A program made the translations under genes and the position numbers. The notes under the pieces are model-generated. The model saw nothing but the letters and a program-made list of their open reading frames with translations, was not told the DNA's origin and did no database searches. Positions 1 to 64,000 of a DNA stretch of 64,000 bases are shown here, one piece after another (within the stretch, counting starts at the first letter, position 1; each line of letters opens with the position of its first letter). This stretch comes from Geobacteraceae bacterium (lineage in GTDB: Bacteria; Desulfobacterota; Desulfuromonadia; Geobacterales; Geobacteraceae): the NCBI GenBank assembly GCA_009773645.1, contig WSYB01000018.1:117452-181451 (forward strand). The letters run 5' to 3'.

Positions 1-127
1 CCCCCCCTTCTCCCGCTCAACCCCGCCCATCAACCATCTTCACCGGAGTGATTGCCTCGTTTGCCCGCATATTTTTCGTTACAGGGAATGGATGAACTTC
101 AGGCGGAACGGAATTGTAAGCCCTTTA

Positions 128-484
128 TCATCGAAAATGCTTTGCATTGCCGCTAAGAAGGACTCGATCAGTGACCAGGGCTGACGCTGCAATCAGGGCG
201 TCGGCAATCAGGAGACCATGACTCAGCCGGTAGGTTTTCAGCAACGTTATCGAGGTGGTGGTGATTTCCGGTGTAAGTGGAACGACGACAAATCTCTCCA
301 GGAGTTTCGCGAGGTTTCGCAATTCCGACTTGTTGCGGCAACCGACGATCAGCTCCATTTCGGTCACGGCACTGACATGGACTCGTTCAACGGTCATTAT
401 GTCGCTAAGTTGGGCTATTGCGGCGGCATCTCCGCGCCCGACATTTACCAGGATGTCGGTATCCAGCAGGAAATTGTCATTCAT
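128..484 (-). CDS. VapC-type PIN-domain toxin, 3' end frameshifted
   Basis: A PIN-domain ribonuclease toxin of about 118 residues. The N-terminus MNDNFLLDTDILVN has the first acidic residue of the PIN site; the central SAVTEMELIVG and the late HGLLIADALIAASAL segments carry the other conserved acids. The ATG at 484 is chosen because it overlaps the upstream antitoxin gene by 8 bp, as usual for vapBC. The protein stops at NAKHFR, where relatives continue with a segment like MIKGL; that segment lies just downstream in another frame, so one base appears lost near 130. Toxin activity after the loss of about 10 terminal residues is uncertain. Confidence 0.75.
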   Translation of the reverse strand: MNDNFLLDTDILVNVGRGDAAAIAQLSDIMTVERVHVSAVTEMELIVGCRNKSELRNLAKLLERFVVVPLTPEITTTSITLLKTYRLSHGLLIADALIAASALVTDRVLLSGNAKHFR

Positions 485-734
485 GCCTGCTCCAGACAGA
501 TGCCCTTTGCTCCCGAACCCAACCGGCGGCATCTTTCATATCTGTTCTGTCTTTCCACATTCCTACGAATCCGACATCGGCAAGCTCCTGGGGAGGGATT
601 GCAGCAGCGGCTCTTTGCCCGGTTTTGGAAGGGCGATACTTTTTCTTGAGGAACTGATAAAAATCGGTCAGTTCCTGCCTGGCCTGCTCGGGAAGGGTTG
701 AGAGATCAAGAATGGTAGGGTTTGCCGTTTTCAT
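477..734 (-). CDS. Antitoxin of the upstream PIN pair (DUF2281-like)
   Basis: A small 85-residue protein encoded directly ahead of the PIN toxin and overlapping it. The N-terminal part (ILDLSTLPEQARQELTDFYQ, then a Lys-rich stretch) resembles short DUF2281-type antitoxins, which are mostly helical with a disordered toxin-binding tail. No DNA-binding motif is obvious. A diverged copy of the same N-terminal coding segment lies at 2459-2508, so this antitoxin family was once present twice in the region. The role as antitoxin rests on gene order and size. Confidence 0.65.
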   Translation of the reverse strand: MKTANPTILDLSTLPEQARQELTDFYQFLKKKYRPSKTGQRAAAAIPPQELADVGFVGMWKDRTDMKDAAGWVREQRASVWSRHE

Positions 735-859
735 GCCACACCTCGCAACTGCACGAATAAACAGAAATATTGTTACTCTAGCTCACATGTGTCGTTAAAG
801 CAATGCCGGATTTGACCTCTTTTCTCCAGGGAGTTCACTATCCAATCAACCGCCCGCCT

Positions 860-995
860 TCGCCCGCTCACCCGCGCTCCCCCCTTCGCCGGAGAGACCC
901 CCAAAAAACCGGTTCTGAAGCCTCGCGGCGATCACCGGCTGGCGCAGCATCCCACGTTCTCCCTGGACTTCGAGAACCAGCTCGACGTCATACAT
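860..995 (-). pseudogene. Remnant of a HepT-like (DUF86/HEPN) toxin gene
   Basis: Directly overlapping the end of the MNT antitoxin gene is an ATG opening MYDVELVLE, the typical start of HEPN (DUF86, HepT) toxins partnered with MNT proteins. After about ten codons the reading no longer resembles the family and runs into GC-rich low-complexity sequence, so only the first few percent of the gene seems to survive. The call rests on this short match and on the position. Confidence 0.4.
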
Positions 996-1281
996 AGACG
1001 GCCTCCTGGTCAATGCGACGTTTAAGAAATGCGTTCATCCGCTCCCGGTAATGGACGATGTCCACGTGCTCATGCAGCGCCTCTTCCAGCTCCTCCTTGA
1101 CATGCACGAGAATAAACAGGTTGGGTTCCCGCATTTTCACAACCACATCCACGTCGCTCGCCTCTCTCGCCTCACCACGGGCCACCGAGCCGAAAATTCC
1201 GAGAGCGGTGATGCCGTAGCGCTCCGAGAATTCGTCCTTTAAGCTGCACAGCACCTCTAATGCCTGGTCTTTGCCTATCAT
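988..1281 (-). CDS. MNT-type minimal nucleotidyltransferase antitoxin (MntA-like)
   Basis: A 97-residue minimal nucleotidyltransferase. The motif GIFGSVARGEAREASDVDVV gives the GSxxRGE...DxD metal site of the family. In MntA/HepT modules this enzyme neutralises the HEPN toxin by AMPylation. The ATG at 1281 is preceded by GGAGG at good spacing, so the longer in-frame extension to 1344 was not used. Its partner toxin downstream is reduced to a remnant, so this antitoxin is probably orphaned. Family assignment is firm; present function is inferred. Confidence 0.8.
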   Translation of the reverse strand: MIGKDQALEVLCSLKDEFSERYGITALGIFGSVARGEAREASDVDVVVKMREPNLFILVHVKEELEEALHEHVDIVHYRERMNAFLKRRIDQEAVYV

Positions 1282-1365
1282 CTCTTTGCCTCCGTACCTT
1301 TCATTATCGGTACCGCATCCCGCCTCATCCCTGCAACTTCCCACTAAGATCGGCCTTTCCCCACC

Positions 1366-1640
1366 CTAACGCCTACCTCTGTCCGTCGATTCGACAAGAT
1401 TTTCCTTCATCATTGCAATGAACGTGGCCGGATCGACGATCCTGATTCCCTGAAACGACTTCAGGTCCTTGAGGTGATGGTCACCAGAGACGATGTAATC
1501 GGCGTTTCCTTCAAGCGCACAGACAAGATATTTGGTGTCATCGGCGTCTGCTGACAAGGGATCGAGAGGGAGCGTGCCGGGGGTGATGATGGCGACAGCC
1601 CTGAGCCTTTCGAATTGGCCAGGTACTCCACCGGCCTGTT
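1366..1640 (-). pseudogene. Decayed PIN-domain toxin gene (frameshifted, 5' truncated)
   Basis: The open part at 1366-1557 encodes the C-terminal half of a PIN toxin (SADADDTKYL, DYIVSGDHHLKDLKSF, GIRIVDPATF), very like the intact toxin at 2467-2931. Upstream, RAVAIITPGTLPLDPL continues in frame, and NRPVEYLAN continues in another frame near 1625, so there is at least one frameshift. The 5' half is gone and the homology stops at the repeat array at 1642-1710, suggesting that the repeat or its mobilisation removed it. Confidence 0.7.
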
Positions 1641-1641
1641 G

Positions 1642-1710
1642 AAAAAAAACCGGCGGGGGTCTGACCTAAAAAAACCGGCGGGGGTCAAAAAACCGGCGGG
1701 GGTCTGACCT
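1642..1710. repeat. Three direct copies of a GGTCAGACCCCCGCCGG-type repeat
   Basis: Three copies of the unit AAAACCGGCGGGGGTC, two followed by TGACC, lie in direct order with A-rich joints. Read on the minus strand the unit is GGTCAGACCCCCGCCGG followed by Ts. They sit at the break point of the truncated PIN gene. From memory, GGTCAGACC-type repeats in this group often accompany REP-associated Y1 transposases; no transposase gene is present here. Confidence 0.75.
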
Positions 1711-1759
1711 TGAATTTGGATTTTCCCGACAATTGATCCCAATCAGGTGATTCCTTGGG

Positions 1760-2161
1760 CTACGTTTCCCAATCCTCGATCTTCAAGCCATCCACTCGCG
1801 AAAACTCTCTTGAGTTGTGTGTCACCACAACCGCCCCGTGTACTGCCGCAATGGACGCGATCATCAAGTCGTTTGGTCCTATTGGCGTTCCCTGCCGGGA
1901 AAGTGTCGCGCGTATTTCGCCATATTTTCTTGCTGCATCATCGTCAAAGGGGAGTGACTCGAAGTTGGCAAACAGATCCTCCATAAGCGCCAGGTTTTCC
2001 TCAGACCGGCTGCTCTTCAAGGCTCCATAGTACAATTCGGCCTTTACAACCGAACAGAATCGCATTGTTACAGGATCTACAGTCAGAAAATGTTCTTTAA
2101 CCCGGTTCTCGCCAGGGTTCAGGAAACGAATCCATGCATTCGTGTCAGGGAGAAAGATCAT
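1760..2161 (-). CDS. vapC: VapC-type PIN-domain toxin
   Basis: A complete 133-residue PIN toxin. MIFLPDTNAWIRFLN gives the N-terminal acidic residue, VKAELYYG the second conserved acid, and GPNDLMIASIA with THNSREFSRVDGLKIEDW the C-terminal acidic motif and typical VapC ending. The start overlaps the stop of the upstream antitoxin gene by 4 bp, indicating translational coupling. VapC toxins cleave tRNA or rRNA; the target here cannot be read from sequence. Confidence 0.9.
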   Translation of the reverse strand: MIFLPDTNAWIRFLNPGENRVKEHFLTVDPVTMRFCSVVKAELYYGALKSSRSEENLALMEDLFANFESLPFDDDAARKYGEIRATLSRQGTPIGPNDLMIASIAAVHGAVVVTHNSREFSRVDGLKIEDWET

Positions 2162-2391
2162 TTGAATTCCTCACGGGTTTCATATTCCCCCTGTTCTTCC
2201 CGCACTACCGGCTCCCCGACCCATGCACCGGCAAAACGCGCAAGCTTTGAAGCGGTTGCCTTGACAGCGCGGGGGGGCGGGGCCTCCTCATCGAGAGGGA
2301 GCAGGATGACCTCTACCCGGCGATGCTGCAATTCCTTCGGCATTTTTAATACATCCGGCAACTGTTTATACACTTTTCGTATGGCTTCCAT
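2158..2391 (-). CDS. VapB-type antitoxin partner
   Basis: A 77-residue protein just upstream of, and overlapping, the VapC gene. It opens MEAIRKVYKQLPDVLKMPKE and has a charged, probably disordered C-terminus (VREEQGEYETREEFK) of the kind that wraps toxins. The family is not one with a clear DNA-binding fold by eye; the antitoxin role comes from gene order, the 4-bp overlap and the size. Confidence 0.7.
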   Translation of the reverse strand: MEAIRKVYKQLPDVLKMPKELQHRRVEVILLPLDEEAPPPRAVKATASKLARFAGAWVGEPVVREEQGEYETREEFK

Positions 2392-2458
2392 TGTCTTTGC
2401 TCCTTTCCAACCGGAAGAAAAACCGGGGCAACTTCATTTCCAGTCCCACATACTCGTT

Positions 2459-2508
2459 GATAAAAATCAGTCAGTTCCTGCCCGGCCTGCTCGGGAAGGG
2501 TTGAGAGA
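2459..2508 (-). pseudogene. Fragment of a DUF2281-like antitoxin gene
   Basis: In one minus-strand frame these bases read LSTLPEQAGQELTDFYQ, matching the start of the antitoxin at 477-734 with one change, and the DNA is nearly identical to 665-707. Only this fragment remains, overlapping the 3' end of the PIN gene in a different frame. Confidence 0.75.
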
Positions 2509-2931
2509 GTTTTCCTCCATCACCGCAAGAAACGCGGCGGGATCGACGATTCTGATCCCCCGGAATGACTTCAACTCCTTGAGGTGATGGTCACCGGAAA
2601 TGATAAAATCAGCTTTCCCCTCCACCGCACAGGCAAGGTACTTGGTATTGTCGGGGTCTGACGAAAGGGGATCGAGTGTTACCGCGCCGGGAGTGACGAT
2701 TGCTACAGACCTGAGTTTTTGGACAAAATCGGCCAGGTATTCTTCCGACCTGTTGAGACGTTTCCGGATCTTCGGGTAGGTGAGGACGCGCAGGATTTCG
2801 TCGCAAATCGCCTCGGATACGAGAAGCACAACGTTCTCCTCCCGGACAAGCTGCATGATAGCATGGGGATTTGAGCCTGGTTTCAGCAGGGCGCTAACGA
2901 ACTGATTGGCGTCGAGGACGATCCGTACCAT
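2467..2931 (-). CDS. PIN-domain toxin (TIGR00305-like), C-terminus altered
   Basis: A 154-residue PIN protein of the 'putative toxin component, PIN family' group: MVRIVLDANQFVSALL at the start, SEAICDEILRVL in the middle, then DPDNTKYLACAVEGKADFI and SGDHHLKELKSF, with the acids of the PIN site. It follows a Phd-type antitoxin gene by 3 bp. The last residues (NSLNPSRAGRAGTD) are not native: the same bases in another frame encode a piece of a DUF2281-like antitoxin, so the gene has run into a remnant and reads it out of frame. Activity may persist because the PIN core is complete. Confidence 0.85.
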   Translation of the reverse strand: MVRIVLDANQFVSALLKPGSNPHAIMQLVREENVVLLVSEAICDEILRVLTYPKIRKRLNRSEEYLADFVQKLRSVAIVTPGAVTLDPLSSDPDNTKYLACAVEGKADFIISGDHHLKELKSFRGIRIVDPAAFLAVMEENSLNPSRAGRAGTD

Positions 2932-2934
2932 CAG

Positions 2935-3201
2935 CTAGCGCCTGGCTGCTTTGACCGCTTCCTTGATATCCCGGTCGATACTTTCCTCGTCGCCTCCCGC
3001 TGCTCCTGTCTGCAATGCTTCGTACATGCGGAAAAACTCGTCCCGCTCCCTTTTCATGCTCAGGTACTTTTCAATGGGGATGATCGCAACCAGGGGCTTG
3101 CCGGCTCGCTCCACGATGTACTCGTCGGACTTCAGGGCCACCTCGTTCATCACCTCGCCAAGGTTCTGGCGGACCTTTATGGCCGATACCTTTTTCAGCA
3201 T
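2935..3201 (-). CDS. Phd/YefM-family antitoxin
   Basis: An 88-residue Phd/YefM-type antitoxin: AIKVRQNLGEVMNEV with DEYIVERAGKPLVAIIPIEKY is the family's DNA-binding and dimer core (residues 6-50), followed by a charged tail that binds the toxin. It lies 3 bp ahead of the PIN toxin gene and probably represses their shared promoter; a palindromic stretch lies just upstream at 3222-3245. Phd paired with a PIN toxin is a common arrangement. Confidence 0.88.
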   Translation of the reverse strand: MLKKVSAIKVRQNLGEVMNEVALKSDEYIVERAGKPLVAIIPIEKYLSMKRERDEFFRMYEALQTGAAGGDEESIDRDIKEAVKAARR

Positions 3202-3221
3202 TTCTTTACCTCTTGACTGTT

Positions 3222-3245
3222 ATTATAACCATTATGGTCATTATA
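3222..3245. promoter_or_regulatory. Palindromic operator candidate for the Phd/PIN pair
   Basis: The stretch contains the perfect palindrome ACCATTATGGT (3228-3238) flanked by AT-rich inverted halves, 20-30 bp ahead of the antitoxin gene. Phd-type antitoxins repress through such palindromes. The same core occurs at 45877-45891 inside a longer palindrome. Confidence 0.4.
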
Positions 3246-3294
3246 GTTGATATGGCTGTTTCGTCAAGGGGCAATCGCGCAGCCAGCAATATGC

Positions 3295-3546
3295 TTACCC
3301 TTCTCCATCCACGGCCGTCAGCGCCCAGATCTGGCTGGCGGTATTGTAGAAAAGCTCGTAGAGATCGGCCCCGTCGGTTACGGCGAAGTGGAAGATGGTT
3401 GCATCTCCCTGCCGCTCCTGCCAGGTGTAGGTAACCTCCGTGACCGTGTGTTTGCGCCCTTGCCGGTCGAACCAGACCGGCCGGATTTTATTGCCGGGGC
3501 CGAAGATGGCGGCGACCCGTATCTGTCCCTTTACACGGTGAATCAT
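3295..3546 (-). CDS. Hypothetical protein downstream of lexA
   Basis: An 83-residue protein (from MIHRVKGQIRVAAIFGPGN) with no family that I recognise. It is soluble, rich in aromatic residues (TYTWQERQGDATIFHF, LYELFYNTASQIWAL) and looks like a small beta-rich fold. It lies just downstream of lexA on the same strand, with a 7-bp repeat array between, so it may be co-transcribed. The ATG at 3546 is preferred over an upstream GTG inside the repeat. Confidence 0.6.
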   Translation of the reverse strand: MIHRVKGQIRVAAIFGPGNKIRPVWFDRQGRKHTVTEVTYTWQERQGDATIFHFAVTDGADLYELFYNTASQIWALTAVDGEG

Positions 3547-3557
3547 GGTGCCCCAGT

Positions 3558-3578
3558 CATTCACTCTTCACTCTTCAC
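3558..3578. repeat. 7-bp periodic array (CATTCAC, TCTTCAC)
   Basis: Three heptamers (CATTCAC, TCTTCAC, TCTTCAC) fill the gap between lexA and the next gene. It belongs with the other exact 7-bp arrays in this window. Confidence 0.7.
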
Positions 3579-3582
3579 TAAG

Positions 3583-4188
3583 TTATTCCAGGGAGCGGTA
3601 GATCCCCACCACCTTCCCCACGATGACCACCTCGTCATCCCCTTGTCGGATGATGATCGGTTCCATGTTGGGGTTTTCGGGTTGAAGGCGGATGTGGCCC
3701 CTTTCCCGGTAGAACCGTTTCAGGGTGGCCTCCCCCCCCGTCATGGCAACGACGATATCCCGGTTTTCCGCGGTGGCCTGGGGGCGTATGAGGGCCAGGT
3801 CTCCGTTCAGGATGGAGGCGTTGATCATGGAGTCCCCCCTGACCCGCAGGAAGAAGGAGCCGCCGCCCCTGATCACGGAACGGTCAACGGCGAAATATCC
3901 CTCGATATCCTCCACGGCAAGCTGCGGCGCGCCGGCCCGTACCACTCCCACGATGGGGAGCGATGCCACCGCTGCTGCGCCGACCACCGCTATTCCCCGG
4001 GAACTGCCGGAGTGCTTGCGGATGAATCCCTTCCGCTCCAGGGCGTGCAGGTGCTTCATCACCCCCATGGTGCCGCTGATCTTGAGGTGTCCGGCGATTT
4101 CCCGCAGGGTTGGGGGGTAGCCGCGGCTCTCCAGGTGGGAGGTGATGAAATCGAGGACTTTCTGCTGGCGTGGGGTAAGTTTTTCCAT
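3583..4188 (-). CDS. lexA: LexA repressor
   Basis: SOS repressor and self-cleaving protease of 201 residues, the usual length. Residues 1-65 form the winged helix DNA-binding domain (LTPRQQKVLDFI, YPPTLREIAGHL). The cleavage bond is Ala85-Gly86; the catalytic dyad is Ser120 (RVRGDSM) and Lys157 (EATLKRFY). A consensus Geobacter-type LexA site lies 15 bp upstream of the start codon, so it should autoregulate. The hypothetical gene downstream may share the transcript. Confidence 0.97.
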   Translation of the reverse strand: MEKLTPRQQKVLDFITSHLESRGYPPTLREIAGHLKISGTMGVMKHLHALERKGFIRKHSGSSRGIAVVGAAAVASLPIVGVVRAGAPQLAVEDIEGYFAVDRSVIRGGGSFFLRVRGDSMINASILNGDLALIRPQATAENRDIVVAMTGGEATLKRFYRERGHIRLQPENPNMEPIIIRQGDDEVVIVGKVVGIYRSLE

Positions 4189-4202
4189 GGTTCCTCTGTA
4201 CG

Positions 4203-4220
4203 GGTTGTCAAATGATAACC
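4203..4220. promoter_or_regulatory. LexA operator (SOS box, Geobacter type)
   Basis: The 18-bp site GGTTGTCAAATGATAACC fits the motif GGTT-N2-C-N4-G-N3-ACC described for Geobacter LexA at every fixed position. It sits 15-32 bp ahead of the lexA start codon, consistent with autorepression. Confidence 0.9.
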
Positions 4221-4386
4221 AAATGTAGCACCGTGGATGGTGCTTGTCAAGGGGGGGGATGGTGCGACAGGGCCGCCGGGATCAAAAACAGGCGCCTCGG
4301 GAACGAAGAAATAGTTGACAACCGCGCCATCTAATGGAAAATTGGAAATGACCCATCCGGGGATTTTGTTGCAATGGAGGAATTGA

Positions 4387-5694
4387 TTGATATCCATATG
4401 GGAGGAAGTATCGTTAATTTTGGTGCTCATTCTGGCCAACGGCTTTTTTGCCGGCGCCGAACTGGCGATCATCTCCGCCAGAAAGAGCAGAATCGCCCAA
4501 CTGGTAGCCGCGGGTAACCGGAAGGCAAAGGTTGTGGAGAGGTTGCAGGACGACCCGCACCGCTTTCTGGCTACGGTCCAGATCGGGGTAACGGTGGTCG
4601 GCTCCATGGCGGCGGCTGTCGGGGGCGCCACGTCGGTGAAGTATCTGCAACCTCTATTGCAAGCGGCTCCCGTCGAGTTCATAAGAACCGCCGCGGCTCC
4701 CCTCTCGTTGGCGATTGTAGTCGTCCTTATCTCATACCTTTCGCTCATTCTGGGGGAACTGGTTCCCAAGGCTCTCGCCCTGCATTACGCCGACAGGATG
4801 GCCCTTCAGGTGGCAAAGCCTATCGACTTCCTGGCCCGTGTGGGGGCGGTGGCGGTAGCCTTTCTCACCTTGTCGAGCAAGACCGTTCTTGCCATGCTCG
4901 GGGTGAAGGGGGAGGAGAAGGAAGCGTTCATCACCAAGGAAGAGATCCAGCACATCGTTGCAGAAGGGCGCGAAACCGGGGTCTTCACAGCCACCGAACA
5001 GGAATATATCCGGAATATTTTTGATTTTACCCATACCTACGTCCGGGAGGTGATGGTGCCTCGCACCCGAATGGTCTCCTTCGACCTGGACCTTCCCCGG
5101 GAAGAGATGCTCCAAAACGTCCTGGACAACATGTACTCCCGCTATCCGGTTTACCGGGGGTCCAGTGAGAATATCGTCGGGTTCATACACAGCAAGGACC
5201 TGCTGGGAAAGATGGTGACCGACCCCGCTTTCGATATCAACAGCATAGTGCGTCCCCCCTTCTATGTGCCGGAGGGGAAGAGGGTCAACGATCTTTTGAA
5301 GGAGATGCAGCGCAAGAGAATCCACATGGCGCTGGTGGTTGACGAGTACGGGGGGTTGAGCGGTCTGGTAACCACCGAGGACCTGCTGGAGGAACTGGTG
5401 GGGGAGATCGAGGACGAACACGACATCGGCGAGCCCCGCCGCGTGCAGCGCCTTGCCGACGGAAGTCTGATCGTGGATGCCCTGATCTCCATCAACGACC
5501 TGGAGGATCTGCTCGGCATAAAGCTGGCGGAGGATATCCCCTACGACACCCTGGCGGGGCTGATTCTGGACCAGTTGGGGAGGTTTCCGGAAAAAGGGGA
5601 GCGGCTGGAGTGGAAAGACTTCATCTTCACCTGTGAAGAGGTGACGAAGACCGCCATCGTCAAGGTCAGGATCTCGGGCGCTCCCAAGGAGTGA
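4387..5694 (+). CDS. CNNM/CorC-type (HlyC/TlyC) CBS-domain membrane protein
   Basis: A 435-residue membrane protein. The order is a DUF21 transmembrane domain (about 1-190, opening with [20 protein letters not shown]), a CBS pair (about 205-335, with [11 protein letters not shown] and the late motif [16 protein letters not shown]), and a C-terminal CorC_HlyC domain (about 350-430). This family (CNNM, YrkA, TlyC) is linked to Mg2+ and Co2+ export or homeostasis. The start is TTG at 4387, placed 6 bp after GGAGG. It probably leads an operon with the following AI-2E-family gene. Confidence 0.9.
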
Positions 5695-5737
5695 GTAGGG
5701 CGGTTACGCGTAACGCGTTTTCCGGACAGGAGGGTAT

Positions 5738-6829
5738 GTGGATCGGAAAGTTTTTTTCGCCCTCATGGCGTTTTCCTTTGTGCTCTTTGTTCTCTATCTC
5801 GTCTATACGATTCTTGCCCCGTTTTTCGAGCCCATCGGCTGGGCGGCTGTGATCGGGGTTCTCACCTTTCCCCTCTACAAGAGGCTGCACAAGCGCTTTC
5901 ATGGCCGTGACCTTCTGGCGAGCGGCATCATGACCCCTATGGTTGTTTTGACGATGATCCTCCCCGTCGTAGGTCTGGCATTCTCCCTAGTCCAGGAAGC
6001 GACAGCGGCATACCGGTACCTGGAGGAGGCGGCCGCCGGCGGCGGCGACGCTTTTCTGGAAAATCTCCGTCATCACCCCTTCATCGCGCCCTGGGTGGAA
6101 CGTCTGGGGCCGTTCATCGAGCCGCTCGGGATAGACTTGCAGGGGACCTTGATCCCGGCCCTGAAAAAATTCGCCTCCATGGTGCTCGAATATGCAACGG
6201 GCATAGTCAGGAACTTTTTCGTCTTCGCCATCAAGCTTCTCCTCATGCTGATCACCCTCTTTTTCGTCTACCGTGACGGTGAGCGCATCCTGCGGCAGTT
6301 CTGGTCGGTGATCCCCTTGAGCGAAGCCCACAAGACCCACCTCGCCGGCACTGTACAACGGGTGATTTCGGCGGTCATTTTCGGGATTTTCATGACGTGC
6401 CTCGTGCAGGGAGTTTTAGGAGGGATAGGCTTCTGGGTTGCCGGCCTTCACTCGCCGGTCCTGTTCGGGGCGCTCATGGCCATCTGTGCGCTCATTCCGG
6501 TCGTGGGAACCGCCCTCGTCTGGCTTCCCGGAGCGGTCTACCTGTTGCTGCAGGGGGAGGTCCTCAAGGGGGTGGGGCTCATCGTCTGGGGGGTTGTCGC
6601 GGTGGGTTCCATCGACAACGTGATCCGCCCGATTTTCATCAGCGGCAGGTCAAAAATACCGGTCATCATCATCGCCCTGGGGGTTCTCGGAGGGGTGGTC
6701 TCCTTCGGCCTCCTCGGTGTCGTGATGGGGCCGATGGTCCTGGCGCTGTTCATCGCCCTCTTCGATCTTTACCGGGAAGAGATGTTTCCAGGGAGCGGCA
6801 TGGAACCGGAAACTGCAAGAGAGGAGTGA
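5738..6829 (+). CDS. AI-2E family transporter (YdiK/PerM type)
   Basis: A 363-residue inner-membrane protein with about eight hydrophobic segments, including a double segment at the N-terminus (FFALMAFSFVLFVLYLVY and the following helix) and a C-terminal block with the family signature around DNVIRPIFISGRSKIPV. Members are assigned as autoinducer-2 or general small-molecule and ion exporters; the substrate is unknown here. The start is GTG at 5738 after AGGAGGG. It ends 7 bp from a convergent terC gene. Confidence 0.88.
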   Translation: MDRKVFFALMAFSFVLFVLYLVYTILAPFFEPIGWAAVIGVLTFPLYKRLHKRFHGRDLLASGIMTPMVVLTMILPVVGLAFSLVQEATAAYRYLEEAAAGGGDAFLENLRHHPFIAPWVERLGPFIEPLGIDLQGTLIPALKKFASMVLEYATGIVRNFFVFAIKLLLMLITLFFVYRDGERILRQFWSVIPLSEAHKTHLAGTVQRVISAVIFGIFMTCLVQGVLGGIGFWVAGLHSPVLFGALMAICALIPVVGTALVWLPGAVYLLLQGEVLKGVGLIVWGVVAVGSIDNVIRPIFISGRSKIPVIIIALGVLGGVVSFGLLGVVMGPMVLALFIALFDLYREEMFPGSGMEPETAREE

Positions 6830-6836
6830 GGCATGT

Positions 6837-7772
6837 TCAGGGGGTGTGCCCGTGTTTTTCCCTTCTTGGTGCGATGGTGACCGACGTGACGACCGATATG
6901 GCCAGGACCCCGATGATGACACCGAGGGAGAAGTAGATGGGGATGTGGTATACGTCGGTCAGGAGCATTTTCGCGCCGACGTAGGCGAGGATGAATGATA
7001 CCCCCAGCTTCAGGTAGACGAACATCTCCATGACGTTGGCCAACAGGTAGTAGAGGGACCGTAAGCCCATGATGGCGAAGACGTTGGACGTATAGACGAT
7101 AAACGGGTCTCTGGTTACGGCCAGCACCGCCGGAATGGAGTCCACGGCGAAGATGACGTCGGAGGACTCCACCACCAGCAGGGTGAGGAAGAGGGGGGTG
7201 GCCGCAAGGATTCCCCCCTTTTTGATGAAAAACCTGTCGTCCCGCACCCTTTTGGTGATGGGGACAAACCGCCGGACCACTCTCACCAGCAGGTTCTTCT
7301 CCGGCTCGATCTTTTCCTCCCCGCCGAACGCCATCTTGAAACCGGTGATGATGAGTATCCCGCCGAACACGTAGATCATCCAGTGGAACCTTTCGATCAG
7401 TTCTATCCCCACCAGTATGAAGACCGCCCGCATCACCAGGGCGCCGATGATCCCCCATTTGAGGATCTTCGGTTGATGGGCCTTGGAGATGTGGAAGTAG
7501 GAGAAGATCATGATGAAGACGAAGAGGTTGTCCACCGAGAGAGATTCCTCGATGAGGTAACCGGTAAAGAACTCCAGGGCCTTGGTCGGCCCCATGGAGA
7601 AATAGATCCAGACGTTGAAGGCGAGTGCCAGCGACACCCAGACCAGTGTCCAGGCGAGCGCCTCGCGGAAGCTGATCGCGTGGCTCTTCCTGTTGAAGAC
7701 CCCCAGGTCGAGGACGAACATTACGGCGATGACAACGCTGAAGCCGAGCCACATCATGGTTTGAGCGGACAT
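6837..7772 (-). CDS. TerC family integral membrane protein
   Basis: A 311-residue TerC/Alx-type protein with about nine membrane helices. Acidic residues inside helices (VLDLGVFN, LSVDNLFVF, VFAVDSIPAVLAVTRDPF) form the metal-binding pattern of the family, which exports Mn2+ in E. coli Alx and in Bacillus. It lies downstream of the UPF0182 gene on the same strand and may belong to the manganese-responsive transcript that starts near 12608. Confidence 0.92.
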   Translation of the reverse strand: MSAQTMMWLGFSVVIAVMFVLDLGVFNRKSHAISFREALAWTLVWVSLALAFNVWIYFSMGPTKALEFFTGYLIEESLSVDNLFVFIMIFSYFHISKAHQPKILKWGIIGALVMRAVFILVGIELIERFHWMIYVFGGILIITGFKMAFGGEEKIEPEKNLLVRVVRRFVPITKRVRDDRFFIKKGGILAATPLFLTLLVVESSDVIFAVDSIPAVLAVTRDPFIVYTSNVFAIMGLRSLYYLLANVMEMFVYLKLGVSFILAYVGAKMLLTDVYHIPIYFSLGVIIGVLAISVVTSVTIAPRREKHGHTP

Positions 7773-7818
7773 CAGTTACTCCGTGTGGGTAGATTGAATT
7801 GAGATTAGTTTGTAAATA

Positions 7819-10497
7819 CTACTGCGCCATTCGCTGTAATACCTGCTGCAGTTTCCGCAACTCCTCGCCATAACCTGCCCAGTCTCCCTGGCGCTGCAGG
7901 TTTTTCGCCCGCTCGAATATCTTCATGGCTTCCTTGGCAAGCTCCGATGGAGATCCCTTCATATCCGCCGGCGCGGCCTTGGCGATGCCGGTTATTGCTT
8001 TCCTCCCGCCGAAGAGCCTTTGCAGGGCGAGTTCCAGGTTTTCCTCCATGACGACCTCGTCCCCGAAGGCGACAATGACCCTTCGCAGTTCGGGAAGACC
8101 GGCCTTGTCGGCTGCCGCCAGATAGAGAGGCTGCACGTAGAGGAGCGACTTTTCGATGGGAATGACGAGCATGCTTCCCCGTATGACCTCGGAGCCGCGC
8201 TGGCTCCAGAGCGTCAACTGCTGGGATATGAAGGAATCCTGGTTGATGCGCGCATCTATCTGTTTCGGACCATAGATCAGCCTGTCCCGCGGGAAGGTGT
8301 AGGCCATGAGCTTTCCGTAATTCGGCGCGTCACAGCGCGCCGTAAGCCATGCCGCCAGGTTGTCCCTCTTTGAGGGGGTGAACGGCAGGAGCAGGATGTA
8401 CTCCTCCTTCTTTTCACCCGGCAGCTTCATGATCGTGTAGTAGGGCTCCATCCGCTGTTCGCCGAGCGCGGGGACTTCCCAGAGGTTCTCCTTGTTGTAG
8501 AAGACCTTCGGATCGGTCATGTGGTAGGCGGCGAACATGGCGGCCTGAACCTGGAGGAACTGGTGGGGGTAGCGGACATGTTTCCGCAGATCCTCCGGCA
8601 TGGCCGCCATCGGCTTGAAGAGCTCCGGGAAGATTTTTGCGTAGACCTTTACCACGACATCCGTCGGGTCGCTGATGTAGAAGTCGATAGAGCCGTCATA
8701 GGCATCGACGACTACCTTTACCGAATTCCGCATGTAGTTGATCCCCCCCTTGAGCGGCTTTGAATAGGGGAGACGGTTCGAATACGTGTAGGCATCGATG
8801 ATCCATTTGAGCCCGCCATTTTCCGTCACGACCATGTAGGGATCGGCATCAAAACGGAGGAAGGGCGCCACAGCTTGCACCCGTTCGTTGATGTTGCGGT
8901 AGTAGAGTATGCGGCTTTCTGTGGTGATATCGGACGAGAGGAGAATTTTTTCCGTTCTGAACCTGGCGGCGAACAAGACCTTCCTGACCATGGAATCGAT
9001 GAGGACCCCGCCTTTCCCCTCATACGTTGTGTTGATATTGCCCGTAGCGGTCGGATAGCTGAATTCCGGGACCTTCGTCTTGACGATGACATATTCATTG
9101 GAAAGCTCGCCGTAGTAGATTTCCGGCCTCGTCACCCTGATGTCGGCTAGGCTGACGGCGGGAATATCCTTGACGAAGAACTCGGGGAGCCCCTCCCTGA
9201 TCCGGCTCACCGGTCCGAAGGTAAGACCGTTGCCGTGGGTGAAAATGAGCCGTTCGTTTATCCAGTTCCTGCTGGGCAAGTCATCGTAGGAGAGTTCACG
9301 CGGCGAGAGCATGACCTGCGTGTACTGGCCGTTCACCGTGTACCGGTCGTTATCCACATCAAAAAACCTGTAATAGGTCCTGATCTGCTGCAACTGGCTG
9401 TAAGTCTTGAGGAGCGGGGCCTGGTCCCAGAGCCTGATGTTCTTGATGGTCGCATCATTGCTGGTTATGTCCGCCGCGGAAAGCTTGTAGTCAACATCGA
9501 AGGGTATGGTTTCGATCTTGTCGAGGTTGTACCCGAGACGAGTGAACCGGATATTGTTCTCTATGTACGGCATCTCAAGGGCAAGCTCATTGGGCGCAAC
9601 CTTGAATTTCTGCAGCATTGCCGGATATGCCTTGATGCCGAGGCCGTACACGGCAAACACGAGGAGCGGCGCCAACAACGCCATTCGCCATGTGCCTTTC
9701 CATAACCCGGCCACGAGGAAGATTGCCGCTGCGGGCGTCAAGAAGGTAAGAATCCGGTACACCTGGAGCCGGGCGTTGACGTCGGTATAACCTGCGCCGT
9801 GGACCGCCCCCTCCGCGGAAAAAAGGAGCCCGAAGCCGTCAAGGTAGAAACCGGCAGTGAGCGCAAGCATGAAGATACCGGCCAGAACCGCCAGATGCCG
9901 TCTGACCTTTTCGTCAATTACCACTCCCCGCTCGGTTAGAGAGATGCCGCCGCGTACAAAGTAGACCGCACCGGCGATGATCATGGATAGCAGAACCATG
10001 AAGTCGACAAAGGCTTTGAGAATATGCATGAGCGGAAGTTCGAACATGTAGAAACCTATGTCTTTTCCCATGATCGGATCGCTCGTCCCGAAAGTGACCG
10101 TATTCGTGAAGAGGAGAAACTTCTCCCACTGCATGGCGCCCCACTGTCCGGCAAGGATTGCAAGGACGGCACTGACGAGGATGCCCAGAGGTTTGACAAG
10201 CCGTGCCGCCTCGTCTCTTTTGAACCGGTAGATATTCCCCCCCTCGATGAATATGCCCGTATGGGGGAATTTTGCCCTGTTCGCAAAGAACAGATTGGCT
10301 AGAGCAAAGGTAAGGAGCAGAGTGCCGAATAACAGTCCGACGCCGATTTTGGCAACCACTGTTGTCGTGAACACCGATCTGAAGCCGGTTTCTCCAAAAA
10401 AGAGCCAGTCAGTGTAGAGACTGAGCAGCGAGAAAACGGAGGGGAGGATCAAAAAGATGACAATAAAAAGGATAAAGAACGGTTTTCTTTTTAACAT
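7819..10497 (-). CDS. UPF0182 family membrane protein
   Basis: A large protein of 892 residues from MLKRKPFFILFIVIF. The first about 310 residues contain seven or so membrane helices; the rest is a large soluble domain (GKDIGFYMFELPLMH, NTTYEGKGGVLIDSMVRK, YSNRLPYSKP are typical of UPF0182). Function is unknown. The ATG at 10497 has an AGGGGA ribosome site and follows the upstream terC gene by 13 bp; a longer reading to 10578 would overlap that gene. Tight spacing suggests co-transcription with terC and htpX. Confidence 0.9.
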   Translation of the reverse strand: MLKRKPFFILFIVIFLILPSVFSLLSLYTDWLFFGETGFRSVFTTTVVAKIGVGLLFGTLLLTFALANLFFANRAKFPHTGIFIEGGNIYRFKRDEAARLVKPLGILVSAVLAILAGQWGAMQWEKFLLFTNTVTFGTSDPIMGKDIGFYMFELPLMHILKAFVDFMVLLSMIIAGAVYFVRGGISLTERGVVIDEKVRRHLAVLAGIFMLALTAGFYLDGFGLLFSAEGAVHGAGYTDVNARLQVYRILTFLTPAAAIFLVAGLWKGTWRMALLAPLLVFAVYGLGIKAYPAMLQKFKVAPNELALEMPYIENNIRFTRLGYNLDKIETIPFDVDYKLSAADITSNDATIKNIRLWDQAPLLKTYSQLQQIRTYYRFFDVDNDRYTVNGQYTQVMLSPRELSYDDLPSRNWINERLIFTHGNGLTFGPVSRIREGLPEFFVKDIPAVSLADIRVTRPEIYYGELSNEYVIVKTKVPEFSYPTATGNINTTYEGKGGVLIDSMVRKVLFAARFRTEKILLSSDITTESRILYYRNINERVQAVAPFLRFDADPYMVVTENGGLKWIIDAYTYSNRLPYSKPLKGGINYMRNSVKVVVDAYDGSIDFYISDPTDVVVKVYAKIFPELFKPMAAMPEDLRKHVRYPHQFLQVQAAMFAAYHMTDPKVFYNKENLWEVPALGEQRMEPYYTIMKLPGEKKEEYILLLPFTPSKRDNLAAWLTARCDAPNYGKLMAYTFPRDRLIYGPKQIDARINQDSFISQQLTLWSQRGSEVIRGSMLVIPIEKSLLYVQPLYLAAADKAGLPELRRVIVAFGDEVVMEENLELALQRLFGGRKAITGIAKAAPADMKGSPSELAKEAMKIFERAKNLQRQGDWAGYGEELRKLQQVLQRMAQ

Positions 10498-10510
10498 GGA
10501 ATTCCCCTGT

Positions 10511-11275
10511 TTACTTCCTTGAGTTATCACTGCCGGGCTCCGCGACATAGGGCTGATGGAGCTTGACAGGCGCGCCACCGCGGCGCAGCCGCAGGTTCAG
10601 CATCTCGACCATTACCGAGAACGCCATGGCGAAGTAGATGTATCCCTTCGGGATGTGCATGTCAAAGCCGTCGCCGATGAGCGCCACGCCGATCAGGATG
10701 AGAAAGGATAGCGCCAGCATTTTTATCGTCGGATGCCGGTCGACGAAGGCGCTGATCTTCCCCGAGAAGAGCATCATGAAACCCACGGCGATCACCACCG
10801 CCGCCACCATCACGCCGAGGCGATTGGCCATCCCGAGGGCGGTGATGATCGAATCGAGGGAAAAGACGATATCCAGCAAGAGTATCTGGACAATCACGCC
10901 GGCAAATGTTGCTCCGGCACGGACGGCGGAGTGCCCTTCCTCCCCCTCGAGTTTTTCGTGGATCTCCATGGTGCTTTTCCAGAGCAGAAACAGTCCCCCG
11001 GAGATGAGGATGATGTCGCGTCCCGAGATTTCCGAGCCCAGCACGGAAAATAGCGGAGCGGTCAGGCCCATGAGCCAGGTAAGGGAGAAGAGCAGCGCTA
11101 CCCGGATGAACATCGCGAGACCCAGGCCGACGATTCTCGCCTTCTCCTGCTGATGGACGGGGAGCTTGCCCGCCTGGATGGAGATGAAGATGATGTTGTC
11201 GATGCCAAGGACAATTTCCAGTGCGGTAAGTGTTACCAGTGCCAGCCATACCTGGGGATCGGTCAGCCACTCCAT
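10511..11275 (-). CDS. TerC family protein (YoaE/YgdQ-like)
   Basis: A 254-residue protein of the shorter TerC branch: MEWLTDPQVWLALVTLTALE, then VLGIDNIIFISI, and LLDIVFSLDSIITA, which place paired acids in membrane helices as in Mn2+ exporters. The ATG at 11275 is favoured over the one at 11281 because of better spacing from GGAGG. It sits between htpX and the UPF0182 gene, downstream of a Mn2+ riboswitch, which fits a manganese efflux role. Confidence 0.9.
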   Translation of the reverse strand: MEWLTDPQVWLALVTLTALEIVLGIDNIIFISIQAGKLPVHQQEKARIVGLGLAMFIRVALLFSLTWLMGLTAPLFSVLGSEISGRDIILISGGLFLLWKSTMEIHEKLEGEEGHSAVRAGATFAGVIVQILLLDIVFSLDSIITALGMANRLGVMVAAVVIAVGFMMLFSGKISAFVDRHPTIKMLALSFLILIGVALIGDGFDMHIPKGYIYFAMAFSVMVEMLNLRLRRGGAPVKLHQPYVAEPGSDNSRK

Positions 11276-11297
11276 TAACATGCCTCCTTGCGGTCCC

Positions 11298-11367
11298 GTG
11301 AATCGGGATTCGTGATTCGTGATTCGTAAAAGCTTTTACGGTTCCCGGTTCCCGAGTCCCGATTCCC
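11298..11367. repeat. 7-bp periodic array forming a hairpin
   Basis: Ten consecutive heptamers run from GTGAATC, GGGATTC, GTGATTC, GTGATTC through a palindromic centre (GTAAAAG, CTTTTAC) to GGTTCCC, GGTTCCC, GAGTCCC, GATTCCC. The second half is roughly the reverse complement of the first, so a long imperfect hairpin can form between htpX and terC. Confidence 0.85.
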
Positions 11368-11371
11368 GGCA

Positions 11372-12229
11372 TTACGGTCTGTAAGCCATTGCCTCTAGCC
11401 TGGCGATCCGCTCTTCCATGGGAGGATGGGTGGAGAAGAGCTTGAAAAAACCTCCGCCGGTCAGGGGATTGACGATGAAGAGGTGGGCCGTGGCGGGGCG
11501 GGCCTCTTCCATGGGGAGCATCTGCGAGGCGCTGTGGAGCTTTCTCAAGGCACCTGCCAATGAGAGGGGGTTGCCGCAGATCCTGGCGCCGGCTTCGTCT
11601 GCCAGATACTCGCGGGAGCGGGAGACCGCCATCTGGATCAGCATGGCGGCGATCGGGGCGATGATGGCCATGGCCAGGCCGCCGACAAGTCCGCCGCTTC
11701 CTTCCTCGTCGTCGTTTCTTCCGCCGCCGAACATGGCGGCCCACTGGAGCATGTTCCCCAGCATGGAGATGGCGCCGGCAAAGGTGGCGGCGATGGTGGA
11801 GACGAGGATGTCGCGGTTTTTCACATGGGCCAGCTCGTGGGCCATGACCCCCTCCAGTTCTGCAGGGGAGAGTATCCGCAGGATGCCTTCGGTGGCGGCG
11901 ACGGCGGCATGGCTGGGATTTCTGCCGGTGGCGAAGGCGTTGGGGCTCTCCGACGGGATGATGTAGACTTTAGGCATGGGGAGCCCGGCCTGCACGGCGA
12001 GCCTTCTCACCATGCCGTAAAAGGCGGGGTTCTCAAGCTCGGTGATCTCCTGCGCACCGTACATCTTGAGGACGATTTTGTCGGAGAACCAGTAGGAGAA
12101 GAAATTCATGGCGCAGGCCATGAGAAAGGCGAAAGCCATCCCTTTTTGGCCTCCGATGGCGCTCCCCATGGCAACCATGAGGAGGGTGAGGCAGGTAAGG
12201 AGAAAAGTTGTTTTCAGTCTGTTCAACAT
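11372..12229 (-). CDS. htpX: Protease HtpX (M48 zinc metalloprotease)
   Basis: Membrane-bound zinc protease of 285 residues involved in quality control of membrane proteins. Two N-terminal helices (residues 6-50) precede the catalytic domain with HELAH at 131-135 (zinc ligands and the general base Glu), and a later [12 protein letters not shown] segment provides the third ligand. Two more hydrophobic stretches lie at about 145-205. It is the first gene behind a yybP-ykoY riboswitch and its terminator, which suggests Mn2+-dependent expression together with terC. Confidence 0.95.
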
Positions 12230-12303
12230 GTGTATTTACCTCCGGTCTTTATTTACTTTCCATCAGGAAACGGTCTTTTTTTGCCCTGGCGGTGTCAATC
12301 TGC

Positions 12304-12349
12304 GGGCTTGCTTGTGCGGCGTACCGATGTACGCCGCACAAGCAAGCCC
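12304..12349. repeat. Perfect 21-bp inverted repeat in the htpX leader
   Basis: Arms at 12304-12324 and 12329-12349 are perfectly complementary (GGGCTTGCTTGTGCGGCGTAC and its complement split by CGAT), giving a very stable hairpin in the transcribed leader of htpX. There is no T tract, so it is not a standard terminator. It could stabilise the RNA or be a mobile palindrome. Confidence 0.85.
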
Positions 12350-12393
12350 TTGATTTCCTTGCCAGGACAAAAAAATCCTCGTTTCCAATCTGG

Positions 12394-12441
12394 AAACCAA
12401 TAGTTTCTCATCCGGACTTTCCGGATGGAAACTATTGGTTT
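12394..12441. repeat. CATCCGGA palindrome nested in a 14-bp inverted repeat
   Basis: An inner hairpin CATCCGGA-CTT-TCCGGATG is enclosed by AAACCAATAGTTTC and its complement, making a nearly continuous stem of 22 bp. The inner part plus the following GAAACTA recurs at 37650 and 55597. Confidence 0.85.
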
Positions 12442-12449
12442 CGCCGGGG

Positions 12450-12502
12450 AAAAAGAAAAGACCTTTACCCGCGGCGTGTAAACTGCCTTGGATAAAGGTC
12501 TT
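12450..12502 (-). terminator. Intrinsic terminator of the Mn2+ riboswitch
   Basis: On the minus strand AAGACCTTTATCC (12502-12490) can pair with GGGTAAAGGTCTT (12470-12458), followed by TTCTTTTT. The first arm contains the 3' strand of the riboswitch P1 helix, so P1 and terminator are mutually exclusive. Metal-stabilised P1 would allow read-through into htpX-terC. Confidence 0.85.
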
Positions 12503-12603
12503 GCATACTTTGACTTAAGGTCTAAGTCCCTGGCCCGGGTGGGATCCACCGTCTTGACGGGCTGCGGGTCGGCCTTTTTCCCGGCCGATTGCTACTCCCC
12601 TTT
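12494..12603 (-). ncRNA. yybP-ykoY manganese riboswitch aptamer
   Basis: The minus strand opens AAAGGGGAGTAGC, contains CCCGTCAAGACGG, and closes ATGCAAGACCTTT, all landmarks of the yybP-ykoY (Mn2+) aptamer, whose terminal helix pairs AAAGG with CCTTT. The internal hairpin CGGCCGGG-AAAA-AGGCCG fits a variable arm. It starts about 5 nt after the predicted transcription start and is followed by a terminator overlapping its P1 strand, so it should be an ON switch for htpX, terC and the UPF0182 gene. Confidence 0.92.
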
Positions 12604-12614
12604 ACTGATGAGGA

Positions 12615-12643
12615 AGATTAACTAAAATTTCGGTGCATGTCAA
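12615..12643 (-). promoter_or_regulatory. Sigma-70 promoter for the riboswitch transcript
   Basis: On the minus strand TTGACA (12643-12638), a 17-bp spacer, and TAATCT (12620-12615) form a near-consensus promoter. The predicted start, near 12608, is just ahead of the aptamer. Confidence 0.85.
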
Positions 12644-12728
12644 CAGCAATTTTTACCCTTTTCCAATCCACCCTTGCAATTTCAGGGTGAATCTTTTACC
12701 ATCCCTCGGATTATTCCAAGGAGGCTTC

Positions 12729-13316
12729 ATGGATCCTGCCGTATTTATTACCACCTTCGGTATCATTTTCCTGGCGGAGCTCGGGGACAAGACCCAGTTG
12801 ACCGCCATGGCCCTCGCCACCAAGTATCCATGGAAGAAGATATTCATCGGCCTGGCCTGCGCCTTTGCCCTCCTCAACCTGGGGGCGGTGCTGGTCGGCA
12901 AGGTCCTCTTCTCCGTTCTCCCCATTTTCTGGATTAAAATGGTTTCCGGGGGGCTCTTTCTCTTTTTCGGTGTCACTACCCTGCGAACAAAGGGGTATGA
13001 CGACGAGGAGGAAGAGGCGGAGGAAAGGAGGTTCAGCGTCAGGGGGCCGGTTGCGACCTCGTTCCTCATGATCCTCCTGGCCGAACTGGGGGACAAGACC
13101 CAGCTCGTCACCGCCAGCCTGGCGGCCCAGCACGATTCTCCCCTGGCGGTATTTGCCGGTTCGACCCTGGCCCTCTGGTCGGTCTCGCTCGTCGGGATTT
13201 TCCTGGGTCGGCAGCTGACCCGCTTTATCCCTCTTTCCTATATCCACAAGGGGGCAGGCTGTCTATTCCTCCTGTTCGGTGCGGTTATCCTCTATCAGGC
13301 CCTGGCCGGCAGCTGA
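12729..13316 (+). CDS. GDT1/TMEM165 (UPF0016) family manganese exporter
   Basis: A 195-residue membrane protein with two homologous halves, each with the signature E-L-G-D-K-T (AELGDKTQL at about 16 and about 118), separated by an acidic, hydrophilic linker (YDDEEEEAEERRF). This is the hallmark of GDT1-type Mn2+/Ca2+ exporters such as MneA. The ATG at 12729 follows AAGGAGG. It is divergent from the Mn2+ riboswitch transcript rather than under it, although both encode manganese-export candidates. Confidence 0.92.
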   Translation: MDPAVFITTFGIIFLAELGDKTQLTAMALATKYPWKKIFIGLACAFALLNLGAVLVGKVLFSVLPIFWIKMVSGGLFLFFGVTTLRTKGYDDEEEEAEERRFSVRGPVATSFLMILLAELGDKTQLVTASLAAQHDSPLAVFAGSTLALWSVSLVGIFLGRQLTRFIPLSYIHKGAGCLFLLFGAVILYQALAGS

Positions 13317-13370
13317 TCCCGTTTGCATTTTAGTCTCTATCGCCTTACAATGGTTGTACTTCTGTGCATG

Positions 13371-13398
13371 GTGAATAGTGAATGGTGAATAGCGAAAA
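13371..13398. repeat. 7-bp periodic array (GTGAATA type)
   Basis: Four heptamers, GTGAATA, GTGAATG, GTGAATA, GCGAAAA, lie about 30 bp ahead of the TonB-like gene. Confidence 0.75.
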
Positions 13399-13425
13399 CA
13401 TATCCCTGAGCCGGTAGAAACCTTG

Positions 13426-14289
13426 ATGTCCTACAAATACATCGAAAAAGCCTTCCTCTATCTGCTGGCGCTCTCCGTCCTGCTGCATGCGGCGGCCCTT
13501 GCCGTCATTGTCTTACTCCCCCAGGAAAAGAAGGTTGTCAAGCAGGAGCCCGTGATGGTGGAGTTGCAGGACCTCCCTCCAAGCAAGCCTCCAGAGACTA
13601 AGGGGGAAAAGGAAGCAAAGCGCCTGGCGGAGGAGAGGAGGCGCGTTGCCAAGGAGACTGCCCCGAAGGGGGAAATGGAGCGGGAGAGGATCGCCTCGCT
13701 CCCGAGAACCCTGCCAAGGCAGGCTCCGCCCCGGCCTGCACAACCGCAAAGGGGAGGGGAAAGGGGAATCCCCCGGCAGATTGAAGAAGGAGCGCCGGTA
13801 CAAGAGGCTCCGCGGAGGGAAGATATCTTCAGGCCGAAGGAGCAGGGGGTTCCCGATATTTCCAAGCTCTTTCCCAGCGCCGGGAAAATGGCCAAGCTGG
13901 AGGACAGTTACCGCAAGAAATACGGTCCTGAGGTGGAAGAAGGGGAGACAAAGTTTCTCAACACCGAAGACATCCAGTTCGGCTCATTTTTACGCCGGTT
14001 CGAGACGGCGGTGTACGGTGTCTGGAGATATCCCACGGAAGCCGCAAGGCTGGGGATCGAAGGTGTTACCCCTGTGAAGATTACGTTCAACCGGAAAGGG
14101 GAGGTCGAGAAGGTGGAGATCCTCGAAAGTTCGGGAAGCAGGATTCTCGACGACGAGGTGCTGCGGACCCTGCACGCCTTGGGCCCCATAGGCTCTTTCC
14201 CGAAGGGGTACGACAGGGATACGTTCAATCTCATCGCGTTTTTCCAGTACGGGATCATAAGGGGGTCAAGCCGCGGGGTGCTGCACTGA
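13426..14289 (+). CDS. TonB-like energy transducer
   Basis: A 287-residue protein with the TonB plan: one N-terminal membrane helix (about 12-31, LYLLALSVLLHAAALAVIVLL), a long proline- and charge-rich periplasmic linker (about 45-140), and a C-terminal TonB domain (about 190-285; VYGVWRYPTEA, VTPVKITFNRKGEVEKV, ESSGSRILDDEVLRTL). It would transmit proton-motive force to outer-membrane receptors. No exbB or exbD gene is adjacent. The ATG at 13426 is used instead of the TTG just before it. Confidence 0.85.
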   Translation: MSYKYIEKAFLYLLALSVLLHAAALAVIVLLPQEKKVVKQEPVMVELQDLPPSKPPETKGEKEAKRLAEERRRVAKETAPKGEMERERIASLPRTLPRQAPPRPAQPQRGGERGIPRQIEEGAPVQEAPRREDIFRPKEQGVPDISKLFPSAGKMAKLEDSYRKKYGPEVEEGETKFLNTEDIQFGSFLRRFETAVYGVWRYPTEAARLGIEGVTPVKITFNRKGEVEKVEILESSGSRILDDEVLRTLHALGPIGSFPKGYDRDTFNLIAFFQYGIIRGSSRGVLH

Positions 14290-14294
14290 CATCC

Positions 14295-14320
14295 GGGAAC
14301 GGGAATCGGGAATCGGGAAA
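14295..14320. repeat. GGGAATC-type array (7-bp period)
   Basis: GGGAAC, GGGAATC, GGGAATC, GGGAAA follow the stop of the TonB-like gene; spacing between the last three G runs is 7 bp. Confidence 0.65.
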
Positions 14321-14330
14321 CCTGCCGTCC

Positions 14331-15203
14331 TTAACTCTCCTCGCAGAGTCGCTCCTGCAGAAACTTCTTGAATTCGTCGTTGAACTCTTCCCGCTTCAGG
14401 GCCATATCTACCGTGGCCTTCAAAAACCCGAGCTTGTCGCCGCAGTCGTGGCGCATTCCTTCGAAACGGCAGCCGTAGACGGCCTCATCCTTCGAGAGCT
14501 TGAGAATGGCGTCGGTGAGCTGGATTTCCCCCCCTTTTCCCGGCTCCTGCTTTTCCAGGATGGGGAATATCTCCGGGGTCAGGATATAGCGGCCGATAAT
14601 GGCCAGATCGGAAGGGGCCTCCTCCCGTTGCGGTTTTTCCACCAGGTCGGTCACCTCGTACACCCGCTCCGAAATCGTATTGGCCTTGACGCAGCCGTAG
14701 GAAGAGATGTTTTCCAGCGGAACCCTTTCCAGCGCCAGCACGGAGCCGCGATACTTTCCGTAGACGTCCAGGAGTTGCCTCAGGCACGGTTTTTCCGCAT
14801 CTATGATGTCGTCCCCCAAAAGCACCGCGAACGGTTCGTTGCCGACAAACTCCCTGGCGCAGAGGATTGCGTGCCCGAGACCTAAGGCGTGTTTCTGGCG
14901 GACATAGAAGATGTTGACCAACTCCGCAATATCACGCACCTGGGAGAGTTCGGCGTCCTTCCCCTTTTCATATAGAAGCGCTTCCAGCTCAAATGAAATG
15001 TCGAAGTGGTCCTCGATGGCCCGCTTGCTGCGGCCGGTAACGAAGAGGATCTGCTCGATCCCGGAAGCCACCGCCTCTTCAACCACGTACTGCACCAGCG
15101 GTTTATCGATGAGGGGGAGCATCTCCTTGGGGGAAGCCTTGGTGGCGGGGAGAAACCTTGTGCCGAGACCTGCCACGGGGAATACCGCCTTTTTTACCTG
15201 CAT
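14331..15203 (-). CDS. galU: UTP-glucose-1-phosphate uridylyltransferase
   Basis: A 290-residue GalU making UDP-glucose for envelope polysaccharides. The N-terminal nucleotide-binding signature AGLGTRFLPATKASPKEMLP (residues 11-30) includes the GxGTR loop and catalytic Lys; VLLGDDIID (about 130) binds the metal, and VTDLVEKPQ (about 195) contacts the sugar. Length is normal. It stands alone, with a GTAGGGGC repeat between it and metF. Confidence 0.96.
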   Translation of the reverse strand: MQVKKAVFPVAGLGTRFLPATKASPKEMLPLIDKPLVQYVVEEAVASGIEQILFVTGRSKRAIEDHFDISFELEALLYEKGKDAELSQVRDIAELVNIFYVRQKHALGLGHAILCAREFVGNEPFAVLLGDDIIDAEKPCLRQLLDVYGKYRGSVLALERVPLENISSYGCVKANTISERVYEVTDLVEKPQREEAPSDLAIIGRYILTPEIFPILEKQEPGKGGEIQLTDAILKLSKDEAVYGCRFEGMRHDCGDKLGFLKATVDMALKREEFNDEFKKFLQERLCEES

Positions 15204-15229
15204 TTGCCCACTCCTTTAAAAATGCTGAG

Positions 15230-15286
15230 GTAGGGGCAACCCTGTGTGGTTGCCCTGATAGGGCGGCCACACAGGGCCGCCCCTAC
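15230..15286. repeat. GTAGGGGC two-hairpin intergenic repeat
   Basis: An outer inverted pair (GTAGGGGC / GCCCCTAC) encloses two hairpins (GGCAACC...GGTTGCC and GGGCGGCC...GGCCGCCC), predicting a three-way junction. The element's end supplies the TAG stop codon of metF. Related copies lie at 30610, 32147 and 54561. Confidence 0.85.
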
Positions 15287-16161
15287 AATTCACGTTTCAC
15301 GGCCTTCAAAATTTCCGGGATCAGATCCTCCCGCCCCATGGCCATGATATGCACACCATCGCAATGCAGTCTGGCTTGCGCTGCCAGCCTTCCTGCAATC
15401 TCAGTCCCTTTTGCCAACTGATCCGCGGCGCCTTCCAGCTCCTCGATGAGGGGAGACGGCACCTTCAGCCCGGGAATGTGCCTGTTTACATAACGGGCCA
15501 TCCCTGCCGATTTCAGGAGGAAGATGCCGGCAATTATCTTGACGTTGAAGGGCCTGACCGTTTCACTGAAGAAGCGCAGCTTTTCCGGGTCAAAAACCGC
15601 CTGGGTCTGGAAAAAGCGCGCTCCGGCCGCGGCTTTCTTTTCCAGCTTGTACAGGGTGAGGGGGAACGGTTCCGCTTCGGGTGCCGCCGCTGCGCCCGCA
15701 TAAAAGGATGGCTTCCCCTGCAACGCGTTGCCGGACAGGTCTTTTCCTTCCGACAGGGCTGCGATGGTTTGCAGCAGCTGGACCGAATCGAGATCGAATA
15801 CCGGCTTGGCGTTTTGGTGATCGCCGAAGGATATATGATCGCCTGTCAAAGCAAGAATGTTGCGGATTCCCAGCGCTGCCGCCCCTAACAGGTCACTTTG
15901 CAGGGCCAACCGGTTTCTGTCCCGGCAGGTTATCTGGAATATGGGCTCGATCCCCTCTCTGGTCAGGAGGCTTGCGGCGGCCAGGGGGGAAATCCGCATG
16001 TTGGCCCCCTGGTTGTCCGTGACGTTGATTGCATCTACGCATCCCTGGAGTGCCCTGGACTTTTCAAGGAACTCTCCGCAGTCGCTCCCTTTGGGGGGAC
16101 AGACTTCGGCGGTGATGGCGAAGCCGCCTGAATCGAGTTTTTGCTGGAGCATTGAAATCAT
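15283..16161 (-). CDS. metF: Methylenetetrahydrofolate reductase (MetF)
   Basis: A 292-residue FAD-type methylenetetrahydrofolate reductase. EVCPPKGSD near the N-terminus matches the folate/FAD-site Glu motif of MetF; ALTGDHISFGDH (about 105-117) and FFQTQAVFDPEKL (about 183) are family landmarks. It lies immediately downstream of a MetV-type zinc-finger gene; MetV-MetF pairs form the NADH-independent or electron-bifurcating reductases of anaerobes with a Wood-Ljungdahl-type C1 pathway. The stop codon lies inside a dispersed repeat. Confidence 0.93.
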   Translation of the reverse strand: MISMLQQKLDSGGFAITAEVCPPKGSDCGEFLEKSRALQGCVDAINVTDNQGANMRISPLAAASLLTREGIEPIFQITCRDRNRLALQSDLLGAAALGIRNILALTGDHISFGDHQNAKPVFDLDSVQLLQTIAALSEGKDLSGNALQGKPSFYAGAAAAPEAEPFPLTLYKLEKKAAAGARFFQTQAVFDPEKLRFFSETVRPFNVKIIAGIFLLKSAGMARYVNRHIPGLKVPSPLIEELEGAADQLAKGTEIAGRLAAQARLHCDGVHIMAMGREDLIPEILKAVKREL

Positions 16162-16809
16162 TTATTTTTCAATCTTCAGTTTCCCCGGTTTGAGCATCCG
16201 GGAGAAATCTTTCGGAGGGACGGTTCTCCTGAGTTTTTCCACCGCACCCCGGGACTGCAGGCGTTCGTGGATCTGATACCATACGCATTCAGCCTCCGGA
16301 TCGGTCTCGCAGTGGCCGTTGTCCATGCCGCCGCACGGACCGTTCAGAAGTCCCTTGGGGCACACGGTTACCGGACAGATGCCGCCGGTTTCCGTCAGGA
16401 TGCACTCGCCGCAGAGGGAACATTTCTGCTCGAACTGGCCGAAACGGCGGATGTTGCCGAGGAACAGGGTGTCCAGACCGGCGACGGTTTTCTTCGGGGT
16501 CCCCGACGATACGGACTGGACCCCGGCGCCGCAGGCAAGGACCAGAAGCGCGTCGGCCTCTTCCACCATCTCTTTCTTGGAGCGCAGGTCGCGGCCTGAC
16601 CGCAGCATGTGGCAGGCCTCGTCGATAACGATGGAGCCGGTTATCTCTTTGCCTGCGGCTGTCAGAGCCTCCTGCATCTGCCAGATTTCTTCCTCGCCGC
16701 CCGCTTTGCAGACCGTTGCACATTTGGCGCAGCCGATCAGGAAGACCCTGGCGCTTCCTTCCAGGGCGGAGAGGATCTCCGAGAGAGGTTTTTGTTTGCT
16801 GATGATCAT
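16162..16809 (-). CDS. metV: MetV-like methylenetetrahydrofolate reductase zinc/Fe-S subunit
   Basis: A 215-residue protein with two cysteine regions: FLIGCAKCATVCKAGGE near residue 25 and a C-terminal cluster (KCSLCGECILTETGGICPV then CPKGLLNGPCGGM). This pattern is that of MetV, the partner of MetF in acetogens and delta-proteobacteria. The start codon of metF follows directly, so they are translationally coupled. The subunit likely passes electrons to the MetF flavin. Confidence 0.88.
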   Translation of the reverse strand: MIISKQKPLSEILSALEGSARVFLIGCAKCATVCKAGGEEEIWQMQEALTAAGKEITGSIVIDEACHMLRSGRDLRSKKEMVEEADALLVLACGAGVQSVSSGTPKKTVAGLDTLFLGNIRRFGQFEQKCSLCGECILTETGGICPVTVCPKGLLNGPCGGMDNGHCETDPEAECVWYQIHERLQSRGAVEKLRRTVPPKDFSRMLKPGKLKIEK

Positions 16810-16819
16810 TATTAACCCT

Positions 16820-16896
16820 GGCTAAAGGCAAATGGCTAAAGGCTAAAGGTTTTTGTTTTTTCCTTTTGCCCTACGCCCTTAGTCTTTAGCCTCTCT
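16820..16896. repeat. 7-bp periodic array (GGCTAAA type), hairpin
   Basis: Eleven exact heptamers run GGCTAAA, GGCAAAT, GGCTAAA, GGCTAAA, GGTTTTT, GTTTTTT, CCTTTTG, CCCTACG, CCCTTAG, TCTTTAG, CCTCTCT. The right half is approximately the complement of the left. It extends into the last codons of folD, encoding part of its tail. Confidence 0.85.
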
Positions 16897-17730
16897 TTTC
16901 GCCGATTCCACCGTATTGTACAGGAGCATGGTTATGGTCATCGGCCCCACCCCTCCCGGCACGGGGGTAATGGCCGAGGCGCGCAGGGAGGCCTTCTCGA
17001 ATTCCACGTCACCGACCAGCTTCTTCTCACCGACCCGGTTTACTCCCACGTCGATGACTACCGCCCCTTCCTTGATCCACTCTCCCTTGATCATCTCCGG
17101 CTGCCCCACGGCGGCGATCAGGACATCGGCCATCCTGACCTTCTCGGCCAGATCCCTGGTTTTTGAGTGACAGAGGGTGACGGTGGCGTGCTGCTGGAGG
17201 CACATGAACGCCACCGGCTTGCCGACGATGTTGGAGCGGCCGACCACCACCACTTCCTTGCCGGCCAGCTCAACGCCCGCCTCCTTCATCATCACCATTA
17301 CGCCGTAGGGGGTGCAGGGCTGGAAGAGGGGTTTTCCCACCACCAGCCGGCCGACGTTGTAAGGGTGAAAGCCGTCCACATCCTTGTGCGGCGAGATGGC
17401 CTCCAGCACCTTCTCCGTGTCGATATGTTTTGGGAGGGGGAGCTGCACCAGGATGCCGTGGATGCACGGGTCCCTGTTCAGCTTGTCGATCAGGGCAAGG
17501 AGTTCCGCCTCAGGGGTTTCGGCCGGGAGCTTGTATTCGTCGGAGAAAATACCCACGTCCTGGCAGGCCTTCTCCTTCATGCTGACGTAGACCTTGCTCG
17601 CCGGGTCTTCACCCACCAGGACCACCGCCAGCCCGGGTTTCACTCCCTTTGCCTCCAGCCGATTCACTTCTACCGCAATTTCCCCGCGGATCTTTGCCGC
17701 AATGGCCTTGCCGTCGATGATCTTTGCCAT
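16879..17730 (-). CDS. folD: Bifunctional methylenetetrahydrofolate dehydrogenase/cyclohydrolase
   Basis: A 283-residue FolD that interconverts methylene-, methenyl- and formyl-tetrahydrofolate. The catalytic Lys is in [14 protein letters not shown] (about 50), the folate site includes PCTPYGVM, and GRSNIVGKP (about 165) is the NADP-binding loop. [12 protein letters not shown] closes the protein. The last few residues (REAKD) are encoded by the 7-bp repeat array. With metV and metF downstream it forms a C1-folate operon. Confidence 0.96.
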
Positions 17731-17882
17731 GTAGCTGACTCCTGAAAAATGGTATTGAACCGAGAGAATAATAAGTAACGCAGAGTGATTTGTAAAGCGT
17801 TTTCCGGCTGTTCAAAGCCTCAGAAAGTGTTTACAGTTTCCAAAGGCTCGGGAGCGACTGCAAATTTCTCATCAATTCCGTA

Positions 17883-17911
17883 TTGACATTAAAATATAAC
17901 TACCATATATT
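17883..17911 (+). promoter_or_regulatory. Sigma-70 promoter ahead of the first GEMM riboswitch
   Basis: TTGACA (17883-17888), a 17-bp AT-rich spacer and TATATT (17906-17911) make a near-consensus promoter. The predicted start is about 35 nt ahead of the riboswitch aptamer. Confidence 0.85.
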
Positions 17912-17954
17912 CAGCTCCCGATCATCATACATATTCCGCAATCAGCAGAGCGGA

Positions 17955-18030
17955 TAACGACAATACTAAACCACCCGCGAGGGTGGGGCGGAAAGCCCAC
18001 AGGGTCTCACTGAGACAGCCGGGTTGCCGA
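17955..18030 (+). ncRNA. GEMM-I riboswitch, cyclic AMP-GMP-like Geobacter type
   Basis: The sequence has the GEMM-I core: ACTAAACCACCCGCGAGGGTGG (a GNRA-like GCGA loop), then GGGCGGAAAGCC, then a second arm with GGGTCTCACTGAGACAGCC and GGGTTGCCGA. In c-di-GMP-I RNAs the ligand-contacting position before AAACC is G; here the local sequence CTAAACC suggests A, the change tied to 3',3'-cGAMP sensing in Geobacter. A terminator overlaps its 3' side. The downstream gene encodes a cytochrome c lipoprotein, the usual target class in Geobacter. Confidence 0.88.
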
Positions 18031-18074
18031 ATTATCTTAACCAGATATGACGCGACCCGGCTGTCTTTTTTTTT
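18014..18074 (+). terminator. Terminator of the first GEMM riboswitch
   Basis: GACAGCCGGGT (18014-18024) pairs with ACCCGGCTGTC (18055-18065), followed by nine Ts. The 5' arm is part of the aptamer, so ligand binding should prevent the terminator and switch the downstream gene on. Confidence 0.88.
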
Positions 18075-18212
18075 GCAGCCATGACGGACTTGCAAGCCGT
18101 CGCGCCGGGAGTCGCAGAAAGGGGGGATATAACGAGTTGAGTCAGCCTTGATTGCTTACGGCTGTTAATCTATCGAAGTTTAAACCTTTTACTGACATCA
18201 AAGGAGGAATGT

Positions 18213-19505
18213 ATGAATATCCAGATAACTGTCCGCATAATCGCTCTCATGCTCGTTACGTTGATCACGGCAGCATGCGGAGGCGGCGCCGGTACAAATA
18301 CCGGTGGTCCGTCGCCCACAGCCGTCACCACCGGGGTGATCACCGCAATAAATGGAAAAACCGGCGGCAAGGAAGCCTCGCCCACTGGAGCCGCAATCAC
18401 CATAACCATCCGGGTCAACGGCGTAGACTACGCCGTTGACAGCGGCCAGCTCCTCTTGGATGACGACGATCAGCTCGAGATCGGAATGGTGGTGACCATC
18501 AAGAGCCATCACGACGACCCCCTCGGCATGTGGCGTGCCGTTGAGATCAACTGCGATCACTTTCTCAAAGGGCCGGTCTCTTCGGTCGATCCCGTGGCAG
18601 GGACCCTGGTGGTCCTCGGTCAGACAGTCGCGGCTGACAGCGCCACGATCCTTGATCATTTTCAAACCTTTTCCGACCTGGAGCAGGGGGACATGGTGGT
18701 TGTCAGCGGCTACCTGGACGCCAACGGGGAAGTCCGGGCAACGCGGATCGACCTGAAACCGTTCCCGTTTATCCCCGACTATACCCCTGTCAAGCTCATC
18801 GGCCAAGTTGATGCTGTGGGGGGACACATTGAGCACGAAGATGATGAAGATGACGAAGATGACGAAGATGACGAAGATGACGAAGATGACGAAGATGACG
18901 ATAAGCATGAGGGGTTCCACGCGCACACCCTAGCCGTCGGTCCGCTGGTTGTCACCAGCGCCAGACCGCTATCGGACGACATCAGTGAAGGCTCCCTGGT
19001 GAAGGTCATAGGGACCCTCAGCACGGTTGACGGCCCACTCGCCGCCATGTCGGTGCGACTGAAAGCCCACGGGCTGCAAGAGTCAGTGAAAGTCGAGATT
19101 GAGGGTTTTGTGACGAACCTTTCGCCGGCAGACGGTACATTTACCATCGGCGGGCTCCTGGTGGACGCCCATGGGCTGAGCCTGGCCGGCATAGAGGAAA
19201 ACGACCTGGTGGAGGTGGAAGGGAGACTGGTCAACGGTGTCCTGGTTGCCAGTGAAATCGAGATGGAACGGCGCCATTACGAGTACAGCCACATAGCACC
19301 ACATCTGCCGGCTCTGCCGGCGGGACAGATGGTATTCGCCCTTAACTGCGCCACTTGTCACAACCTGACCGGCGCATCGGTCATGAACCTTGCCGGCAAG
19401 GGGGGGCTCGTCGTTACGAAGTTCCCAACACCGGGCACTGCAGGACACAAGGGAATCACCCTCTCATCCCGGCAGACAGATGAACTCCAGGGGTTCCTCA
19501 GGTAA
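18213..19505 (+). CDS. Lipoprotein with DUF5666-like repeats and a C-terminal cytochrome c motif
   Basis: A 430-residue exported protein. The signal peptide ends in LITAAC (Cys22), a lipobox. The middle contains repeated beta-rich segments with GxVTAI/VGxxV patterns like DUF5666 (GMVVTIKSHHDD, GDMVVVSGYLDANGEVRATRI, GSLVKVIGTLSTVDG). Around residues 209-233 is a purely acidic tract of repeated D-D-E. The C-terminus has one haem c site, CATCH (about 386-390), preceded by FALNC. AAGGAGG precedes the ATG. The riboswitch upstream ties it to cyclic dinucleotide control, fitting a role in extracellular electron transfer. Confidence 0.82.
   Translation: MNIQITVRIIALMLVTLITAACGGGAGTNTGGPSPTAVTTGVITAINGKTGGKEASPTGAAITITIRVNGVDYAVDSGQLLLDDDDQLEIGMVVTIKSHHDDPLGMWRAVEINCDHFLKGPVSSVDPVAGTLVVLGQTVAADSATILDHFQTFSDLEQGDMVVVSGYLDANGEVRATRIDLKPFPFIPDYTPVKLIGQVDAVGGHIEHEDDEDDEDDEDDEDDEDDEDDDKHEGFHAHTLAVGPLVVTSARPLSDDISEGSLVKVIGTLSTVDGPLAAMSVRLKAHGLQESVKVEIEGFVTNLSPADGTFTIGGLLVDAHGLSLAGIEENDLVEVEGRLVNGVLVASEIEMERRHYEYSHIAPHLPALPAGQMVFALNCATCHNLTGASVMNLAGKGGLVVTKFPTPGTAGHKGITLSSRQTDELQGFLR
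18838..18903. repeat. 9-bp tandem repeat encoding an acidic tract
   Basis: About seven copies of GATGACGAA in tandem lie within the cytochrome lipoprotein gene and encode repeating D-D-E. Exact repetition at the DNA level implies slippage-driven length variation between strains. Confidence 0.9.
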
Positions 19506-19601
19506 CGTACCTCGGTCGGGGAGGAGGCGTGGCTTGCGTACGGTTCCGTACGGTGAGCATTTAACCGGCTGCCTGATGAACCGCAAGCGCCGGGAAATCA
19601 A

Positions 19602-19638
19602 AAGCGGGATGCCTGAATTGATCCGGCATCCCGCTTTT
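19602..19638. terminator. Bidirectional intrinsic terminator
   Basis: AAAGCGGGATGCC and GGCATCCCGCTTTTT form a strong hairpin with A and T tracts on the two sides. It sits between the convergent cytochrome lipoprotein and FmdB-type genes and can serve both. Confidence 0.88.
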
Positions 19639-19668
19639 TGTGTTGGAAATCAGGGTGTTTCGGTATTG

Positions 19669-19917
19669 TCAGGCCGCGGCCGACGGACAGCCGGCGCAGC
19701 TGCCGCCCGACGGGCAGGCCGGGGCTTCGGAGCCTTTCTTGTTGCCGTAACCTTCCGCGTGCCACCCGCCACCCTTGAGGGTAAAGGCTGTGCTGGAAAT
19801 GAGCTTGGCTACTTCGCCGCCGCATTTGGGGCATTCCTTGACCGGGTCGTCGGAAAACTTCTGGCGCATCTCGAACTGGTCACTGCAGGCGTTGCATCGG
19901 TATTCATAGACTGGCAT
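19669..19917 (-). CDS. FmdB-family zinc ribbon protein
   Basis: An 82-residue small regulatory-type protein. MPVYEYRCNACSDQFE and ECPKCGGEVAKLIS provide the two CxxC knuckles of the FmdB/CxxC_CXXC_SSSS zinc ribbon; a glycine-rich Cys-containing tail (CPSGGSCAGCPS) follows. Members are associated with transcription regulation, but function is mostly unproven. Single gene with its own ribosome site (GGAGGT). Confidence 0.9.
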   Translation of the reverse strand: MPVYEYRCNACSDQFEMRQKFSDDPVKECPKCGGEVAKLISSTAFTLKGGGWHAEGYGNKKGSEAPACPSGGSCAGCPSAAA

Positions 19918-20005
19918 TGGTAATTCTACCTCCTAGTTAATCTTTTTCGTATTCAAATATAATGATTTGCTGTCAGGTTTGTCAAGGGGGTATTGAGTTA
20001 AGGCG

Positions 20006-20470
20006 TTAAACCAGCAGGCACCGCGCCATGGCGAAGAGGAGACGGGAACGGTAGATAATTCCGACCACCTTTTTCCCCTTGACCACCGGAATCCGCTGGA
20101 ACCTGTTCTTCACGAACAGGTCGGCCACGTCCAGGAGATTTGCGTCTTCGGTGACGGAAATCGCCTGCCAGTCCATCACGTCTTCGACAAGTCTGTCCCT
20201 GATGTTATGGCAGAGCGTGTCATAAAAGGCCGCATCGGGTTCTTCCGGTTTTTTATCCGCCGGAACGCTGTCCAGAAGAGCCTTCATGATGGTCAGGGCA
20301 GAGAGTATCCCTGCCAGTTCCCCCTTCTCATCGATCACGATCAGACCGGGAGCGGCATTGAGGTAGCTCTCGTCGCCGAAATTGTCTTTCAGGACTATGA
20401 TTGCCTCTCCCACCTGGGCCTTCATCGAGATGACAGGGACGTCGGTGATCATTATGTCTCGGGCTTTCAT
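20006..20470 (-). CDS. CBS-domain protein
   Basis: A 154-residue stand-alone CBS pair (MKARDIMITDVPVIS at the start, DRLVEDVMDWQAISVTED in the middle, FVKNRFQRIPVVKGKKVVGI near the end). Such proteins sense adenine nucleotides and regulate partners. The ATG at 20470 follows a G-rich ribosome site; the TTG two codons earlier is less likely. It lies 10 bp after the DUF167 gene in a yggT-divIVA-DUF167 operon. Confidence 0.88.
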   Translation of the reverse strand: MKARDIMITDVPVISMKAQVGEAIIVLKDNFGDESYLNAAPGLIVIDEKGELAGILSALTIMKALLDSVPADKKPEEPDAAFYDTLCHNIRDRLVEDVMDWQAISVTEDANLLDVADLFVKNRFQRIPVVKGKKVVGIIYRSRLLFAMARCLLV

Positions 20471-20486
20471 GGACAACCCCCCACGG

Positions 20487-20795
20487 TTATTTTATCAGCA
20501 AGAGGACAGTTTCGCTGGTGATCCCGCTTACCCTCACCGTCTTGTGACGGGACCTGGCGCCGGCGATTATCGTCACCCTCGACTTTGCCACCCCGAGCAG
20601 TTTCGCCAGAAACTCGATGCACAGCTTGTTGGCGGCGTCTTCCACCGGCGGGGAGGTGAGGCGCAGCTTGATCTCTTCACCCTGGATGCCGCAGATTTCA
20701 TTGCAGGATGCACGCGGCTGGACATGAATATTGAAGGTGACACCATCTGCAGTTTCGGTGATCTTCAGTTTCTCTTTTTCCGCATCACTCTTCAT
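20487..20795 (-). CDS. DUF167 (YggU) family protein
   Basis: A 102-residue DUF167 protein: VHVQPRASCNEICG-type segment (FNIHVQPRASCNE), LRLTSPPVEDAANKLC and GARSRHKTVRVSG are the family motifs. Its role is unknown, but the gene is very often next to yggT and divIVA in the division-associated cluster, as here. It overlaps the divIVA 3' end by 11 bp. Confidence 0.92.
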   Translation of the reverse strand: MKSDAEKEKLKITETADGVTFNIHVQPRASCNEICGIQGEEIKLRLTSPPVEDAANKLCIEFLAKLLGVAKSRVTIIAGARSRHKTVRVSGITSETVLLLIK

Positions 20796-21234
20796 TCAGT
20801 GCGAGCATTTTGTAGTGGGTGTCCAGCAGGGATTTGAACGCGGACTCAAACTGCAGCTTTTCCCTGCGCAGTTCCTGTATCTGGTTGTTCAGCTGAATCA
20901 GTTTGTTTTCGGCGTCGGCGAGAAGCCTCTCCGCCTTGAGTTCGGCCTCGGAAACGATCAACCTGGCCTCCTTCTCGGAGTTGGCCTTCATTTCTTCGAT
21001 TACCTTCTGGGCGGCCAGCATGGTTTCGCGCAGGTTGCCTTCCCGCTGCTTCATCTCATCGGCCTCCGCTGCGGCCTTGCGCGCCTGCTCCTTGAGCTCG
21101 GTGCTCTCGCGGATCAGTTCTTCCATCTCCTGGGCCACCGACTGCAGGAAAGCGTCCACATCCTCCGAGTCGAGCCCTCCCAGGAGTTTACCTTTGAACT
21201 GCTGCTGCCGTATGTCCAGAGGCGATATCTTCAC
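20785..21234 (-). CDS. divIVA: DivIVA-domain cell division protein
   Basis: A 149-residue DivIVA/GpsB-type coiled-coil protein. The N-terminal membrane-targeting motif (ISPLDIRQQQFKGKLLGGLDSEDVDAFL, residues about 3-30) precedes a continuous coiled coil (about 35-140). These proteins bind curved membrane at poles and septa and organise division or wall growth. Gene order yggT-divIVA-DUF167 supports the assignment. Confidence 0.93.
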   Translation of the reverse strand: MKISPLDIRQQQFKGKLLGGLDSEDVDAFLQSVAQEMEELIRESTELKEQARKAAAEADEMKQREGNLRETMLAAQKVIEEMKANSEKEARLIVSEAELKAERLLADAENKLIQLNNQIQELRREKLQFESAFKSLLDTHYKMLALNEE

Positions 21235-21236
21235 GT

Positions 21237-21548
21237 TTAACCACCAATCCCGAATTTCAGTCGATTGACCAGCTCAAACATTGAATTGATGACGAATTTT
21301 TGCAGGAAAAAGATCGTCAGAAGTACAACAAGGGGGGAGAGGTCGAGTCCCCCGGTATTGGGCAGTATCCGGCGTACACGTAACAGGACCGGCTCTGTGG
21401 CCCGGTAGAGGAAACTGACGATGGGGTTGTAAGGATCGGGATTGACCCAGGAGAGGATTGCCCTGGCAATGATAACATACATATAGATGGTGAGGGTAAA
21501 TTCCAGTACATAGGCAACGGCATTCAGAAAATTGGCTAAAATAAACAT
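21237..21548 (-). CDS. YggT family membrane protein
   Basis: A 103-residue protein with two hydrophobic regions (about 3-30 and 65-90) and the YggT signature ARAILSWVNPDPYNPIV...LYRATEPVL. Role is linked to division or osmotic resistance in other bacteria. First gene of the divIVA operon, ending 2 bp before divIVA. Confidence 0.9.
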   Translation of the reverse strand: MFILANFLNAVAYVLEFTLTIYMYVIIARAILSWVNPDPYNPIVSFLYRATEPVLLRVRRILPNTGGLDLSPLVVLLTIFFLQKFVINSMFELVNRLKFGIGG

Positions 21549-21707
21549 TAAGTGCCCCTGGTATAAATTATTAGGACGACTCGAATTTTATACAGAAATT
21601 ATGCCCATATGTCAAGGGCGGCACGAATATGGCGAGTGTCCCGGTGATACGAAACCTGTTGCTCAAAAAGACGCACGCTGCCGGCAACAGGGCCGAGTGA
21701 ACCTTCG

Positions 21708-23045
21708 TTACAAATCTCCCACAGCCAGTTTCATGTGCGCCAGGGCGATGTAATGGGTGTACATTGCCTGGACGTAGGTGACCTGGGCGTTGTCCATGGC
21801 GGTTTCCGTGTCCAGAAGATCGGTGATGGTTCCGGCTCCCGCATCGTAGCGTGCCCTGGCCAGGCGCAGGCTCTCCGCGGCATCCGCCTTTGCGACAACT
21901 GCCGCTTGCACCGATTCATAGGTCTCGGTGAGGTTTGCGTAGGCGGTCCACACCTCCTGCTGAACGTTCAGGATGACCTGTTCCTTTTCCGCCTCCTTTC
22001 TTGAGAGGTCGGCCCGTGCCCTGGCCGTGTTGTGGACGCCGGCAAAGCCGGAGAATAGCGGCCACTGCACCGAAACCCCCAGCGACCAGTCCTTGTCCTG
22101 GGGGAGGAATTCGCTGTCCAGCCAGCCATATCCCGCTTCGGCCCTGATTTTGGGGCCGAACGTGCTTTTTGCCGATTTTACATTGTTCTCCCCTGCCGTA
22201 ATGTTATGGCCGGCCGCCCTGATCTCCGGGCGGCGGCTCATGGCATGGGCGTAAGCTTCGGTGATATCCACCGCTCCCGGCGCGGTCACCGGCTGCTCTT
22301 CCCTCTTTATGGCCAGCGCCAGGCTGGGTACGAGCCCCATTGTCCTGTTGAGGTTGCCACGGGCTATGCGCACCGCGTTCTCCGCCCTGACAAGCGAAAG
22401 CCTTGCATTGGCAACCTCGACACGGGCCCGCATCACGTCGGCCTGCGGCACGGCGCCGGCGGCTTTCCGTTCCCCGGCCAGGCGCAGATGGTCCTCGCCC
22501 CTTGTCAGGTGCTCTCCTGCCGCACCTTTTGCTTCCTGAGCCGCCAGAAGGGTGTAATAGGCTTCGGTAACCGCAATGATGATCCCCTGCCGGGTCCGCT
22601 CCGCGTCCTCCGCTGATGCTTTATGGGAGGCCCGGGCCGATTGCGCTTCGGCCTTCCGCTGGCCGCTGTCAAAGAGGGTAAAGCTCGCCTTTACTCCGGC
22701 GTTCCACTGATTCACAGGGCCGATAATGCTGGTAATGCCGGGAAAGTTGATGCTGCTCGGCAAGAAGGCATGGGTCTGCACCCGCCGGTAGCCGAGGTTC
22801 AGGGAGAGGTCGGGATAATAGGGCGCACGGGCCGCGTCAGCCGCTTCACCGGCTGCGGCAAACGTTTCCATGGCGGCCCGGTTGGCTGGGTTCTTGTCGA
22901 GGGCGATCCTGATGCAGGCGTCCAGTGAGAGCGGCTCAGCAGCGGTTGAAGCCGCTCTGCCGTTTTCTGTAACGGCTGCGCATACCGCCACGGCAACCAC
23001 CATTACGACCACACGCAGGAAACAGGCTGTATTGGTGCACATCAT
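21708..23045 (-). CDS. TolC family outer membrane channel
   Basis: A 445-residue TolC-type protein. The signal peptide is at residues 1-30 (LRVVVMVVAVAVCAAV...GRAAS); two OEP repeats follow, with long helical stretches (about 60-215 and 260-440) and the ARYDAGAGTITDLLDTE motif near the C-terminus. The ATG at 23045 has AAGGAGA upstream; the longer frame overlaps the permease gene. It is the last gene of the HlyD-ATPase-ATPase-permease-permease operon and would form its outer-membrane exit duct. Confidence 0.93.
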   Translation of the reverse strand: MMCTNTACFLRVVVMVVAVAVCAAVTENGRAASTAAEPLSLDACIRIALDKNPANRAAMETFAAAGEAADAARAPYYPDLSLNLGYRRVQTHAFLPSSINFPGITSIIGPVNQWNAGVKASFTLFDSGQRKAEAQSARASHKASAEDAERTRQGIIIAVTEAYYTLLAAQEAKGAAGEHLTRGEDHLRLAGERKAAGAVPQADVMRARVEVANARLSLVRAENAVRIARGNLNRTMGLVPSLALAIKREEQPVTAPGAVDITEAYAHAMSRRPEIRAAGHNITAGENNVKSAKSTFGPKIRAEAGYGWLDSEFLPQDKDWSLGVSVQWPLFSGFAGVHNTARARADLSRKEAEKEQVILNVQQEVWTAYANLTETYESVQAAVVAKADAAESLRLARARYDAGAGTITDLLDTETAMDNAQVTYVQAMYTHYIALAHMKLAVGDL

Positions 23046-23059
23046 GGATATTCTCCTTA

Positions 23060-24187
23060 CTATAACGTCTTTTTGAAGCGGCTCACCGCGAACCCGAGGA
23101 TGCAGGCGCCCAGAACGGCGAGGGCTGCCAACTGCGGCCAGAGGATGTCGAATCCCACCCCTTTGAGGAAGATGCCGCGGATGATGACCAGGTAGTAGCG
23201 GAGCGGGTTCAAGTAGGTGAGCCACTGTGCGGCTTCCGGCATGGTTTCGATGGGGAATGCGAAGCCGGAAAGGAGCATGGCCGGGAAGATGAAGAAGAAG
23301 GCGCTCATCATCGCCTGCTGTTGGGTGCGGCTGACGGTGGAGATGTAGAGGCCGAAACCGAGGGAGCTCATGAGAAAGAGGGCCGTGCCGCCGAACAGGA
23401 GCGGGATGCTCCCCCGGATCGGCACCTCGAACCAGAAGACGGCGACTGCCGTAATGATCGCCACATCGATAAAACCGATCAACACGAAGGGGATGGTCTT
23501 GCCGAGGATGAACTCCCCCTTGCCGATGGGGGTGACGATGATCTGCTCGATGGTGCCGATCTCCTTTTCCCGCACCACCGCCATGCTTGAGAGTAGCATG
23601 GTGATGATGAGGACGATATTGGCGATGACTGCCGGCACGTAATAGTTGCGGCTCTCCAGGTTTTCATTGAACCAGGCGCGGCTCGAAAGCTCCACTCCGC
23701 CGAGCCTTGACAGCCCATCGCCGCTTCCGGACGTCCGGGCCACCTGCAACTGGTCGCTGTAGCGGGCGGCTATTCTGGCCGCGTAATTCAGCACGATCCC
23801 GGCGGTATTGGAATCGGTTCCGTCCAGGATTATCTGCAGGGAGGCAGGCCGTCCGGCGCGCAGAAGCTCGCTGAGTCCCCGGTTCATCCTCAGCACCGCC
23901 TTGACCTCACCCCGGTCCACCAGCTCACGGACACGGTCCTCGCGGGAGACGTACTCGGTTATGTCGAAGTAGCCGGATTTGACGAACTGCGCCGCCAGTT
24001 CCCGGCTCTCCTGGGAGTTGTCCAGGTCGTAAATCGCCGTCTTCACGCGCCTCACGTCGGTGTTGACCGCGTAGCCGAAGACCACGGTCTGGAAAGCGGG
24101 GATAATGAAGAGGATGAACCGCATCCGCGGATCGCGGAGGGCCTGGATGAATTCCTTTATCAGCATGGATTTCAGTCGTTCGAGCAT
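23060..24187 (-). CDS. ABC-2 type transporter permease (YhhJ-like)
   Basis: A 375-residue permease: cytoplasmic start (MLIKEFIQALRDPRMRF), first membrane helix at about 22-42, a periplasmic region of about 130 residues, then five membrane helices and a C-terminal LNPLRYYLVIIRGIFLKGVG motif typical of ABC2_membrane proteins. It pairs with the permease at 24395-25528 as a heterodimer. The substrate is unknown (drug or lipid-like). Confidence 0.92.
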   Translation of the reverse strand: MLERLKSMLIKEFIQALRDPRMRFILFIIPAFQTVVFGYAVNTDVRRVKTAIYDLDNSQESRELAAQFVKSGYFDITEYVSREDRVRELVDRGEVKAVLRMNRGLSELLRAGRPASLQIILDGTDSNTAGIVLNYAARIAARYSDQLQVARTSGSGDGLSRLGGVELSSRAWFNENLESRNYYVPAVIANIVLIITMLLSSMAVVREKEIGTIEQIIVTPIGKGEFILGKTIPFVLIGFIDVAIITAVAVFWFEVPIRGSIPLLFGGTALFLMSSLGFGLYISTVSRTQQQAMMSAFFFIFPAMLLSGFAFPIETMPEAAQWLTYLNPLRYYLVIIRGIFLKGVGFDILWPQLAALAVLGACILGFAVSRFKKTL

Positions 24188-24205
24188 TTGTTCACCCTAT
24201 AATCT

Positions 24206-24384
24206 GCCACGGAGCCACAGAGGCACGGAGAAAGACGATATGCTTTTGGACGCAGATGCACGCAGAAAAAGCGGATTTAAAGACCTTATAAGCTTTATGG
24301 TTTTGGTTCTAATCTGCGTTCATCCTGTAAATCTGCGTCCCATGAAAGGTTTTAAGATTTTGTTGTTCTCCGTGTCTCTGTGGC
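24206..24384. repeat. MITE-like element with 8-bp periodic inverted ends (copy A)
   Basis: The left end reads CCACGGAG, CCACAGAG, GCACGGAG (8-bp period); the right end, TTCTCCGTGTCTCTGTGGC, is its complement. The interior has smaller inverted CTGCGT motifs. It separates the two permease genes. Copies B-D are at 25540, 43442 and 57938. Confidence 0.85.
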
Positions 24385-24394
24385 GGATGTTAAA

Positions 24395-25528
24395 TCATAC
24401 GATCTTCTTCCTGAATTTCTTGATCGCCAGCGCGAGCACCACGACGCCGAAAACGGCCAGGAAGCCGGCTTCCCCGGCGAGGATGTCAAGCCCCACGTCC
24501 TTGAGGTAGATGCCGCGCAGGATGGCCACGAAGTAACGGGCCGTGATGATATGGGTTATCCCCTGGATCGGCAGGGGCATGTTGTCGATGGGGAAGATGA
24601 AGCCGGAAAGGAGAAAGGCCGGCAGCATGGTCGCCACCATGGCGATCTGTGAAGCCAGACGCTGGCTCTTGGCGATGATGCTGATCAGCATCCCCAGGGA
24701 GAGTGCGCCTATCAGGAAAACTATCGACATGCCGAACAGGAGCCAGAGGCTGCCGCGCAGGGGAATGGCGAAGATGAACTCCCCGACCAGCATGGAAAGG
24801 AGCAGGTCGAGGATGCCGATGGTGAAGTAGGGGACGAGTTTTCCCACGATCAGCTCCGGCCCCTTGAGTGGTGTGGATATCAGCTGCTCCATGGTGCCGG
24901 TTTCCCATTCGCGGGCCACGGTGAGTGACGTAAGCAGCGCGGTGATGACCATCATGATGACCGCGATCAACCCGGGGAAGATATAGTTTTTCGAGATCAT
25001 GTCGGCGTTGTACCAGACGCGGGGACGAACATCAAGCCGTCCGGCAGCGGGTGCCACACCCAGCCGCCGCAGCTGTCCCAGGGCGACTTCCTGCGAGTAG
25101 GAGAGGGCAACGGCATCGGCATACCCCAAGGCGATGGTGGCGGTGTTGGAATCGCTGCCGTCGAGCAGCACCTGAACGGACGTTTTTCTTCCGGACTCGA
25201 TCTGTCGGGCAAAGTCAACGGGGATGATGAGGGCGATCAGCGCATCCCGCCGGTCGATGGCGTGTTCGATATCCCGGTAGTTATCCACATAACGATTCAG
25301 GGAGAAATAGCGGGAGCCGCTGAAATGGCTGATAAAATCGCGGCTGGCGTGGGTCCCGCTCTGGTCCCAGACGATCAGCGGCACCTTGTCCACATCGAGG
25401 GTGAGGGCATAGCCGAACAGAAAAAGGAGCAGCATCGGGATGGCGATCCCCATCCCCAGGCTCCGCGGGTCGCGGAAGACGTGGAGGAATTCCTTTTTGG
25501 CCACCGCTTTTATGCGTTGGAACTTCAT
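24395..25528 (-). CDS. ABC-2 type transporter permease
   Basis: A 377-residue permease related to the next gene downstream: RIKAVAKKEFLHVFRDPRSL is the cytoplasmic N-terminal motif, followed by one helix, a periplasmic domain and five membrane helices, ending with ITARYFVAILRGIYLKDVG. The ATG at 25528 matches the family start; the earlier ATG would read through repeat B. Together with the second permease and two ATPases it forms the exporter core. Confidence 0.92.
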   Translation of the reverse strand: MKFQRIKAVAKKEFLHVFRDPRSLGMGIAIPMLLLFLFGYALTLDVDKVPLIVWDQSGTHASRDFISHFSGSRYFSLNRYVDNYRDIEHAIDRRDALIALIIPVDFARQIESGRKTSVQVLLDGSDSNTATIALGYADAVALSYSQEVALGQLRRLGVAPAAGRLDVRPRVWYNADMISKNYIFPGLIAVIMMVITALLTSLTVAREWETGTMEQLISTPLKGPELIVGKLVPYFTIGILDLLLSMLVGEFIFAIPLRGSLWLLFGMSIVFLIGALSLGMLISIIAKSQRLASQIAMVATMLPAFLLSGFIFPIDNMPLPIQGITHIITARYFVAILRGIYLKDVGLDILAGEAGFLAVFGVVVLALAIKKFRKKIV

Positions 25529-25539
25529 ACAAACCCTTT

Positions 25540-25735
25540 GCCACGGAGACACAGAGGCACGGAGAAAATCAGTCAAAACCTTTTTTCAGCTTCACGATTA
25601 CCTCACGATTTTCCTGGTTTATAAAATCAAATTCGTAGATTTAATCTTGCGTAATCTAGAAGTAATCGCGAGGCTTAAACTCTGTTTCTGTTTGTTCTGA
25701 TAGTTTTTTCTCCGTGTCTCCGTGTCTCCGTGGCA
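25540..25735. repeat. MITE-like element with 8-bp periodic inverted ends (copy B)
   Basis: Left end CCACGGAG, ACACAGAG, GCACGGAG; right end TTCTCCGTGTCTCCGTG then TCTCCGTGGC. The interior is AT-rich and unlike copy A, so the ends define the family. It lies between an ATPase gene and a permease gene of one operon. Confidence 0.85.
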
Positions 25736-25742
25736 GATTTTT

Positions 25743-26717
25743 TTACCTCGCAAACTCCCGCTGGGGCGCTTCCTGCCGGTCCCTTGCCTCGATGAGGGAG
25801 ACGAAGACGTCCTCCAGGGAGGGGACGATTTTTTCAATGCGGCTGACTGCAAAGTTCCGTTCGGCAAGCATCTCTGCCATGACGGGCGCCGCCCGCCCGG
25901 CGTTTTCCGCCACCACGTGCAGCCCCTTGCCGAACAGGGCGGCGTGCTTTATCCCGGCCATTTCCTCTATGTATCCCATCGCCTCCTGCGGGCGATCGCA
26001 CAGTACCTCGATGACGTCCTCTTCCATGAAGCGGGACTTAAGCTCCTCGGGGGTGCCGAGGGCGATCAGCTCTCCCCGGTAGATGAGCCCCAGGCGGTCG
26101 CAGTATTCCGCCTCGTCCATGTAGTGGGTGGTGACGAATACGGTCACCCCCCGGCCCGCCAGGTGGTAGATCAGGTCCCAGAATTTGCGGCGGCTGATCG
26201 GGTCGACCCCGGAGGTGGGCTCGTCGAGAAATATGATGGGCGGCTCATGGAGGATGGCGCACCCCAGGGCAAGCCGCTGCTTCCACCCCCCCGCAAGATC
26301 GGCTGTCCGGGATTTCCGGTGTTCCTCCAGCCCCGCCATCCCGATCACCCATTTCTTCCGCTCTTTCTTCTTTCCCGTGGGAATGCGGTAGATGCCGCTG
26401 TAGAAGTCGATGTTCTCTTCCACCGTCAGGTCTTCGTAAAGGGAGAAACGCTGGCTCATGTAGCCGATGTTCTTCTTGATTTCCTCGGACTCTTTGATGA
26501 TGTCGAATCCCGCCACCGTCCCGCTCCCGCCGGACGGTTCCAGGATGCCGCACAGCATGCGGATGGTGGTCGATTTTCCGGCGCCGTTCGGCCCCAGGAA
26601 GCCGAAGATCTCCCCACGCTTCACGTCGAGGCTCACCCTGTCGACCGCAATGAAGTCGCCAAAGCGCTTTGAAAGGTCTTTAAGGGTGACGGCAAAGGTG
26701 TTACTCCCGGTATCCAT
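25743..26717 (-). CDS. ABC transporter ATP-binding protein (second)
   Basis: A 324-residue ATPase: Walker A GPNGAGKSTT (about 44-53), Q-loop MSQRFSLYEDLT, signature LAGGWKQRLALG (an LSGGQ variant), Walker B PPIIFLDEPTSGVDP, and H-loop VTTHYMDEAEYC. The C-terminal domain of DrrA-type ATPases follows. It overlaps the upstream ATPase gene by 17 bp. Confidence 0.95.
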   Translation of the reverse strand: MDTGSNTFAVTLKDLSKRFGDFIAVDRVSLDVKRGEIFGFLGPNGAGKSTTIRMLCGILEPSGGSGTVAGFDIIKESEEIKKNIGYMSQRFSLYEDLTVEENIDFYSGIYRIPTGKKKERKKWVIGMAGLEEHRKSRTADLAGGWKQRLALGCAILHEPPIIFLDEPTSGVDPISRRKFWDLIYHLAGRGVTVFVTTHYMDEAEYCDRLGLIYRGELIALGTPEELKSRFMEEDVIEVLCDRPQEAMGYIEEMAGIKHAALFGKGLHVVAENAGRAAPVMAEMLAERNFAVSRIEKIVPSLEDVFVSLIEARDRQEAPQREFAR

Positions 26718-27657
26718 CGGCTTTCCCCTGTTCGTTAGTCACCACAGAAACGAAGACATCCTCAAGGGAAGGCTCGATGACCCGTATTCCCAGAAGAGGG
26801 ATCCCTTCCTGGCTGAAAAGCTTCTCAACAGCGGTGCCGGCCTGCTGAGGGTCGTTTGTTACCACATGCAGCTTATCCCCGAACAGTCCCACCGATTCGA
26901 CGTGCAGCCGTTCGCTCAGAATGCCGGCGGCCCGGCGCGCCTCGCTGGTGCGAACCTCCAGGATGGCGCCGCGCATGAGTCCCTTGAGATGTTCCGGTTC
27001 ATCGCAGGCGAGGAGCCTTCCCTTGTGGAAGAGCCCCACCCGGTTGCAGCGGTCTGCCTCGTCCAGGTAGGCGGTAGTCACCAGGATGGTCACCCCCTCC
27101 TTCAGCAACTGGTAAAGGATGCGCCAGAAATCGCGCCGCGAGACCGGGTCAACGCCGTTGGTCGGCTCATCGAGAAAAAGCACCTGAGGGGTGTGGACGA
27201 GGGCACAGGCGAGGCCGAGCTTCTGCTTCATGCCGCCGGAAAGGTTGCCGGCCAGGCGTTTTTTAAAGGGAGTCAAATTGCTGAAGGCTAAGAGCCGGTC
27301 GATCTTCTCCTCCCGTCCCTTCTGTGGCAGGCCGTAGATGTCGGCGTAGAAGAGGATGTTTTCCATGACCGAGAGATCCGGGTAGAGGCCGAAGCGCTGG
27401 CTCATGTAGCCGATCTCCTCCTTGATCGCCTCCGCCTCGCGGACGATGTCCTTTCCCATCACCCGGGCGGAGCCGGAGGTCGGCTCCATGATCGAGGCGA
27501 GCATCCGCAGGGTGGTGGTCTTTCCCGCGCCGTCCGGCCCGATAAGGCCGAACAACTCTCCTTTGGCCACGGAGAGGGAGAGATTGTCCACGGCGACGAG
27601 TCCGCCGAAGCGTTTGGTCAGGTTGTCGGCTTTGATGGCGGGAAGAGGGGAGTTCAT
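26701..27657 (-). CDS. ABC transporter ATP-binding protein (first)
   Basis: A 318-residue ATPase with Walker A GPDGAGKTTT, signature NLSGGMKQKLGLA, Walker B VLFLDEPTNGVDP and an H-loop variant with Thr-Ala (VTTAYLDEAD), so the switch His is replaced by Ala. Two separate ATPases suggest a heterodimer; the loss of the His implies that this subunit may have a degenerate catalytic site. Overlaps the HlyD gene by 4 bp. Confidence 0.94.
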   Translation of the reverse strand: MNSPLPAIKADNLTKRFGGLVAVDNLSLSVAKGELFGLIGPDGAGKTTTLRMLASIMEPTSGSARVMGKDIVREAEAIKEEIGYMSQRFGLYPDLSVMENILFYADIYGLPQKGREEKIDRLLAFSNLTPFKKRLAGNLSGGMKQKLGLACALVHTPQVLFLDEPTNGVDPVSRRDFWRILYQLLKEGVTILVTTAYLDEADRCNRVGLFHKGRLLACDEPEHLKGLMRGAILEVRTSEARRAAGILSERLHVESVGLFGDKLHVVTNDPQQAGTAVEKLFSQEGIPLLGIRVIEPSLEDVFVSVVTNEQGKADGYRE

Positions 27658-28682
27658 TTCCCGGTTCCCGCTTCCCGGTTCCCGCTTCCCGGTTCCCGCT
27701 TCCCGATCACTATCTCCGCGTCCGCCGGCATCCCCGGCTTCAGCTCCATGTTCTGATTGGGTATGGATATTTTTATCCGGTAGACCAGCTTCACCCGCTC
27801 CTTTTCGGTCTGTACGTTCTTCGGCGTGAACTCCGCTTCGGAAGCAATGAAGGAAATCACCCCATCGTAAATCTTTCCGGGGTACGTGTCGGTCCTGACC
27901 CGTGCCTTCTGCCCCACCTTGACCCGGCCCAGGTCGGTCTCGTTGATGTAGGCCCGTACCCAGACGCTCTCTATCTCCCCCACGGTGATAACAGGGGTGC
28001 CGGCGGCGACCTGTTCGCCGGGTTCCACGTTTTTCGACAACACCACTCCTTTGAGGGGAGAGGTCAGTGTGGTGTAGCCTAGCCGCGTCTTTGCCAGGGC
28101 CAGGGCAGCCTCGGCATCCCGGAGCCGCGCCCTTGCCTGGTCGATTGTTTCACGGCGCGGGCCCTCCCGCACCAGCTTTACCCGCTCACTGGCCTCCCGG
28201 ACGCTTGCCCGTGCCGCATCATAAGAGGTCCCGGCCGCGTCGAATTCACGGGTTGAAATCACATCCTTCCGGTAAAGTGCCTCCTGGCGGACAAAGTCCT
28301 TCTGCAGGCGTGATTCCTCGGCCTTGGCCCGTGCGAGCTGGGCCTCGGCCTGGCCGATTTCTTCCTTGCGGGACCCCGCCTCAAGCTCTGCCAGGGCCGC
28401 CTTTGCCGTCTGCATTGCCGCCTGACGCGCCGCCACGTCGTGGAGCTGGTCGTTACTCTCCAGCCGGCCAACAATCTGACCGTCCTTGACCATCTCTCCT
28501 TCGTCGACCAGACGCTCCTTCACCCGCCCGGGGATCTTGAAACTCACCTCCACATCGGTGACCTCAATATTTCCCGAGACCATGATATTTCCAGCAGTGG
28601 TGTGAGGACGATGAATAATGTAATAAGCTGCAGCGGCAGCGACAGCCGCCACGGCAAGTATGGCGATTACCTGTTTTTTCAT
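27654..28682 (-). CDS. HlyD family periplasmic adaptor
   Basis: A 342-residue membrane-fusion protein: N-terminal membrane anchor (about 5-20, VIAILAVAAVAAAAAYYII), a barrel-sandwich lipoyl half (IEVTDVEVSFKIPGRVKERLVDEG), a coiled-coil hairpin (about 75-195), and the second lipoyl half (LTSPLKGVVLSKNVEPGEQV). It bridges the ABC permeases to TolC. The last 16 residues or so are encoded by a 7-bp repeat array and are not family-like. Confidence 0.93.
   Translation of the reverse strand: MKKQVIAILAVAAVAAAAAYYIIHRPHTTAGNIMVSGNIEVTDVEVSFKIPGRVKERLVDEGEMVKDGQIVGRLESNDQLHDVAARQAAMQTAKAALAELEAGSRKEEIGQAEAQLARAKAEESRLQKDFVRQEALYRKDVISTREFDAAGTSYDAARASVREASERVKLVREGPRRETIDQARARLRDAEAALALAKTRLGYTTLTSPLKGVVLSKNVEPGEQVAAGTPVITVGEIESVWVRAYINETDLGRVKVGQKARVRTDTYPGKIYDGVISFIASEAEFTPKNVQTEKERVKLVYRIKISIPNQNMELKPGMPADAEIVIGKREPGSGNREAGTGK
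27662..27703. repeat. 7-bp periodic array inside the HlyD 3' end
   Basis: Six alternating heptamers CGGTTCC / CGCTTCC encode the tail of the HlyD protein (minus strand GGAAGCG, GGAACCG). Confidence 0.88.
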
Positions 28683-28817
28683 CAACGGCCCCCGGAAATT
28701 TTTCTCTGAATCTGTATAATAAATTATAGTTAACATGATTCATGAGTAAAGCGAAGACATTTGTGGACGGTTTCCCCTTGGTTTGAAAGGAGCCGGATCG
28801 CCGACGCGGTTTCTTTT

Positions 28818-28834
28818 TGGAACGGTTTGTGCTC
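28818..28834 (+). promoter_or_regulatory. Sigma-54 promoter candidate for the ANTAR regulator
   Basis: TGGAACGGTTTGTGCT gives GG (28819-28820), ten bases, GC (28831-28832), the -24/-12 spacing, with one departure from TGGCAC. It lies about 50 bp ahead of the regulator's start, consistent with nitrogen-responsive expression. Confidence 0.6.
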
Positions 28835-28894
28835 CTGTATAAGGAAGGATGTAAATCCCATGCTCAACAAATCCATTACAAGGCGGTGATTTAA

Positions 28895-29461
28895 TTGAGA
28901 AGTGTGCTGATTGCCGATGATGAATCAATCATAAGGATGAGCCTAAAAAATAAGCTGAAGGAGCTGGGCTTTGATGAAATCATGGAGTGCGGCGACGGCG
29001 AGACCGCAGTTTCCATGGCGCTCTCCCGCCTTCCCGACATTGCCATCCTGGATGTCGCCATGCCCAAAAAGGACGGCATAACCGCCGCCCGTGAGATCAG
29101 GCAGAAACTGAAGATCCCTATCTTGCTCCTTACGGCCAGTCACGACCCGGATACGGTCAAGAGGGCAAAACAGGCCGGAATTGCCGCATTTCTGGTCAAG
29201 CCGTTGCGGGATCAGGACCTGTGGCCCGCCATCGAGCTTGCCTTTGCCCATGCAGACGAGGTGGAAGCCCTCAAGGAACAGGTTGAGGACCTCAAGGACA
29301 CCCTGGAAAGCAGGAAGGTCATCGAGAAGGCGAAAGGGGTGCTGATGCGGACCCAGGGACTTTCCGAGCCGGAGGCGTTCCGCAAGATGCAGAAGCTGGC
29401 CATGGACAAAAGGAAGAGTCTGCGCCAGATCGCCGAGGCGATTTTATTGACCGAATCGTGA
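28895..29461 (+). CDS. gnfR: ANTAR-domain response regulator / antiterminator (GnfR-like)
   Basis: A 188-residue two-domain protein. The receiver domain (1-120) has acids DDES at 8-11, the phospho-acceptor Asp in DIAILDVAMPKKDG (about 53) and Lys in FLVKPLRDQD. The ANTAR RNA-binding domain (about 125-188) includes LESRKVIEKAKGVLM and KMQKLAMDKRKSLRQIAEAI. In Geobacter sulfurreducens GnfR, of this architecture, antiterminates nif leaders. The start is TTG after AAGGCGG. No kinase gene (GnfK) is adjacent. Its presumed RNA targets are the hexaloop leaders of nifH, nifEN, nifB and nifV in this window. Confidence 0.88.
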   Translation: MRSVLIADDESIIRMSLKNKLKELGFDEIMECGDGETAVSMALSRLPDIAILDVAMPKKDGITAAREIRQKLKIPILLLTASHDPDTVKRAKQAGIAAFLVKPLRDQDLWPAIELAFAHADEVEALKEQVEDLKDTLESRKVIEKAKGVLMRTQGLSEPEAFRKMQKLAMDKRKSLRQIAEAILLTES

Positions 29462-29546
29462 TTAAATAATAGGCAATTGCTTCCGAAAAGGGCTTCGAGG
29501 ATCAAGGGTATAAATAAAAAGTAAGTAATATCAGCGTTTTCTGCAT

Positions 29547-29562
29547 TGGCACGGTCGATGCT
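29547..29562 (+). promoter_or_regulatory. Sigma-54 promoter of nifHDK
   Basis: TGGCACGGTCGATGCT has GG and GC at -24/-12 spacing (ten bases between). The start is predicted near 29573. Confidence 0.88.
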
Positions 29563-29598
29563 TAATGAAAAACTCAAGACGTGAAAAACTAAGAACTC

Positions 29599-30600
<1,002 letters not shown>

Positions 30601-30609
30601 ATTGGTTAT

Positions 30610-30668
30610 GTAGGGGCGGCCCCGTGTGGCCGCCCAAAATCAGGGCAACCACATGGGGTTGCCCCTAC
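30610..30668. repeat. GTAGGGGC two-hairpin repeat between nifH and nifD
   Basis: The outer pair GTAGGGGC / GCCCCTAC encloses GGCGGCC...GGCCGCC and GGGCAACC...GGTTGCCC hairpins. In the nifHDK transcript it would form a stable branched structure just after nifH, where it could protect the nifH 3' end or damp read-through. Confidence 0.85.
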
Positions 30669-30699
30669 AAAAGACCATTAAAATTCAGGAGATTTTCAT

Positions 30700-32139
30700 A
30701 TGTCACATGAGCTAAGGAAAATAGAAGGCATCACCAAGGAATCGACCCAGGAGATGATCGACAAGGCCCTGGAGATTTACCCTGAAAAAGCGAAAAAGAA
30801 GCGGGTGCCGCACCTGGCCCCCAATGAAGGCGAAGGGGCCTGCGTCAAGTCCAACAGAAAGACGATCCCCGGCGTGATGAGCGCCCGCGGCTGCGCCTAT
30901 GCCGGCGCCAAAGGGGTGGTCTGGGGGCCGATCCGCGACATGGTCCACGTCTCCCACGGCCCGGTCGGCTGCGGCTGGTACTCCTGGGGGACCCGGCGGA
31001 ACCTCATGAGCGGCATCACCGGCGTCAACAGCTTCGCCATGCAGTTCACCTCCGACTTCCAGGAGAAGGACATCGTCTACGGCGGCGACAAGAAGCTGAA
31101 GGTGCTCCTCCAGGAGGCGAAGGAGTTGTTCCCGCTGGCCAAGGGGATTTCGGTCCTCTCCGAGTGCCCGGTGGGACTGATCGGCGACGACATCAACTCG
31201 GTGGCCAAGCAGTCGTCCAAGGAGCTGGACATCCCGATCATCCCCTGCAACTGCGAGGGTTTCCGCGGCGTCTCCCAGTCCCTCGGCCACCACATCTCCA
31301 ACGACACCATCCGTGACTACATCATCGAGACCCGCGAGTTCGCCGAGCCCGCGACCCCGTACGACATCGCCCTCATCGGCGAGTACAACATCGGCGGCGA
31401 CGCCTGGTCGACGAAGCCGCTCCTCGAGGAGTGCGGCCTGAACGTCAAGGCTGTCTGGACCGGCGACGGCGAGATGGAGAAGATCGCCGCCACCCACCAG
31501 GTGAAGCTCAACGTCATCCACTGCTACCGCTCCATGAACTACATGTGCAAGGTGATGGAGGAGAAGTACGGCATCCCCTGGATCGAGCTCAACTTCTTCG
31601 GCCCGACCAAGATCAGGCAGAGCCTCAGAAAGCTTGCCGAACTGTTCGACGACACCATCAAGGAGAAGGTGGAGGCGGTGATAGCCAAGTACGACCCAAT
31701 CATGCAGGCGGTGATCGACGAATACAAGCCACGCCTTGAAGGGAAGAAGGTGATGCTCTACGTCGGGGGGCTGCGTCCCCGCCATACGGTCAACGCCTAC
31801 GAGGACCTGGGGATGGCGGTGGTCGGCTCCGGCTACGAGTTCGCCCACGGCGACGACTACGAGCGGACCTCTCCGGAAATGCCGGAAGCCACGGTCATCT
31901 ATGACGACATCACCGAGTACGAGTTCGAACAGTTTGCCGATGCCCTGAAGCCCGACCTGATCGGCAGCGGGATCAAGGAGAAGTACCTGTTCCAGAAGAT
32001 GGGGATACCGTTCCGGCAGATGCACAGCTGGGATTACTCCGGTCCGTACCACGGCTACAAGGGGTTCCCGATCTTTGCCCGGGACGTGGATATGGCGGTG
32101 AATAGCCCGACCTGGAACCTGGTGAAGAGCCCGTTTTAA
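30700..32139 (+). CDS. nifD: Nitrogenase MoFe protein alpha chain NifD
   Basis: 479 residues. P-cluster ligands are Cys65, Cys91 and Cys156; FeMo-cofactor ligands are Cys275 (NVIHCYRSM) and His442 ([12 protein letters not shown]). The His pair in SLGHHIS (197-198) matches the substrate-channel His195 region of Azotobacter NifD. All catalytic residues are present for a Mo nitrogenase. Preceded by AGGAG and by a dispersed repeat. Confidence 0.98.
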
Positions 32140-32146
32140 TTGGAAT

Positions 32147-32205
32147 GTAGGGGCGGCCCTGTGTGGCCGCCCGGAATCAGGGCAACCACATAGGGTTCCC
32201 CCTAC
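32147..32205. repeat. GTAGGGGC two-hairpin repeat between nifD and nifK
   Basis: Very similar to the element after nifH (GTAGGGGCGGCC start, CCCCTAC end, one base change in the second hairpin). Both copies lie in the same orientation within one operon. Confidence 0.85.
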
Positions 32206-32268
32206 ATACGCACAGATTCCCGGACCGTGGGACGGATGAGTCTCCGGCCGGTCGAAGGAGATACTACT

Positions 32269-33738
32269 ATGGCTAACAATCTTGGATTAGCAGTTAAGCC
32301 CGTGACCGAGACCCCCGAGGAGGAGGTCAACCGGGTCGCGGCATGGATCAACACCGAAGAATACAAGGAAAAGAACTTCGCCCGCACCTCGCTGGTCATC
32401 AACCCGGCGCACGCCTGCCAGCCGCTCGGTGCCGAGCTGGCGGCGCACGGCTTCGAAGGTACACTTCCCTTCGTCCACGGCTCGCAGGGATGTACTTCGT
32501 ACTTCCGCTCCACCTTCAACCGCCATTTCCGTGAGCCGGCACCGGCGGTTTCCTCCTCTATGACCGAGGACGGGGCGGTGTTCGGCGGGCAGAACAACCT
32601 GCACGAGGCGCTGGAAAACGCCTACACCATCTACAAGCCGAAAATGATGGCGGTCTTCACCTCCTGCATGCCGGAGATCATCGGCGACGACCTGACCGCC
32701 TTCATCAAGAACGCCCGGAACAAGGGGTGCGTCCCCCAGGACTATCCGCTCCCCTATGCCAATACCCCGAGCTTCAACGGCTGCCACATCCACGGCTACG
32801 ACGCCATGCTCCTCTCCATCCTGCAGACCCTGACCGAAGGGAAACAGGTGGAAGGGCGCTGTACCGGCAAGCTCAACCTCATCGCCGGCTTCGACGCCAA
32901 CACCGGCAACTACCGCGAGTATAAGCGGTTCCTGAAGGAGTTCGGCATCCCCTACACCTTCCTGGCCGACATCTCCGATACATTCGACTCTCCGCTGGAC
33001 GGCCACTACAAGATCTATCCGGGCGGCACCAAGCTGGACGAAGCGGCCGACTCCATCAACGGCAAGGCGACCATCGCCCTGGGGAGCTATTCCACCGCCA
33101 AGACCTTCACCTGGTTGAAGGATACCTACTCCGGCAAGCATGTCCAGATGCCGGTGCCGTTCGGGATCGCCAAGACCGACGCCTTCCTGATGAAGATATC
33201 CGAGCTGTTCGGCAAGCCGGTACCCGAGTCGCTGAAGGCCGAGCGCGGCCGGGCCGTGGACCTCATGACCGACGCCCACCAGTACATCCACGGCAAGAAG
33301 TTCGCCGTGTACGGCGACCCCGACTACCTCCTCGGCTACGTCTCGTTCCTGCTGGAGATGGGTGCGGTTCCCTACCACATCATGTGCAGCAAGGGGACCA
33401 AGAAGCTGGAGAAGGAGATCCAGGCACTGCTGGACGCCTCCATGTACGGGAAGGAAGGGAAGATTTACATCAACAAGGACCTCTGGCATCTGCGGAGCCT
33501 CGTGGTGACCGATCCGGTGGACGCCATAATCGGCGACACCCACGGCAAGTTCGCCGCCCGGGACGCCAATATCCCGCTCTTCCGGTTCGGCTTCCCGATC
33601 TTCGACCGGGTGAACCTGCACCGCTCCCCGCTGATCGGCTACCAGGGAGTGATCAACATGCTGTCGACCATTTGCAACAAGTTCATCGATATTACGGATG
33701 AGACGTGCGATGAACGGCACTTCGAGATGATGCGCTAA
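32269..33738 (+). CDS. nifK: Nitrogenase MoFe protein beta chain NifK
   Basis: 489 residues. P-cluster ligands Cys50 (PAHACQPLG), Cys75 (GSQGCTSYF) and Cys133 (TSCMPEIIGDD) are in place. It pairs with NifD in the catalytic heterotetramer. The ATG at 32269 follows GAAGGAG; it is shorter at the N-terminus than Azotobacter NifK, as is common for group II nitrogenases. A strong terminator follows at 33955. Confidence 0.98.
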   Translation: MANNLGLAVKPVTETPEEEVNRVAAWINTEEYKEKNFARTSLVINPAHACQPLGAELAAHGFEGTLPFVHGSQGCTSYFRSTFNRHFREPAPAVSSSMTEDGAVFGGQNNLHEALENAYTIYKPKMMAVFTSCMPEIIGDDLTAFIKNARNKGCVPQDYPLPYANTPSFNGCHIHGYDAMLLSILQTLTEGKQVEGRCTGKLNLIAGFDANTGNYREYKRFLKEFGIPYTFLADISDTFDSPLDGHYKIYPGGTKLDEAADSINGKATIALGSYSTAKTFTWLKDTYSGKHVQMPVPFGIAKTDAFLMKISELFGKPVPESLKAERGRAVDLMTDAHQYIHGKKFAVYGDPDYLLGYVSFLLEMGAVPYHIMCSKGTKKLEKEIQALLDASMYGKEGKIYINKDLWHLRSLVVTDPVDAIIGDTHGKFAARDANIPLFRFGFPIFDRVNLHRSPLIGYQGVINMLSTICNKFIDITDETCDERHFEMMR

Positions 33739-33806
33739 TACGAGCGAGCCTTTTCCGCCATCTCGGCGTTGCCTTCGTCATCGCTTGTGCGACGTAGCGC
33801 TGCGAT

Positions 33807-33880
33807 CCCTCACCCAATCCCTCTCCCAAGGGGAGAGGGCAAGGAGTGCTCTCCCCTTCCGGGGGAGAGATAGAGAGAAG
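33807..33880. repeat. Palindromic CTCTCCC/GGGAGAG intergenic repeat
   Basis: CCCTCTCCC-AAGG-GGAGAGGG is followed by CTCTCCCCTTCCGGGGGAGAG, two adjacent short palindromes downstream of nifK. This kind of repeat is common in GC-rich intergenic DNA; no gene is seen in 33739-34026. Confidence 0.65.
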
Positions 33881-33954
33881 GCTGGCCTCCGCGCTCTTCC
33901 TCGGCGCCTTGACCTGACGAAAAAATCTCGCTCGTAAGTGGTTGTGAAAACAGC

Positions 33955-33996
33955 AAAAAGGGACACTCCCGGAAATCGGGGAGTGTCCCTTTTTTT
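33955..33996. terminator. Intrinsic terminator after nifK (GGGACACT type)
   Basis: AAAAAGGGACACTCCC and GGGAGTGTCCCTTTTTT form a strong, nearly symmetric hairpin, usable from both strands: for nifHDK and for the convergent BRO-N gene. A similar hairpin occurs at 37106, at the other side of the accessory genes. Confidence 0.9.
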
Positions 33997-34026
33997 ACTG
34001 TTCCTTTGAGTGATTTACTCGTCTGG

Positions 34027-34884
34027 TTAATCCTCCGCAACTTTAATCTGTTTACGCTTCACCCCTTCCGGTATTTCCTTGTAGTTGTCACGCGTTGAAA
34101 CGCGGCGCCCCGATTTTTGCTCCAAGTCGCGCCGGGCATTGCCGGCAACGGTTCCACCTTCCATGGAGACGTCGAGGTTTTCATTATAACCCTGGGCATC
34201 GCGGTTGCGGGCAATCTCTGTGGTGGACGCCTCCCCCAGCATGGTGAAGATCAACTCCAGGTCGGTCATGTGGTCTCGCAGATTGTCGCGCTGCTTGTCC
34301 AGTGCCTTGAATTCCTTGTATTCCGTTGGGGTCATGCCGAAGGTAGCTCGGCTGATCTCGGCGGTGAGGATGGAGTATTCCTGTTGTTCCTTGACGCCAC
34401 GCTTTTGCCATTCATTGGTCAACTCGTCGCGGATGGCAATGCCGCGCACCCGCTTTTCAATCCACTCATCGCTGTACCCTTTGGCCTTGTACAGCTCCCG
34501 CATCCGTTTAGCGGTGAGTTCCGGGTTCTCGATCTCCTCCAGCCGTTCGTAGCCGACCCGAGCCAGCCAGCGTTTGAAAGGTTCCGCCTTGGGGGAGGGA
34601 ATGGACTGGATCAGCCGCAACAGCTGTTCCGTGTCAGCGACATCGGTCAGGTAATACTTGCCGTCCGCGGCTTGCATTTTCAGTTGACTACAATTTGTAG
34701 CCAACTGACTCTCCTCTTTCTTCAATCTCGTTTTTAGTACACTCCAGTATTTTCTAGGATTGGGGCTTTCGGTCAAAACCTCGACCACATCCACTATGGA
34801 GAAATACCATTTCCCCTTTTTGGCATCCCATACTGAACGTATTTTCTTTGATTCGAACAGTTTTATTGCAGTTTCCTGGGTCAT
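34027..34884 (-). CDS. BRO-N/DinD-like protein (phage antirepressor family)
   Basis: A 285-residue protein. The N-terminal BRO-N domain (about 1-110) shows RSVWDAKKGKWYFSIVDVVE and a basic KYWSVLKTRLKK segment; the rest (about 120-285) resembles DinD-type C-terminal regions (GMTPTEYKEFKALDKQRDNL, STTEIARNRDAQGYNENL). Such proteins are accessory, often phage- or damage-linked, and probably bind DNA. No LexA site is visible upstream. It begins the accessory island between nifK and nifEN. Confidence 0.8.
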   Translation of the reverse strand: MTQETAIKLFESKKIRSVWDAKKGKWYFSIVDVVEVLTESPNPRKYWSVLKTRLKKEESQLATNCSQLKMQAADGKYYLTDVADTEQLLRLIQSIPSPKAEPFKRWLARVGYERLEEIENPELTAKRMRELYKAKGYSDEWIEKRVRGIAIRDELTNEWQKRGVKEQQEYSILTAEISRATFGMTPTEYKEFKALDKQRDNLRDHMTDLELIFTMLGEASTTEIARNRDAQGYNENLDVSMEGGTVAGNARRDLEQKSGRRVSTRDNYKEIPEGVKRKQIKVAED

Positions 34885-34945
34885 TGGAGAAACACTCCTT
34901 TTCAGCGCATCCTGCGACGGAATTGCCGAATGAGATGGAATTCAG

Positions 34946-35251
34946 TTATGGTTTTTTCGCCACGAATGAACTGTCATCACCATCGTGGAAATAGATCCTT
35001 CCGGTTAGCGTATCACCGTTGCAGTTGAATTCACCGAATCCGCATACCGGATCGCATTCATCATTGCCGTCCCAGGAAAACTTGTAACCTCCGGACTTAT
35101 CTTTGCGAATGTCCATCTGGCCGTCTACGCAGATGAAATGAAGCTCTCCCCTGTTGCCGGCGATGCGGATATAGCCGGGTTCTACGAGATCAATGTCTTC
35201 TTTGTCCCATAGCTCCATCTCAATGATTTCATACCTGCCATCGATACTCAT
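34946..35251 (-). CDS. Small acidic hypothetical protein
   Basis: A 101-residue acidic protein of unknown family (MSIDGRYEIIEMELWDKEDI; GNDECDPVCGFGEFNC; FHDGDDSS). It is predicted beta-rich. It begins 6 bp after the predicted PD-(D/E)XK gene, so the two form a pair; a small acidic partner after a nuclease would be compatible with an immunity or inhibitor role, but this is inference from position and charge only. Confidence 0.6.
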   Translation of the reverse strand: MSIDGRYEIIEMELWDKEDIDLVEPGYIRIAGNRGELHFICVDGQMDIRKDKSGGYKFSWDGNDECDPVCGFGEFNCNGDTLTGRIYFHDGDDSSFVAKKP

Positions 35252-35257
35252 AGCAGC

Positions 35258-35722
35258 TCAGTCGCTTCCTGTTAATCGGTTGAACCTTGACCATTCTGAA
35301 GTATTCTCGATATAGAAGATATTCTCTACACCAAGCGCTTCGTTAAGGCCGATCTTGTAAGGGGGATGGTTCTCGCTCCACGTCAGGTAAAGGTACCGCT
35401 CAAATCCTTGTTCCAGAGCTGCTTCTTTGTACTTTTTGTATCGTTCAACATCACCCATGCCGAAGAGTCCACTTGTCTTGACCTCAATCACCGCAAACTT
35501 TCCGATGCCCAAGTCTGCTTTTGCTCGGCCCTTTAGCGGGACCTGCTCGGTAACTTCAATATCAATACCTCTGGCCTTCAGTTCTTTTTGAATGCAGTGT
35601 TGGATTGTTTGCTCGAACACCCACCCACTCAGCCCTGCAAAGGACGGGTCATTCTTGCAAAAAACGTCAATCTCTCTCAGCTTCTCCCTGGCTTGAATCA
35701 AACATTTTTCGAAATAATCCAT
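35258..35722 (-). CDS. Predicted PD-(D/E)XK nuclease-fold protein
   Basis: A 154-residue protein. After an early GWVFEQTIQ segment, KADLGIGKFAVIEVKTS (about 87-103) fits the D...(D/E)xK catalytic core (Asp, then Glu-Val-Lys). Restriction-endonuclease-like domains with this spacing act in restriction, repair or toxin systems. The function is not known. Paired with the acidic small gene downstream. Confidence 0.6.
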   Translation of the reverse strand: MDYFEKCLIQAREKLREIDVFCKNDPSFAGLSGWVFEQTIQHCIQKELKARGIDIEVTEQVPLKGRAKADLGIGKFAVIEVKTSGLFGMGDVERYKKYKEAALEQGFERYLYLTWSENHPPYKIGLNEALGVENIFYIENTSEWSRFNRLTGSD

Positions 35723-35800
35723 ACTTTCTGTAATCGTTGATGTCTGCGACGTATTGGTTTTTCATTGCCTTCTCATTTTCTGAAAATCCTCTCAGCCCTA

Positions 35801-35848
35801 CGAATAAGAGTTTATGCGGCGGCTTCGCGCCGCATAAACTCTTATTCG
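35801..35848. terminator. Perfect 21-bp inverted repeat after the 383-residue gene
   Basis: CGAATAAGAGTTTATGCGGCG and its exact complement are separated by GCTTCG, directly after the stop codon of the minus-strand gene at 35849. It lacks a T tract but could protect or end that transcript. Confidence 0.7.
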
Positions 35849-37000
35849 TTATATGACGCGCAATAGCCCAACCTTCACCAGCCGTTGCACCAAACTCTTC
35901 CGCTGCCCATGGCCAGCCATGAACCGGCGCAGCTCGGCATCGAATGCCTGCCGGCTGGCGTGGCGGGAATATGCCTCGGCCAGATCGACCAGAGCCTGAC
36001 AGGCTTCATCGTACGCTTTTCCCGACCCTACAGTCACCCGCTGGTTGATGGCTTGCCACGCCTTGGGAAAATTCCCCGCAAGCCTCGCAAGGGATTCCTC
36101 GCGCTCCTTGAGTTGTTTGGCTTCCGCCTGCTCACGCCGCTTTTTTTCTCGCTGAAGACGGACTTCCTTGGCCTTTTCCGCAAACTGCCACAACTCCGCT
36201 ACCGTCCTTCGCGAAACTTCCAGAGGAGCATCTGCGGTGCTTTTACGCCAAGCCGAAAACCGGCTTTTCACCTCGCGCTCGGCCTCCTGTCCCTGGCCGG
36301 TCAGGAGTTTACACACCCAGAGACGCATCTCTTCCGCAGGCAACGCGGCAAGCCAGGGGTCGATCTGCTCATCTCCGGCCATGTTCAGTGCGACCGGCCG
36401 GTCCATCCCCGCGCCGGCGAGGAGATCGACATCCACCTCAAGGAACTCGGCCAGGGCCTGCTGCGCTGCGGTAAAAGGGGCGAGGCCGTCCGGTATCGGT
36501 GGTTCCAGCTCATCCTCGTCCACCTCGCCCATGGAGACCGCCGCCAGCCAGCCTACGTAAAGACTGCGCAGATCGCCGCGCAGAAGCTCTTCACGCAGCG
36601 GTGCAAGCCGCGCCATCCAGCCGGAGCCATCTTCCAAGCCGAACAGATCGTAATCCTCCGACTCATCCGGGCTCCAGCTACATAGCCAGTGGGTCGGCGT
36701 CGATTCGATCTCGAACACCCCTTTTGCCGTGAAAGCATTGAAAGACTTCCCGTCCAGCGCGGCATGGGGCAGACGAAGCATGAAAACTGCAGTTCCCCAG
36801 TTGGCCAGATAGACATGCGCATCGTAGAACCGCCGCATTAAACTCTCGGGATCACCCTTGAAGTTGCCCCAATGATACTCGTTGGAGAAACTGACCGGAG
36901 TGATGTGCCCACGAGAGGAGAGCGCCCGCATGTGCTCCATCTCCTGCTCCGAGAGTGGACGGTCAATGGCGAGAAACTCATAATACTGATATTCGCTCAA
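35849..37000 (-). CDS. Conserved hypothetical protein of the accessory island
   Basis: A 383-residue soluble protein opening SEYQYYEFLAIDRPL and containing SFSNEYHWGNFKGDPE and WGTAVFMLRLP; the second half has a long charged coiled coil (about 265-310, KEVRLQREKKRREQAEAKQL). I recall similar hypothetical proteins in accessory regions of many bacteria but no function. Start is TTG at 37000 with GGAGG 8 bp upstream. Confidence 0.75.
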   Translation of the reverse strand: MSEYQYYEFLAIDRPLSEQEMEHMRALSSRGHITPVSFSNEYHWGNFKGDPESLMRRFYDAHVYLANWGTAVFMLRLPHAALDGKSFNAFTAKGVFEIESTPTHWLCSWSPDESEDYDLFGLEDGSGWMARLAPLREELLRGDLRSLYVGWLAAVSMGEVDEDELEPPIPDGLAPFTAAQQALAEFLEVDVDLLAGAGMDRPVALNMAGDEQIDPWLAALPAEEMRLWVCKLLTGQGQEAEREVKSRFSAWRKSTADAPLEVSRRTVAELWQFAEKAKEVRLQREKKRREQAEAKQLKEREESLARLAGNFPKAWQAINQRVTVGSGKAYDEACQALVDLAEAYSRHASRQAFDAELRRFMAGHGQRKSLVQRLVKVGLLRVI

Positions 37001-37105
37001 CTACTCAGCCTCCAATAATGTTCCCTTGCTGGCGTACATGAACGTAACTTAAATTACGGCAGAATATTTGGCATGTCAAGCGCCAACGCCCCGAAGACAA
37101 AGAAG

Positions 37106-37145
37106 AAAAAAGGGACACTTCCGAATGCGGAGAGTGTCCCTTTTT
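37106..37145. terminator. Intrinsic terminator (GGGACACT type), island side
   Basis: AAAAAAGGGACACT...CCG-AATG-CGG...AGTGTCCCTTTTT forms a hairpin related to that at 33955. It lies downstream of the broken cupin gene (minus strand). Confidence 0.85.
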
Positions 37146-37172
37146 GGGTTTTAGGAGTGCACGGAGAAGGCC

Positions 37173-37561
37173 TTAGTGATGCTCTGCCGCCTCCGCTGCA
37201 TCTGCTTCGGCCTTCGTCTTGTGCACTGTCCCGTCGGGATGATTCGGAGGGGTGTAAATCGTGTACAGCCTGAGCGGTTCGGTCGAAGACGCATTTAGCA
37301 CGTTGTGGAATGTGCCGGCAGGCACCACAACCGCGTCACCGTCTCCGACGAGGTGTTCCTCCCTGCCATTGAAGACGAATTTGGCAGTTCCTTCTTCAAT
37401 GCGGAAGAACTGATCGACGTTCGGGTGTACCTCTCGCCGATCTCCTCATTCGGCTGCAAACACATCACCACAAGTTGGCTGTATTTGCCGGTGAATAACA
37501 CTTGGCGGAAGAAGCTGTTATTCAACGTCGCTTTCTCAATAGATCCAACATAGCCTGTCAT
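37173..37561 (-). pseudogene. Cupin-domain protein gene with a frameshift
   Basis: From MTGYVGSIEKATLNN the frame is open to PNEEIGE, then breaks near 37431-37436. One base inserted there restores EVHPNVDQFFRIEEGTAKFV, then GDGDAVVVPAGTFHNVLN and a His-rich end (AEAAEHH). The cupin motifs E-x-H-P...Q...E and H-N are split by the shift. Either a recent single-base loss or a sequence error. Confidence 0.88.
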
Positions 37562-37649
37562 TGTCTGTACCTCCCTGATGATGTTTCGCCACATGGCAAA
37601 CTTTGCATCCCACTATCTCTTTTGTGCATGGTTTCATTATTCTTGAACT

Positions 37650-37675
37650 CATCCGGACATTCCGGATGGAAACTA
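37650..37675. repeat. CATCCGGA palindrome (second copy)
   Basis: CATCCGGA-CAT-TCCGGATG followed by GAAACTA, upstream of the cupin pseudogene. Same core as at 12409 and 55597. The rest of 37562-38023 holds no gene that I can support. Confidence 0.85.
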
Positions 37676-37922
37676 CTTAAGAAAGATACCTATTAAGCGG
37701 CGTCTGTCAAACCTCCTTAAAATAAATTTTCTGGTTATGCACACTATTCAAGTTAAGCCAGCATTTCCAAAAGCATTAACCAAAGAGGGTACAGAGGACC
37801 ACAGAGGTAAACCAATTGTTGGGATTTTTAGACGAAATCCTGGCTTTGTTCACTGCTTGAATTTCAATCTTTTGCTTCTCCTCCGCTATCCGCCGTTCTC
37901 GACATCGTCAGCACCGTCCAGC

Positions 37923-37954
37923 AAAAAGCCGCTCCCTCCGGGTGCGGCTTTTTT
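37923..37954. terminator. Bidirectional intrinsic terminator
   Basis: AAAAAGCCGC...GCGGCTTTTTTT forms a hairpin; on the minus strand it would terminate the small-protein operon ending at 38024. Confidence 0.8.
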
Positions 37955-38023
37955 TCGTCTTCACCTATTTCGCCGGCAGTAACGAACACTACCGGGGCGC
38001 CGTCTCAATCGGCAGCAAGCGGT

Positions 38024-38320
38024 TCATCGCTCCTCGAGAATATCACGCATGGAGCCGACGAGGAAATCGAACACCTCTTCCCGTGCATTGATCCAGCGCG
38101 GCAGGACGCTGTTCAGGAGATCCTCGATGACGTGCAGGGTCCGTGCGTCGTCACGTCCCAGCGCGTCCATCACCGCCGCGAGCATCGGCAGAATCTCGTA
38201 AAGATCGTCCCGGTTGAACGGCGCCGGATCGGGCTTGCCGCTGAACTTCGGTGCGTCGCGGTTGACCACGTCCTTCGGATATTTGTACTTGAGGTCAGAT
38301 GGTTTGATGTGAATTCCCAT
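38024..38320 (-). CDS. Small conserved hypothetical protein next to nif genes
   Basis: A 98-residue soluble protein (MGIHIKPSDLKYKYPKDVVN, DDLYEILPMLAAVMDAL, HVIEDLLNSVLPRWI) of helical character with no known domain. The ATG at 38320 has an AGGAAAGGA ribosome site. It follows the Cys-tail protein gene by 41 bp and is likely co-transcribed. The location between nifK and nifEN suggests, but does not prove, a link to nitrogen fixation. Confidence 0.7.
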   Translation of the reverse strand: MGIHIKPSDLKYKYPKDVVNRDAPKFSGKPDPAPFNRDDLYEILPMLAAVMDALGRDDARTLHVIEDLLNSVLPRWINAREEVFDFLVGSMRDILEER

Positions 38321-38361
38321 GGGTTGTCCTTTCCTCTCTTCATGACCTGCGGCATTCGTTT

Positions 38362-38607
38362 TTACTTGCAGCCGCAGCCCCCGGTGGAACAGGAGGTCTT
38401 GCATCCCATCTGTACCTTCAAATCCTTGCCGTGAGCAACGCAACACTTTAGTGATTCGCGCGTCACGAACCACGTACCGTCGATCTCGGCTCCAACGAGT
38501 GCCTTCTCCTTCAGCAGCATCAGGACTCGCAGGTGGGTTGTCTGCAGCTCGGCCGCCGCCTCTTCAACGGTGATTAAATCCTGGGAATCGGTATCTGTGG
38601 TACTCAT
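38362..38607 (-). CDS. Small HTH (excisionase-like) protein with Cys-rich tail
   Basis: An 81-residue protein. ITVEEAAAELQTTHLRVLMLL and GTWFVTRESLK form a MerR/excisionase-like winged helix; the tail has six Cys (CKTSCSTGGCGCK plus earlier CC), suitable for metal or Fe-S binding. The ATG at 38607 follows GGAGG. Possibly a redox- or metal-sensing regulator. No family assignment beyond the HTH. Confidence 0.7.
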   Translation of the reverse strand: MSTTDTDSQDLITVEEAAAELQTTHLRVLMLLKEKALVGAEIDGTWFVTRESLKCCVAHGKDLKVQMGCKTSCSTGGCGCK

Positions 38608-38753
38608 GATTTCCTCCATTGCGTGGTATGCTGATGGTTAATACATGGAATATGCCATGACTGACAGCGGACTTGCAGGGCGTCTACCGGTCATCACGCT
38701 GCCGGGGGCCTGATTTGTTGCTTAATTGCTATTCAGCATTGCCCTCATTAAGG

Positions 38754-38789
38754 CAAAAAAAGGCCTGGAAAAAACCAAGCCTTTTTTGT
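38754..38789. terminator. Bidirectional intrinsic terminator
   Basis: AAAAAAAGGC...GCCTTTTTT hairpin between the 38994 gene and the 38607 gene (minus strand). Confidence 0.75.
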
Positions 38790-38817
38790 GCCATCCACCC
38801 TCTTTACGAAATTAATC

Positions 38818-38994
38818 TTATTTCTTGCCCGCCTCCGTCTCGGGGTATTTCACCGGGACCGGGTCGCAGACGCTAATCGGGTCGTAGGCTTTTGCGCCAC
38901 ACTGCCCACAGGAGACAGTTGCGTCGTTTGACAGAGCGCTTGCACGCCCGGTATCATCAATGGCGCAGAGCTTGTCGTAAATTCTCCCTTTCAT
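38818..38994 (-). CDS. Small CxxC protein
   Basis: A 58-residue protein (MKGRIYDKLCAIDDTGRA, VSCGQCGAKAYDP) with one C-x2-C and an earlier Cys and a later Cys, so possibly a small zinc or Fe-S knuckle. The ATG at 38994 lies 9 bp after GGAGG. Similar short proteins occur near Geobacter nif loci by recollection; function unknown. Confidence 0.65.
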   Translation of the reverse strand: MKGRIYDKLCAIDDTGRASALSNDATVSCGQCGAKAYDPISVCDPVPVKYPETEAGKK

Positions 38995-39135
38995 TACCGA
39001 CACCTCCTTACAGGTGAAAGTTATCCGCTTGCCCTATGAATAATGTAGCACATTACCCATGAAAATTGAATAGGAAATGATTGTCACTTTCATTGACTCC
39101 CGGTATTCCCCGGGCCGATAAACTTGACGTAAGTT

Positions 39136-39558
39136 TCAGCAGCAGCCGCAGTACCAGCCGGAAAGTTGCGGCAGGAAGGCGTTGTCGATGACATGGATGA
39201 TCCCGTTGGAGCATTCGATGTCGGTCTTGACGTACTCGGCGTTGTCAATCACCTGGGAGCCTTCCTTCAATTGCACGGTCAGGGACTTGCCATTGCTCGT
39301 CAAAAGTTGTTCGTCCCGGGCGATCTCGGCAGCGGTGAATTTTCCGTGTACTATGTGATAGGTAAGGAGTGAGACGAGTTTTTCCTTGTCGCCGGTTATT
39401 TCATCGACGTTGACCCGTTTGAAGGCGTCGTCGTTGGGAGCAAACAGGGTGAACGGCCCCGGCTCTTTGAGCGTGCCGGCCAAATCGGCCATCTTCAGCA
39501 TCGAGAGCAGAGTCTGAAACGAACCATCTGCGGCAAGGGTATCAATGATGTCTTTCAC
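39136..39558 (-). CDS. Fasciclin (FAS1) domain protein with Cys tail
   Basis: A 140-residue single FAS1 domain: FQTLLSMLKMADLAGTL, GPFTLFAPNDDAFKRV and the second conserved box SNGIIHVIDNAFLP. FAS1 domains are usually exported adhesion modules, but no signal peptide is present and the protein ends WYCGCC, an unusual Cys cluster. Its start overlaps the FKBP gene by 4 bp. Confidence 0.85.
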   Translation of the reverse strand: MKDIIDTLAADGSFQTLLSMLKMADLAGTLKEPGPFTLFAPNDDAFKRVNVDEITGDKEKLVSLLTYHIVHGKFTAAEIARDEQLLTSNGKSLTVQLKEGSQVIDNAEYVKTDIECSNGIIHVIDNAFLPQLSGWYCGCC

Positions 39559-40223
39559 TGCTTCACCTCCAGAAGCTCGACCTCGAATACCAGCGTGGCG
39601 TTGGGGGGGATAACTTTGCCGGCGCCGCGCTCACCGTAGGCGATCTCCGGTGGGCAGACCAGCCGGGCCATGCCGCCGACTTTCATCATCAGCAACCCTT
39701 CGGTCCAGCATTTAATGACGCCGTTCACCGGGAATTCGGCCGGCTGACCGCGCTTGTATGAGCTGTCGAATTCATTCCCGTCCACGAGGGTGCCGCGGTA
39801 GTTCACCTTTACCTTGTCGGTCGCAGCCGGGCTCGGTCCGCTCCCCTCCTTCAGCGAAAGGTATACAAGGCCGGACTCGGTCTTGACCGCTCCCTTCTCC
39901 TTGGCCGCCTTGTCGATGAGCTCCTTGGCTGAGGCAGCGAGCTTTTCCCCTTGGGCGTTACGGCGCGCGGTGGCCAGTTCCTGGATCTTCTGGTTGTAGG
40001 CGGCGAGATCCACAACCGGCTTCTTGCCGGTCGCTGCGTCCGTGAGGCCCTGCTTCACGAACTCGAACTCTGGGGGGGTGAGGCTGAAGACGGAGAGCTC
40101 GCGAGCAAGGGCAAGTCCGAGGGCATAGAGGGTCTTCTGGTCTTCGGTCTTCGGTTCATCCGCGGCGAATGCCGGGGTGGCGAGCAGGGTCATGAGGGTT
40201 ACAGCGATGATGATTCTGCGCAT
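39555..40223 (-). CDS. FKBP-type peptidyl-prolyl isomerase
   Basis: A 222-residue FKBP with a signal peptide (residues 1-20, ends AFAADEP), an N-terminal FKBP_N dimer region (about 30-115), and the isomerase domain (about 125-220; VKVNYRGTLVDGNEFDSSYK, PPEIAYGERGAGKVIPPNATL). Periplasmic folding factor. It overlaps the FAS1 gene and is divergent from nifEN. Confidence 0.93.
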   Translation of the reverse strand: MRRIIIAVTLMTLLATPAFAADEPKTEDQKTLYALGLALARELSVFSLTPPEFEFVKQGLTDAATGKKPVVDLAAYNQKIQELATARRNAQGEKLAASAKELIDKAAKEKGAVKTESGLVYLSLKEGSGPSPAATDKVKVNYRGTLVDGNEFDSSYKRGQPAEFPVNGVIKCWTEGLLMMKVGGMARLVCPPEIAYGERGAGKVIPPNATLVFEVELLEVKQ

Positions 40224-40540
40224 ACTTTTTTCCTTTCCAAGTGAAAATTAATCGGTTGGGCAGAATTTTAGCAAAGTTTTCGGATAAGGCAAGCGGCATC
40301 GATATCGAACGTCTCACCCTTATTCCTGCTGATTTCTATCATTTTGCCCGGTGAGCAAAATAAAAGAACGAAAATTTTAAAATTGCCACAATACCCCTAT
40401 ATGCGGGGAATGGATTTATCGTGGGAATGTTGCTTAATGTGCAAGGGGCTGCCTGATTTATAGGCAGATTCGTTGCCAGGGAATTCGCCTGGCAGAATAA
40501 ACCCAGCAAAAAACAGTAAGATAGCTGTGCCTGACAACAT

Positions 40541-40556
40541 TGGCACGGCAAATGCT
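40541..40556 (+). promoter_or_regulatory. Sigma-54 promoter of the nifEN operon
   Basis: TGGCACGGCAAATGCT keeps GG and GC with ten bases between. Predicted start near 40567, only about 26 nt ahead of the attenuator. The remaining 40224-40540 region likely carries activator sites; I see no gene. Confidence 0.88.
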
Positions 40557-40592
40557 GAGTAGGTTGCATCACGAATTTTTCTGAAGTCACTT

Positions 40593-40636
40593 TGGCAAAG
40601 GCGCCACCCATTCCGCAGAATGGGGCGCTTTTTTTG
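40593..40636 (+). terminator. ANTAR-type attenuator in the nifEN leader
   Basis: TGGC-AAAGGC-GCCA (40593-40606) is a hexaloop hairpin with A1 and G4. It overlaps the terminator GCGCC-ACCCATT...AATGGGGCGC plus seven Ts. No clear first hexaloop hairpin is seen upstream. Confidence 0.8.
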
Positions 40637-40676
40637 TTTCAGACAGGGACCGGGCATCCGGTTCCCGAGGTGTTCA

Positions 40677-43430
40677 ATGGCACGACCAGACTATTACGAC
40701 GCTCCCGAATGCGAAACCCACGATGCGGGCGCCCCCAAGTTCTGCAAGAAATCGGAACCGGGGGAGGGGACGGAACGCTCCTGCGCCTACGACGGTGCCC
40801 GGGTGGTCCTCATGCCGATCACCGATGTGATCCACCTGGTCCACGGCCCCATTGCCTGCGCCGGCAACTCATGGGACAACCGGGGTGCCCGTTCCAGCGA
40901 CTCCCAGCTCTATCGCCGCGGCTTCACCACCGAAATGCTGGAAAACGACGTGGTGTTCGGCGGGGAGAAAAAGCTTTACAAGGCGATCCTGGAGCTGGCC
41001 GAACGCTACAGTCCGAAGGCGATCTTCGTCTATGCCACCTGCGTGACCGCCATGACCGGCGACGACGTAGAGGCGGTCTGCAAGGCGGCGCAGGAAAAGG
41101 TTTCAATGCCGATTATCCCGGTGAATACCCCCGGCTTCATCGGCGACAAGAACATCGGCAACCGCCTGGCCGGCGAGGTGCTGTTCAAGTACGTCATCGG
41201 CACCGCCGAGCCGGAATACACCACCGACTACGACATAAATTTGATCGGGGAATACAACATCGCCGGTGACCTGTGGGGGATGCTCCCCCTGTTCGACCGG
41301 CTCGGCATCCGTATTCTTTCCTGCTTCAGCGGCGACGCCAAGTTCGAGGACCTTCGCTACGCCCACCGGGCCAAGCTGAACGTCATCATCTGCTCCAAGT
41401 CCCTCACCAACCTGGCGAAGAAGATGCAGAAGACTTACGGCATGCCCTACCTGGAGGAGTCGTTCTACGGCATGACCGATACGGCCAAGGGGCTGCGGGA
41501 CATCGCCCGCGCCCTGGACCTGGCGGTGAACGGCCTGGAGAAGACCGTCATGCAGGAGCGGGTGGAGCGGCTCATCGAGGAAGAGGAAGCGAAATGCCGG
41601 GAACGGATCGCTCCCTACCGTGCCCGGCTGGAAGGGAAACGGTCGGTGCTCTTCACCGGCGGGGTGAAGACCTGGTCCATGGTCAACGCCTTGCGGGAAC
41701 TGGGGGTGGAGATCCTCGCCGCCGGGACCCAGAACTCGACACTGGAAGACTTCTACCGGATGAAGGCTCTCATGCACAAGGACGCCCGGATCATCGAGGA
41801 CACCAGCACCGCCGGGCTTCTGGCGGTCATGTACGAGAAGATGCCGGACCTGATCGTGGCCGGCGGAAAGACCAAGTTCCTGGCGCTCAAGACCAAGACG
41901 CCCTTCCTCGACATCAACCATGGCCGCTCCCATCCCTACGCCGGCTATGAGGGAATGGTCACCTTCGCCAAACAGCTGGACCTGACGGTCAATAACCCCA
42001 TCTGGCCGGTCTTGAACGCCAAGGCGCCGTGGGAGAAGAACGCGGGAGAGCTGGCGACCGATGTGGCTGCCGCGGCAAGACACGCCGAGGCGTTCCTGGC
42101 CGAAGACCTCTCCGTCTCCCGGGTGAAGGTGTCCGTAAAGCAGGCGACGGTCAATCCGCAGAAAAATTCTCCCGCATTGGGCGCTACGTTGGCGTACCTC
42201 GGCATCGACCGGATGCTCGGCCTGCTCCATGGCGCCCAGGGATGCTCCACATTCATCCGTCTCCAGCTGTCGCGGCACTTCAAGGAGTCCATTGCCCTCA
42301 ACTCGACGGCCATGAGTGAGGATACCGCCATCTTCGGCGGCTGGGAAAACCTGAAAAAGGGAATCAAACGGGTCATCGACAAGTTTCACCCCGAAGTCGT
42401 GGGCGTCATGACCTCAGGTCTGACCGAGACCATGGGAGACGACGTCCGGAGCGCCATCGTCCACTTCCGCCAGGAAAACCCGGAATATGCGGAGATCCCC
42501 GTCATCCATGCAGCGACCCCCGATTACTGCGGCTCCATGCAGGAAGGGTACGCAGCGGCGGTGGAGGCGATCGTTTCCACCCTCCCTGCGGGGGAAGGGA
42601 TCATCCCCGACCAGGTGAATTTTCTCCCCGGTTGCCATCTGACTCCCGCGGACGTGGAGGAGGTGAAGGAGATCATCGAATCCTTCGGCCTCACTCCCCT
42701 GACCATTCCGGATATCTCCAACGCCCTGGACGGGCACATCGACGACGAGGTGTCACCCCTCTCCACCGGCGGCATTACGGTGGATGAAATCCGTAATGCC
42801 GCCCGGAGCAGCGCTACCATCTATATCGGTGACTCCCTGGCCAAGGCTGCCTTGAAGCTCAAGGAGTCCTTCGGCATACCGGCCTATGGGTTCACCTCTG
42901 CCACCGGTCTGGCCGAGGTTGACCAATTGATGGAAACCCTTTCATCGATTTCCGGCCGGCCGATCCCCGAGAAGCATCGCCGCTGGCGTTCGCGGCTCAT
43001 GGATGCCATGGTGGACAGCCACTATCAGTTCGGTGCCAAGAAGGCGGCCATCGCCCTGGAGGCGGACAACCTCAAGACCATTGCCCGTTTTCTCCACGGC
43101 ATGGGGTGCGAGGTGCAGGCTGCCGTCTCGGCAACGCGGACCCGTGGGCTGGACGGACTGCCGAGCGAAAAGGTCTTTGTCGGTGACTTGGAGGACCTGG
43201 AAGATGCGGCGAAAGGTGCCGATCTCCTGGTGGCCAACAGCAACGGCCGTCAGGCAGCCGGCAAGCTGGGTATCAAGGCCCATCTCAGGGCAGGGTTGCC
43301 GGTTTTCGACCGGCTCGGAGCCCACCACAAGATGTGGGTCGGCTACCGGGGGACTCTGAACCTCCTGTTCGAGACGGCAAATATTTTCCAGGCGAACGCC
43401 AAGGAAGCGCAGAAACTGGCGCATAATTAA
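40677..43430 (+). CDS. nifEN: Fused nitrogenase cofactor scaffold NifE-NifN
   Basis: 917 residues joining NifE (about 1-470) and NifN (about 480-917) in one chain. The NifE half has cluster-ligand Cys residues in SCAYDGARV, HGPIACAGNSW and YATCVTAMTGDD; the NifN half begins VSVKQATVNPQKNSPALGAT and includes HGAQGCSTF. The scaffold receives NifB-co and matures it to FeMo-cofactor. The fusion is known in several Geobacter. Start ATG 40677; weak ribosome site. Confidence 0.97.
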   Translation: MARPDYYDAPECETHDAGAPKFCKKSEPGEGTERSCAYDGARVVLMPITDVIHLVHGPIACAGNSWDNRGARSSDSQLYRRGFTTEMLENDVVFGGEKKLYKAILELAERYSPKAIFVYATCVTAMTGDDVEAVCKAAQEKVSMPIIPVNTPGFIGDKNIGNRLAGEVLFKYVIGTAEPEYTTDYDINLIGEYNIAGDLWGMLPLFDRLGIRILSCFSGDAKFEDLRYAHRAKLNVIICSKSLTNLAKKMQKTYGMPYLEESFYGMTDTAKGLRDIARALDLAVNGLEKTVMQERVERLIEEEEAKCRERIAPYRARLEGKRSVLFTGGVKTWSMVNALRELGVEILAAGTQNSTLEDFYRMKALMHKDARIIEDTSTAGLLAVMYEKMPDLIVAGGKTKFLALKTKTPFLDINHGRSHPYAGYEGMVTFAKQLDLTVNNPIWPVLNAKAPWEKNAGELATDVAAAARHAEAFLAEDLSVSRVKVSVKQATVNPQKNSPALGATLAYLGIDRMLGLLHGAQGCSTFIRLQLSRHFKESIALNSTAMSEDTAIFGGWENLKKGIKRVIDKFHPEVVGVMTSGLTETMGDDVRSAIVHFRQENPEYAEIPVIHAATPDYCGSMQEGYAAAVEAIVSTLPAGEGIIPDQVNFLPGCHLTPADVEEVKEIIESFGLTPLTIPDISNALDGHIDDEVSPLSTGGITVDEIRNAARSSATIYIGDSLAKAALKLKESFGIPAYGFTSATGLAEVDQLMETLSSISGRPIPEKHRRWRSRLMDAMVDSHYQFGAKKAAIALEADNLKTIARFLHGMGCEVQAAVSATRTRGLDGLPSEKVFVGDLEDLEDAAKGADLLVANSNGRQAAGKLGIKAHLRAGLPVFDRLGAHHKMWVGYRGTLNLLFETANIFQANAKEAQKLAHN

Positions 43431-43441
43431 ACGGGATTATT

Positions 43442-43615
43442 GCCACGGAGTCACAGAGACACAGAGGAAGACTCATGACAGAATTAACAAGATAGACAGG
43501 GTAAGTAGGAAAGTAGGAAAATACTCAATGACAAAAGTGCCAGGGTTCTAACCCATTCTATTCTGTTTGTTAGATCAGATTCTTGATTTTCTCCGTGTCT
43601 CTGTGGCTCTGTGGC
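43442..43615. repeat. MITE-like element with 8-bp periodic inverted ends (copy C)
   Basis: Left end CCACGGAG, TCACAGAG, ACACAGAG; right end TTCTCCGTGTCTCTGTGG then CTCTGTGGC. It lies between nifEN and nifX. Confidence 0.85.
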
Positions 43616-43635
43616 AAAAATGAAAGGTGGTACCT

Positions 43636-44022
43636 ATGAAAGTTGCATTCACAAGCAAGACCGGTGAAATGATCGACCAGCACTTCGGTATGTCCGATAG
43701 CTTCAGGGTCTGGGAGATCGGGCCTGACGAAGCGCGTTACGTGGAGACCCTGACCGTGGGAAGTCATGGTGACGACGAGGAGGACAAGATCGGGGCACGG
43801 GCGGATCTGCTCAAGGATTGCGCCATCGTCTACACCATGCAGATCGGCGGGCCGGCGGCGGCCAAGCTGGTGGCGCGGAAGATCCACCCCATGAAGACCA
43901 CTGCCGTGGTTCCTGTCGCGGAGATAGTCGGCAAGCTGCAGGAAGTGCTCAGGGGGACCCCCCCGCCGTGGCTCAGAAAGGCGATGCACAAAGACCAGGC
44001 GGTGTCATTTCTGGACGAATAA
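43636..44022 (+). CDS. nifX: NifX-type FeMo-cofactor carrier
   Basis: A 128-residue NifX/NafY-like domain: VAFTSKTGEMIDQHFGMSDS, then VYTMQIGGPAAAKLV. It binds NifB-co or FeMo-co precursor during transfer. ATG at 43636 follows GGTGG. It is the first gene after nifEN. Confidence 0.85.
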   Translation: MKVAFTSKTGEMIDQHFGMSDSFRVWEIGPDEARYVETLTVGSHGDDEEDKIGARADLLKDCAIVYTMQIGGPAAAKLVARKIHPMKTTAVVPVAEIVGKLQEVLRGTPPPWLRKAMHKDQAVSFLDE

Positions 44023-44027
44023 CCACA

Positions 44028-44097
44028 GGGACTCGGGACTTGGGACCAGTGACCGGTTTCAAGGTTTTCTGATCCCCGTTCCCCATTCCCTGATCCC
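44028..44097. repeat. 7-bp periodic array (GGGACTC type), hairpin
   Basis: Ten heptamers: GGGACTC, GGGACTT, GGGACCA, GTGACCG, GTTTCAA, GGTTTTC, TGATCCC, CGTTCCC, CATTCCC, TGATCCC. The right half is the approximate complement of the left. Confidence 0.85.
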
Positions 44098-44117
44098 TAA
44101 ACATAAAGGAGAGAATC

Positions 44118-44381
44118 ATGGCGTACATTACAGGACTGAGAAGAGACAAGACCGAATACACCCCCCAGTTCATCAATGCGATCGACGAGGAGACCTGCAT
44201 CGGCTGCGGCCGCTGTTACAAGGTCTGCGTTCACGACGTGCTCGCATACGAAGAGCTTGACGAGGACGATTCAGCCAAGATGTTCATGAAGGTCGCCAAC
44301 CCCGGCAACTGCATCGGCTGCCAGGCCTGCGGCCGGACCTGTTCGAAGAAATGCTTCTCGTTCGAGCCGGTCGTGCTTTAA
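44118..44381 (+). CDS. Nif-specific ferredoxin (ferredoxin III type)
   Basis: An 87-residue 2[4Fe-4S] ferredoxin: ETCIGCGRCYKVCVHDVL and GNCIGCQACGRTCSKKCF provide the two clusters. This form (nif-associated ferredoxin III) donates electrons to nitrogenase or to NifB/NifEN assembly. AAGGAG precedes the ATG. Confidence 0.92.
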   Translation: MAYITGLRRDKTEYTPQFINAIDEETCIGCGRCYKVCVHDVLAYEELDEDDSAKMFMKVANPGNCIGCQACGRTCSKKCFSFEPVVL

Positions 44382-44385
44382 AACT

Positions 44386-44448
44386 GTGAAGGGTGAAGTG
44401 TGAAAGGTGAATTGACAGCACTTTTCACACTTCACTATTCACATTTAA
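44386..44448. repeat. 7-bp periodic array (GTGAAGG type), hairpin
   Basis: Nine heptamers: GTGAAGG, GTGAAGT, GTGAAAG, GTGAATT, GACAGCA, CTTTTCA, CACTTCA, CTATTCA, CATTTAA. Left GTGAA units complement right TTCAC phases. Confidence 0.85.
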
Positions 44449-44460
44449 CGGAGGTTTGCT

Positions 44461-44790
44461 ATGCTCATCGCTGTAGCATCCAAGGACGGAAAAGAGATCA
44501 ACCAGCACTTCGGCCATGCGGAGCGGTTCCTCATCTATGATGTGGACGGTGCCGATGCCAAGCTGGTGGACGAGAAGATGGTGGAGCGCTACTGCTCCTA
44601 TGATCAGGACCATCCGCTGCGGGCCCACCTGCTGGCGGCAATCGCCGGGGCACTGAAGGAGTGCCGCGCCGTGGTCTGCGCCCAGATCGGCCAGGGGCCG
44701 CAGATGGAGATGGAACGGCTCGGCGTCGACACCTTCGTGGCGGACGGGCCGATCAAGGCGACACTGGTGGAATTGGCAAAGCTGCTTTGA
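44461..44790 (+). CDS. FeMo-cofactor-binding domain protein (like the NifB C-terminal domain)
   Basis: A 109-residue NifX/NifB-C-type domain: IAVASKDGKEINQHFGHAER and VVCAQIGQGPQMEME. The radical SAM NifB in this window lacks such a C-terminal domain, so this stand-alone protein may take that part in trans. Confidence 0.88.
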   Translation: MLIAVASKDGKEINQHFGHAERFLIYDVDGADAKLVDEKMVERYCSYDQDHPLRAHLLAAIAGALKECRAVVCAQIGQGPQMEMERLGVDTFVADGPIKATLVELAKLL

Positions 44791-44796
44791 ACGATC

Positions 44797-44887
44797 GAGG
44801 AACGAGGCACGGGGAGCGAGGAATGAGGCACGGGGAGCGAGGTGCTATAACGATTTCCCCATGCCTCGAACCCATGACCTCGCTCCT
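44797..44887. repeat. 7-bp periodic array (GAGGAAC type), hairpin
   Basis: Thirteen heptamers, including the ordered set GAGGAAC/GAGGCAC/GGGGAGC twice, then CATGCCT, CGAACCC, ATGACCT, CGCTCCT. A higher-order 21-bp repeat lies on the 7-bp period. Confidence 0.88.
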
Positions 44888-44913
44888 GAAGTTCATACAA
44901 CGAGGTATGACCC

Positions 44914-45714
44914 ATGAGCAACAATTCATCATTTAACCACTGCAACCTTCCCCCCTGGGTCATTGCCTCGCGCCATTTCAGCGATCATCCCCACCCCCTG
45001 GAAATTCAGGGGGTGCGCGCCGCCAACCGCTTCCTGTTCCAGAAGCTCGACACCATCACCACGGCCTGCGAGCGGGCTCTGGTCTTCAATGATTACATGT
45101 CGGTAAAATTCCAGCTCCACCAATGGGAGAGCCAGGCAACCGCCACGGCTCGCAAGAGCATCAAAAACAGCTACCTCCGCTTTCTTCGCGGCTGGATGAT
45201 GGATTCCAATTCCATCGAGGGAGCGGTACTCAAGGGATGGGTGGAAAGCCGCATGGGGCTTCCTCCCACGTTCCACAAGGTCGGCATTCCCGGCATCCAT
45301 GCCGAAGAGTACATGGTCTATGCCATGGACCGAACCAAGGGGAGCGCGAGGACCAATGCCATCAACTCCCAGCTCGACCTTCTCTTTGAATACTGCCAGT
45401 ACGAGCTGGCCCGAGCCATGTCCGACGACGACCGGATCAGGCTCTTCCGCGGCACCAATGACGCCAATGACCACGAAGTGGTGGAGATGCTCGGTAAACG
45501 GGAACAGATCGTCCGGTTGAACAACCTGGTTTCGTTCACCTCGGACGAGGAGCGGGCCTGGGAGTTCGGGGACACGGTCTGGGAGGTGTGGGTTCCCCTC
45601 TCCAAGATATTTTTCTTCAATGACCTTCTTCCCAACAGCATTCTCAAGGGGGAAGGGGAGTTCATGGTCATCGGCGGGGAGTACCGGGTGCGGCGGGTGA
45701 TGTGCACCATGTGA
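44914..45714 (+). CDS. draT: NAD(+)-dinitrogen-reductase ADP-ribosyltransferase DraT
   Basis: A 266-residue DraT that ADP-ribosylates the NifH surface Arg (Arg99 here) when fixed nitrogen is plentiful or energy falls. Family landmarks are CNLPPWVIASRHF, SIEGAVLKGWVESR, RLFRGTNDANDHEV and NLVSFTSDEERAWEFGD. Last gene of the nifEN unit, 123 bp after the FeMo-co domain gene, with its own terminator. The DraG partner is encoded 6.7 kb away on the other strand. Confidence 0.95.
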   Translation: MSNNSSFNHCNLPPWVIASRHFSDHPHPLEIQGVRAANRFLFQKLDTITTACERALVFNDYMSVKFQLHQWESQATATARKSIKNSYLRFLRGWMMDSNSIEGAVLKGWVESRMGLPPTFHKVGIPGIHAEEYMVYAMDRTKGSARTNAINSQLDLLFEYCQYELARAMSDDDRIRLFRGTNDANDHEVVEMLGKREQIVRLNNLVSFTSDEERAWEFGDTVWEVWVPLSKIFFFNDLLPNSILKGEGEFMVIGGEYRVRRVMCTM

Positions 45715-45754
45715 TCATCGGCTGCAGGGAATGCGGTGAGGTCGCGGAAATATA

Positions 45755-45796
45755 AAAGGCACCGGCAGTGTAATCCCTGCCGGTGCCTTTATATTT
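45755..45796 (+). terminator. Intrinsic terminator after draT
   Basis: AAAGGCACCGGCAG and CTGCCGGTGCCTTTAT form a strong hairpin about 40 bp after the stop codon. Confidence 0.85.
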
Positions 45797-45834
45797 CATG
45801 GAGCTGTCGGGGAGGATTCATTGTTATTTCGTGT

Positions 45835-45861
45835 TCAAGTTTTCCTGGTGAGTGTCGATAC
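45835..45861 (+). promoter_or_regulatory. Sigma-28 (FliA) promoter candidate
   Basis: TCAAGTTT-N11-GTCGATAC matches the FliA consensus TAAAGTTT-N11-GCCGATAA with three changes, 60 bp ahead of the Cache-chemoreceptor operon. Motility-class control is expected for chemoreceptors. Confidence 0.65.
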
Positions 45862-45876
45862 ATGAAAAAGTTGCTA

Positions 45877-45891
45877 TGACCATTATGGTCA
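45877..45891. promoter_or_regulatory. Palindrome in the Cache/MCP leader
   Basis: TGACCATTATGGTCA is a perfect 15-bp palindrome just after the sigma-28-like promoter, suitable as a dimeric repressor site. Its core also occurs at 3228. Confidence 0.4.
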
Positions 45892-45921
45892 ATACTACCA
45901 GGAACGTAGGGAGGAACAAGC

Positions 45922-46380
45922 ATGAGAAAGTCACTGGTTGCGCTTTTGGGAACTGTCGTTGTCTGCCTTGCACTGAATATCTCCGTGGCACGGGCCGATC
46001 AAAAGGAGGATGCTGTCAAGATGGTGAAGGAGGCAGCGGCGTTCTACAAGGCGAACGGCCTGGAAAAAGCCCTTGACGCGCTCAACGACCCCAAAGGGCC
46101 GTTTGTGAAGGGAGCGCTCTATGTATTTGCCTTCGATGCAAATGGTATCTTGCTTGCCAACGCAACGGCGCCCGACAAGGTTGGCCAGAATCTGCTGGAA
46201 GTGCCCGATTCCAAAGGGAAGAAATTCCGCAAGGAAATCGTCGAGTTGGCGAAAAAAGAGGGGACGGGTTGGGTCGATTACACGATCCTGAACCCCAAGA
46301 ACAAGACGGAAGAGCAGAAAACCTCCTATGTTGAGATGGCCGGCGAACTGATTCTCGGTTGCGGCATATACAAAAAATAG
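45922..46380 (+). CDS. Periplasmic single Cache-domain protein
   Basis: A 152-residue exported protein: signal peptide (1-25, ends ARADQ) and one Cache_2-type domain (about 30-150; FVKGALYVFAFDANG, ANATAPDKVGQNLL, GTGWVDYTILNPKNK, LILGCGIYKK). It binds small ligands outside the membrane. The chemoreceptor gene begins 9 bp later; a separate Cache sensor may feed this receptor, which has no Cache domain of its own. Confidence 0.88.
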   Translation: MRKSLVALLGTVVVCLALNISVARADQKEDAVKMVKEAAAFYKANGLEKALDALNDPKGPFVKGALYVFAFDANGILLANATAPDKVGQNLLEVPDSKGKKFRKEIVELAKKEGTGWVDYTILNPKNKTEEQKTSYVEMAGELILGCGIYKK

Positions 46381-46389
46381 GAGATAGAC

Positions 46390-48852
46390 ATGAAGGCTCG
46401 ATCCTGGCTTTACACGAGCGCGGCCGTCATGCTGATCGGCCTTGCCGTGCTGGCGTTCGTCAGTATCTATTCGATCTACGATATCCGCAGCATCATCGCC
46501 CAGCTCACCGACCGCTCCACACCCCTCCAAATCAAGACCACGGAGCTGCAGCGCTCCATCGAGTCGCTTACCGGGGTGCTGCTCCGTCTCGGGGTCGCCA
46601 CCGACAAGCGGGAAGTGGCTGAGTTGGCGGCTGCCGCTGACGATCGTCTGAAGAACCTCAAGTCCGCCCTGGACGGCATCAAGGCGCTAGATGCCGCCCA
46701 GGGGGGCTCCATAGACGTTACGGTCATCGATAAGGTCTATGAGGATGTGAAGAATGCCACCCAGGCGCGCATCGAAAGTCTCGGTAATTTCCAGGAGGAG
46801 TCGCGGAAAGTCGAGGCGGACATCCAAAATGTGGAGCGGGTTCTGGCGGGCGTGCGGCGTGACATGCAGAACCTTACGGCGACAAGCTCCAAAACGGTCG
46901 CCAACTCATTCACGTCGTCCACCCAGATGGTTTCCGCCGCGCAACAGGTCAAGGATCTCGTCATCAAGCTGAAAGATGTGCAGGTTGTGCTGAAGGATAT
47001 CGAAATGGCCAAGAGCACGCCTGAGATCCTGGCCAACAAATCGAAGATGAAGAATACGGTGACGTCGATTCAGGAAATCAACGTCAACGACGAATCGGTG
47101 GCAACCGTCAAAAAGGCAGTCAGCGAGATATACCAGCAGTTCACCAGGCCCGAAACCGGCCTTGTGGCATTGAAACAGGCAGCCTTGGCAGGAAAGGATA
47201 CCGGAGGGAAGTTCGCGGAAGAGAAGCGCCAGATCAGCAACGATCTGATGGAGCTTTCCATAAGCCTTAATGCCGCGACGGCCCGCATCGAGAAGCGTGT
47301 CGAGCAGAACCGCAAGGACGTGGAAGGGGTGCTGGCTTCAAGCCAGCGTATTTCAGGCATCGATGCGGCGGTAAACGGCATTATGCTCGGCGCCAAGACT
47401 CTGGGCGCCAAAGTGCGTTCGCTCATGTTGAGTGAAACGGGCAAGGATGCCAATGCCGCCGCTGCCGAGATACGGTTGGTCTTCAACCAGATTACCCGGA
47501 ATGCGGCCTTGGCCCGCAGAGAGCTGACCCAGATCAAACAGTCCGCCGCGCTGAAGAACATCGACGCGGCCACCGCTTCCGTCCGTGGCGCGGAGGTGTC
47601 GGCGGACAGAATCATTGCTGCCCAGCTCAAGATCATAGAGAGCAACGACAAGGCGAAGCAGGCTCTCGCTATGGTAAAAGACGCGGCGAATCGCGAGCTG
47701 AAAACCGGCGAGGAACTGGTACGCAGCACCGCCGCCGGGCAGAAACAGATGGTTGAGAAGACCAATGCCGCTGCCCAGAAGATGACGGCAACCATCATCA
47801 CCCTCTCCATCATCATCGCCATACTGTCGGCCATTCCCCTGTGGTACACCATTATCCGCATCACCAGATCACTTGCCGGGGTGACAACCATGGTCCGCGA
47901 CATTGCCGAAGGGGAGGGGGACTTGACCAAACGCCTCGACGAGAGCGGAAAGGATGAGTTTGCCGAACTGGCCCACTGGTTCAACCAGTTTGTCGGCAAG
48001 CTGCATACGACCGTGGTCACCATTTCTTCCAGGGCTTCGGATGTATCGGTGGCCGCGGACGGGCTGTCGGAGCTCTCGACGAAAATGGTGTCCACCACAA
48101 GCCGGCTGGCACAGGAGGCCGACGGCATTGCCACATCCAGCGAGGAGATGTCGGCCACATCCCTCGATATCGCCCACAACTGCCAGGTCGCCGCGGAAAA
48201 TGCCGCCGGAGCGGCGGAAATGACGGTAACCGGACGGGGCGTCATGGACAGCACCGTGTCCACCATGCGCAAGGTCGCCGAAGAGGTAGTGCAGACCTCC
48301 GACGTCGTCAACAGGCTCGGCGCGTCGACTGACCAGATTGCGGCAATCATCACCTCCATCGAGGATATCGCCGATCAGACCAACCTGCTGGCGCTCAATG
48401 CGGCGATTGAGGCCGCCCGGGCAGGCGACCAGGGACGCGGTTTCGCTGTCGTCGCCGATGAGGTGCGCGGACTGGCGGAGCGCTGTTCCGTCTCGGCCCA
48501 TGAAATCAAGCAGATCATCAGGTCAGTGCTTGATGAAACCGGTTCGGCAGTGCACGGCATGCAGCGGAGTGTGGCGGAGGTCAAATCCGGCGTAGCCGTC
48601 GCTGAAGAAGCGATGCAGACCATGGACACGATCATCGGCAGGATCGACGCGGTTTCGACGCAGGTAGGCCAGATAGCGACCGCCTCGGAACAACAGAGCG
48701 CCACCACCAACCAGATCACCCAATCGATCGCAAGCATCAGTCACTTGGCGGCGGAGGATTCCGACAGTTCCCGGAACGTGTCCGAATCTGCCGGTCAACT
48801 CGACGATCTGGCAGAAGAACTGTCCGTCCTCATGGGGCGGTTCAAAACCTGA
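46390..48852 (+). CDS. Methyl-accepting chemotaxis protein
   Basis: An 820-residue chemoreceptor: first membrane helix about 7-29, a long helical periplasmic region (about 30-464), second membrane helix about 465-487 (TATIITLSIIIAILSAI), HAMP (about 488-545) and signalling domain with the tip at about 657-700 (DQTNLLALNAAIEAARAG). The periplasmic part shows no Cache or PAS signature. AGGAG precedes the ATG. Confidence 0.94.
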   Translation: MKARSWLYTSAAVMLIGLAVLAFVSIYSIYDIRSIIAQLTDRSTPLQIKTTELQRSIESLTGVLLRLGVATDKREVAELAAAADDRLKNLKSALDGIKALDAAQGGSIDVTVIDKVYEDVKNATQARIESLGNFQEESRKVEADIQNVERVLAGVRRDMQNLTATSSKTVANSFTSSTQMVSAAQQVKDLVIKLKDVQVVLKDIEMAKSTPEILANKSKMKNTVTSIQEINVNDESVATVKKAVSEIYQQFTRPETGLVALKQAALAGKDTGGKFAEEKRQISNDLMELSISLNAATARIEKRVEQNRKDVEGVLASSQRISGIDAAVNGIMLGAKTLGAKVRSLMLSETGKDANAAAAEIRLVFNQITRNAALARRELTQIKQSAALKNIDAATASVRGAEVSADRIIAAQLKIIESNDKAKQALAMVKDAANRELKTGEELVRSTAAGQKQMVEKTNAAAQKMTATIITLSIIIAILSAIPLWYTIIRITRSLAGVTTMVRDIAEGEGDLTKRLDESGKDEFAELAHWFNQFVGKLHTTVVTISSRASDVSVAADGLSELSTKMVSTTSRLAQEADGIATSSEEMSATSLDIAHNCQVAAENAAGAAEMTVTGRGVMDSTVSTMRKVAEEVVQTSDVVNRLGASTDQIAAIITSIEDIADQTNLLALNAAIEAARAGDQGRGFAVVADEVRGLAERCSVSAHEIKQIIRSVLDETGSAVHGMQRSVAEVKSGVAVAEEAMQTMDTIIGRIDAVSTQVGQIATASEQQSATTNQITQSIASISHLAAEDSDSSRNVSESAGQLDDLAEELSVLMGRFKT

Positions 48853-48987
48853 TCATTCTCCAGTGAAAGTTTTTTTCCACGGCAGGCCCCCTCTTCCGAG
48901 AAGGGGCCTATGTGCATGATCTGTGCGCAAACGCCTTTCGACAACGTCTCAAAGTGGACGTCGGAATAAATATTCACTTGCCAACAC

Positions 48988-49018
48988 AGTAGTATAAATA
49001 TATACTAAAAATATATAT
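48988..49018. promoter_or_regulatory. AT-rich palindromic operator candidate of vapBC
   Basis: AGTATAAATATATACT is a near-palindrome followed by AAAATATATATT, just ahead of vapB. AbrB-type antitoxins bind such sites to repress their own operon. Confidence 0.45.
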
Positions 49019-49035
49019 TAATCCGGAGGCTGATC

Positions 49036-49263
49036 ATGAAAACTGCAAAGATATTTCAAAATGGACAAAGCCAGGCAGTCAGGCTTCCCAAAGAGTTTCG
49101 CTTCGACGACAGTGAGGTGTTCATCAAGAAGAGTGGAAACATTGTCCAGTTGATTCCTCGTACCGATTCGTGGAATTCACTATTCGGCAGCCTCAAAAAG
49201 TTTTCCCGTGATTTCATGGTTGAACGCATACAACCCGAACTGGACAAGCGGGAGAGTTTCTGA
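49036..49263 (+). CDS. vapB: VapB antitoxin (AbrB/SpoVT type)
   Basis: A 75-residue antitoxin. KTAKIFQNGQSQAVRLPKEFRF is the AbrB/VagC-like swapped-hairpin DNA-binding domain; the C-terminal half (FSRDFMVERIQPELDKRES) binds the toxin. Its stop overlaps the VapC start by one base. The gene is AT-richer than its neighbours, suggesting transfer. Confidence 0.92.
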   Translation: MKTAKIFQNGQSQAVRLPKEFRFDDSEVFIKKSGNIVQLIPRTDSWNSLFGSLKKFSRDFMVERIQPELDKRESF

Positions 49264-49664
49264 TGAAGCTGATGCTCGACACCAATATCTGTATTTACAT
49301 CATCAAACAACGGCCGGCTGCCGTGCTCAAGCATTTTCTCGAATATCAGATTGGCGACATCGGCATTTCCTCAATTACCATTTCAGAATTGCGCTATGGA
49401 GTTGCCAAGAGTGCGCACCGAGAGAAAAATGCCAAAGCCCTTGATGAGTTTATTATCCCTTTGGAAGTTGTCTCTTTCGATGAAGAGGCAGCGCATGTTT
49501 ACGGTGACATTCGAGCAACTCTGGAAAAGGGAGGCACGCCAATTGGTGCCATGGATATGCTTATTGCTGCTCATGCAGTATCTTTAGGAATTCCCCTGGT
49601 AACCAACAACCCCCGCGAATTCGGACGTATCCCCGCCCTCAAAATTATCGATTGGACAGCCTAG
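49263..49664 (+). CDS. vapC: VapC toxin (PIN domain)
   Basis: A 133-residue PIN RNase: [42 protein letters not shown] and [18 protein letters not shown] contain the four acids and the typical VapC ending. This type often cleaves initiator tRNA. Its 3' end abuts the remains of a draG copy. Confidence 0.94.
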
Positions 49665-49985
49665 ATATTTTCTCAGCGAACGGTTCAGATCGCAGCAGCT
49701 TGGAATCTTCCCCCGCTGCCAGGTATGCAAGTTTCCGGGAGAGTTTGCCGATCTCGCCGGCAACCCGCTTGTCGAGACGCTTCAGCCAGCGTTGCGGGAT
49801 GCTGTCGATCCCGTAGTACGCCCCGGCCAGCCCGCCGATGATGGCGCCTGTGGTGTCCGCGTCCCCCGCTGGTTCACGGCCCTCACCACGCATTACTCAA
49901 AGTCGCGGCCCCGGAAGAAGAAGTGGCAGACCGTCTGGGAGGTGAGGGCGGCGTCGTGTGTACCGTGACTGAGGATGTGAAAACC
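49656..49985 (-). pseudogene. Decayed copy of a draG-like ADP-ribosylglycohydrolase gene
   Basis: In shifted minus-strand frames the bases read [15 protein letters not shown], then a stop in place of EC, then VVRAVNQ, then [19 protein letters not shown] and [13 protein letters not shown], matching residues in the C-terminal third of the intact draG at 52396. At least one stop and one frameshift break it, and the 5' two thirds are absent. Confidence 0.85.
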
Positions 49986-50087
49986 TTGAGCCGGCTTGAA
50001 TTAAGCGGGAGTGCTCCCTGAGAAGAATTTGCATTGACTTTGCCATGCTTATGGTTTAGCTTCGGCAAAAATTACATCTGCCGGACG

Positions 50088-50166
50088 ATAAACGACAATA
50101 CTAAACCATCCGCGAGGATGGGGCGGAAAGCCTACAGGGTCTCCATGAGACAGCCGGGTCGCCGAA
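50088..50166 (+). ncRNA. GEMM-I riboswitch, cyclic AMP-GMP-like (second copy)
   Basis: Nearly the same sequence as the copy at 17955: ACTAAACCATCCGCGAGGATGG, GGGCGGAAAGCC, GGGTCTCCATGAGACAGCC, GGGTCGCCGA, with compensatory changes in the first arm (CATCC/GGATG for CACCC/GGGTG). A -35-like TTGACT lies at 50034 with a weak -10. It precedes a secreted subtilisin-like protease. Confidence 0.88.
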
Positions 50167-50199
50167 ATATCATGCGTGATATCAGGCCCCGGCTTTTTT
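50152..50199 (+). terminator. Terminator of the second GEMM riboswitch
   Basis: AGCCGGG (50152-50158) pairs with CCCGGCT (50188-50194) followed by Ts; an inner ATATCA/TGATAT pair extends the stem. The 5' arm is shared with the aptamer, as in the first copy. Confidence 0.85.
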
Positions 50200-50254
50200 A
50201 TGCCCGGAAACGACGCGGAAGCGTGTGATTCAAACAGGGACGGAGGAAACGAGA

Positions 50255-52333
50255 ATGAAAGGAAGGAATGTTTGTTGGAGTTTGCTGTATGCGTTGCTGC
50301 TGGTTGTGCTCGTGACAGGCTTCGGCCATGCCGAGATGTATGGCGGCGTGAAGCAGAAGGTCCGTTACCGGGAAGGGGAGCTCATCGTCAAATACAAGGA
50401 TGATGTCTCTGAGGACGGCAAGGTGCTGAGCCGCCACAGACACGGCTCCGCAAAAAAGAGGGGGTTTCGCGATCTGCGCCTGGAGCATGTGAAGCTGAAG
50501 CAGGGCCAGAGTGTGGAGGAGGCCCTCAAAGAGTACGAGTCGGACGCTGATGTGGAATACGCCGAGCCGGACTATGTTGTGGAGACCATGAATACCCCGT
50601 ATGATCCGCAATTTCCCAGCCTGTGGGGATTAGCCAAAATCAATGCCCCGGCGGCGTGGGATACTTCCACGGGGAGCAGCAACGTCGTGGTTGCGATAAT
50701 TGACACCGGCGTCGATCACAACCATGGGGATCTCAAGGCCAACCTGTGGGTAAACACGGCGGAGGTGAACGGGCAGTCCGGTGTTGATGACGACGGGGAC
50801 GGCGTCGTGGACGACATTTACGGCTACAATGCCGTAGCGAACAGCGGCAATCCCATGGACGACAATTCCCACGGCACCCATGTCGCCGGCACCATCGGCG
50901 CGGTCGGCAACAACGGCATCGGTGTGGCGGGGGTAAACTGGAACGCCAGGATCATGGCCTGCAAGTTTCTCGGTGCGACCGGTTCCGGATACACGTCTGA
51001 TGCGATAGAGTGTCTCCAGTACATAAAGAACATGAAGGCCCGCGGCGTGAATATCGTCGCCACCAACAACAGCTGGGGCGGCTCCGGTTATTCCCAGGCC
51101 CTTTATGACGCTATCAGCAGCCAGCGGGACATCCTCTTTATTGCCGCTGCCGGGAATGCCACGGCCAACAACGACACGACCCTGACATATCCGGCGGACT
51201 ATAACCTTCCGAACATCATTGCGGTTGCCGCCACCACTTCCTCGGACGGCCTGGCCTCCTTTTCCAATTACGGGCGGCGGACCGTCCACGTGGGGGCGCC
51301 GGGTTACAGCATTCTGAGCACGGTACCCAATAATGCCTACGGGTATAAATCGGGCACCTCCATGGCCACCCCCCACGTTACCGGCCTGGCGGCGCTCATC
51401 AAGGCGAAGGATATGACGTCAGACTGGCGGGGGATAAAGAACCTCATCCTCTCCAGCGGCGATCCTCTGCCCGCGTTGGCCGGCAAGAGTGTTACCGGCA
51501 GGCGCATTAACGCCTTCGGGGCGCTGACCTGCCTTGACAGCCGGGCCTTTTCCGCCCTGAAATTTCCCACTACCATTCAGGTCGGCGTCCCTGCACTACT
51601 TTCAGCACTTAGCATCAACTGCGGGCAACCTCTGGGCCCCGTAACCGTGGCCCTTTCCGGCGGAGAGGTCATCATGCTCCATGATGACGGCGTTTCCCCC
51701 GACCCTGCCGCCGGCGACGGGGTATTTACTGCTACTTACATCCCTCCCCGCGCCTATGAAACCTTCACGTTTTCTTCCCCCGCCGGTTCCGATACGGTCA
51801 GCAATATTGCCCCGCTCGCCATCACCACCACCCTTACGTCTGCCACCCTGGGGACTTACTACTCCAAGACGCTCGCCGCCAGCGGTGGGATAAAACCTTA
51901 TGCATGGGCGTTGACCGCGGGAGGCCTCCCGCCGGGACTGACGCTCAAAGCCTCAACGGGAGCCATCTCAGGAACACCAACGACTGCCGGTGCATTTAAC
52001 TTCACCGTCCAGGTTAAGGATGCCCGGGGGACCACGGCGACCAAACCCCTCGCCATGAGCGTCGTCATTGGGCAGCTGACCATCAGCACCTCCTCCCTGA
52101 CTGGCGGGGCGGTCGGCACTAACTATTCCAGGGCGCTGGCGGCCATCGGCGGTGTGAAACCGTACGCGTGGTCTTTGACAGCGGGAAGCCTGCCGCCGGG
52201 ATTGATCTTGAACGCCTCGACAGGGGGGATCTCGGGAATACCCACAAAAGCAGGGAGCTACGGCTTTACCATCCAGGTGAAGGACGCTCGCGGAACCACG
52301 GCTGCCAAGACACTGACCATAAATATAATATAG
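50255..52333 (+). CDS. Secreted subtilisin-like serine protease (S8) with putative Ig-fold repeats
   Basis: A 692-residue exported protease. Signal peptide about 1-27 (ends GHA); propeptide about 35-110 (inhibitor I9-like, EGELIVKYKDD...). Catalytic triad: Asp in AIIDTGVDHNHGD, His in NSHGTHVAGTIG, Ser in GTSMATPHVTG. The C-terminus has two homologous He_PIG-type repeats (YSKTLAASGGIKPYAWALTA and YSRALAAIGGVKPYAWSLTA). CGGAGG precedes the ATG. A cyclic-dinucleotide riboswitch controls it. Confidence 0.93.
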   Translation: MKGRNVCWSLLYALLLVVLVTGFGHAEMYGGVKQKVRYREGELIVKYKDDVSEDGKVLSRHRHGSAKKRGFRDLRLEHVKLKQGQSVEEALKEYESDADVEYAEPDYVVETMNTPYDPQFPSLWGLAKINAPAAWDTSTGSSNVVVAIIDTGVDHNHGDLKANLWVNTAEVNGQSGVDDDGDGVVDDIYGYNAVANSGNPMDDNSHGTHVAGTIGAVGNNGIGVAGVNWNARIMACKFLGATGSGYTSDAIECLQYIKNMKARGVNIVATNNSWGGSGYSQALYDAISSQRDILFIAAAGNATANNDTTLTYPADYNLPNIIAVAATTSSDGLASFSNYGRRTVHVGAPGYSILSTVPNNAYGYKSGTSMATPHVTGLAALIKAKDMTSDWRGIKNLILSSGDPLPALAGKSVTGRRINAFGALTCLDSRAFSALKFPTTIQVGVPALLSALSINCGQPLGPVTVALSGGEVIMLHDDGVSPDPAAGDGVFTATYIPPRAYETFTFSSPAGSDTVSNIAPLAITTTLTSATLGTYYSKTLAASGGIKPYAWALTAGGLPPGLTLKASTGAISGTPTTAGAFNFTVQVKDARGTTATKPLAMSVVIGQLTISTSSLTGGAVGTNYSRALAAIGGVKPYAWSLTAGSLPPGLILNASTGGISGIPTKAGSYGFTIQVKDARGTTAAKTLTINII

Positions 52334-52372
52334 GCCCGACCGGCAGCATTACACATACCCTTGCCGATTCAT

Positions 52373-52400
52373 GGAGACGCCCCGCAGGGGCGTCTCTACC
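52373..52400. repeat. GGAGACGCCCC inverted repeat
   Basis: GGAGACGCCCC-GCAG-GGGCGTCTC followed by TACC, a short palindrome between the convergent subtilase and draG genes, overlapping the draG stop region. Resembles half of the GTAGGGGC element. Confidence 0.7.
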
Positions 52401-53286
52401 TTCCTTTCATACCCGTTGGCGACATCGTAATGAGCCGTTCAGCCAGCGTGACAACGTCTTCCATTACCTTTCGGTCCATCTTCCTGATCCACCGCTTCGG
52501 GATGTTTTCCATGCCATAGTAAGCCCCGGCCAGCGCGCCGGCAATGGCGCCGGTGGTGTCCGCGTCACCCCCCTGGTTGACCGTTCCCACGAGGCACTCT
52601 TCGAAATCCCGTGCCTTGAAAAAGTAGTGGAACACCGTCTGCATGGTGTCCACCACGTAGCCGGTCGACAGACCCCGGTAGGGGTCGAAACGAAAGTTCG
52701 GGTATTCCGTTATAAGACCCTCAAGCTCCCTCCTCATCCTCGCCTTGGAGAAACCGAGCACGGCCAGGTGCACCAGCCTGCCGAAGTAAACGCAGGCCGC
52801 GTCGGAAAGGGGATGGTTGTGGGTCAGATGAGCCTGGGCAACGGCATATTTCTCAAGAAGCGCATCATCCCCCATGGTAAAGAGGGCCACCGGCAACAGC
52901 CGCATGACGGCGCCATTGCCTGCATCCCACTGGTTGAAAGGGGTTTCCAGCTCCCCTTTCAGCATGTAGTTCCGAATACCCTTGCGGCAGGTGTCACCCA
53001 CATCGATCGGTTTGGTCTTCAGCCAGGCGGCGAACCGCCCGGCAATCCCCTGCAGGTCCCAACCGCCTGCCGCGACAATAGCGCGGGCCACGCAGAGGGA
53101 CATCTCGGTGTCGTCGGTCACCTGACCGGCCTTCAGCCGCAGCCAGCCACCGCCGACGATCTCTTCGAGCCTGCCGTACTTTGCCTTGATCTCGTGCGCC
53201 GTCAAGAATTCCACCGGTGCGCCGAGGGCGTCGCCGACGGCAAGGCCGATAAAGGCGGCTTTTACGCGCGACAGTATTTCCTGCAT
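52396..53286 (-). CDS. draG: ADP-ribosyl-[dinitrogen reductase] hydrolase DraG
   Basis: A 296-residue ADP-ribosylglycohydrolase that removes ADP-ribose from NifH Arg99. Binuclear metal ligands: AGQVTDDTEMSL near the N-terminus and [22 protein letters not shown] near the C-terminus. The best start is the ATG at 53286 (MQEILSRVKAAFIGLAVGDALG); no good ribosome site is visible and the longer frame reads through a 7-bp array. No sigma-54 site or attenuator seen upstream, so it is probably not co-regulated with draT. Confidence 0.92.
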   Translation of the reverse strand: MQEILSRVKAAFIGLAVGDALGAPVEFLTAHEIKAKYGRLEEIVGGGWLRLKAGQVTDDTEMSLCVARAIVAAGGWDLQGIAGRFAAWLKTKPIDVGDTCRKGIRNYMLKGELETPFNQWDAGNGAVMRLLPVALFTMGDDALLEKYAVAQAHLTHNHPLSDAACVYFGRLVHLAVLGFSKARMRRELEGLITEYPNFRFDPYRGLSTGYVVDTMQTVFHYFFKARDFEECLVGTVNQGGDADTTGAIAGALAGAYYGMENIPKRWIRKMDRKVMEDVVTLAERLITMSPTGMKGR

Positions 53287-53332
53287 GTCATAGTGATCGG
53301 CCACACGGGGAAGGATGCAATAAGCACACCCT

Positions 53333-53409
53333 GTGAAGAGTGAGGGGTGAGGAGTGAAGAGGGAAGCGGAAAAGCTCTTTCGCCTCACCCCTCACGCCTC
53401 ACCCCTCAC
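53333..53409. repeat. 7-bp periodic array (GTGAAGA/GTGAGGG type), hairpin
   Basis: Eleven heptamers: GTGAAGA, GTGAGGG, GTGAGGA, GTGAAGA, GGGAAGC, GGAAAAG, CTCTTTC, GCCTCAC, CCCTCAC, GCCTCAC, CCCTCAC. Halves are complementary. Lies between draG and the nifB leader. Confidence 0.88.
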
Positions 53410-53529
53410 GTTCATTTGTGCCTAAATAATAATCATATTTTGCAAAATTAGGCAGGCAGAGGCGTTCAGGTTGAATTGAAAAACTGTGAAACATGGCAAT
53501 TTTAAAGGGATTGCCATTTAATGAAATTC

Positions 53530-53545
53530 TGGCACGCTTAATGCC
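53530..53545 (+). promoter_or_regulatory. Sigma-54 promoter of nifB
   Basis: TGGCACGCTTAATGCC has GG and GC at -24/-12 spacing. Start predicted near 53556. Confidence 0.88.
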
Positions 53546-53562
53546 TTTACACAGACATACCC

Positions 53563-53626
53563 GATACAAGGAAGTATCCGGAAACAGGCAACGAGGCCCG
53601 GCGGAAATCACTACCGCCGGGTCTTT
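53563..53626 (+). terminator. First ANTAR-type attenuator in the nifB leader
   Basis: Two classical hexaloops: GATAC-AAGGAA-GTATC (53563-53578) and GGC-AACGAG-GCC (53587-53598), both with A1 and G4, separated by 8 nt. The second overlaps the terminator GCCCGGCGG...CCGCCGGGTCTTTTC. This is the clearest dual-hexaloop ANTAR site in the window. Confidence 0.87.
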
Positions 53627-53632
53627 TCAGTT

Positions 53633-53677
53633 CGGCAAAGGCGCTGACCATAAAGGTTCAGCGCCTTTTTTCACGTC
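53633..53677 (+). terminator. Second ANTAR-type attenuator in the nifB leader
   Basis: CGGC-AAAGGC-GCTG (53633-53646) is a hexaloop with A1 and G4 and one G-U pair, overlapping a second terminator (GGCGCTGA...TTCAGCGCC then TTTTTT). It stands just 7 nt beyond the first terminator and has no separate first hairpin. Confidence 0.82.
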
Positions 53678-53697
53678 GTCTGCTCAGGAGGTTAATC

Positions 53698-54558
53698 ATG
53701 GCGAATGCGTGCAATCAGAGAAAAAATATCCAGGGGCATCCCTGTTTCGGCGGCAATCACCACAAGAATGGCCGTATGCATCTGGCGGTAGCTCCCACGT
53801 GCAACATCAAATGCGGCTACTGCTCGCGCCGCCACGACTGCGCCAACGAATCGCGCCCCGGCGTCACCAGTAGGCTCCTCACTCCCCAGGACGCCATCGC
53901 CAAGGTGCGGGAGGTGATGGCCAGTGAAATAACGGGTCCGATCATCAAGGTGATAGGGATAGCGGGACCCGGCGATCCGCTGGCCAACGAGGAGACCTTC
54001 GAGACCTTCCGGCTGGTGGGGGAAGAGTTTCCCCATCTTATCAAATGCATGAGCACCAACGGCCTTCTCCTGCCGGAGAAGATCGACCTTCTCCAGGAAC
54101 TCGACCTGCACAGCCTGACCGTCACCATCAACGCCCTCGATCCGGAGGTCGGCGCCAAGATATACAGCCATATTCTCTATCACGGGAGACGATACGCCGG
54201 AGAAGAAGCGGCAAGAATCCTGATCTCCAACCAGTTGGAAGGATTGAGAAAGGCTGCCGGGTACGGCATGACCATCAAGGTGAACACGGTTCTCATCCCC
54301 GGTGTAAACGACGACCAGGTGCCGCTCATCGGGTTGAAAGTGAAGGAGCTGGGGGCATTTGTCATGAACGTGATGCCGCTCATCCCCCAGGCGGACTTTG
54401 CGGATGTTGTCCCTCCTGCCCCGGAACGGCTTGAAGAGGTGCGCAGGGCCAACGAAAAGATCATCGGCCAGTTCAAGCATTGCCGGCAATGCCGGGCAGA
54501 CGCCGTCGGCCTGATCGGTCAGGACGTCAAATTTGCCGAGGCGGGGTGCGCGATTTAA
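53698..54558 (+). CDS. nifB: NifB radical SAM FeMo-cofactor synthase (short form)
   Basis: A 286-residue radical SAM enzyme that builds NifB-co (the 8Fe-9S-C core). Cys35, Cys39 and Cys42 (CNIKCGYC) bind the SAM cluster; HPCFGGNHH near the start and CRQCRADAVGLIGQD near the end supply ligands for the other clusters. It lacks the C-terminal NifX-like domain of long NifB proteins; such a domain is encoded separately at 44461. Strong AGGAGG site. Followed by a GNAT gene. Confidence 0.96.
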   Translation: MANACNQRKNIQGHPCFGGNHHKNGRMHLAVAPTCNIKCGYCSRRHDCANESRPGVTSRLLTPQDAIAKVREVMASEITGPIIKVIGIAGPGDPLANEETFETFRLVGEEFPHLIKCMSTNGLLLPEKIDLLQELDLHSLTVTINALDPEVGAKIYSHILYHGRRYAGEEAARILISNQLEGLRKAAGYGMTIKVNTVLIPGVNDDQVPLIGLKVKELGAFVMNVMPLIPQADFADVVPPAPERLEEVRRANEKIIGQFKHCRQCRADAVGLIGQDVKFAEAGCAI

Positions 54559-54560
54559 CC

Positions 54561-54615
54561 GTAGGGCAGACCTGCGCGTCTGCCGATAAACAGGGCGAAC
54601 AGAGGGTTCGCCCCT
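54561..54615. repeat. Degenerate GTAGGGC two-hairpin repeat
   Basis: GTAGGGCAGACCTGCGCGTCTGCC forms one hairpin and AGGGCGAAC...GTTCGCCC another; the plan matches the GTAGGGGC family but the stems have different sequence. Confidence 0.7.
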
Positions 54616-54630
54616 TTAAAACCGAGAACC

Positions 54631-55440
54631 ATGGAAATCGACCGGTTTAAACATTACGACGTGGATTTTTTTCTGGAGCTTGCCACCGCCGAAGGGTGGA
54701 TCTGCGACAGGTGGGAGTTCGATTTTCTCATTAATGCTTTTCCCGAAGGGTGTCTGGTCTGCCGGGAGAGTGGGCGCGCCGCTGCTTTTGTTACCGGCAT
54801 TACATATGGTAAAAGCGGTTGGATCGGCAACCTCCTTGTTCGGAAGGATTTGCGCGGCAAAGGAACGGGAAGCGCCCTGCTGAAGAGGGTTCTTGCCGTT
54901 CTGGGAACCGCAGGGACAGAAACCGTCTGGCTGACCGCTTCAGAGGCGGGAAAATCCATCTATGAAAAGCTCGGATTTACTGCGGTTGACGTCATCAAGC
55001 GCTGGAGGGGTACGGGGGCGGATAGCAATGGTGCGGAAGCTGGTGCCATTTCTCTTGTTGATATCCTTGCAATGGACGAGGCTGGGTGGGGTGACAGACG
55101 GGAAGCCATAATCGGCGCGGTGACGGCGAGGAGTACCGTTTTCGGGCTCCGGGACGGTTTCCTCGTCAGCCAGAAATGCGGCATTGACGTTCAACTGGGT
55201 CCGTGGGGGTGCCGAAACGGCGAAGCTGCGGGAACTCTACTGGATTGCGCCCTTGCAAAAGTCGAGGTGGGCGCCGGTATATTTCTGGATGTCCCGGTCG
55301 GGAATATCGCTGCGGCATCTCTCTTGCGTACCCGCGGTTTCTCCATTGAAGGGAGCGCCACCCTCATGTATCTGGGACTAGCGCCGGCTTACCATCCTGA
55401 ACGCATATACGCCCTGGCCAGCATGGGGAGTATGGGGTGA
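54631..55440 (+). CDS. GNAT family N-acetyltransferase (two-domain)
   Basis: A 269-residue protein. The first GNAT domain (about 1-135) has the acetyl-CoA loop LLVRKDLRGKGTGSALL and YEKLGFTAVDVIKRW; the second (about 150-265) is a weaker GNAT-like half ending with FLDVPVGNIAAASLLRTRGF. Related to YitF/GCN5-type enzymes. It follows nifB by 72 bp, so it may be nif-regulated; its substrate is unknown. Confidence 0.85.
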   Translation: MEIDRFKHYDVDFFLELATAEGWICDRWEFDFLINAFPEGCLVCRESGRAAAFVTGITYGKSGWIGNLLVRKDLRGKGTGSALLKRVLAVLGTAGTETVWLTASEAGKSIYEKLGFTAVDVIKRWRGTGADSNGAEAGAISLVDILAMDEAGWGDRREAIIGAVTARSTVFGLRDGFLVSQKCGIDVQLGPWGCRNGEAAGTLLDCALAKVEVGAGIFLDVPVGNIAAASLLRTRGFSIEGSATLMYLGLAPAYHPERIYALASMGSMG

Positions 55441-55596
55441 CAGGATAATCTGCTCCGCAAAGAGTGCCCATTTTGAAATGTCATGTCGGCAGGTGAATTT
55501 TAGTAAAATTGAAATTATTTGACTAAATTTTAAGCAATTATCCCTTGCTAATCACAATTTGTTTTTGTTATCATGCGCCCTTGCTTATAGTGTGAA

Positions 55597-55622
55597 CATC
55601 CGGACTTTCCGGATGGAAACTA
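55597..55622. repeat. CATCCGGA palindrome (third copy)
   Basis: CATCCGGA-CTT-TCCGGATG followed by GAAACTA, about 55 bp ahead of etfB. An AT-rich stretch (55490-55575) precedes it; no gene is seen in 55441-55675. Confidence 0.85.
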
Positions 55623-55675
55623 GATAGCGTAAATTATTCAGCAGAGCATCCACCCATCCATCGAGAGGTTTTCCT

Positions 55676-56488
55676 ATGCTTGTAGTAGCCTGCATCAAAC
55701 AGGTTCCCGATACGACGCAAGTGCAGATCGACCCGGTAACCAACACGCTTGTGAGGGAAGGGATACCTTTCATCGTCAATCCGTACGATACCCACGCCCT
55801 TGAGGAAGCCTTGCGGTTCAAAGACCGTTTCGGCTTCCGTGTTGCGGCCATTTCCATGGGGCCTCCCAACTCTGAAGCCACGTTGCGGAAGGCCCTTGCA
55901 CTGGGTGTCGACGAGACGATCCTCCTTTCCGACCGCTGTTTCGGAGGGGCGGACACCCTGGCCACAAGCAACGTGTTGGCGTCCGCAATCCGGCGTCTGC
56001 AGGAACAGGAAGAGGTGGGGATCGTTATATGCGGCAAGCAGACCATTGATGGCGACACCGCCCAGGTGGGGCCCGGCATAGCCACCAGGTTGGGATTTTC
56101 CCAACTGACGCTCGTTGACCGGATCGAGCATCTCGACCGGGAGAAACGGACCATTCGGGTGCGGCGCAAGCTGGAAGGCCGGCACGAGATTGTCGAGGCT
56201 CCTCTGCCGGCGCTCCTTACCGTCGTGCGTGAGTTGAACCGCCCCCGCTACCCGTCGGTCCCGAAGCGCCTCGCCTCCCAGGAGACCGAGGTCAAGGTCT
56301 GGAGCAACGATGTTCTCCGCCTGGACGTCAACGCTATCGGTCTCAAGGGCTCTCCCACCTGGGTGAACCGGATATTTTCCCCGGAGCGGGACAAGGGGGA
56401 GATCATCGGCGATGGTGTTAACGACCCGGTGGCAACCGCCAACCTGTTGATCGACCGGCTGTTGAGCAAGGATTTATTGGCGCTATAA
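55676..56488 (+). CDS. etfB: Electron transfer flavoprotein beta subunit
   Basis: A 270-residue EtfB/FixA. VVACIKQVPDT at the start and the nucleotide-binding run ICGKQTIDGDTAQVGPGIA (about 119-137) are family motifs. Pairs with the EtfA that follows. With the membrane iron-sulfur oxidoreductase downstream it would shuttle electrons between acyl-CoA dehydrogenases and the quinone pool. No nif-type promoter is seen. Confidence 0.95.
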   Translation: MLVVACIKQVPDTTQVQIDPVTNTLVREGIPFIVNPYDTHALEEALRFKDRFGFRVAAISMGPPNSEATLRKALALGVDETILLSDRCFGGADTLATSNVLASAIRRLQEQEEVGIVICGKQTIDGDTAQVGPGIATRLGFSQLTLVDRIEHLDREKRTIRVRRKLEGRHEIVEAPLPALLTVVRELNRPRYPSVPKRLASQETEVKVWSNDVLRLDVNAIGLKGSPTWVNRIFSPERDKGEIIGDGVNDPVATANLLIDRLLSKDLLAL

Positions 56489-56588
56489 AGGCGTGAAAGC
56501 GCTATAAAGGCGTGAAAGGTGAAACGTGAAAGGTGAAACGTGATTAAAGGCTTTATTTGCCATTCACATTTCACTCTTCACCTTTCAC
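56480..56588. repeat. 19-bp tandem duplication and 7-bp periodic array
   Basis: GCGCTATAAAGGCGTGAAA occurs twice in tandem (56480-56517), duplicating the etfB stop region. Then eleven heptamers follow (56512-56588): GTGAAAG and GTGAAAC alternating, then CATTCAC, ATTTCAC, TCTTCAC, CTTTCAC on the return arm. Confidence 0.88.
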
Positions 56589-56611
56589 AAGATTTTTCCT
56601 AAGGAATCCAT

Positions 56612-57934
56612 ATGACCGAACCGAAAAAAACGCTAAAAAAGCCCCGCGGTGTAGCGTGCCTTGTCGAAGGGAAATGCATCGCCTGCGGTGCGCGCTGCCA
56701 GAGCGCCTGCCCGGTCAACGCCGTTGAGATGAACGACGCCGGAGAGCCGGTCATCATCACCGAGAAATGTATCGGCTGCGTCAAATGCGTCAAGGTCTGT
56801 CCTGCCCAGGCCATTGAGATGTATTTTACCCCCGAGGAACAGAAGATCCTCGACGAGCTCATGAAGCAGGGAGCAGCCGTCGAAGAAGTCGACGAAGAGG
56901 CCAGGGCTGTTGCCGAGAAGATCGCCGCCTACAGCGGGGTCTGGGTTTTTGTGGAGCAGACCGAAGGGGAACCTGCCAAGGTTTCCTGGGAGCTCCTCGG
57001 CAAGGGGCGTGAGCTGGCCGATGCCCTGTCGGTCGAACTGGCTGCCGTCATAGTCGGCGAAAAGGTCGAGCACCTTTGCAATGAGGCCTTCGCCTACGGC
57101 GCCGACAAGGCCTATCTCATCGATGCGCCGGTCTTCCGCCACTACCGGACCGAGTCGTACCTCAAGGCGGTCTGTCACCTCATCGACACCTACAAACCGG
57201 AGGTGGTCCTCATGGGGGCCACCGGTCTCGGCCGCGACCTGGCCGGAGCGGTCGCCACCGTCGTCAAGACCGGTCTCACCGCCGACTGCACCGGCCTCGC
57301 CATCGACGACAAACGGAACCTCATGCAGACCCGTCCCGCCTTTGGCGGCAACATCATGGCCACCATCATGTGCGACAAGTTCCGCCCCCAGATGGCCACC
57401 GTCCGTCCCCACGTCATGGCAATGCCCGTGAAGAAAGAGGGCGCCACCGGAACCATCGTCCGGGAGAGCTGTGAGGTACGAGAAGACGACATCCTAGTCA
57501 AGGTCCTGGAGATCATCAGCGACAAGAAGGGGAGAGACCAGGTGGACGTGGCTGGAGCCGAGTTCATTGTTTCAGGCGGTCGCGGGATGATGGGGAAAGA
57601 GAATTTTGCAATCCTGCAGGATCTGGCCGACGAACTGGGGGGAGTGGTCGGGGCGTCGCGTTCTGCCGTGGATGCGGGGTGGATGCCTCCCGAACGGCAG
57701 GTCGGGCAAACCGGCAAAACGGTCCGTCCCAAGATCTACGTCGCCTGCGGCATTTCCGGCGCCATCCAGCACCTGGTGGGGATGCAGGACTCCGACGTCG
57801 TTATCGCCATTAACCGGGACAAGGACGCCCCCATCTTTGAAGTGGCAACCTACGGCATCGTCGGCGACCTGTTCCAGATCATCCCGGCCATCACGCAACG
57901 GCTCCGGGAACTGAAGCAGCAAAAGAGTAAATAA
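56612..57934 (+). CDS. etfA: Electron transfer flavoprotein alpha subunit with ferredoxin domain
   Basis: A 440-residue EtfA. Residues about 15-75 are a 2[4Fe-4S] ferredoxin-like domain (KCIACGARCQSACPVNAVEM; CIGCVKCVKVCPAQAIEM). The ETF domain follows, with the FAD-binding signature GASRSAVDAGWMP and VACGISGAIQHLVGM near the end. Fe-S-bearing EtfA proteins occur in anaerobes with membrane ETF oxidoreductases. Confidence 0.95.
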   Translation: MTEPKKTLKKPRGVACLVEGKCIACGARCQSACPVNAVEMNDAGEPVIITEKCIGCVKCVKVCPAQAIEMYFTPEEQKILDELMKQGAAVEEVDEEARAVAEKIAAYSGVWVFVEQTEGEPAKVSWELLGKGRELADALSVELAAVIVGEKVEHLCNEAFAYGADKAYLIDAPVFRHYRTESYLKAVCHLIDTYKPEVVLMGATGLGRDLAGAVATVVKTGLTADCTGLAIDDKRNLMQTRPAFGGNIMATIMCDKFRPQMATVRPHVMAMPVKKEGATGTIVRESCEVREDDILVKVLEIISDKKGRDQVDVAGAEFIVSGGRGMMGKENFAILQDLADELGGVVGASRSAVDAGWMPPERQVGQTGKTVRPKIYVACGISGAIQHLVGMQDSDVVIAINRDKDAPIFEVATYGIVGDLFQIIPAITQRLRELKQQKSK

Positions 57935-57937
57935 TCT

Positions 57938-58070
57938 GCCACAGAGACACAGCGGCACGGAGAACAGCAAGACCATGAACGGACCGCGGACCAAGTCTGA
58001 AAAGGCGACTATCAAGGCTTTAAACAACAACTAAGCTTTTGAACCTCTGTGTCTCCGTGCCTCTGTGGCA
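57938..58070. repeat. MITE-like element with 8-bp periodic inverted ends (copy D)
   Basis: Left end CCACAGAG, ACACAGCG, GCACGGAG; right end CCTCTGTGTCTCCGTG then CCTCTGTGGC. Fills the gap between etfA and the oxidoreductase gene. Confidence 0.85.
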
Positions 58071-58102
58071 GATGTTGAATTCAATTATTACGAGGTTCCT
58101 AT

Positions 58103-60088
58103 ATGCAACCCAATCCGACCGTCTTCACACCGCTTCTCATCGCCGCTCTGGTTTTCTTCGCCTGGAGCTGCTATCGCCGGTTCTCCCTGGTCACGCTCGG
58201 CCGGGGCGAAGACCGCTTCCAGCGTCTCGACCTCAGGGTCTGGGATATGCTTCTCTACGCCTTCGGTCAGAAGCGGGTGGTTGCAAAGCCTTTCGGCATC
58301 AACCACTTTGTGATCTTCTGGTCTTTCGTTATTCTCCTCATCGCCAACGGTGAGTTTCTCATCCGTGGGGTCTTCCCTGCGGTCAGCCTGGCGCTCCTCC
58401 CCCCGTCCCTCCGTCATGCCCTGCTGTTGGCGTTTGATGCCATCTCGCTGTTGACCCTGGTGAGCATCGCCCTCGCAGTGGGCCGGCGGCTCTTCTTTCC
58501 ACCATCGTACCTGAATACTCCGTACGTCAAGGCGCGGAGCTTCGAGGCCTTCCTCATCCTGGCCTTCATCGCCCTCCTCATGCTTGCCTATTTCGGTCTT
58601 CACGGCGCCGAGATCGCCATGGGAGAGGAGGAGGCGGCCGCCTGGATGCCGGTTTCCTCATTCGTGGCCAAAGTCTTGCTTGCTCCTCACTCCTCACTCC
58701 TCATTCCTGTTGCCTCTTTTTGCTGGTGGGTTCACGCCGTCGTCCTCCTGGCCTTCATGATGTTCCTCCCCCACAGCAAGCACATGCATATCCTGACGGC
58801 CATCCCGAACTGCTTCTTTGCAAGCCTTGGCAAGCCCAACACCCAGCCGCGGGAGGAGTTCACGAGGGGGAGCCGTTACGGGGTGAGTGAGGTACAGGAG
58901 TTTACCTGGAAAGACCTGCTCGACGGCTTCTCCTGCACCGAATGCGGCCGTTGCCAGAATGCATGCCCGGCCACAGCCACCGGCAAGCCTCTGAATCCTC
59001 GCCAGGTTGTCCATGCCATCAAGACGAACCTTTTTGTCAACGGTCCGCTCATTCAGAAGGGGGGAAAGCCGATCGTGCCGCTCATCGGGGAGGAAGGGGA
59101 AGGGACCAACACGGAAGACACCATCTGGGCGTGCACCACCTGCGGGGCGTGCCTTGAAGCCTGTCCCGTCCTCATCGAACAGATGCCGAAGATCATCAAG
59201 ATGCGCCGACATCTGGTTGAAATGGAGTCCCAATTCCCCGAGGAGCTCCTCAACCTGTTCGAGAACATGGAACAGCGCTCCAACCCCTGGGGGATTGCCC
59301 CCACCGAGCGGACCAAGTGGTGCTCGACCATGGAGGTCAAGCCGTTCACGGCAGGAGAGACCGAGTACCTGTTTTACGTCGGCTGTGCCGGGTCGTTCGA
59401 CTCCAGGCAAAAGCACGTTTCCGTTGCCCTGGCCACCATCCTCAACGAGGCCGAAGTCTCCTGGGGGATACTGGGGAAGGAAGAGCAGTGTTGCGGCGAC
59501 AGCCTGCGGCGTCTGGGGAACGAATACGTCTTCGATAAGATGGCACGGGAAAACGTCCGGCTCTTCCAGGAAAAGGGGATAAAAAAAGTGATCACCCAGT
59601 GCCCCCACTGCTTTTCTACCCTGAAAAACGACTATAAGCAGTACGGGCTTGAGCTGGAGGTGGTCCACCACTCGGAACTGATCAACGACCTCCTTAAGGC
59701 GGGAAAACTCAACCTGAGCCAGAAAGTAACCGACCTTGGCCGGGTTCTCTTCCACGACTCCTGCTATCTGGGGCGGCACAACGACGTCTACGAGGCGCCG
59801 CGCGAAATCATTGCGGCCGCCACCGGCGCGCCCCCCGTGGAAATGGAGCGCACGAGGAACAACTCCTTCTGCTGCGGCGCCGGAGGGGGCAGGATGTGGA
59901 TGGAGGAGTTCATCGGGACCAGGATCAACCTGAACCGGGTGGAAGAGGCGTTGCGCAAGAACCCGGACACCATCTGCGTCGCCTGCCCTTACTGCATGAC
60001 CATGTTCGAGGACGGCCTCAAGGACAAGCTGGCCGGGCAGACCAGGGTGAGGGACGTCGCCGAGGTGGTGGCGGAAGGGTTGCGATAG
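58103..60088 (+). CDS. ETF-linked membrane Fe-S oxidoreductase (EMO/HdrD-like)
   Basis: A 661-residue membrane protein: six or so N-terminal helices (about 5-235), two [4Fe-4S] ferredoxin sites (CTECGRCQNACPA at about 278; CTTCGACLEACPV at about 348) and two CCG-type motifs (about 465-470 EEQCCGDSLRR and about 592 SFCCGAGGG). This plan matches ETF:(methyl)menaquinone oxidoreductases of Geobacter and syntrophs. A 7-bp array lies in the coding sequence around residues 195-200. Confidence 0.9.
   Translation: MQPNPTVFTPLLIAALVFFAWSCYRRFSLVTLGRGEDRFQRLDLRVWDMLLYAFGQKRVVAKPFGINHFVIFWSFVILLIANGEFLIRGVFPAVSLALLPPSLRHALLLAFDAISLLTLVSIALAVGRRLFFPPSYLNTPYVKARSFEAFLILAFIALLMLAYFGLHGAEIAMGEEEAAAWMPVSSFVAKVLLAPHSSLLIPVASFCWWVHAVVLLAFMMFLPHSKHMHILTAIPNCFFASLGKPNTQPREEFTRGSRYGVSEVQEFTWKDLLDGFSCTECGRCQNACPATATGKPLNPRQVVHAIKTNLFVNGPLIQKGGKPIVPLIGEEGEGTNTEDTIWACTTCGACLEACPVLIEQMPKIIKMRRHLVEMESQFPEELLNLFENMEQRSNPWGIAPTERTKWCSTMEVKPFTAGETEYLFYVGCAGSFDSRQKHVSVALATILNEAEVSWGILGKEEQCCGDSLRRLGNEYVFDKMARENVRLFQEKGIKKVITQCPHCFSTLKNDYKQYGLELEVVHHSELINDLLKAGKLNLSQKVTDLGRVLFHDSCYLGRHNDVYEAPREIIAAATGAPPVEMERTRNNSFCCGAGGGRMWMEEFIGTRINLNRVEEALRKNPDTICVACPYCMTMFEDGLKDKLAGQTRVRDVAEVVAEGLR
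58683..58703. repeat. 7-bp array inside the oxidoreductase gene
   Basis: CTCCTCA repeated three times in frame encodes part of LLAPHSSLLIPVAS in the loop before a membrane helix. Confidence 0.8.
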
Positions 60089-60090
60089 TC

Positions 60091-60193
60091 CGGGAAGCGG
60101 GAAGCGGGAAGCGGGAAGCGGGAAGCGGGAAGCGGGGAAAGCCAAACCGAAATGAAAAGATTTTACGAATCCCGGATCCCGGGTCCCGAATCC
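60091..60193. repeat. 7-bp periodic array (CGGGAAG type), hairpin
   Basis: Six perfect CGGGAAG heptamers (60091-60132), a spacer of about 33 bp, then CGAATCC, CGGATCC, CGGGTCC, CGAATCC (60166-60193). The right arm overlaps the start of the amidotransferase frame. Confidence 0.9.
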
Positions 60194-60886
60194 CGGCATT
60201 TAATAGTTATCCAAAATGACCCGGAAGTCCCTGCCGGGACTTACGCCGGCTACCTGATGGAAGAAGGTGTCCCTTTCCGCATCGTCAAACCGTTTGCCGG
60301 GGAGGAACTGCCGCACTCTGCCGAACTTTCCGCCGTTATTGTTCTCGGCGGAGCAATGGGGGTGCACGACACGGAGAGATACCCGTTCCTGTCCGATATT
60401 AAGGCATTCATCAGGGATGTGGTCGGGGAATGTATCCCCTTTCTCGGTATCTGCCTTGGGGGGCAGCTTCTGGCGGACGCGCTGGGAGCGCGGGTGACCG
60501 CCGATTCCGGTTTTGGCGAGAAGGGGACCCTTCCTGTCACGCTGACACCGGAGGGGACGACCGATCCCCTGTTTACCGGGATTGACCGTGAATTCATCAC
60601 GTTCCAGTGGCACAACGACAGCTTCGAGGTCCCGGCCGGCGGAGTCCGGCTGGCTGAATCCAAAGCCTGTCCCAACCAGGCGTTCCGTTGCGGTAAAAAC
60701 GCCTGGGGGCTCCAGTTCCATCCCGAAGTGGACCGTACTATCGTAGACGTTTGGGCCCGGTGGACAGAGGCGACCTCCCCTCGTGCCGATCAGTTCCTTG
60801 CCTCATTTACCCGGGCCGAAGAAAGCTACCGGATCGCCTCCCGCCGGTTACTCGCCAATTTCCTCCGCATTGCCCGCCTTGCGTAA
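60152..60886 (+). CDS. Class I glutamine amidotransferase (GMP synthase-like)
   Basis: A GATase1 protein. The nucleophile Cys is in PFLGICLGGQLLAD and the His-Glu pair in LQFHPEVD; VIVLGGAMGVHD is the oxyanion segment. The first about 16 residues are encoded by repeat DNA (SRIPGPESRH), and the native sequence begins near LIVIQND, so the original start may have been lost or moved; the ATG at 60152 is a best guess. The substrate is unknown. Confidence 0.85.
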   Translation: MKRFYESRIPGPESRHLIVIQNDPEVPAGTYAGYLMEEGVPFRIVKPFAGEELPHSAELSAVIVLGGAMGVHDTERYPFLSDIKAFIRDVVGECIPFLGICLGGQLLADALGARVTADSGFGEKGTLPVTLTPEGTTDPLFTGIDREFITFQWHNDSFEVPAGGVRLAESKACPNQAFRCGKNAWGLQFHPEVDRTIVDVWARWTEATSPRADQFLASFTRAEESYRIASRRLLANFLRIARLA

Positions 60887-60919
60887 TTCCGCCACGTGTG
60901 AATCAAGAAAATATAAGCT

Positions 60920-60946
60920 TAATAAAACTTGATCGGCAGCCGATTA
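60920..60946 (+). promoter_or_regulatory. Sigma-28 (FliA) promoter candidate for cheD
   Basis: TAAT-N15-GCCGATTA differs from the FliA consensus TAAA-N15-GCCGATAA at two places. It lies about 125 bp ahead of cheD. Confidence 0.65.
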
Positions 60947-61069
60947 TTCTTATATCCTAATATTTTTATTGAGCTGAAGGTGATATCGTCGGTTCCAATT
61001 CGAGACAATGGCCACGAAGTCTGGTAAAATTCCTGCGGACCCTATTCCCCCCGCTGAACGGAACATTCG

Positions 61070-61669
61070 ATGAAAATTGAAACCCTCGGCAGATTCAAAC
61101 GCGTTACCATCGCGCCCGGCGAATTTTATGCGTCGGACGAGGCGGTGACCATTTCGACGCTGCTCGGGTCATGCGTGGCCGCCTGCCTTTATGATCCTGT
61201 CAACAAGATCGTCGGAATGAACCATTTTCTGCTGAGCAATCGGCGCTACGCGAGGGATATGCCGATGTACGCCACTGAGGCGGGGCGCTACGGCATTCAC
61301 GCCATGGAACTGCTCATTGACGAAATGATGAGACTCGGAGCAGTCCGCAGATATCTCAAGGCGAAAGCGTTCGGTGGCGCAAAGATATTGCCGCACACCG
61401 GAGAAGTGGGTAATTTTTTCTGCGTTAATGAGGTGAATTGCCGCTTCATCCGGGAATTCCTCGCAAGCGAAAATATTCCGCTTTTGGCCGAAGATCTGGG
61501 CGGGGAGAGGGGTAAGGTCATCCATTTTTCCAATGGTGATTATGCGGTCTATATGAGAAAAATCGGCGGCACACGCAGCGAAAGATTGGCGATACGCGAC
61601 AGGAGCTGCTGGCTCAAGGCGATTGAAGCCCAGGAGCAGACCTTTCCTTCAGCAGATATCTGGCTCTGA
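61070..61669 (+). CDS. cheD: Chemoreceptor glutamine deamidase CheD
   Basis: A 199-residue CheD. Catalytic Cys in TLLGSCVAACLYD (about 43) and His in GMNHFLL (about 60), plus KAFGGAKI and GRKVIHF-like GKVIHF motifs. It deamidates or demethylates receptors to set their sensitivity and can bind CheC. Stand-alone gene with a sigma-28-like promoter. Confidence 0.95.
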   Translation: MKIETLGRFKRVTIAPGEFYASDEAVTISTLLGSCVAACLYDPVNKIVGMNHFLLSNRRYARDMPMYATEAGRYGIHAMELLIDEMMRLGAVRRYLKAKAFGGAKILPHTGEVGNFFCVNEVNCRFIREFLASENIPLLAEDLGGERGKVIHFSNGDYAVYMRKIGGTRSERLAIRDRSCWLKAIEAQEQTFPSADIWL

Positions 61670-61853
61670 GCGGGCAGGCGCTGCCTGTCGGCCCAAGCGG
61701 CGCGAGACCTGCGCCTTTCAAAACTCATGCAGTTCCCGTCAAGCGGAAAATTCACGCTGAAAGCCGCCATTTCTGCCTAAATAATGTGCATAAACCACGA
61801 TTGTTTTTACGCTCCTTCCCGTAAACGCCCGGCCGACTTCATCTCACCAGCAC

Positions 61854-61869
61854 TGGCACATCTTATGCT
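61854..61869 (+). promoter_or_regulatory. Sigma-54 promoter of nifV
   Basis: TGGCACATCTTATGCT keeps GG and GC with ten bases between. Start predicted near 61880. The stretch 61670-61853 shows no gene. Confidence 0.87.
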
Positions 61870-61889
61870 TCATTAAAAAACAAAGCAGA

Positions 61890-61951
61890 CAGACAAGGTG
61901 TTTGGGAAAACGGCAACGAAGCCCCGCGATAAAGAGATCGCGGGGCTTTTT
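61890..61951 (+). terminator. ANTAR-type attenuator in the nifV leader
   Basis: GGC-AACGAA-GCC (61912-61923) is a hexaloop with A1 and G4, overlapping the terminator GCCCCGCGAT...ATCGCGGGGCTTTTT. A first hairpin CAGAC-AAGGT-GTTTG upstream is less regular (5-nt loop). Confidence 0.83.
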
Positions 61952-61968
61952 GGTCGGAAGGGGGCGCT

Positions 61969-63120
61969 ATGGAAGATGTGAAAAACAGAGGGATCATCAT
62001 TGACGACACCACGCTGCGGGACGGGGAGCAGACCGCCGGGGTGGTCTTTAACCGTCGGGAAAAGATAGCCATAGCGCGGATGCTGGACTCTGCGGGGGTC
62101 CATGAGCTGGAGTGCGGCATCCCGGCCATGGGGGAAGAGGAGCGGGATTCCATCCGCGCACTGGTGGATCTGGGTTTGAACGCCCGTCTCATCAGCTGGA
62201 ACCGGGCAGTCATTTCCGACATCCAGGCCAGTATCGCCTGCGGTCTGAAAGCGGTGGATATCTCCCTCTCGGTTTCCGACATGATGATCGAAAACAAGTT
62301 GGGGAAGAGCCGTGCATGGGTTAAGGAGCAGTTGAAGAGTGCGCTCGGCTTTGCCAAGGATCACGGCCTCTACGTCTCCGTCGGGGGTGAAGACGCCAGC
62401 CGGGCGGAACTGAATTTTCTCGTGGAACTTATGGAGATTACCCATGAGCTGGGAGGGGACAGGTTTCGCTTCTGCGACACCCTGGGAATTCTCGACCCGT
62501 TTGCCATGTACGACCGGATCAGGGCGCTGCGCCTTTCCGTGCCGTCTCTGGATATCGAGGTTCACACCCACAACGACCTTGGAATGGCGACGGCCAATGC
62601 CATCGCCGGTGTCCGTGCCGGGGCCAGATTTGTCAACACGACAGTGAACGGCCTTGGTGAGCGGGCGGGCAATGCCGCACTGGAAGAGGTGGTCATGGGG
62701 CTTAAGCATGCCTGCGGTATCGACGTGGGAGTCGACACCCATCGCTTCGTGGAGATATCCCGCTTTGTGGGGAAGGCGTCGCACCGTCCGGTGCCGGCCT
62801 GGAAGGCGGTGGTGGGGGAACGGGTCTTTTCCCACGAGTCGGGGCTCCATGCCGACGGAGTAATCAAGAACCCGCGCAACTACGAGGGATTTGACCCGGC
62901 CGAGGTGGGTCTGCAAAGACACCTGGTGGTGGGGAAGCATTCAGGGACCAGCGGTCTGACTGAACGTTACCGGGAACTGGGGATCATGGTTTCCCGAAAA
63001 GAGGCGTTCGGTCTTATTGAACAGGTCAGGGCCATTGCCCAGCGAATGAAGAGGCCGCTCACCGATACCGAGTTGCGGAAGCTTTACAAATCAGGCACTT
63101 ACAGCAAGAAGGCGGCGTAG
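61969..63120 (+). CDS. nifV: Homocitrate synthase NifV
   Basis: A 383-residue homocitrate synthase that makes the organic ligand of FeMo-cofactor from acetyl-CoA and 2-oxoglutarate. IIDDTTLRDGEQTAGVVF contains the metal-binding Asp and Arg; EVHTHNDLGMATAN holds the metal His pair; NGLGERAGNAALEE is the second signature. Under the same sigma-54/attenuator control as nifH. Its C-terminal LeuA-type regulatory domain is absent, as expected for NifV. Confidence 0.95.
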   Translation: MEDVKNRGIIIDDTTLRDGEQTAGVVFNRREKIAIARMLDSAGVHELECGIPAMGEEERDSIRALVDLGLNARLISWNRAVISDIQASIACGLKAVDISLSVSDMMIENKLGKSRAWVKEQLKSALGFAKDHGLYVSVGGEDASRAELNFLVELMEITHELGGDRFRFCDTLGILDPFAMYDRIRALRLSVPSLDIEVHTHNDLGMATANAIAGVRAGARFVNTTVNGLGERAGNAALEEVVMGLKHACGIDVGVDTHRFVEISRFVGKASHRPVPAWKAVVGERVFSHESGLHADGVIKNPRNYEGFDPAEVGLQRHLVVGKHSGTSGLTERYRELGIMVSRKEAFGLIEQVRAIAQRMKRPLTDTELRKLYKSGTYSKKAA

Positions 63121-63202
63121 CAGAGAGAGCCGACGACAAATTGTGCTTTTATAATGGGGAGATTCATGTAAAATCTGAATAAAAATCGGCGAAGGGTCGC
63201 CC

Positions 63203-64000
63203 GTGAAAGAACGTATCAACCTCCTTAGAGAATTTTCCATCCCTCTCCTTGCCGGCGTCATCACAGCGCTTGTCTGGGCCAACCGGTCGCCGGACGGCTA
63301 TGACGCCTTCCTACACGGCCATTTCCTCGGTCCGCTCAGTTTTCATTTTCTGTCCAATGACATATTCATGGTTTTTTTCTTCGGCATTGCCGCGGTGGAG
63401 ATTACCCAGAGCTTCCTGCCGGGAGGGGACCTGAATCCTCTCAGGAAGGCGGTAAATCCCCTGCTGGCAACCATTGGCGGGGTGATAGGCCCTGCCCTTG
63501 TTTACCTGGTTCTGAACCATTTCATGGGCGAGGAAGTCCTGCGGAGAGGGTGGGGGATACCGACTGCAACGGACATAGCCTTTGCGTGGCTGGTGGCTAA
63601 GGTGGTTTTCGGCGGCAACCATCCGGCGGTGTCGTTTCTGCTCCTTTTGGCGGTTGCCGACGACGGCATCGGCCTTGCCATCATTGCCCTGTTTTATTCC
63701 AAACCCGGTTTCCCGGTGGAGCCGGCGTGGCTCTTTTTGACCCTGGCGGGGATGGCCGCTGCCTATCTGCTGCGGAGAGCGGGGGTCGTTTCCTACTGGC
63801 CGTATGTTATCCTGGGCGGCGCGCTCTCCTGGGCCGGGCTGTTCAAGGCCCATCTCCATCCGGCGCTGGCGCTGGTTTTTATCATCCCGTTCCTCCCCCA
63901 CGCGAAAGCGGAGAGAAAGCATTTCTTTGAGGTGGATGCCGCCGACCGGTCGGCCATCTCCCGGTTCGAACACGAATGGAAGGTCATCGTCGATTTCGGT
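63203..64000 (+). CDS. nhaA: Na+/H+ antiporter NhaA (runs off the window)
   Basis: The first 266 residues of an NhaA-type antiporter. GTG start at 63203. IPTATDIAFAWLVAKVV and LLLAVADDGIGLAIIALFY carry the two Asp of the ion site (TATDIAF and VADDGIG). Membrane helices recur through the visible part. The 3' end lies beyond 64000. Confidence 0.93.
   Translation, partial: MKERINLLREFSIPLLAGVITALVWANRSPDGYDAFLHGHFLGPLSFHFLSNDIFMVFFFGIAAVEITQSFLPGGDLNPLRKAVNPLLATIGGVIGPALVYLVLNHFMGEEVLRRGWGIPTATDIAFAWLVAKVVFGGNHPAVSFLLLLAVADDGIGLAIIALFYSKPGFPVEPAWLFLTLAGMAAAYLLRRAGVVSYWPYVILGGALSWAGLFKAHLHPALALVFIIPFLPHAKAERKHFFEVDAADRSAISRFEHEWKVIVDFG

Follow-up and report, generated by a model that had tools for sequence, protein, structure and literature searches.

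A nifB leader with two predicted ANTAR-type terminator gates in series in a Geobacteraceae genome

For Geobacter sulfurreducens, antitermination of the nif genes by GnfK/GnfR was reportedly described by Ueki and Lovley in 2010, with promoters that are followed by terminators. The gnfK and gnfR genes are listed as those of a nitrogen-fixation kinase and its response regulator (PMC7962754). For EutV, both hexaloop hairpins are needed, with a linker of 5-12 nt between them (PMC3369931; PMC8934654). Linkers of 3 or 14 nt cut induction sharply (PMC3369931), and antitermination was lost with a 20-nt extension (PMC8934654). In the crystal structure the EutV dimer binds one hairpin at a time, though both are needed, and to what extent single hexaloops act was left open by the authors (PMC8934654). 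In other bacteria, a nif ANTAR regulon was predicted for Pelobacter carbinolicus, and 13 ANTAR attenuators in six transcription units were assigned to Desulfotomaculum acetoxidans (PMC3369931). Tandem riboswitches are arranged in series as well, and independent gates were proposed to give a steeper response there (PMC9481103).

This paper concerns the nifB leader in a stretch of 64 kb, called the window, from a Geobacteraceae genome of 4.74 Mb (G000). The window as a whole contains nifHDK, nifEN, a nifX-like gene, nifB and nifV; nifH, nifD and nifK were named from gene order and sequence, without a family search. NifB matched positions 6-280 of the NCBIfam profile TIGR01290 with 338.3 bits, slightly below the cut-off (343.65), a value that applies to a profile of 441 positions. 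Promoters of the sigma54 type are recognized by a -24/-12 motif at a characteristic spacing to the start site, from which the transcript start of nifB was predicted (Table 1). The longest reading frame of nifEN begins within its own leader terminator (window positions 40620-40679); since the NifEN profile match starts at residue 20, the ATG of 40677 is the likelier start. Rfam at gathering thresholds returned only two c-di-GMP-I riboswitches for the window. The nifB leader is probably a two-stage transcription attenuator under a single ANTAR antiterminator of the GnfR type.

Table 1. Positions of leader elements, genes and riboswitches in the window
Feature	Position	Strand	Description
c-di-GMP-I riboswitch	17955-18031		47.1 bits (Rfam)
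gnfR-like response regulator gene	28895-29461	+	ANTAR domain 29285-29446 (PF03861, E 3.5e-23); presumed antiterminator
nifH leader	29599-29674	+	P1 GAATAC-GCCGCA-GTATTC (loop position 1 is G, not A), P2 loop AAAGGC, one terminator
nifEN leader	40592-40637	+	lone P2-type hexaloop AAAGGC, one terminator; no P1 seen by eye
c-di-GMP-I riboswitch	50090-50166		41.5 bits (Rfam); precedes a serine-protease-like gene at 50225
sigma54-type promoter of nifB	53530-53544	+	sequence motif TGGCACG-CTTA-ATGC; predicted transcript start near 53556
P1 hexaloop hairpin (nifB)	53563-53578	+	GATAC-AAGGAA-GTATC; fold -3.1 kcal/mol; presumed recruitment hairpin
P2 hexaloop (nifB)	53587-53598	+	GGC-AACGAG-GCC; fold -2.7 kcal/mol; overlaps T1
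Terminator T1 (nifB)	53593-53627	+	arms 53593-53604/53614-53625; U-tract UCUUUU 53622-53627
P2' hexaloop (nifB)	53632-53647	+	UCGGC-AAAGGC-GCUGA; fold -4.9 kcal/mol; overlaps T2; without own P1
Terminator T2 (nifB)	53637-53671	+	arms 53637-53649/53655-53668; U-tract UUUUUU 53666-53671
Ribosome binding site (nifB)	53686-53691	+	AGGAGG; sequence
nifB	53698-54558	+	286 aa, radical SAM part only
nifV leader	61912-61952	+	P2 loop AACGAA, one terminator

The gnfR-like gene lies immediately ahead of nifH and is the sole ANTAR match in the genome, and an ANTAR gene was identified in 46 of the 48 genomes of the family. The GnfR-like protein matched the M. tuberculosis antiterminator Rv1626 (1s8n) with an E value of 1e-48 and EutV (6wsh) with 2.2e-33, the protein names of both structures being taken in part from PMC8934654. 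Among the RNA-contact residues of EutV listed in PMC8934654, R142, K143, K147, K149, E160, M172 and R175 are kept in GnfR (by alignment, with an offset of two), and four are changed, namely Y164 to F, R168 to Q, N173 to D and R177 to S.

In the nifB leader the elements follow each other in the order sigma54-type promoter, P1, the overlapping P2 and T1, the overlapping P2' and T2, ribosome binding site and nifB. P1, P2 and P2' all have A at loop position 1 and G at position 4. The linker between P1 and P2 is 8 nt long and thus within the 5-12 nt range given in PMC3369931. T1 folds with -23.1 kcal/mol (z -5.4) and T2 with -20.1 kcal/mol (z -6.1), and none of 200 shuffled sequences was equally stable in either case. 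The P2' loop (53637-53642) lies inside the span of T2, and in each gate hexaloop hairpin and terminator exclude each other by their overlap. In its loops, its linker, its terminator overlap and the presence of an ANTAR gene in the genome, P1-P2-T1 agrees with the dual-hexaloop type and is by anatomy an ANTAR dual-hexaloop attenuator, for which binding and antitermination are predicted. The five-base top of T2 (ATAAA) was rejected as a second loop, since the hexaloop AAAGGC sits at the base of T2. The first-pass annotation had placed two terminators in series before nifB, each with a hexaloop, and this is borne out by sequence, folds and the scan described below. Its view of the second unit is right in that T2 has a hexaloop of its own in P2'; that this unit lacks a P1 had been overlooked.

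Hexaloops with A1 and G4 and at least 3 stem pairs were sought on both strands of the window wherever they share sequence with the 5' arm of a terminator hairpin that has a U-tract and folds at -10 kcal/mol or lower; these criteria were chosen after the leaders had been seen. The scan returned exactly five units, each of them on the + strand and in front of a nif gene, at 29636 (nifH), 40597 (nifEN), 53590 and 53637 (nifB) and 61915 (nifV), with energies of -18.9 to -23.9 kcal/mol. In 100 runs with first-order Markov sequences that match the window in composition, 210 units arose at the -10 kcal/mol cut-off, a rate of 2.1 per 64 kb; five units therefore exceed chance only 2.4-fold, and their number alone is weak evidence. 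A smaller control of 30 runs at a lenient cut-off gave a mean of 2.0. At -18 kcal/mol or lower, the Markov control gave 21 units in 100 runs, or 0.21 per 64 kb, against five real ones. It had also been noted that the other nif leaders have a single unit, and within the window this is the case for nifH, nifEN and nifV.

A looser pattern gave 52 matches in the whole genome and 38 in the reversed control. The only one beyond the window units that was judged real by eye is a candidate ANTAR leader near base 7062 of contig C1 (L191), where a sigma54-type promoter, a P1 with loop AACGTT, a P2 with loop AAGGGC and one terminator were identified at 6930-7100. Three further matches were viewed in context and rejected, those on C3 and C76 as hairpins without a promoter and the one on C50 since it looks coding.

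Leaders were read at 80 named NifB loci (the sequence of L075 begins with nifB, without a leader) and in the genomes of the family, where NifB was found in 46 of 48 and 45 leaders were readable (the contig of G044 stops at nifB). A double nifB leader is present in nine of these 45, from seven genera: G000, G003, G007 (Geomobilimonas luticola, L004), G009 (Geobacter sp. AOG1, L008), G032 (L009), G034, G035 (L002), G036 (L003) and G037. With nine such genomes, T2 as a peculiarity of the source genome was ruled out. T2 is missing from the other 36. In the first-pass annotation, absence of the second hairpin from close relatives had been named as the result that would speak against the double arrangement; all five of the closest relatives by NifB (L002, L004, L083, L003 and L008, 84-87% identity) carry the hairpin. 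It is missing, as part of the double leader, in L005, L006 and L007, whose NifB is 83% identical. In L002 the P2' stem is broken, with 2 bp, and the P2 stem has 1 bp; with stems this short, the gates there may have degenerated to simple terminators.

All eight double-leader relatives examined have a draG-like gene ahead of nifB (in one of them the fetched sequence stops within it), which indicates that the nifB sites correspond across the double-leader genomes. A NifB tree with 85 rows calls for four or more changes in the trait, and parsimony fits an early gain with losses or several gains; judged from this tree, the double leader appears to have been lost or gained several times. This patchy distribution would suit a T2 that is the decaying relic of an older leader with little present role, as would the broken P2' of L002 and, in L006, a possible P2' remnant seen by eye that is joined to the ribosome binding site. 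The sequence of P2'-T2 is, however, near-invariant over seven genera, with NifB identities down to 75%, and a relic is the least probable of the explanations considered here, with a small chance of being right.

A covariance model (R1) of P2'-T2, built from T2 of the window and eight others, matched 11 of the 48 family genomes with at least 47 bits, namely the nine double-leader genomes, G008 and G010; T2 of the window scores 64.4 bits. In G008 and G010 the match (57.5 and 55.1 bits) lies at a site near etfB (L241, L242) where the promoter motif and T2 are kept and T1 has decayed. Neither nifB nor an acetyltransferase-like neighbour was found within the 3 kb fetched at this site, and nifB of both genomes is located elsewhere, with a single-unit leader. 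In the comparison of these remnant sites, the rows L250 and L258 are uninformative, the anchor lying inside a coding sequence.

Among the nine leaders, the P2' core TTCGGCAARGGCGC is retained in eight, as is the 5' arm of P2' (TCGGC), although it lies outside the stem of T2. In the terminator form, pairs are formed in 97.5% (P1), 92.3% (T1) and 93.9% (T2) of the cells. Two-sided changes were found in 9 of the 28 pairs of P1, T1 and T2 (three in P1, which has five pairs, four in T1 and two in T2); shuffled data gave a mean of 3.5, and nine was reached in 1 of 500. Slid controls formed pairs in 53.1% of the cells or less, a comparison that is biased towards the real structure since the window row served as reference. 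In the antiterminator form, P2' pairs are formed in 95.6% of the cells, with no two-sided change among the P2' pairs of the nine leaders; all changes of this form fall in P1, and its score was matched by 17 to 20 of 500 shuffles (430 of 500 for further pair types). Pairing of P2' is thus consistent with the alignment and unproven by covariation. As two-sided change is zero, P2' may be conserved for its sequence rather than for its pairing.

The lack of two-sided change in P2' is also what would be expected if T2 were a constitutive terminator, an unregulated back-up against read-through with P2' as a by-product of the stem sequence, and the survival of the unit in G008 and G010, where nifB is gone and T1 decayed, points the same way. 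Such a reading is improbable, though a little less so than that of a relic. A strong unregulated terminator would hold nifB low in cells that need it, the retained arm TCGGC is no part of the T2 stem, and within the window such units occur in nif leaders only.

For the two-stage attenuator, the following course of events is proposed. From the sigma54 promoter, RNA polymerase would transcribe P1 and P2 and then reach T1. Without active GnfR, T1 would fold and transcription would stop; an active GnfR dimer would be captured on P1 and hold P2, so that the base of the T1 stem is removed and the polymerase continues. P2' would follow no more than some ten nucleotides after the T1 stem, and at T2 the choice would be repeated: a P2' held by GnfR would take the 5' arm of T2, and otherwise T2 would end transcription. 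In this way nifB would be made only when both gates open. We infer GnfR binding, termination and the order of events from the arrangement of the elements; anatomy and conservation support the presence of two gates in series. Should the gates be independent and leak with a and b, the uninduced read-through would by simple arithmetic be a times b. The lower leak and the steeper response would follow only if this independence holds, and with one GnfR dimer handed from P2 to P2' a steeper response need not follow.

How P2' could work without its own P1 has to be considered separately. No P1 hexaloop was found 5-12 nt upstream of P2', the nearest hexaloop being P2 at 33 nt. The distance between P2 and P2' is 27-34 nt in all nine double leaders, and the P1-P2 linkers are 6-8 nt in the seven in which a P1 with a six-base loop was detected; G003 has no P1, and G037 has, by eye, a stem with a seven-base loop. 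The P1 loop begins with G instead of A in L083, L003, L009 and the nifH leader of the window. Either a single hexaloop would be enough for P2', or P2 would recruit across the folded upper part of T1.

In the second case one GnfR dimer would go from P1 to P2 and on to P2', with P2 as the recruitment hairpin of P2' and the folded upper T1 spanning most of the distance, and the second gate would check the continued presence of GnfR without a fresh decision. A stepwise hand-over from P1 to P2 was proposed by Walshe et al. (PMC8934654). Formation of P2 still allows part of T1 to fold in each of the nine leaders, as a remnant of -9.3 to -13.5 kcal/mol (in the window its loop has 9 nt and is no hexaloop). 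P2' then lies 7-10 nt beyond the beginning of the U-run, to which 2-4 unpaired nucleotides of the arm are added, a distance close to the P1-P2 linkers of 6-8 nt. This short distance may be mere compactness, and a nearby upstream hexaloop seems unneeded where P2'-type units stand alone, as before nifEN, with similar ones in L063, L111 and L123. Such a relay is rather unlikely, if better placed than a constitutive or decaying T2.

For the two-stage attenuator with a P2' that acts on its own, these lone units suggest that such a unit can serve alone. In L063, L111 and L123, from another genus, the sole unit of the nifB leader has the P2'-like loop AAAGGG, and in L063 a P1-like hairpin is present far upstream; the R1 model at E 0.01 found the L063 unit (G043), not those of L111 or L123. 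In a larger set of nifB leaders (the window and 79 loci), 30 of 80 have only 4-8 nt between the expected start site and the P2 stem, which leaves no space for any P1 (L026, L028-L030, L035, L036, L039-L045, L049-L052, L054, L056-L059, L064, L067, L069-L072, L077 and L081). In the same set 31 leaders have room and 17 received no call, with start sites inferred from the promoter motif; L012 and L019, in which P1 had been mistaken for P2, were excluded from the no-room count. Of the 30 no-room loci, 22 encode a GnfR relative some 1.1-1.6 kb upstream of nifB, and all 30 leaders are candidate single-hexaloop ANTAR attenuators.

A second group of nifB copies (L016, L022, L078, L079, L080, L128 and L129) has another leader in the last 80 nt ahead of the gene, and by eye this leader seems conserved. 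A small hairpin, in most of them CCAG-ATAAA-CTGG or CTGG-ACAAA-CCGG, adjoins a strong terminator of the GGAGGCC...GGCCTC type, and the usual A1/G4 hexaloop is missing. This looks like a different attenuator.

A more general proposal is that in Geobacterales an ANTAR regulator needs just a single hexaloop, without a recruitment hairpin, to open terminators, and that nifB combines two gates in series, one with a dual and one with a single hexaloop; one dimer might move along P1, P2 and P2'. It is put forward tentatively, with the chances somewhat against it. If it were true and one dimer were passed along, one capture event would license two terminators.

Double leaders were also searched for beyond nifB. 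Over 141 genomes of the order, a tandem pattern matched 12 (one in the reversed control), which by inspection are seven nifB leaders, two nifH leaders and three sites without a terminator hairpin; these calls were made by eye, with only G057 viewed in context. A looser pattern matched 22 of the 48 family genomes, against three for the reversed control; among its matches, eight nifB leaders and the nifH leader of G040 look real by eye, the others being repeats or sites without a terminator hairpin. The two double nifH leaders belong to G040 of the family (L215:1440-1585) and to G055 of another family (L225). As in nifB, their second unit has an AARGGC loop, with a U-tract of only three bases in G040. 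These leaders rule out that double leaders are confined to nifB. The double gate had been explained by the first committed step of cofactor synthesis and by harm from unused NifB-co; this rationale is not supported, since 36 family nifB leaders lack T2 and double leaders also precede nifH in two other genomes.

ANTAR control of nif genes and several attenuators in one unit are known, and the back-to-back arrangement with a second unit lacking P1 appears to be new: in the open-licence literature, covered mostly as listings, no description of such units before one gene was found, nor any relevant report on a Geobacter nifB terminator or on tandem terminator-attenuator leaders. With the GnfK/GnfR system reported for G. 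sulfurreducens, the nifB leader shares the pathway and the type of regulator. As in the cases of P. carbinolicus and D. acetoxidans, ANTAR attenuators stand on nitrogenase genes, with more than one attenuator per transcription unit. Compared to EutV/eutP of Enterococcus faecalis (Ramesh 2012, Walshe 2022), it has the same two A1/G4 hexaloop hairpins, an 8 nt linker, a second hairpin that excludes an intrinsic terminator and an ANTAR response regulator in the genome, and differs by a third hexaloop and a second terminator that follow directly, without a P1 of their own. Since gates with and without P1 stand behind one promoter and presumably under one regulator, the question of single hexaloops could be tested inside one RNA. 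The pseudo-cooperative tandem riboswitches of PMC9481103 likewise consist of two like attenuators in series that the polymerase reads in turn. Two expression platforms are also present before nifB, and a shared signal is suggested by the lone ANTAR gene; the sensor is a metabolite aptamer in the riboswitches and would be a hairpin-binding protein here. The nifB leader may also be a naturally occurring counterpart of tandem riboswitches that is run by a protein, and by this analogy leak and steepness with one and with two gates could be compared by single loop-base changes.
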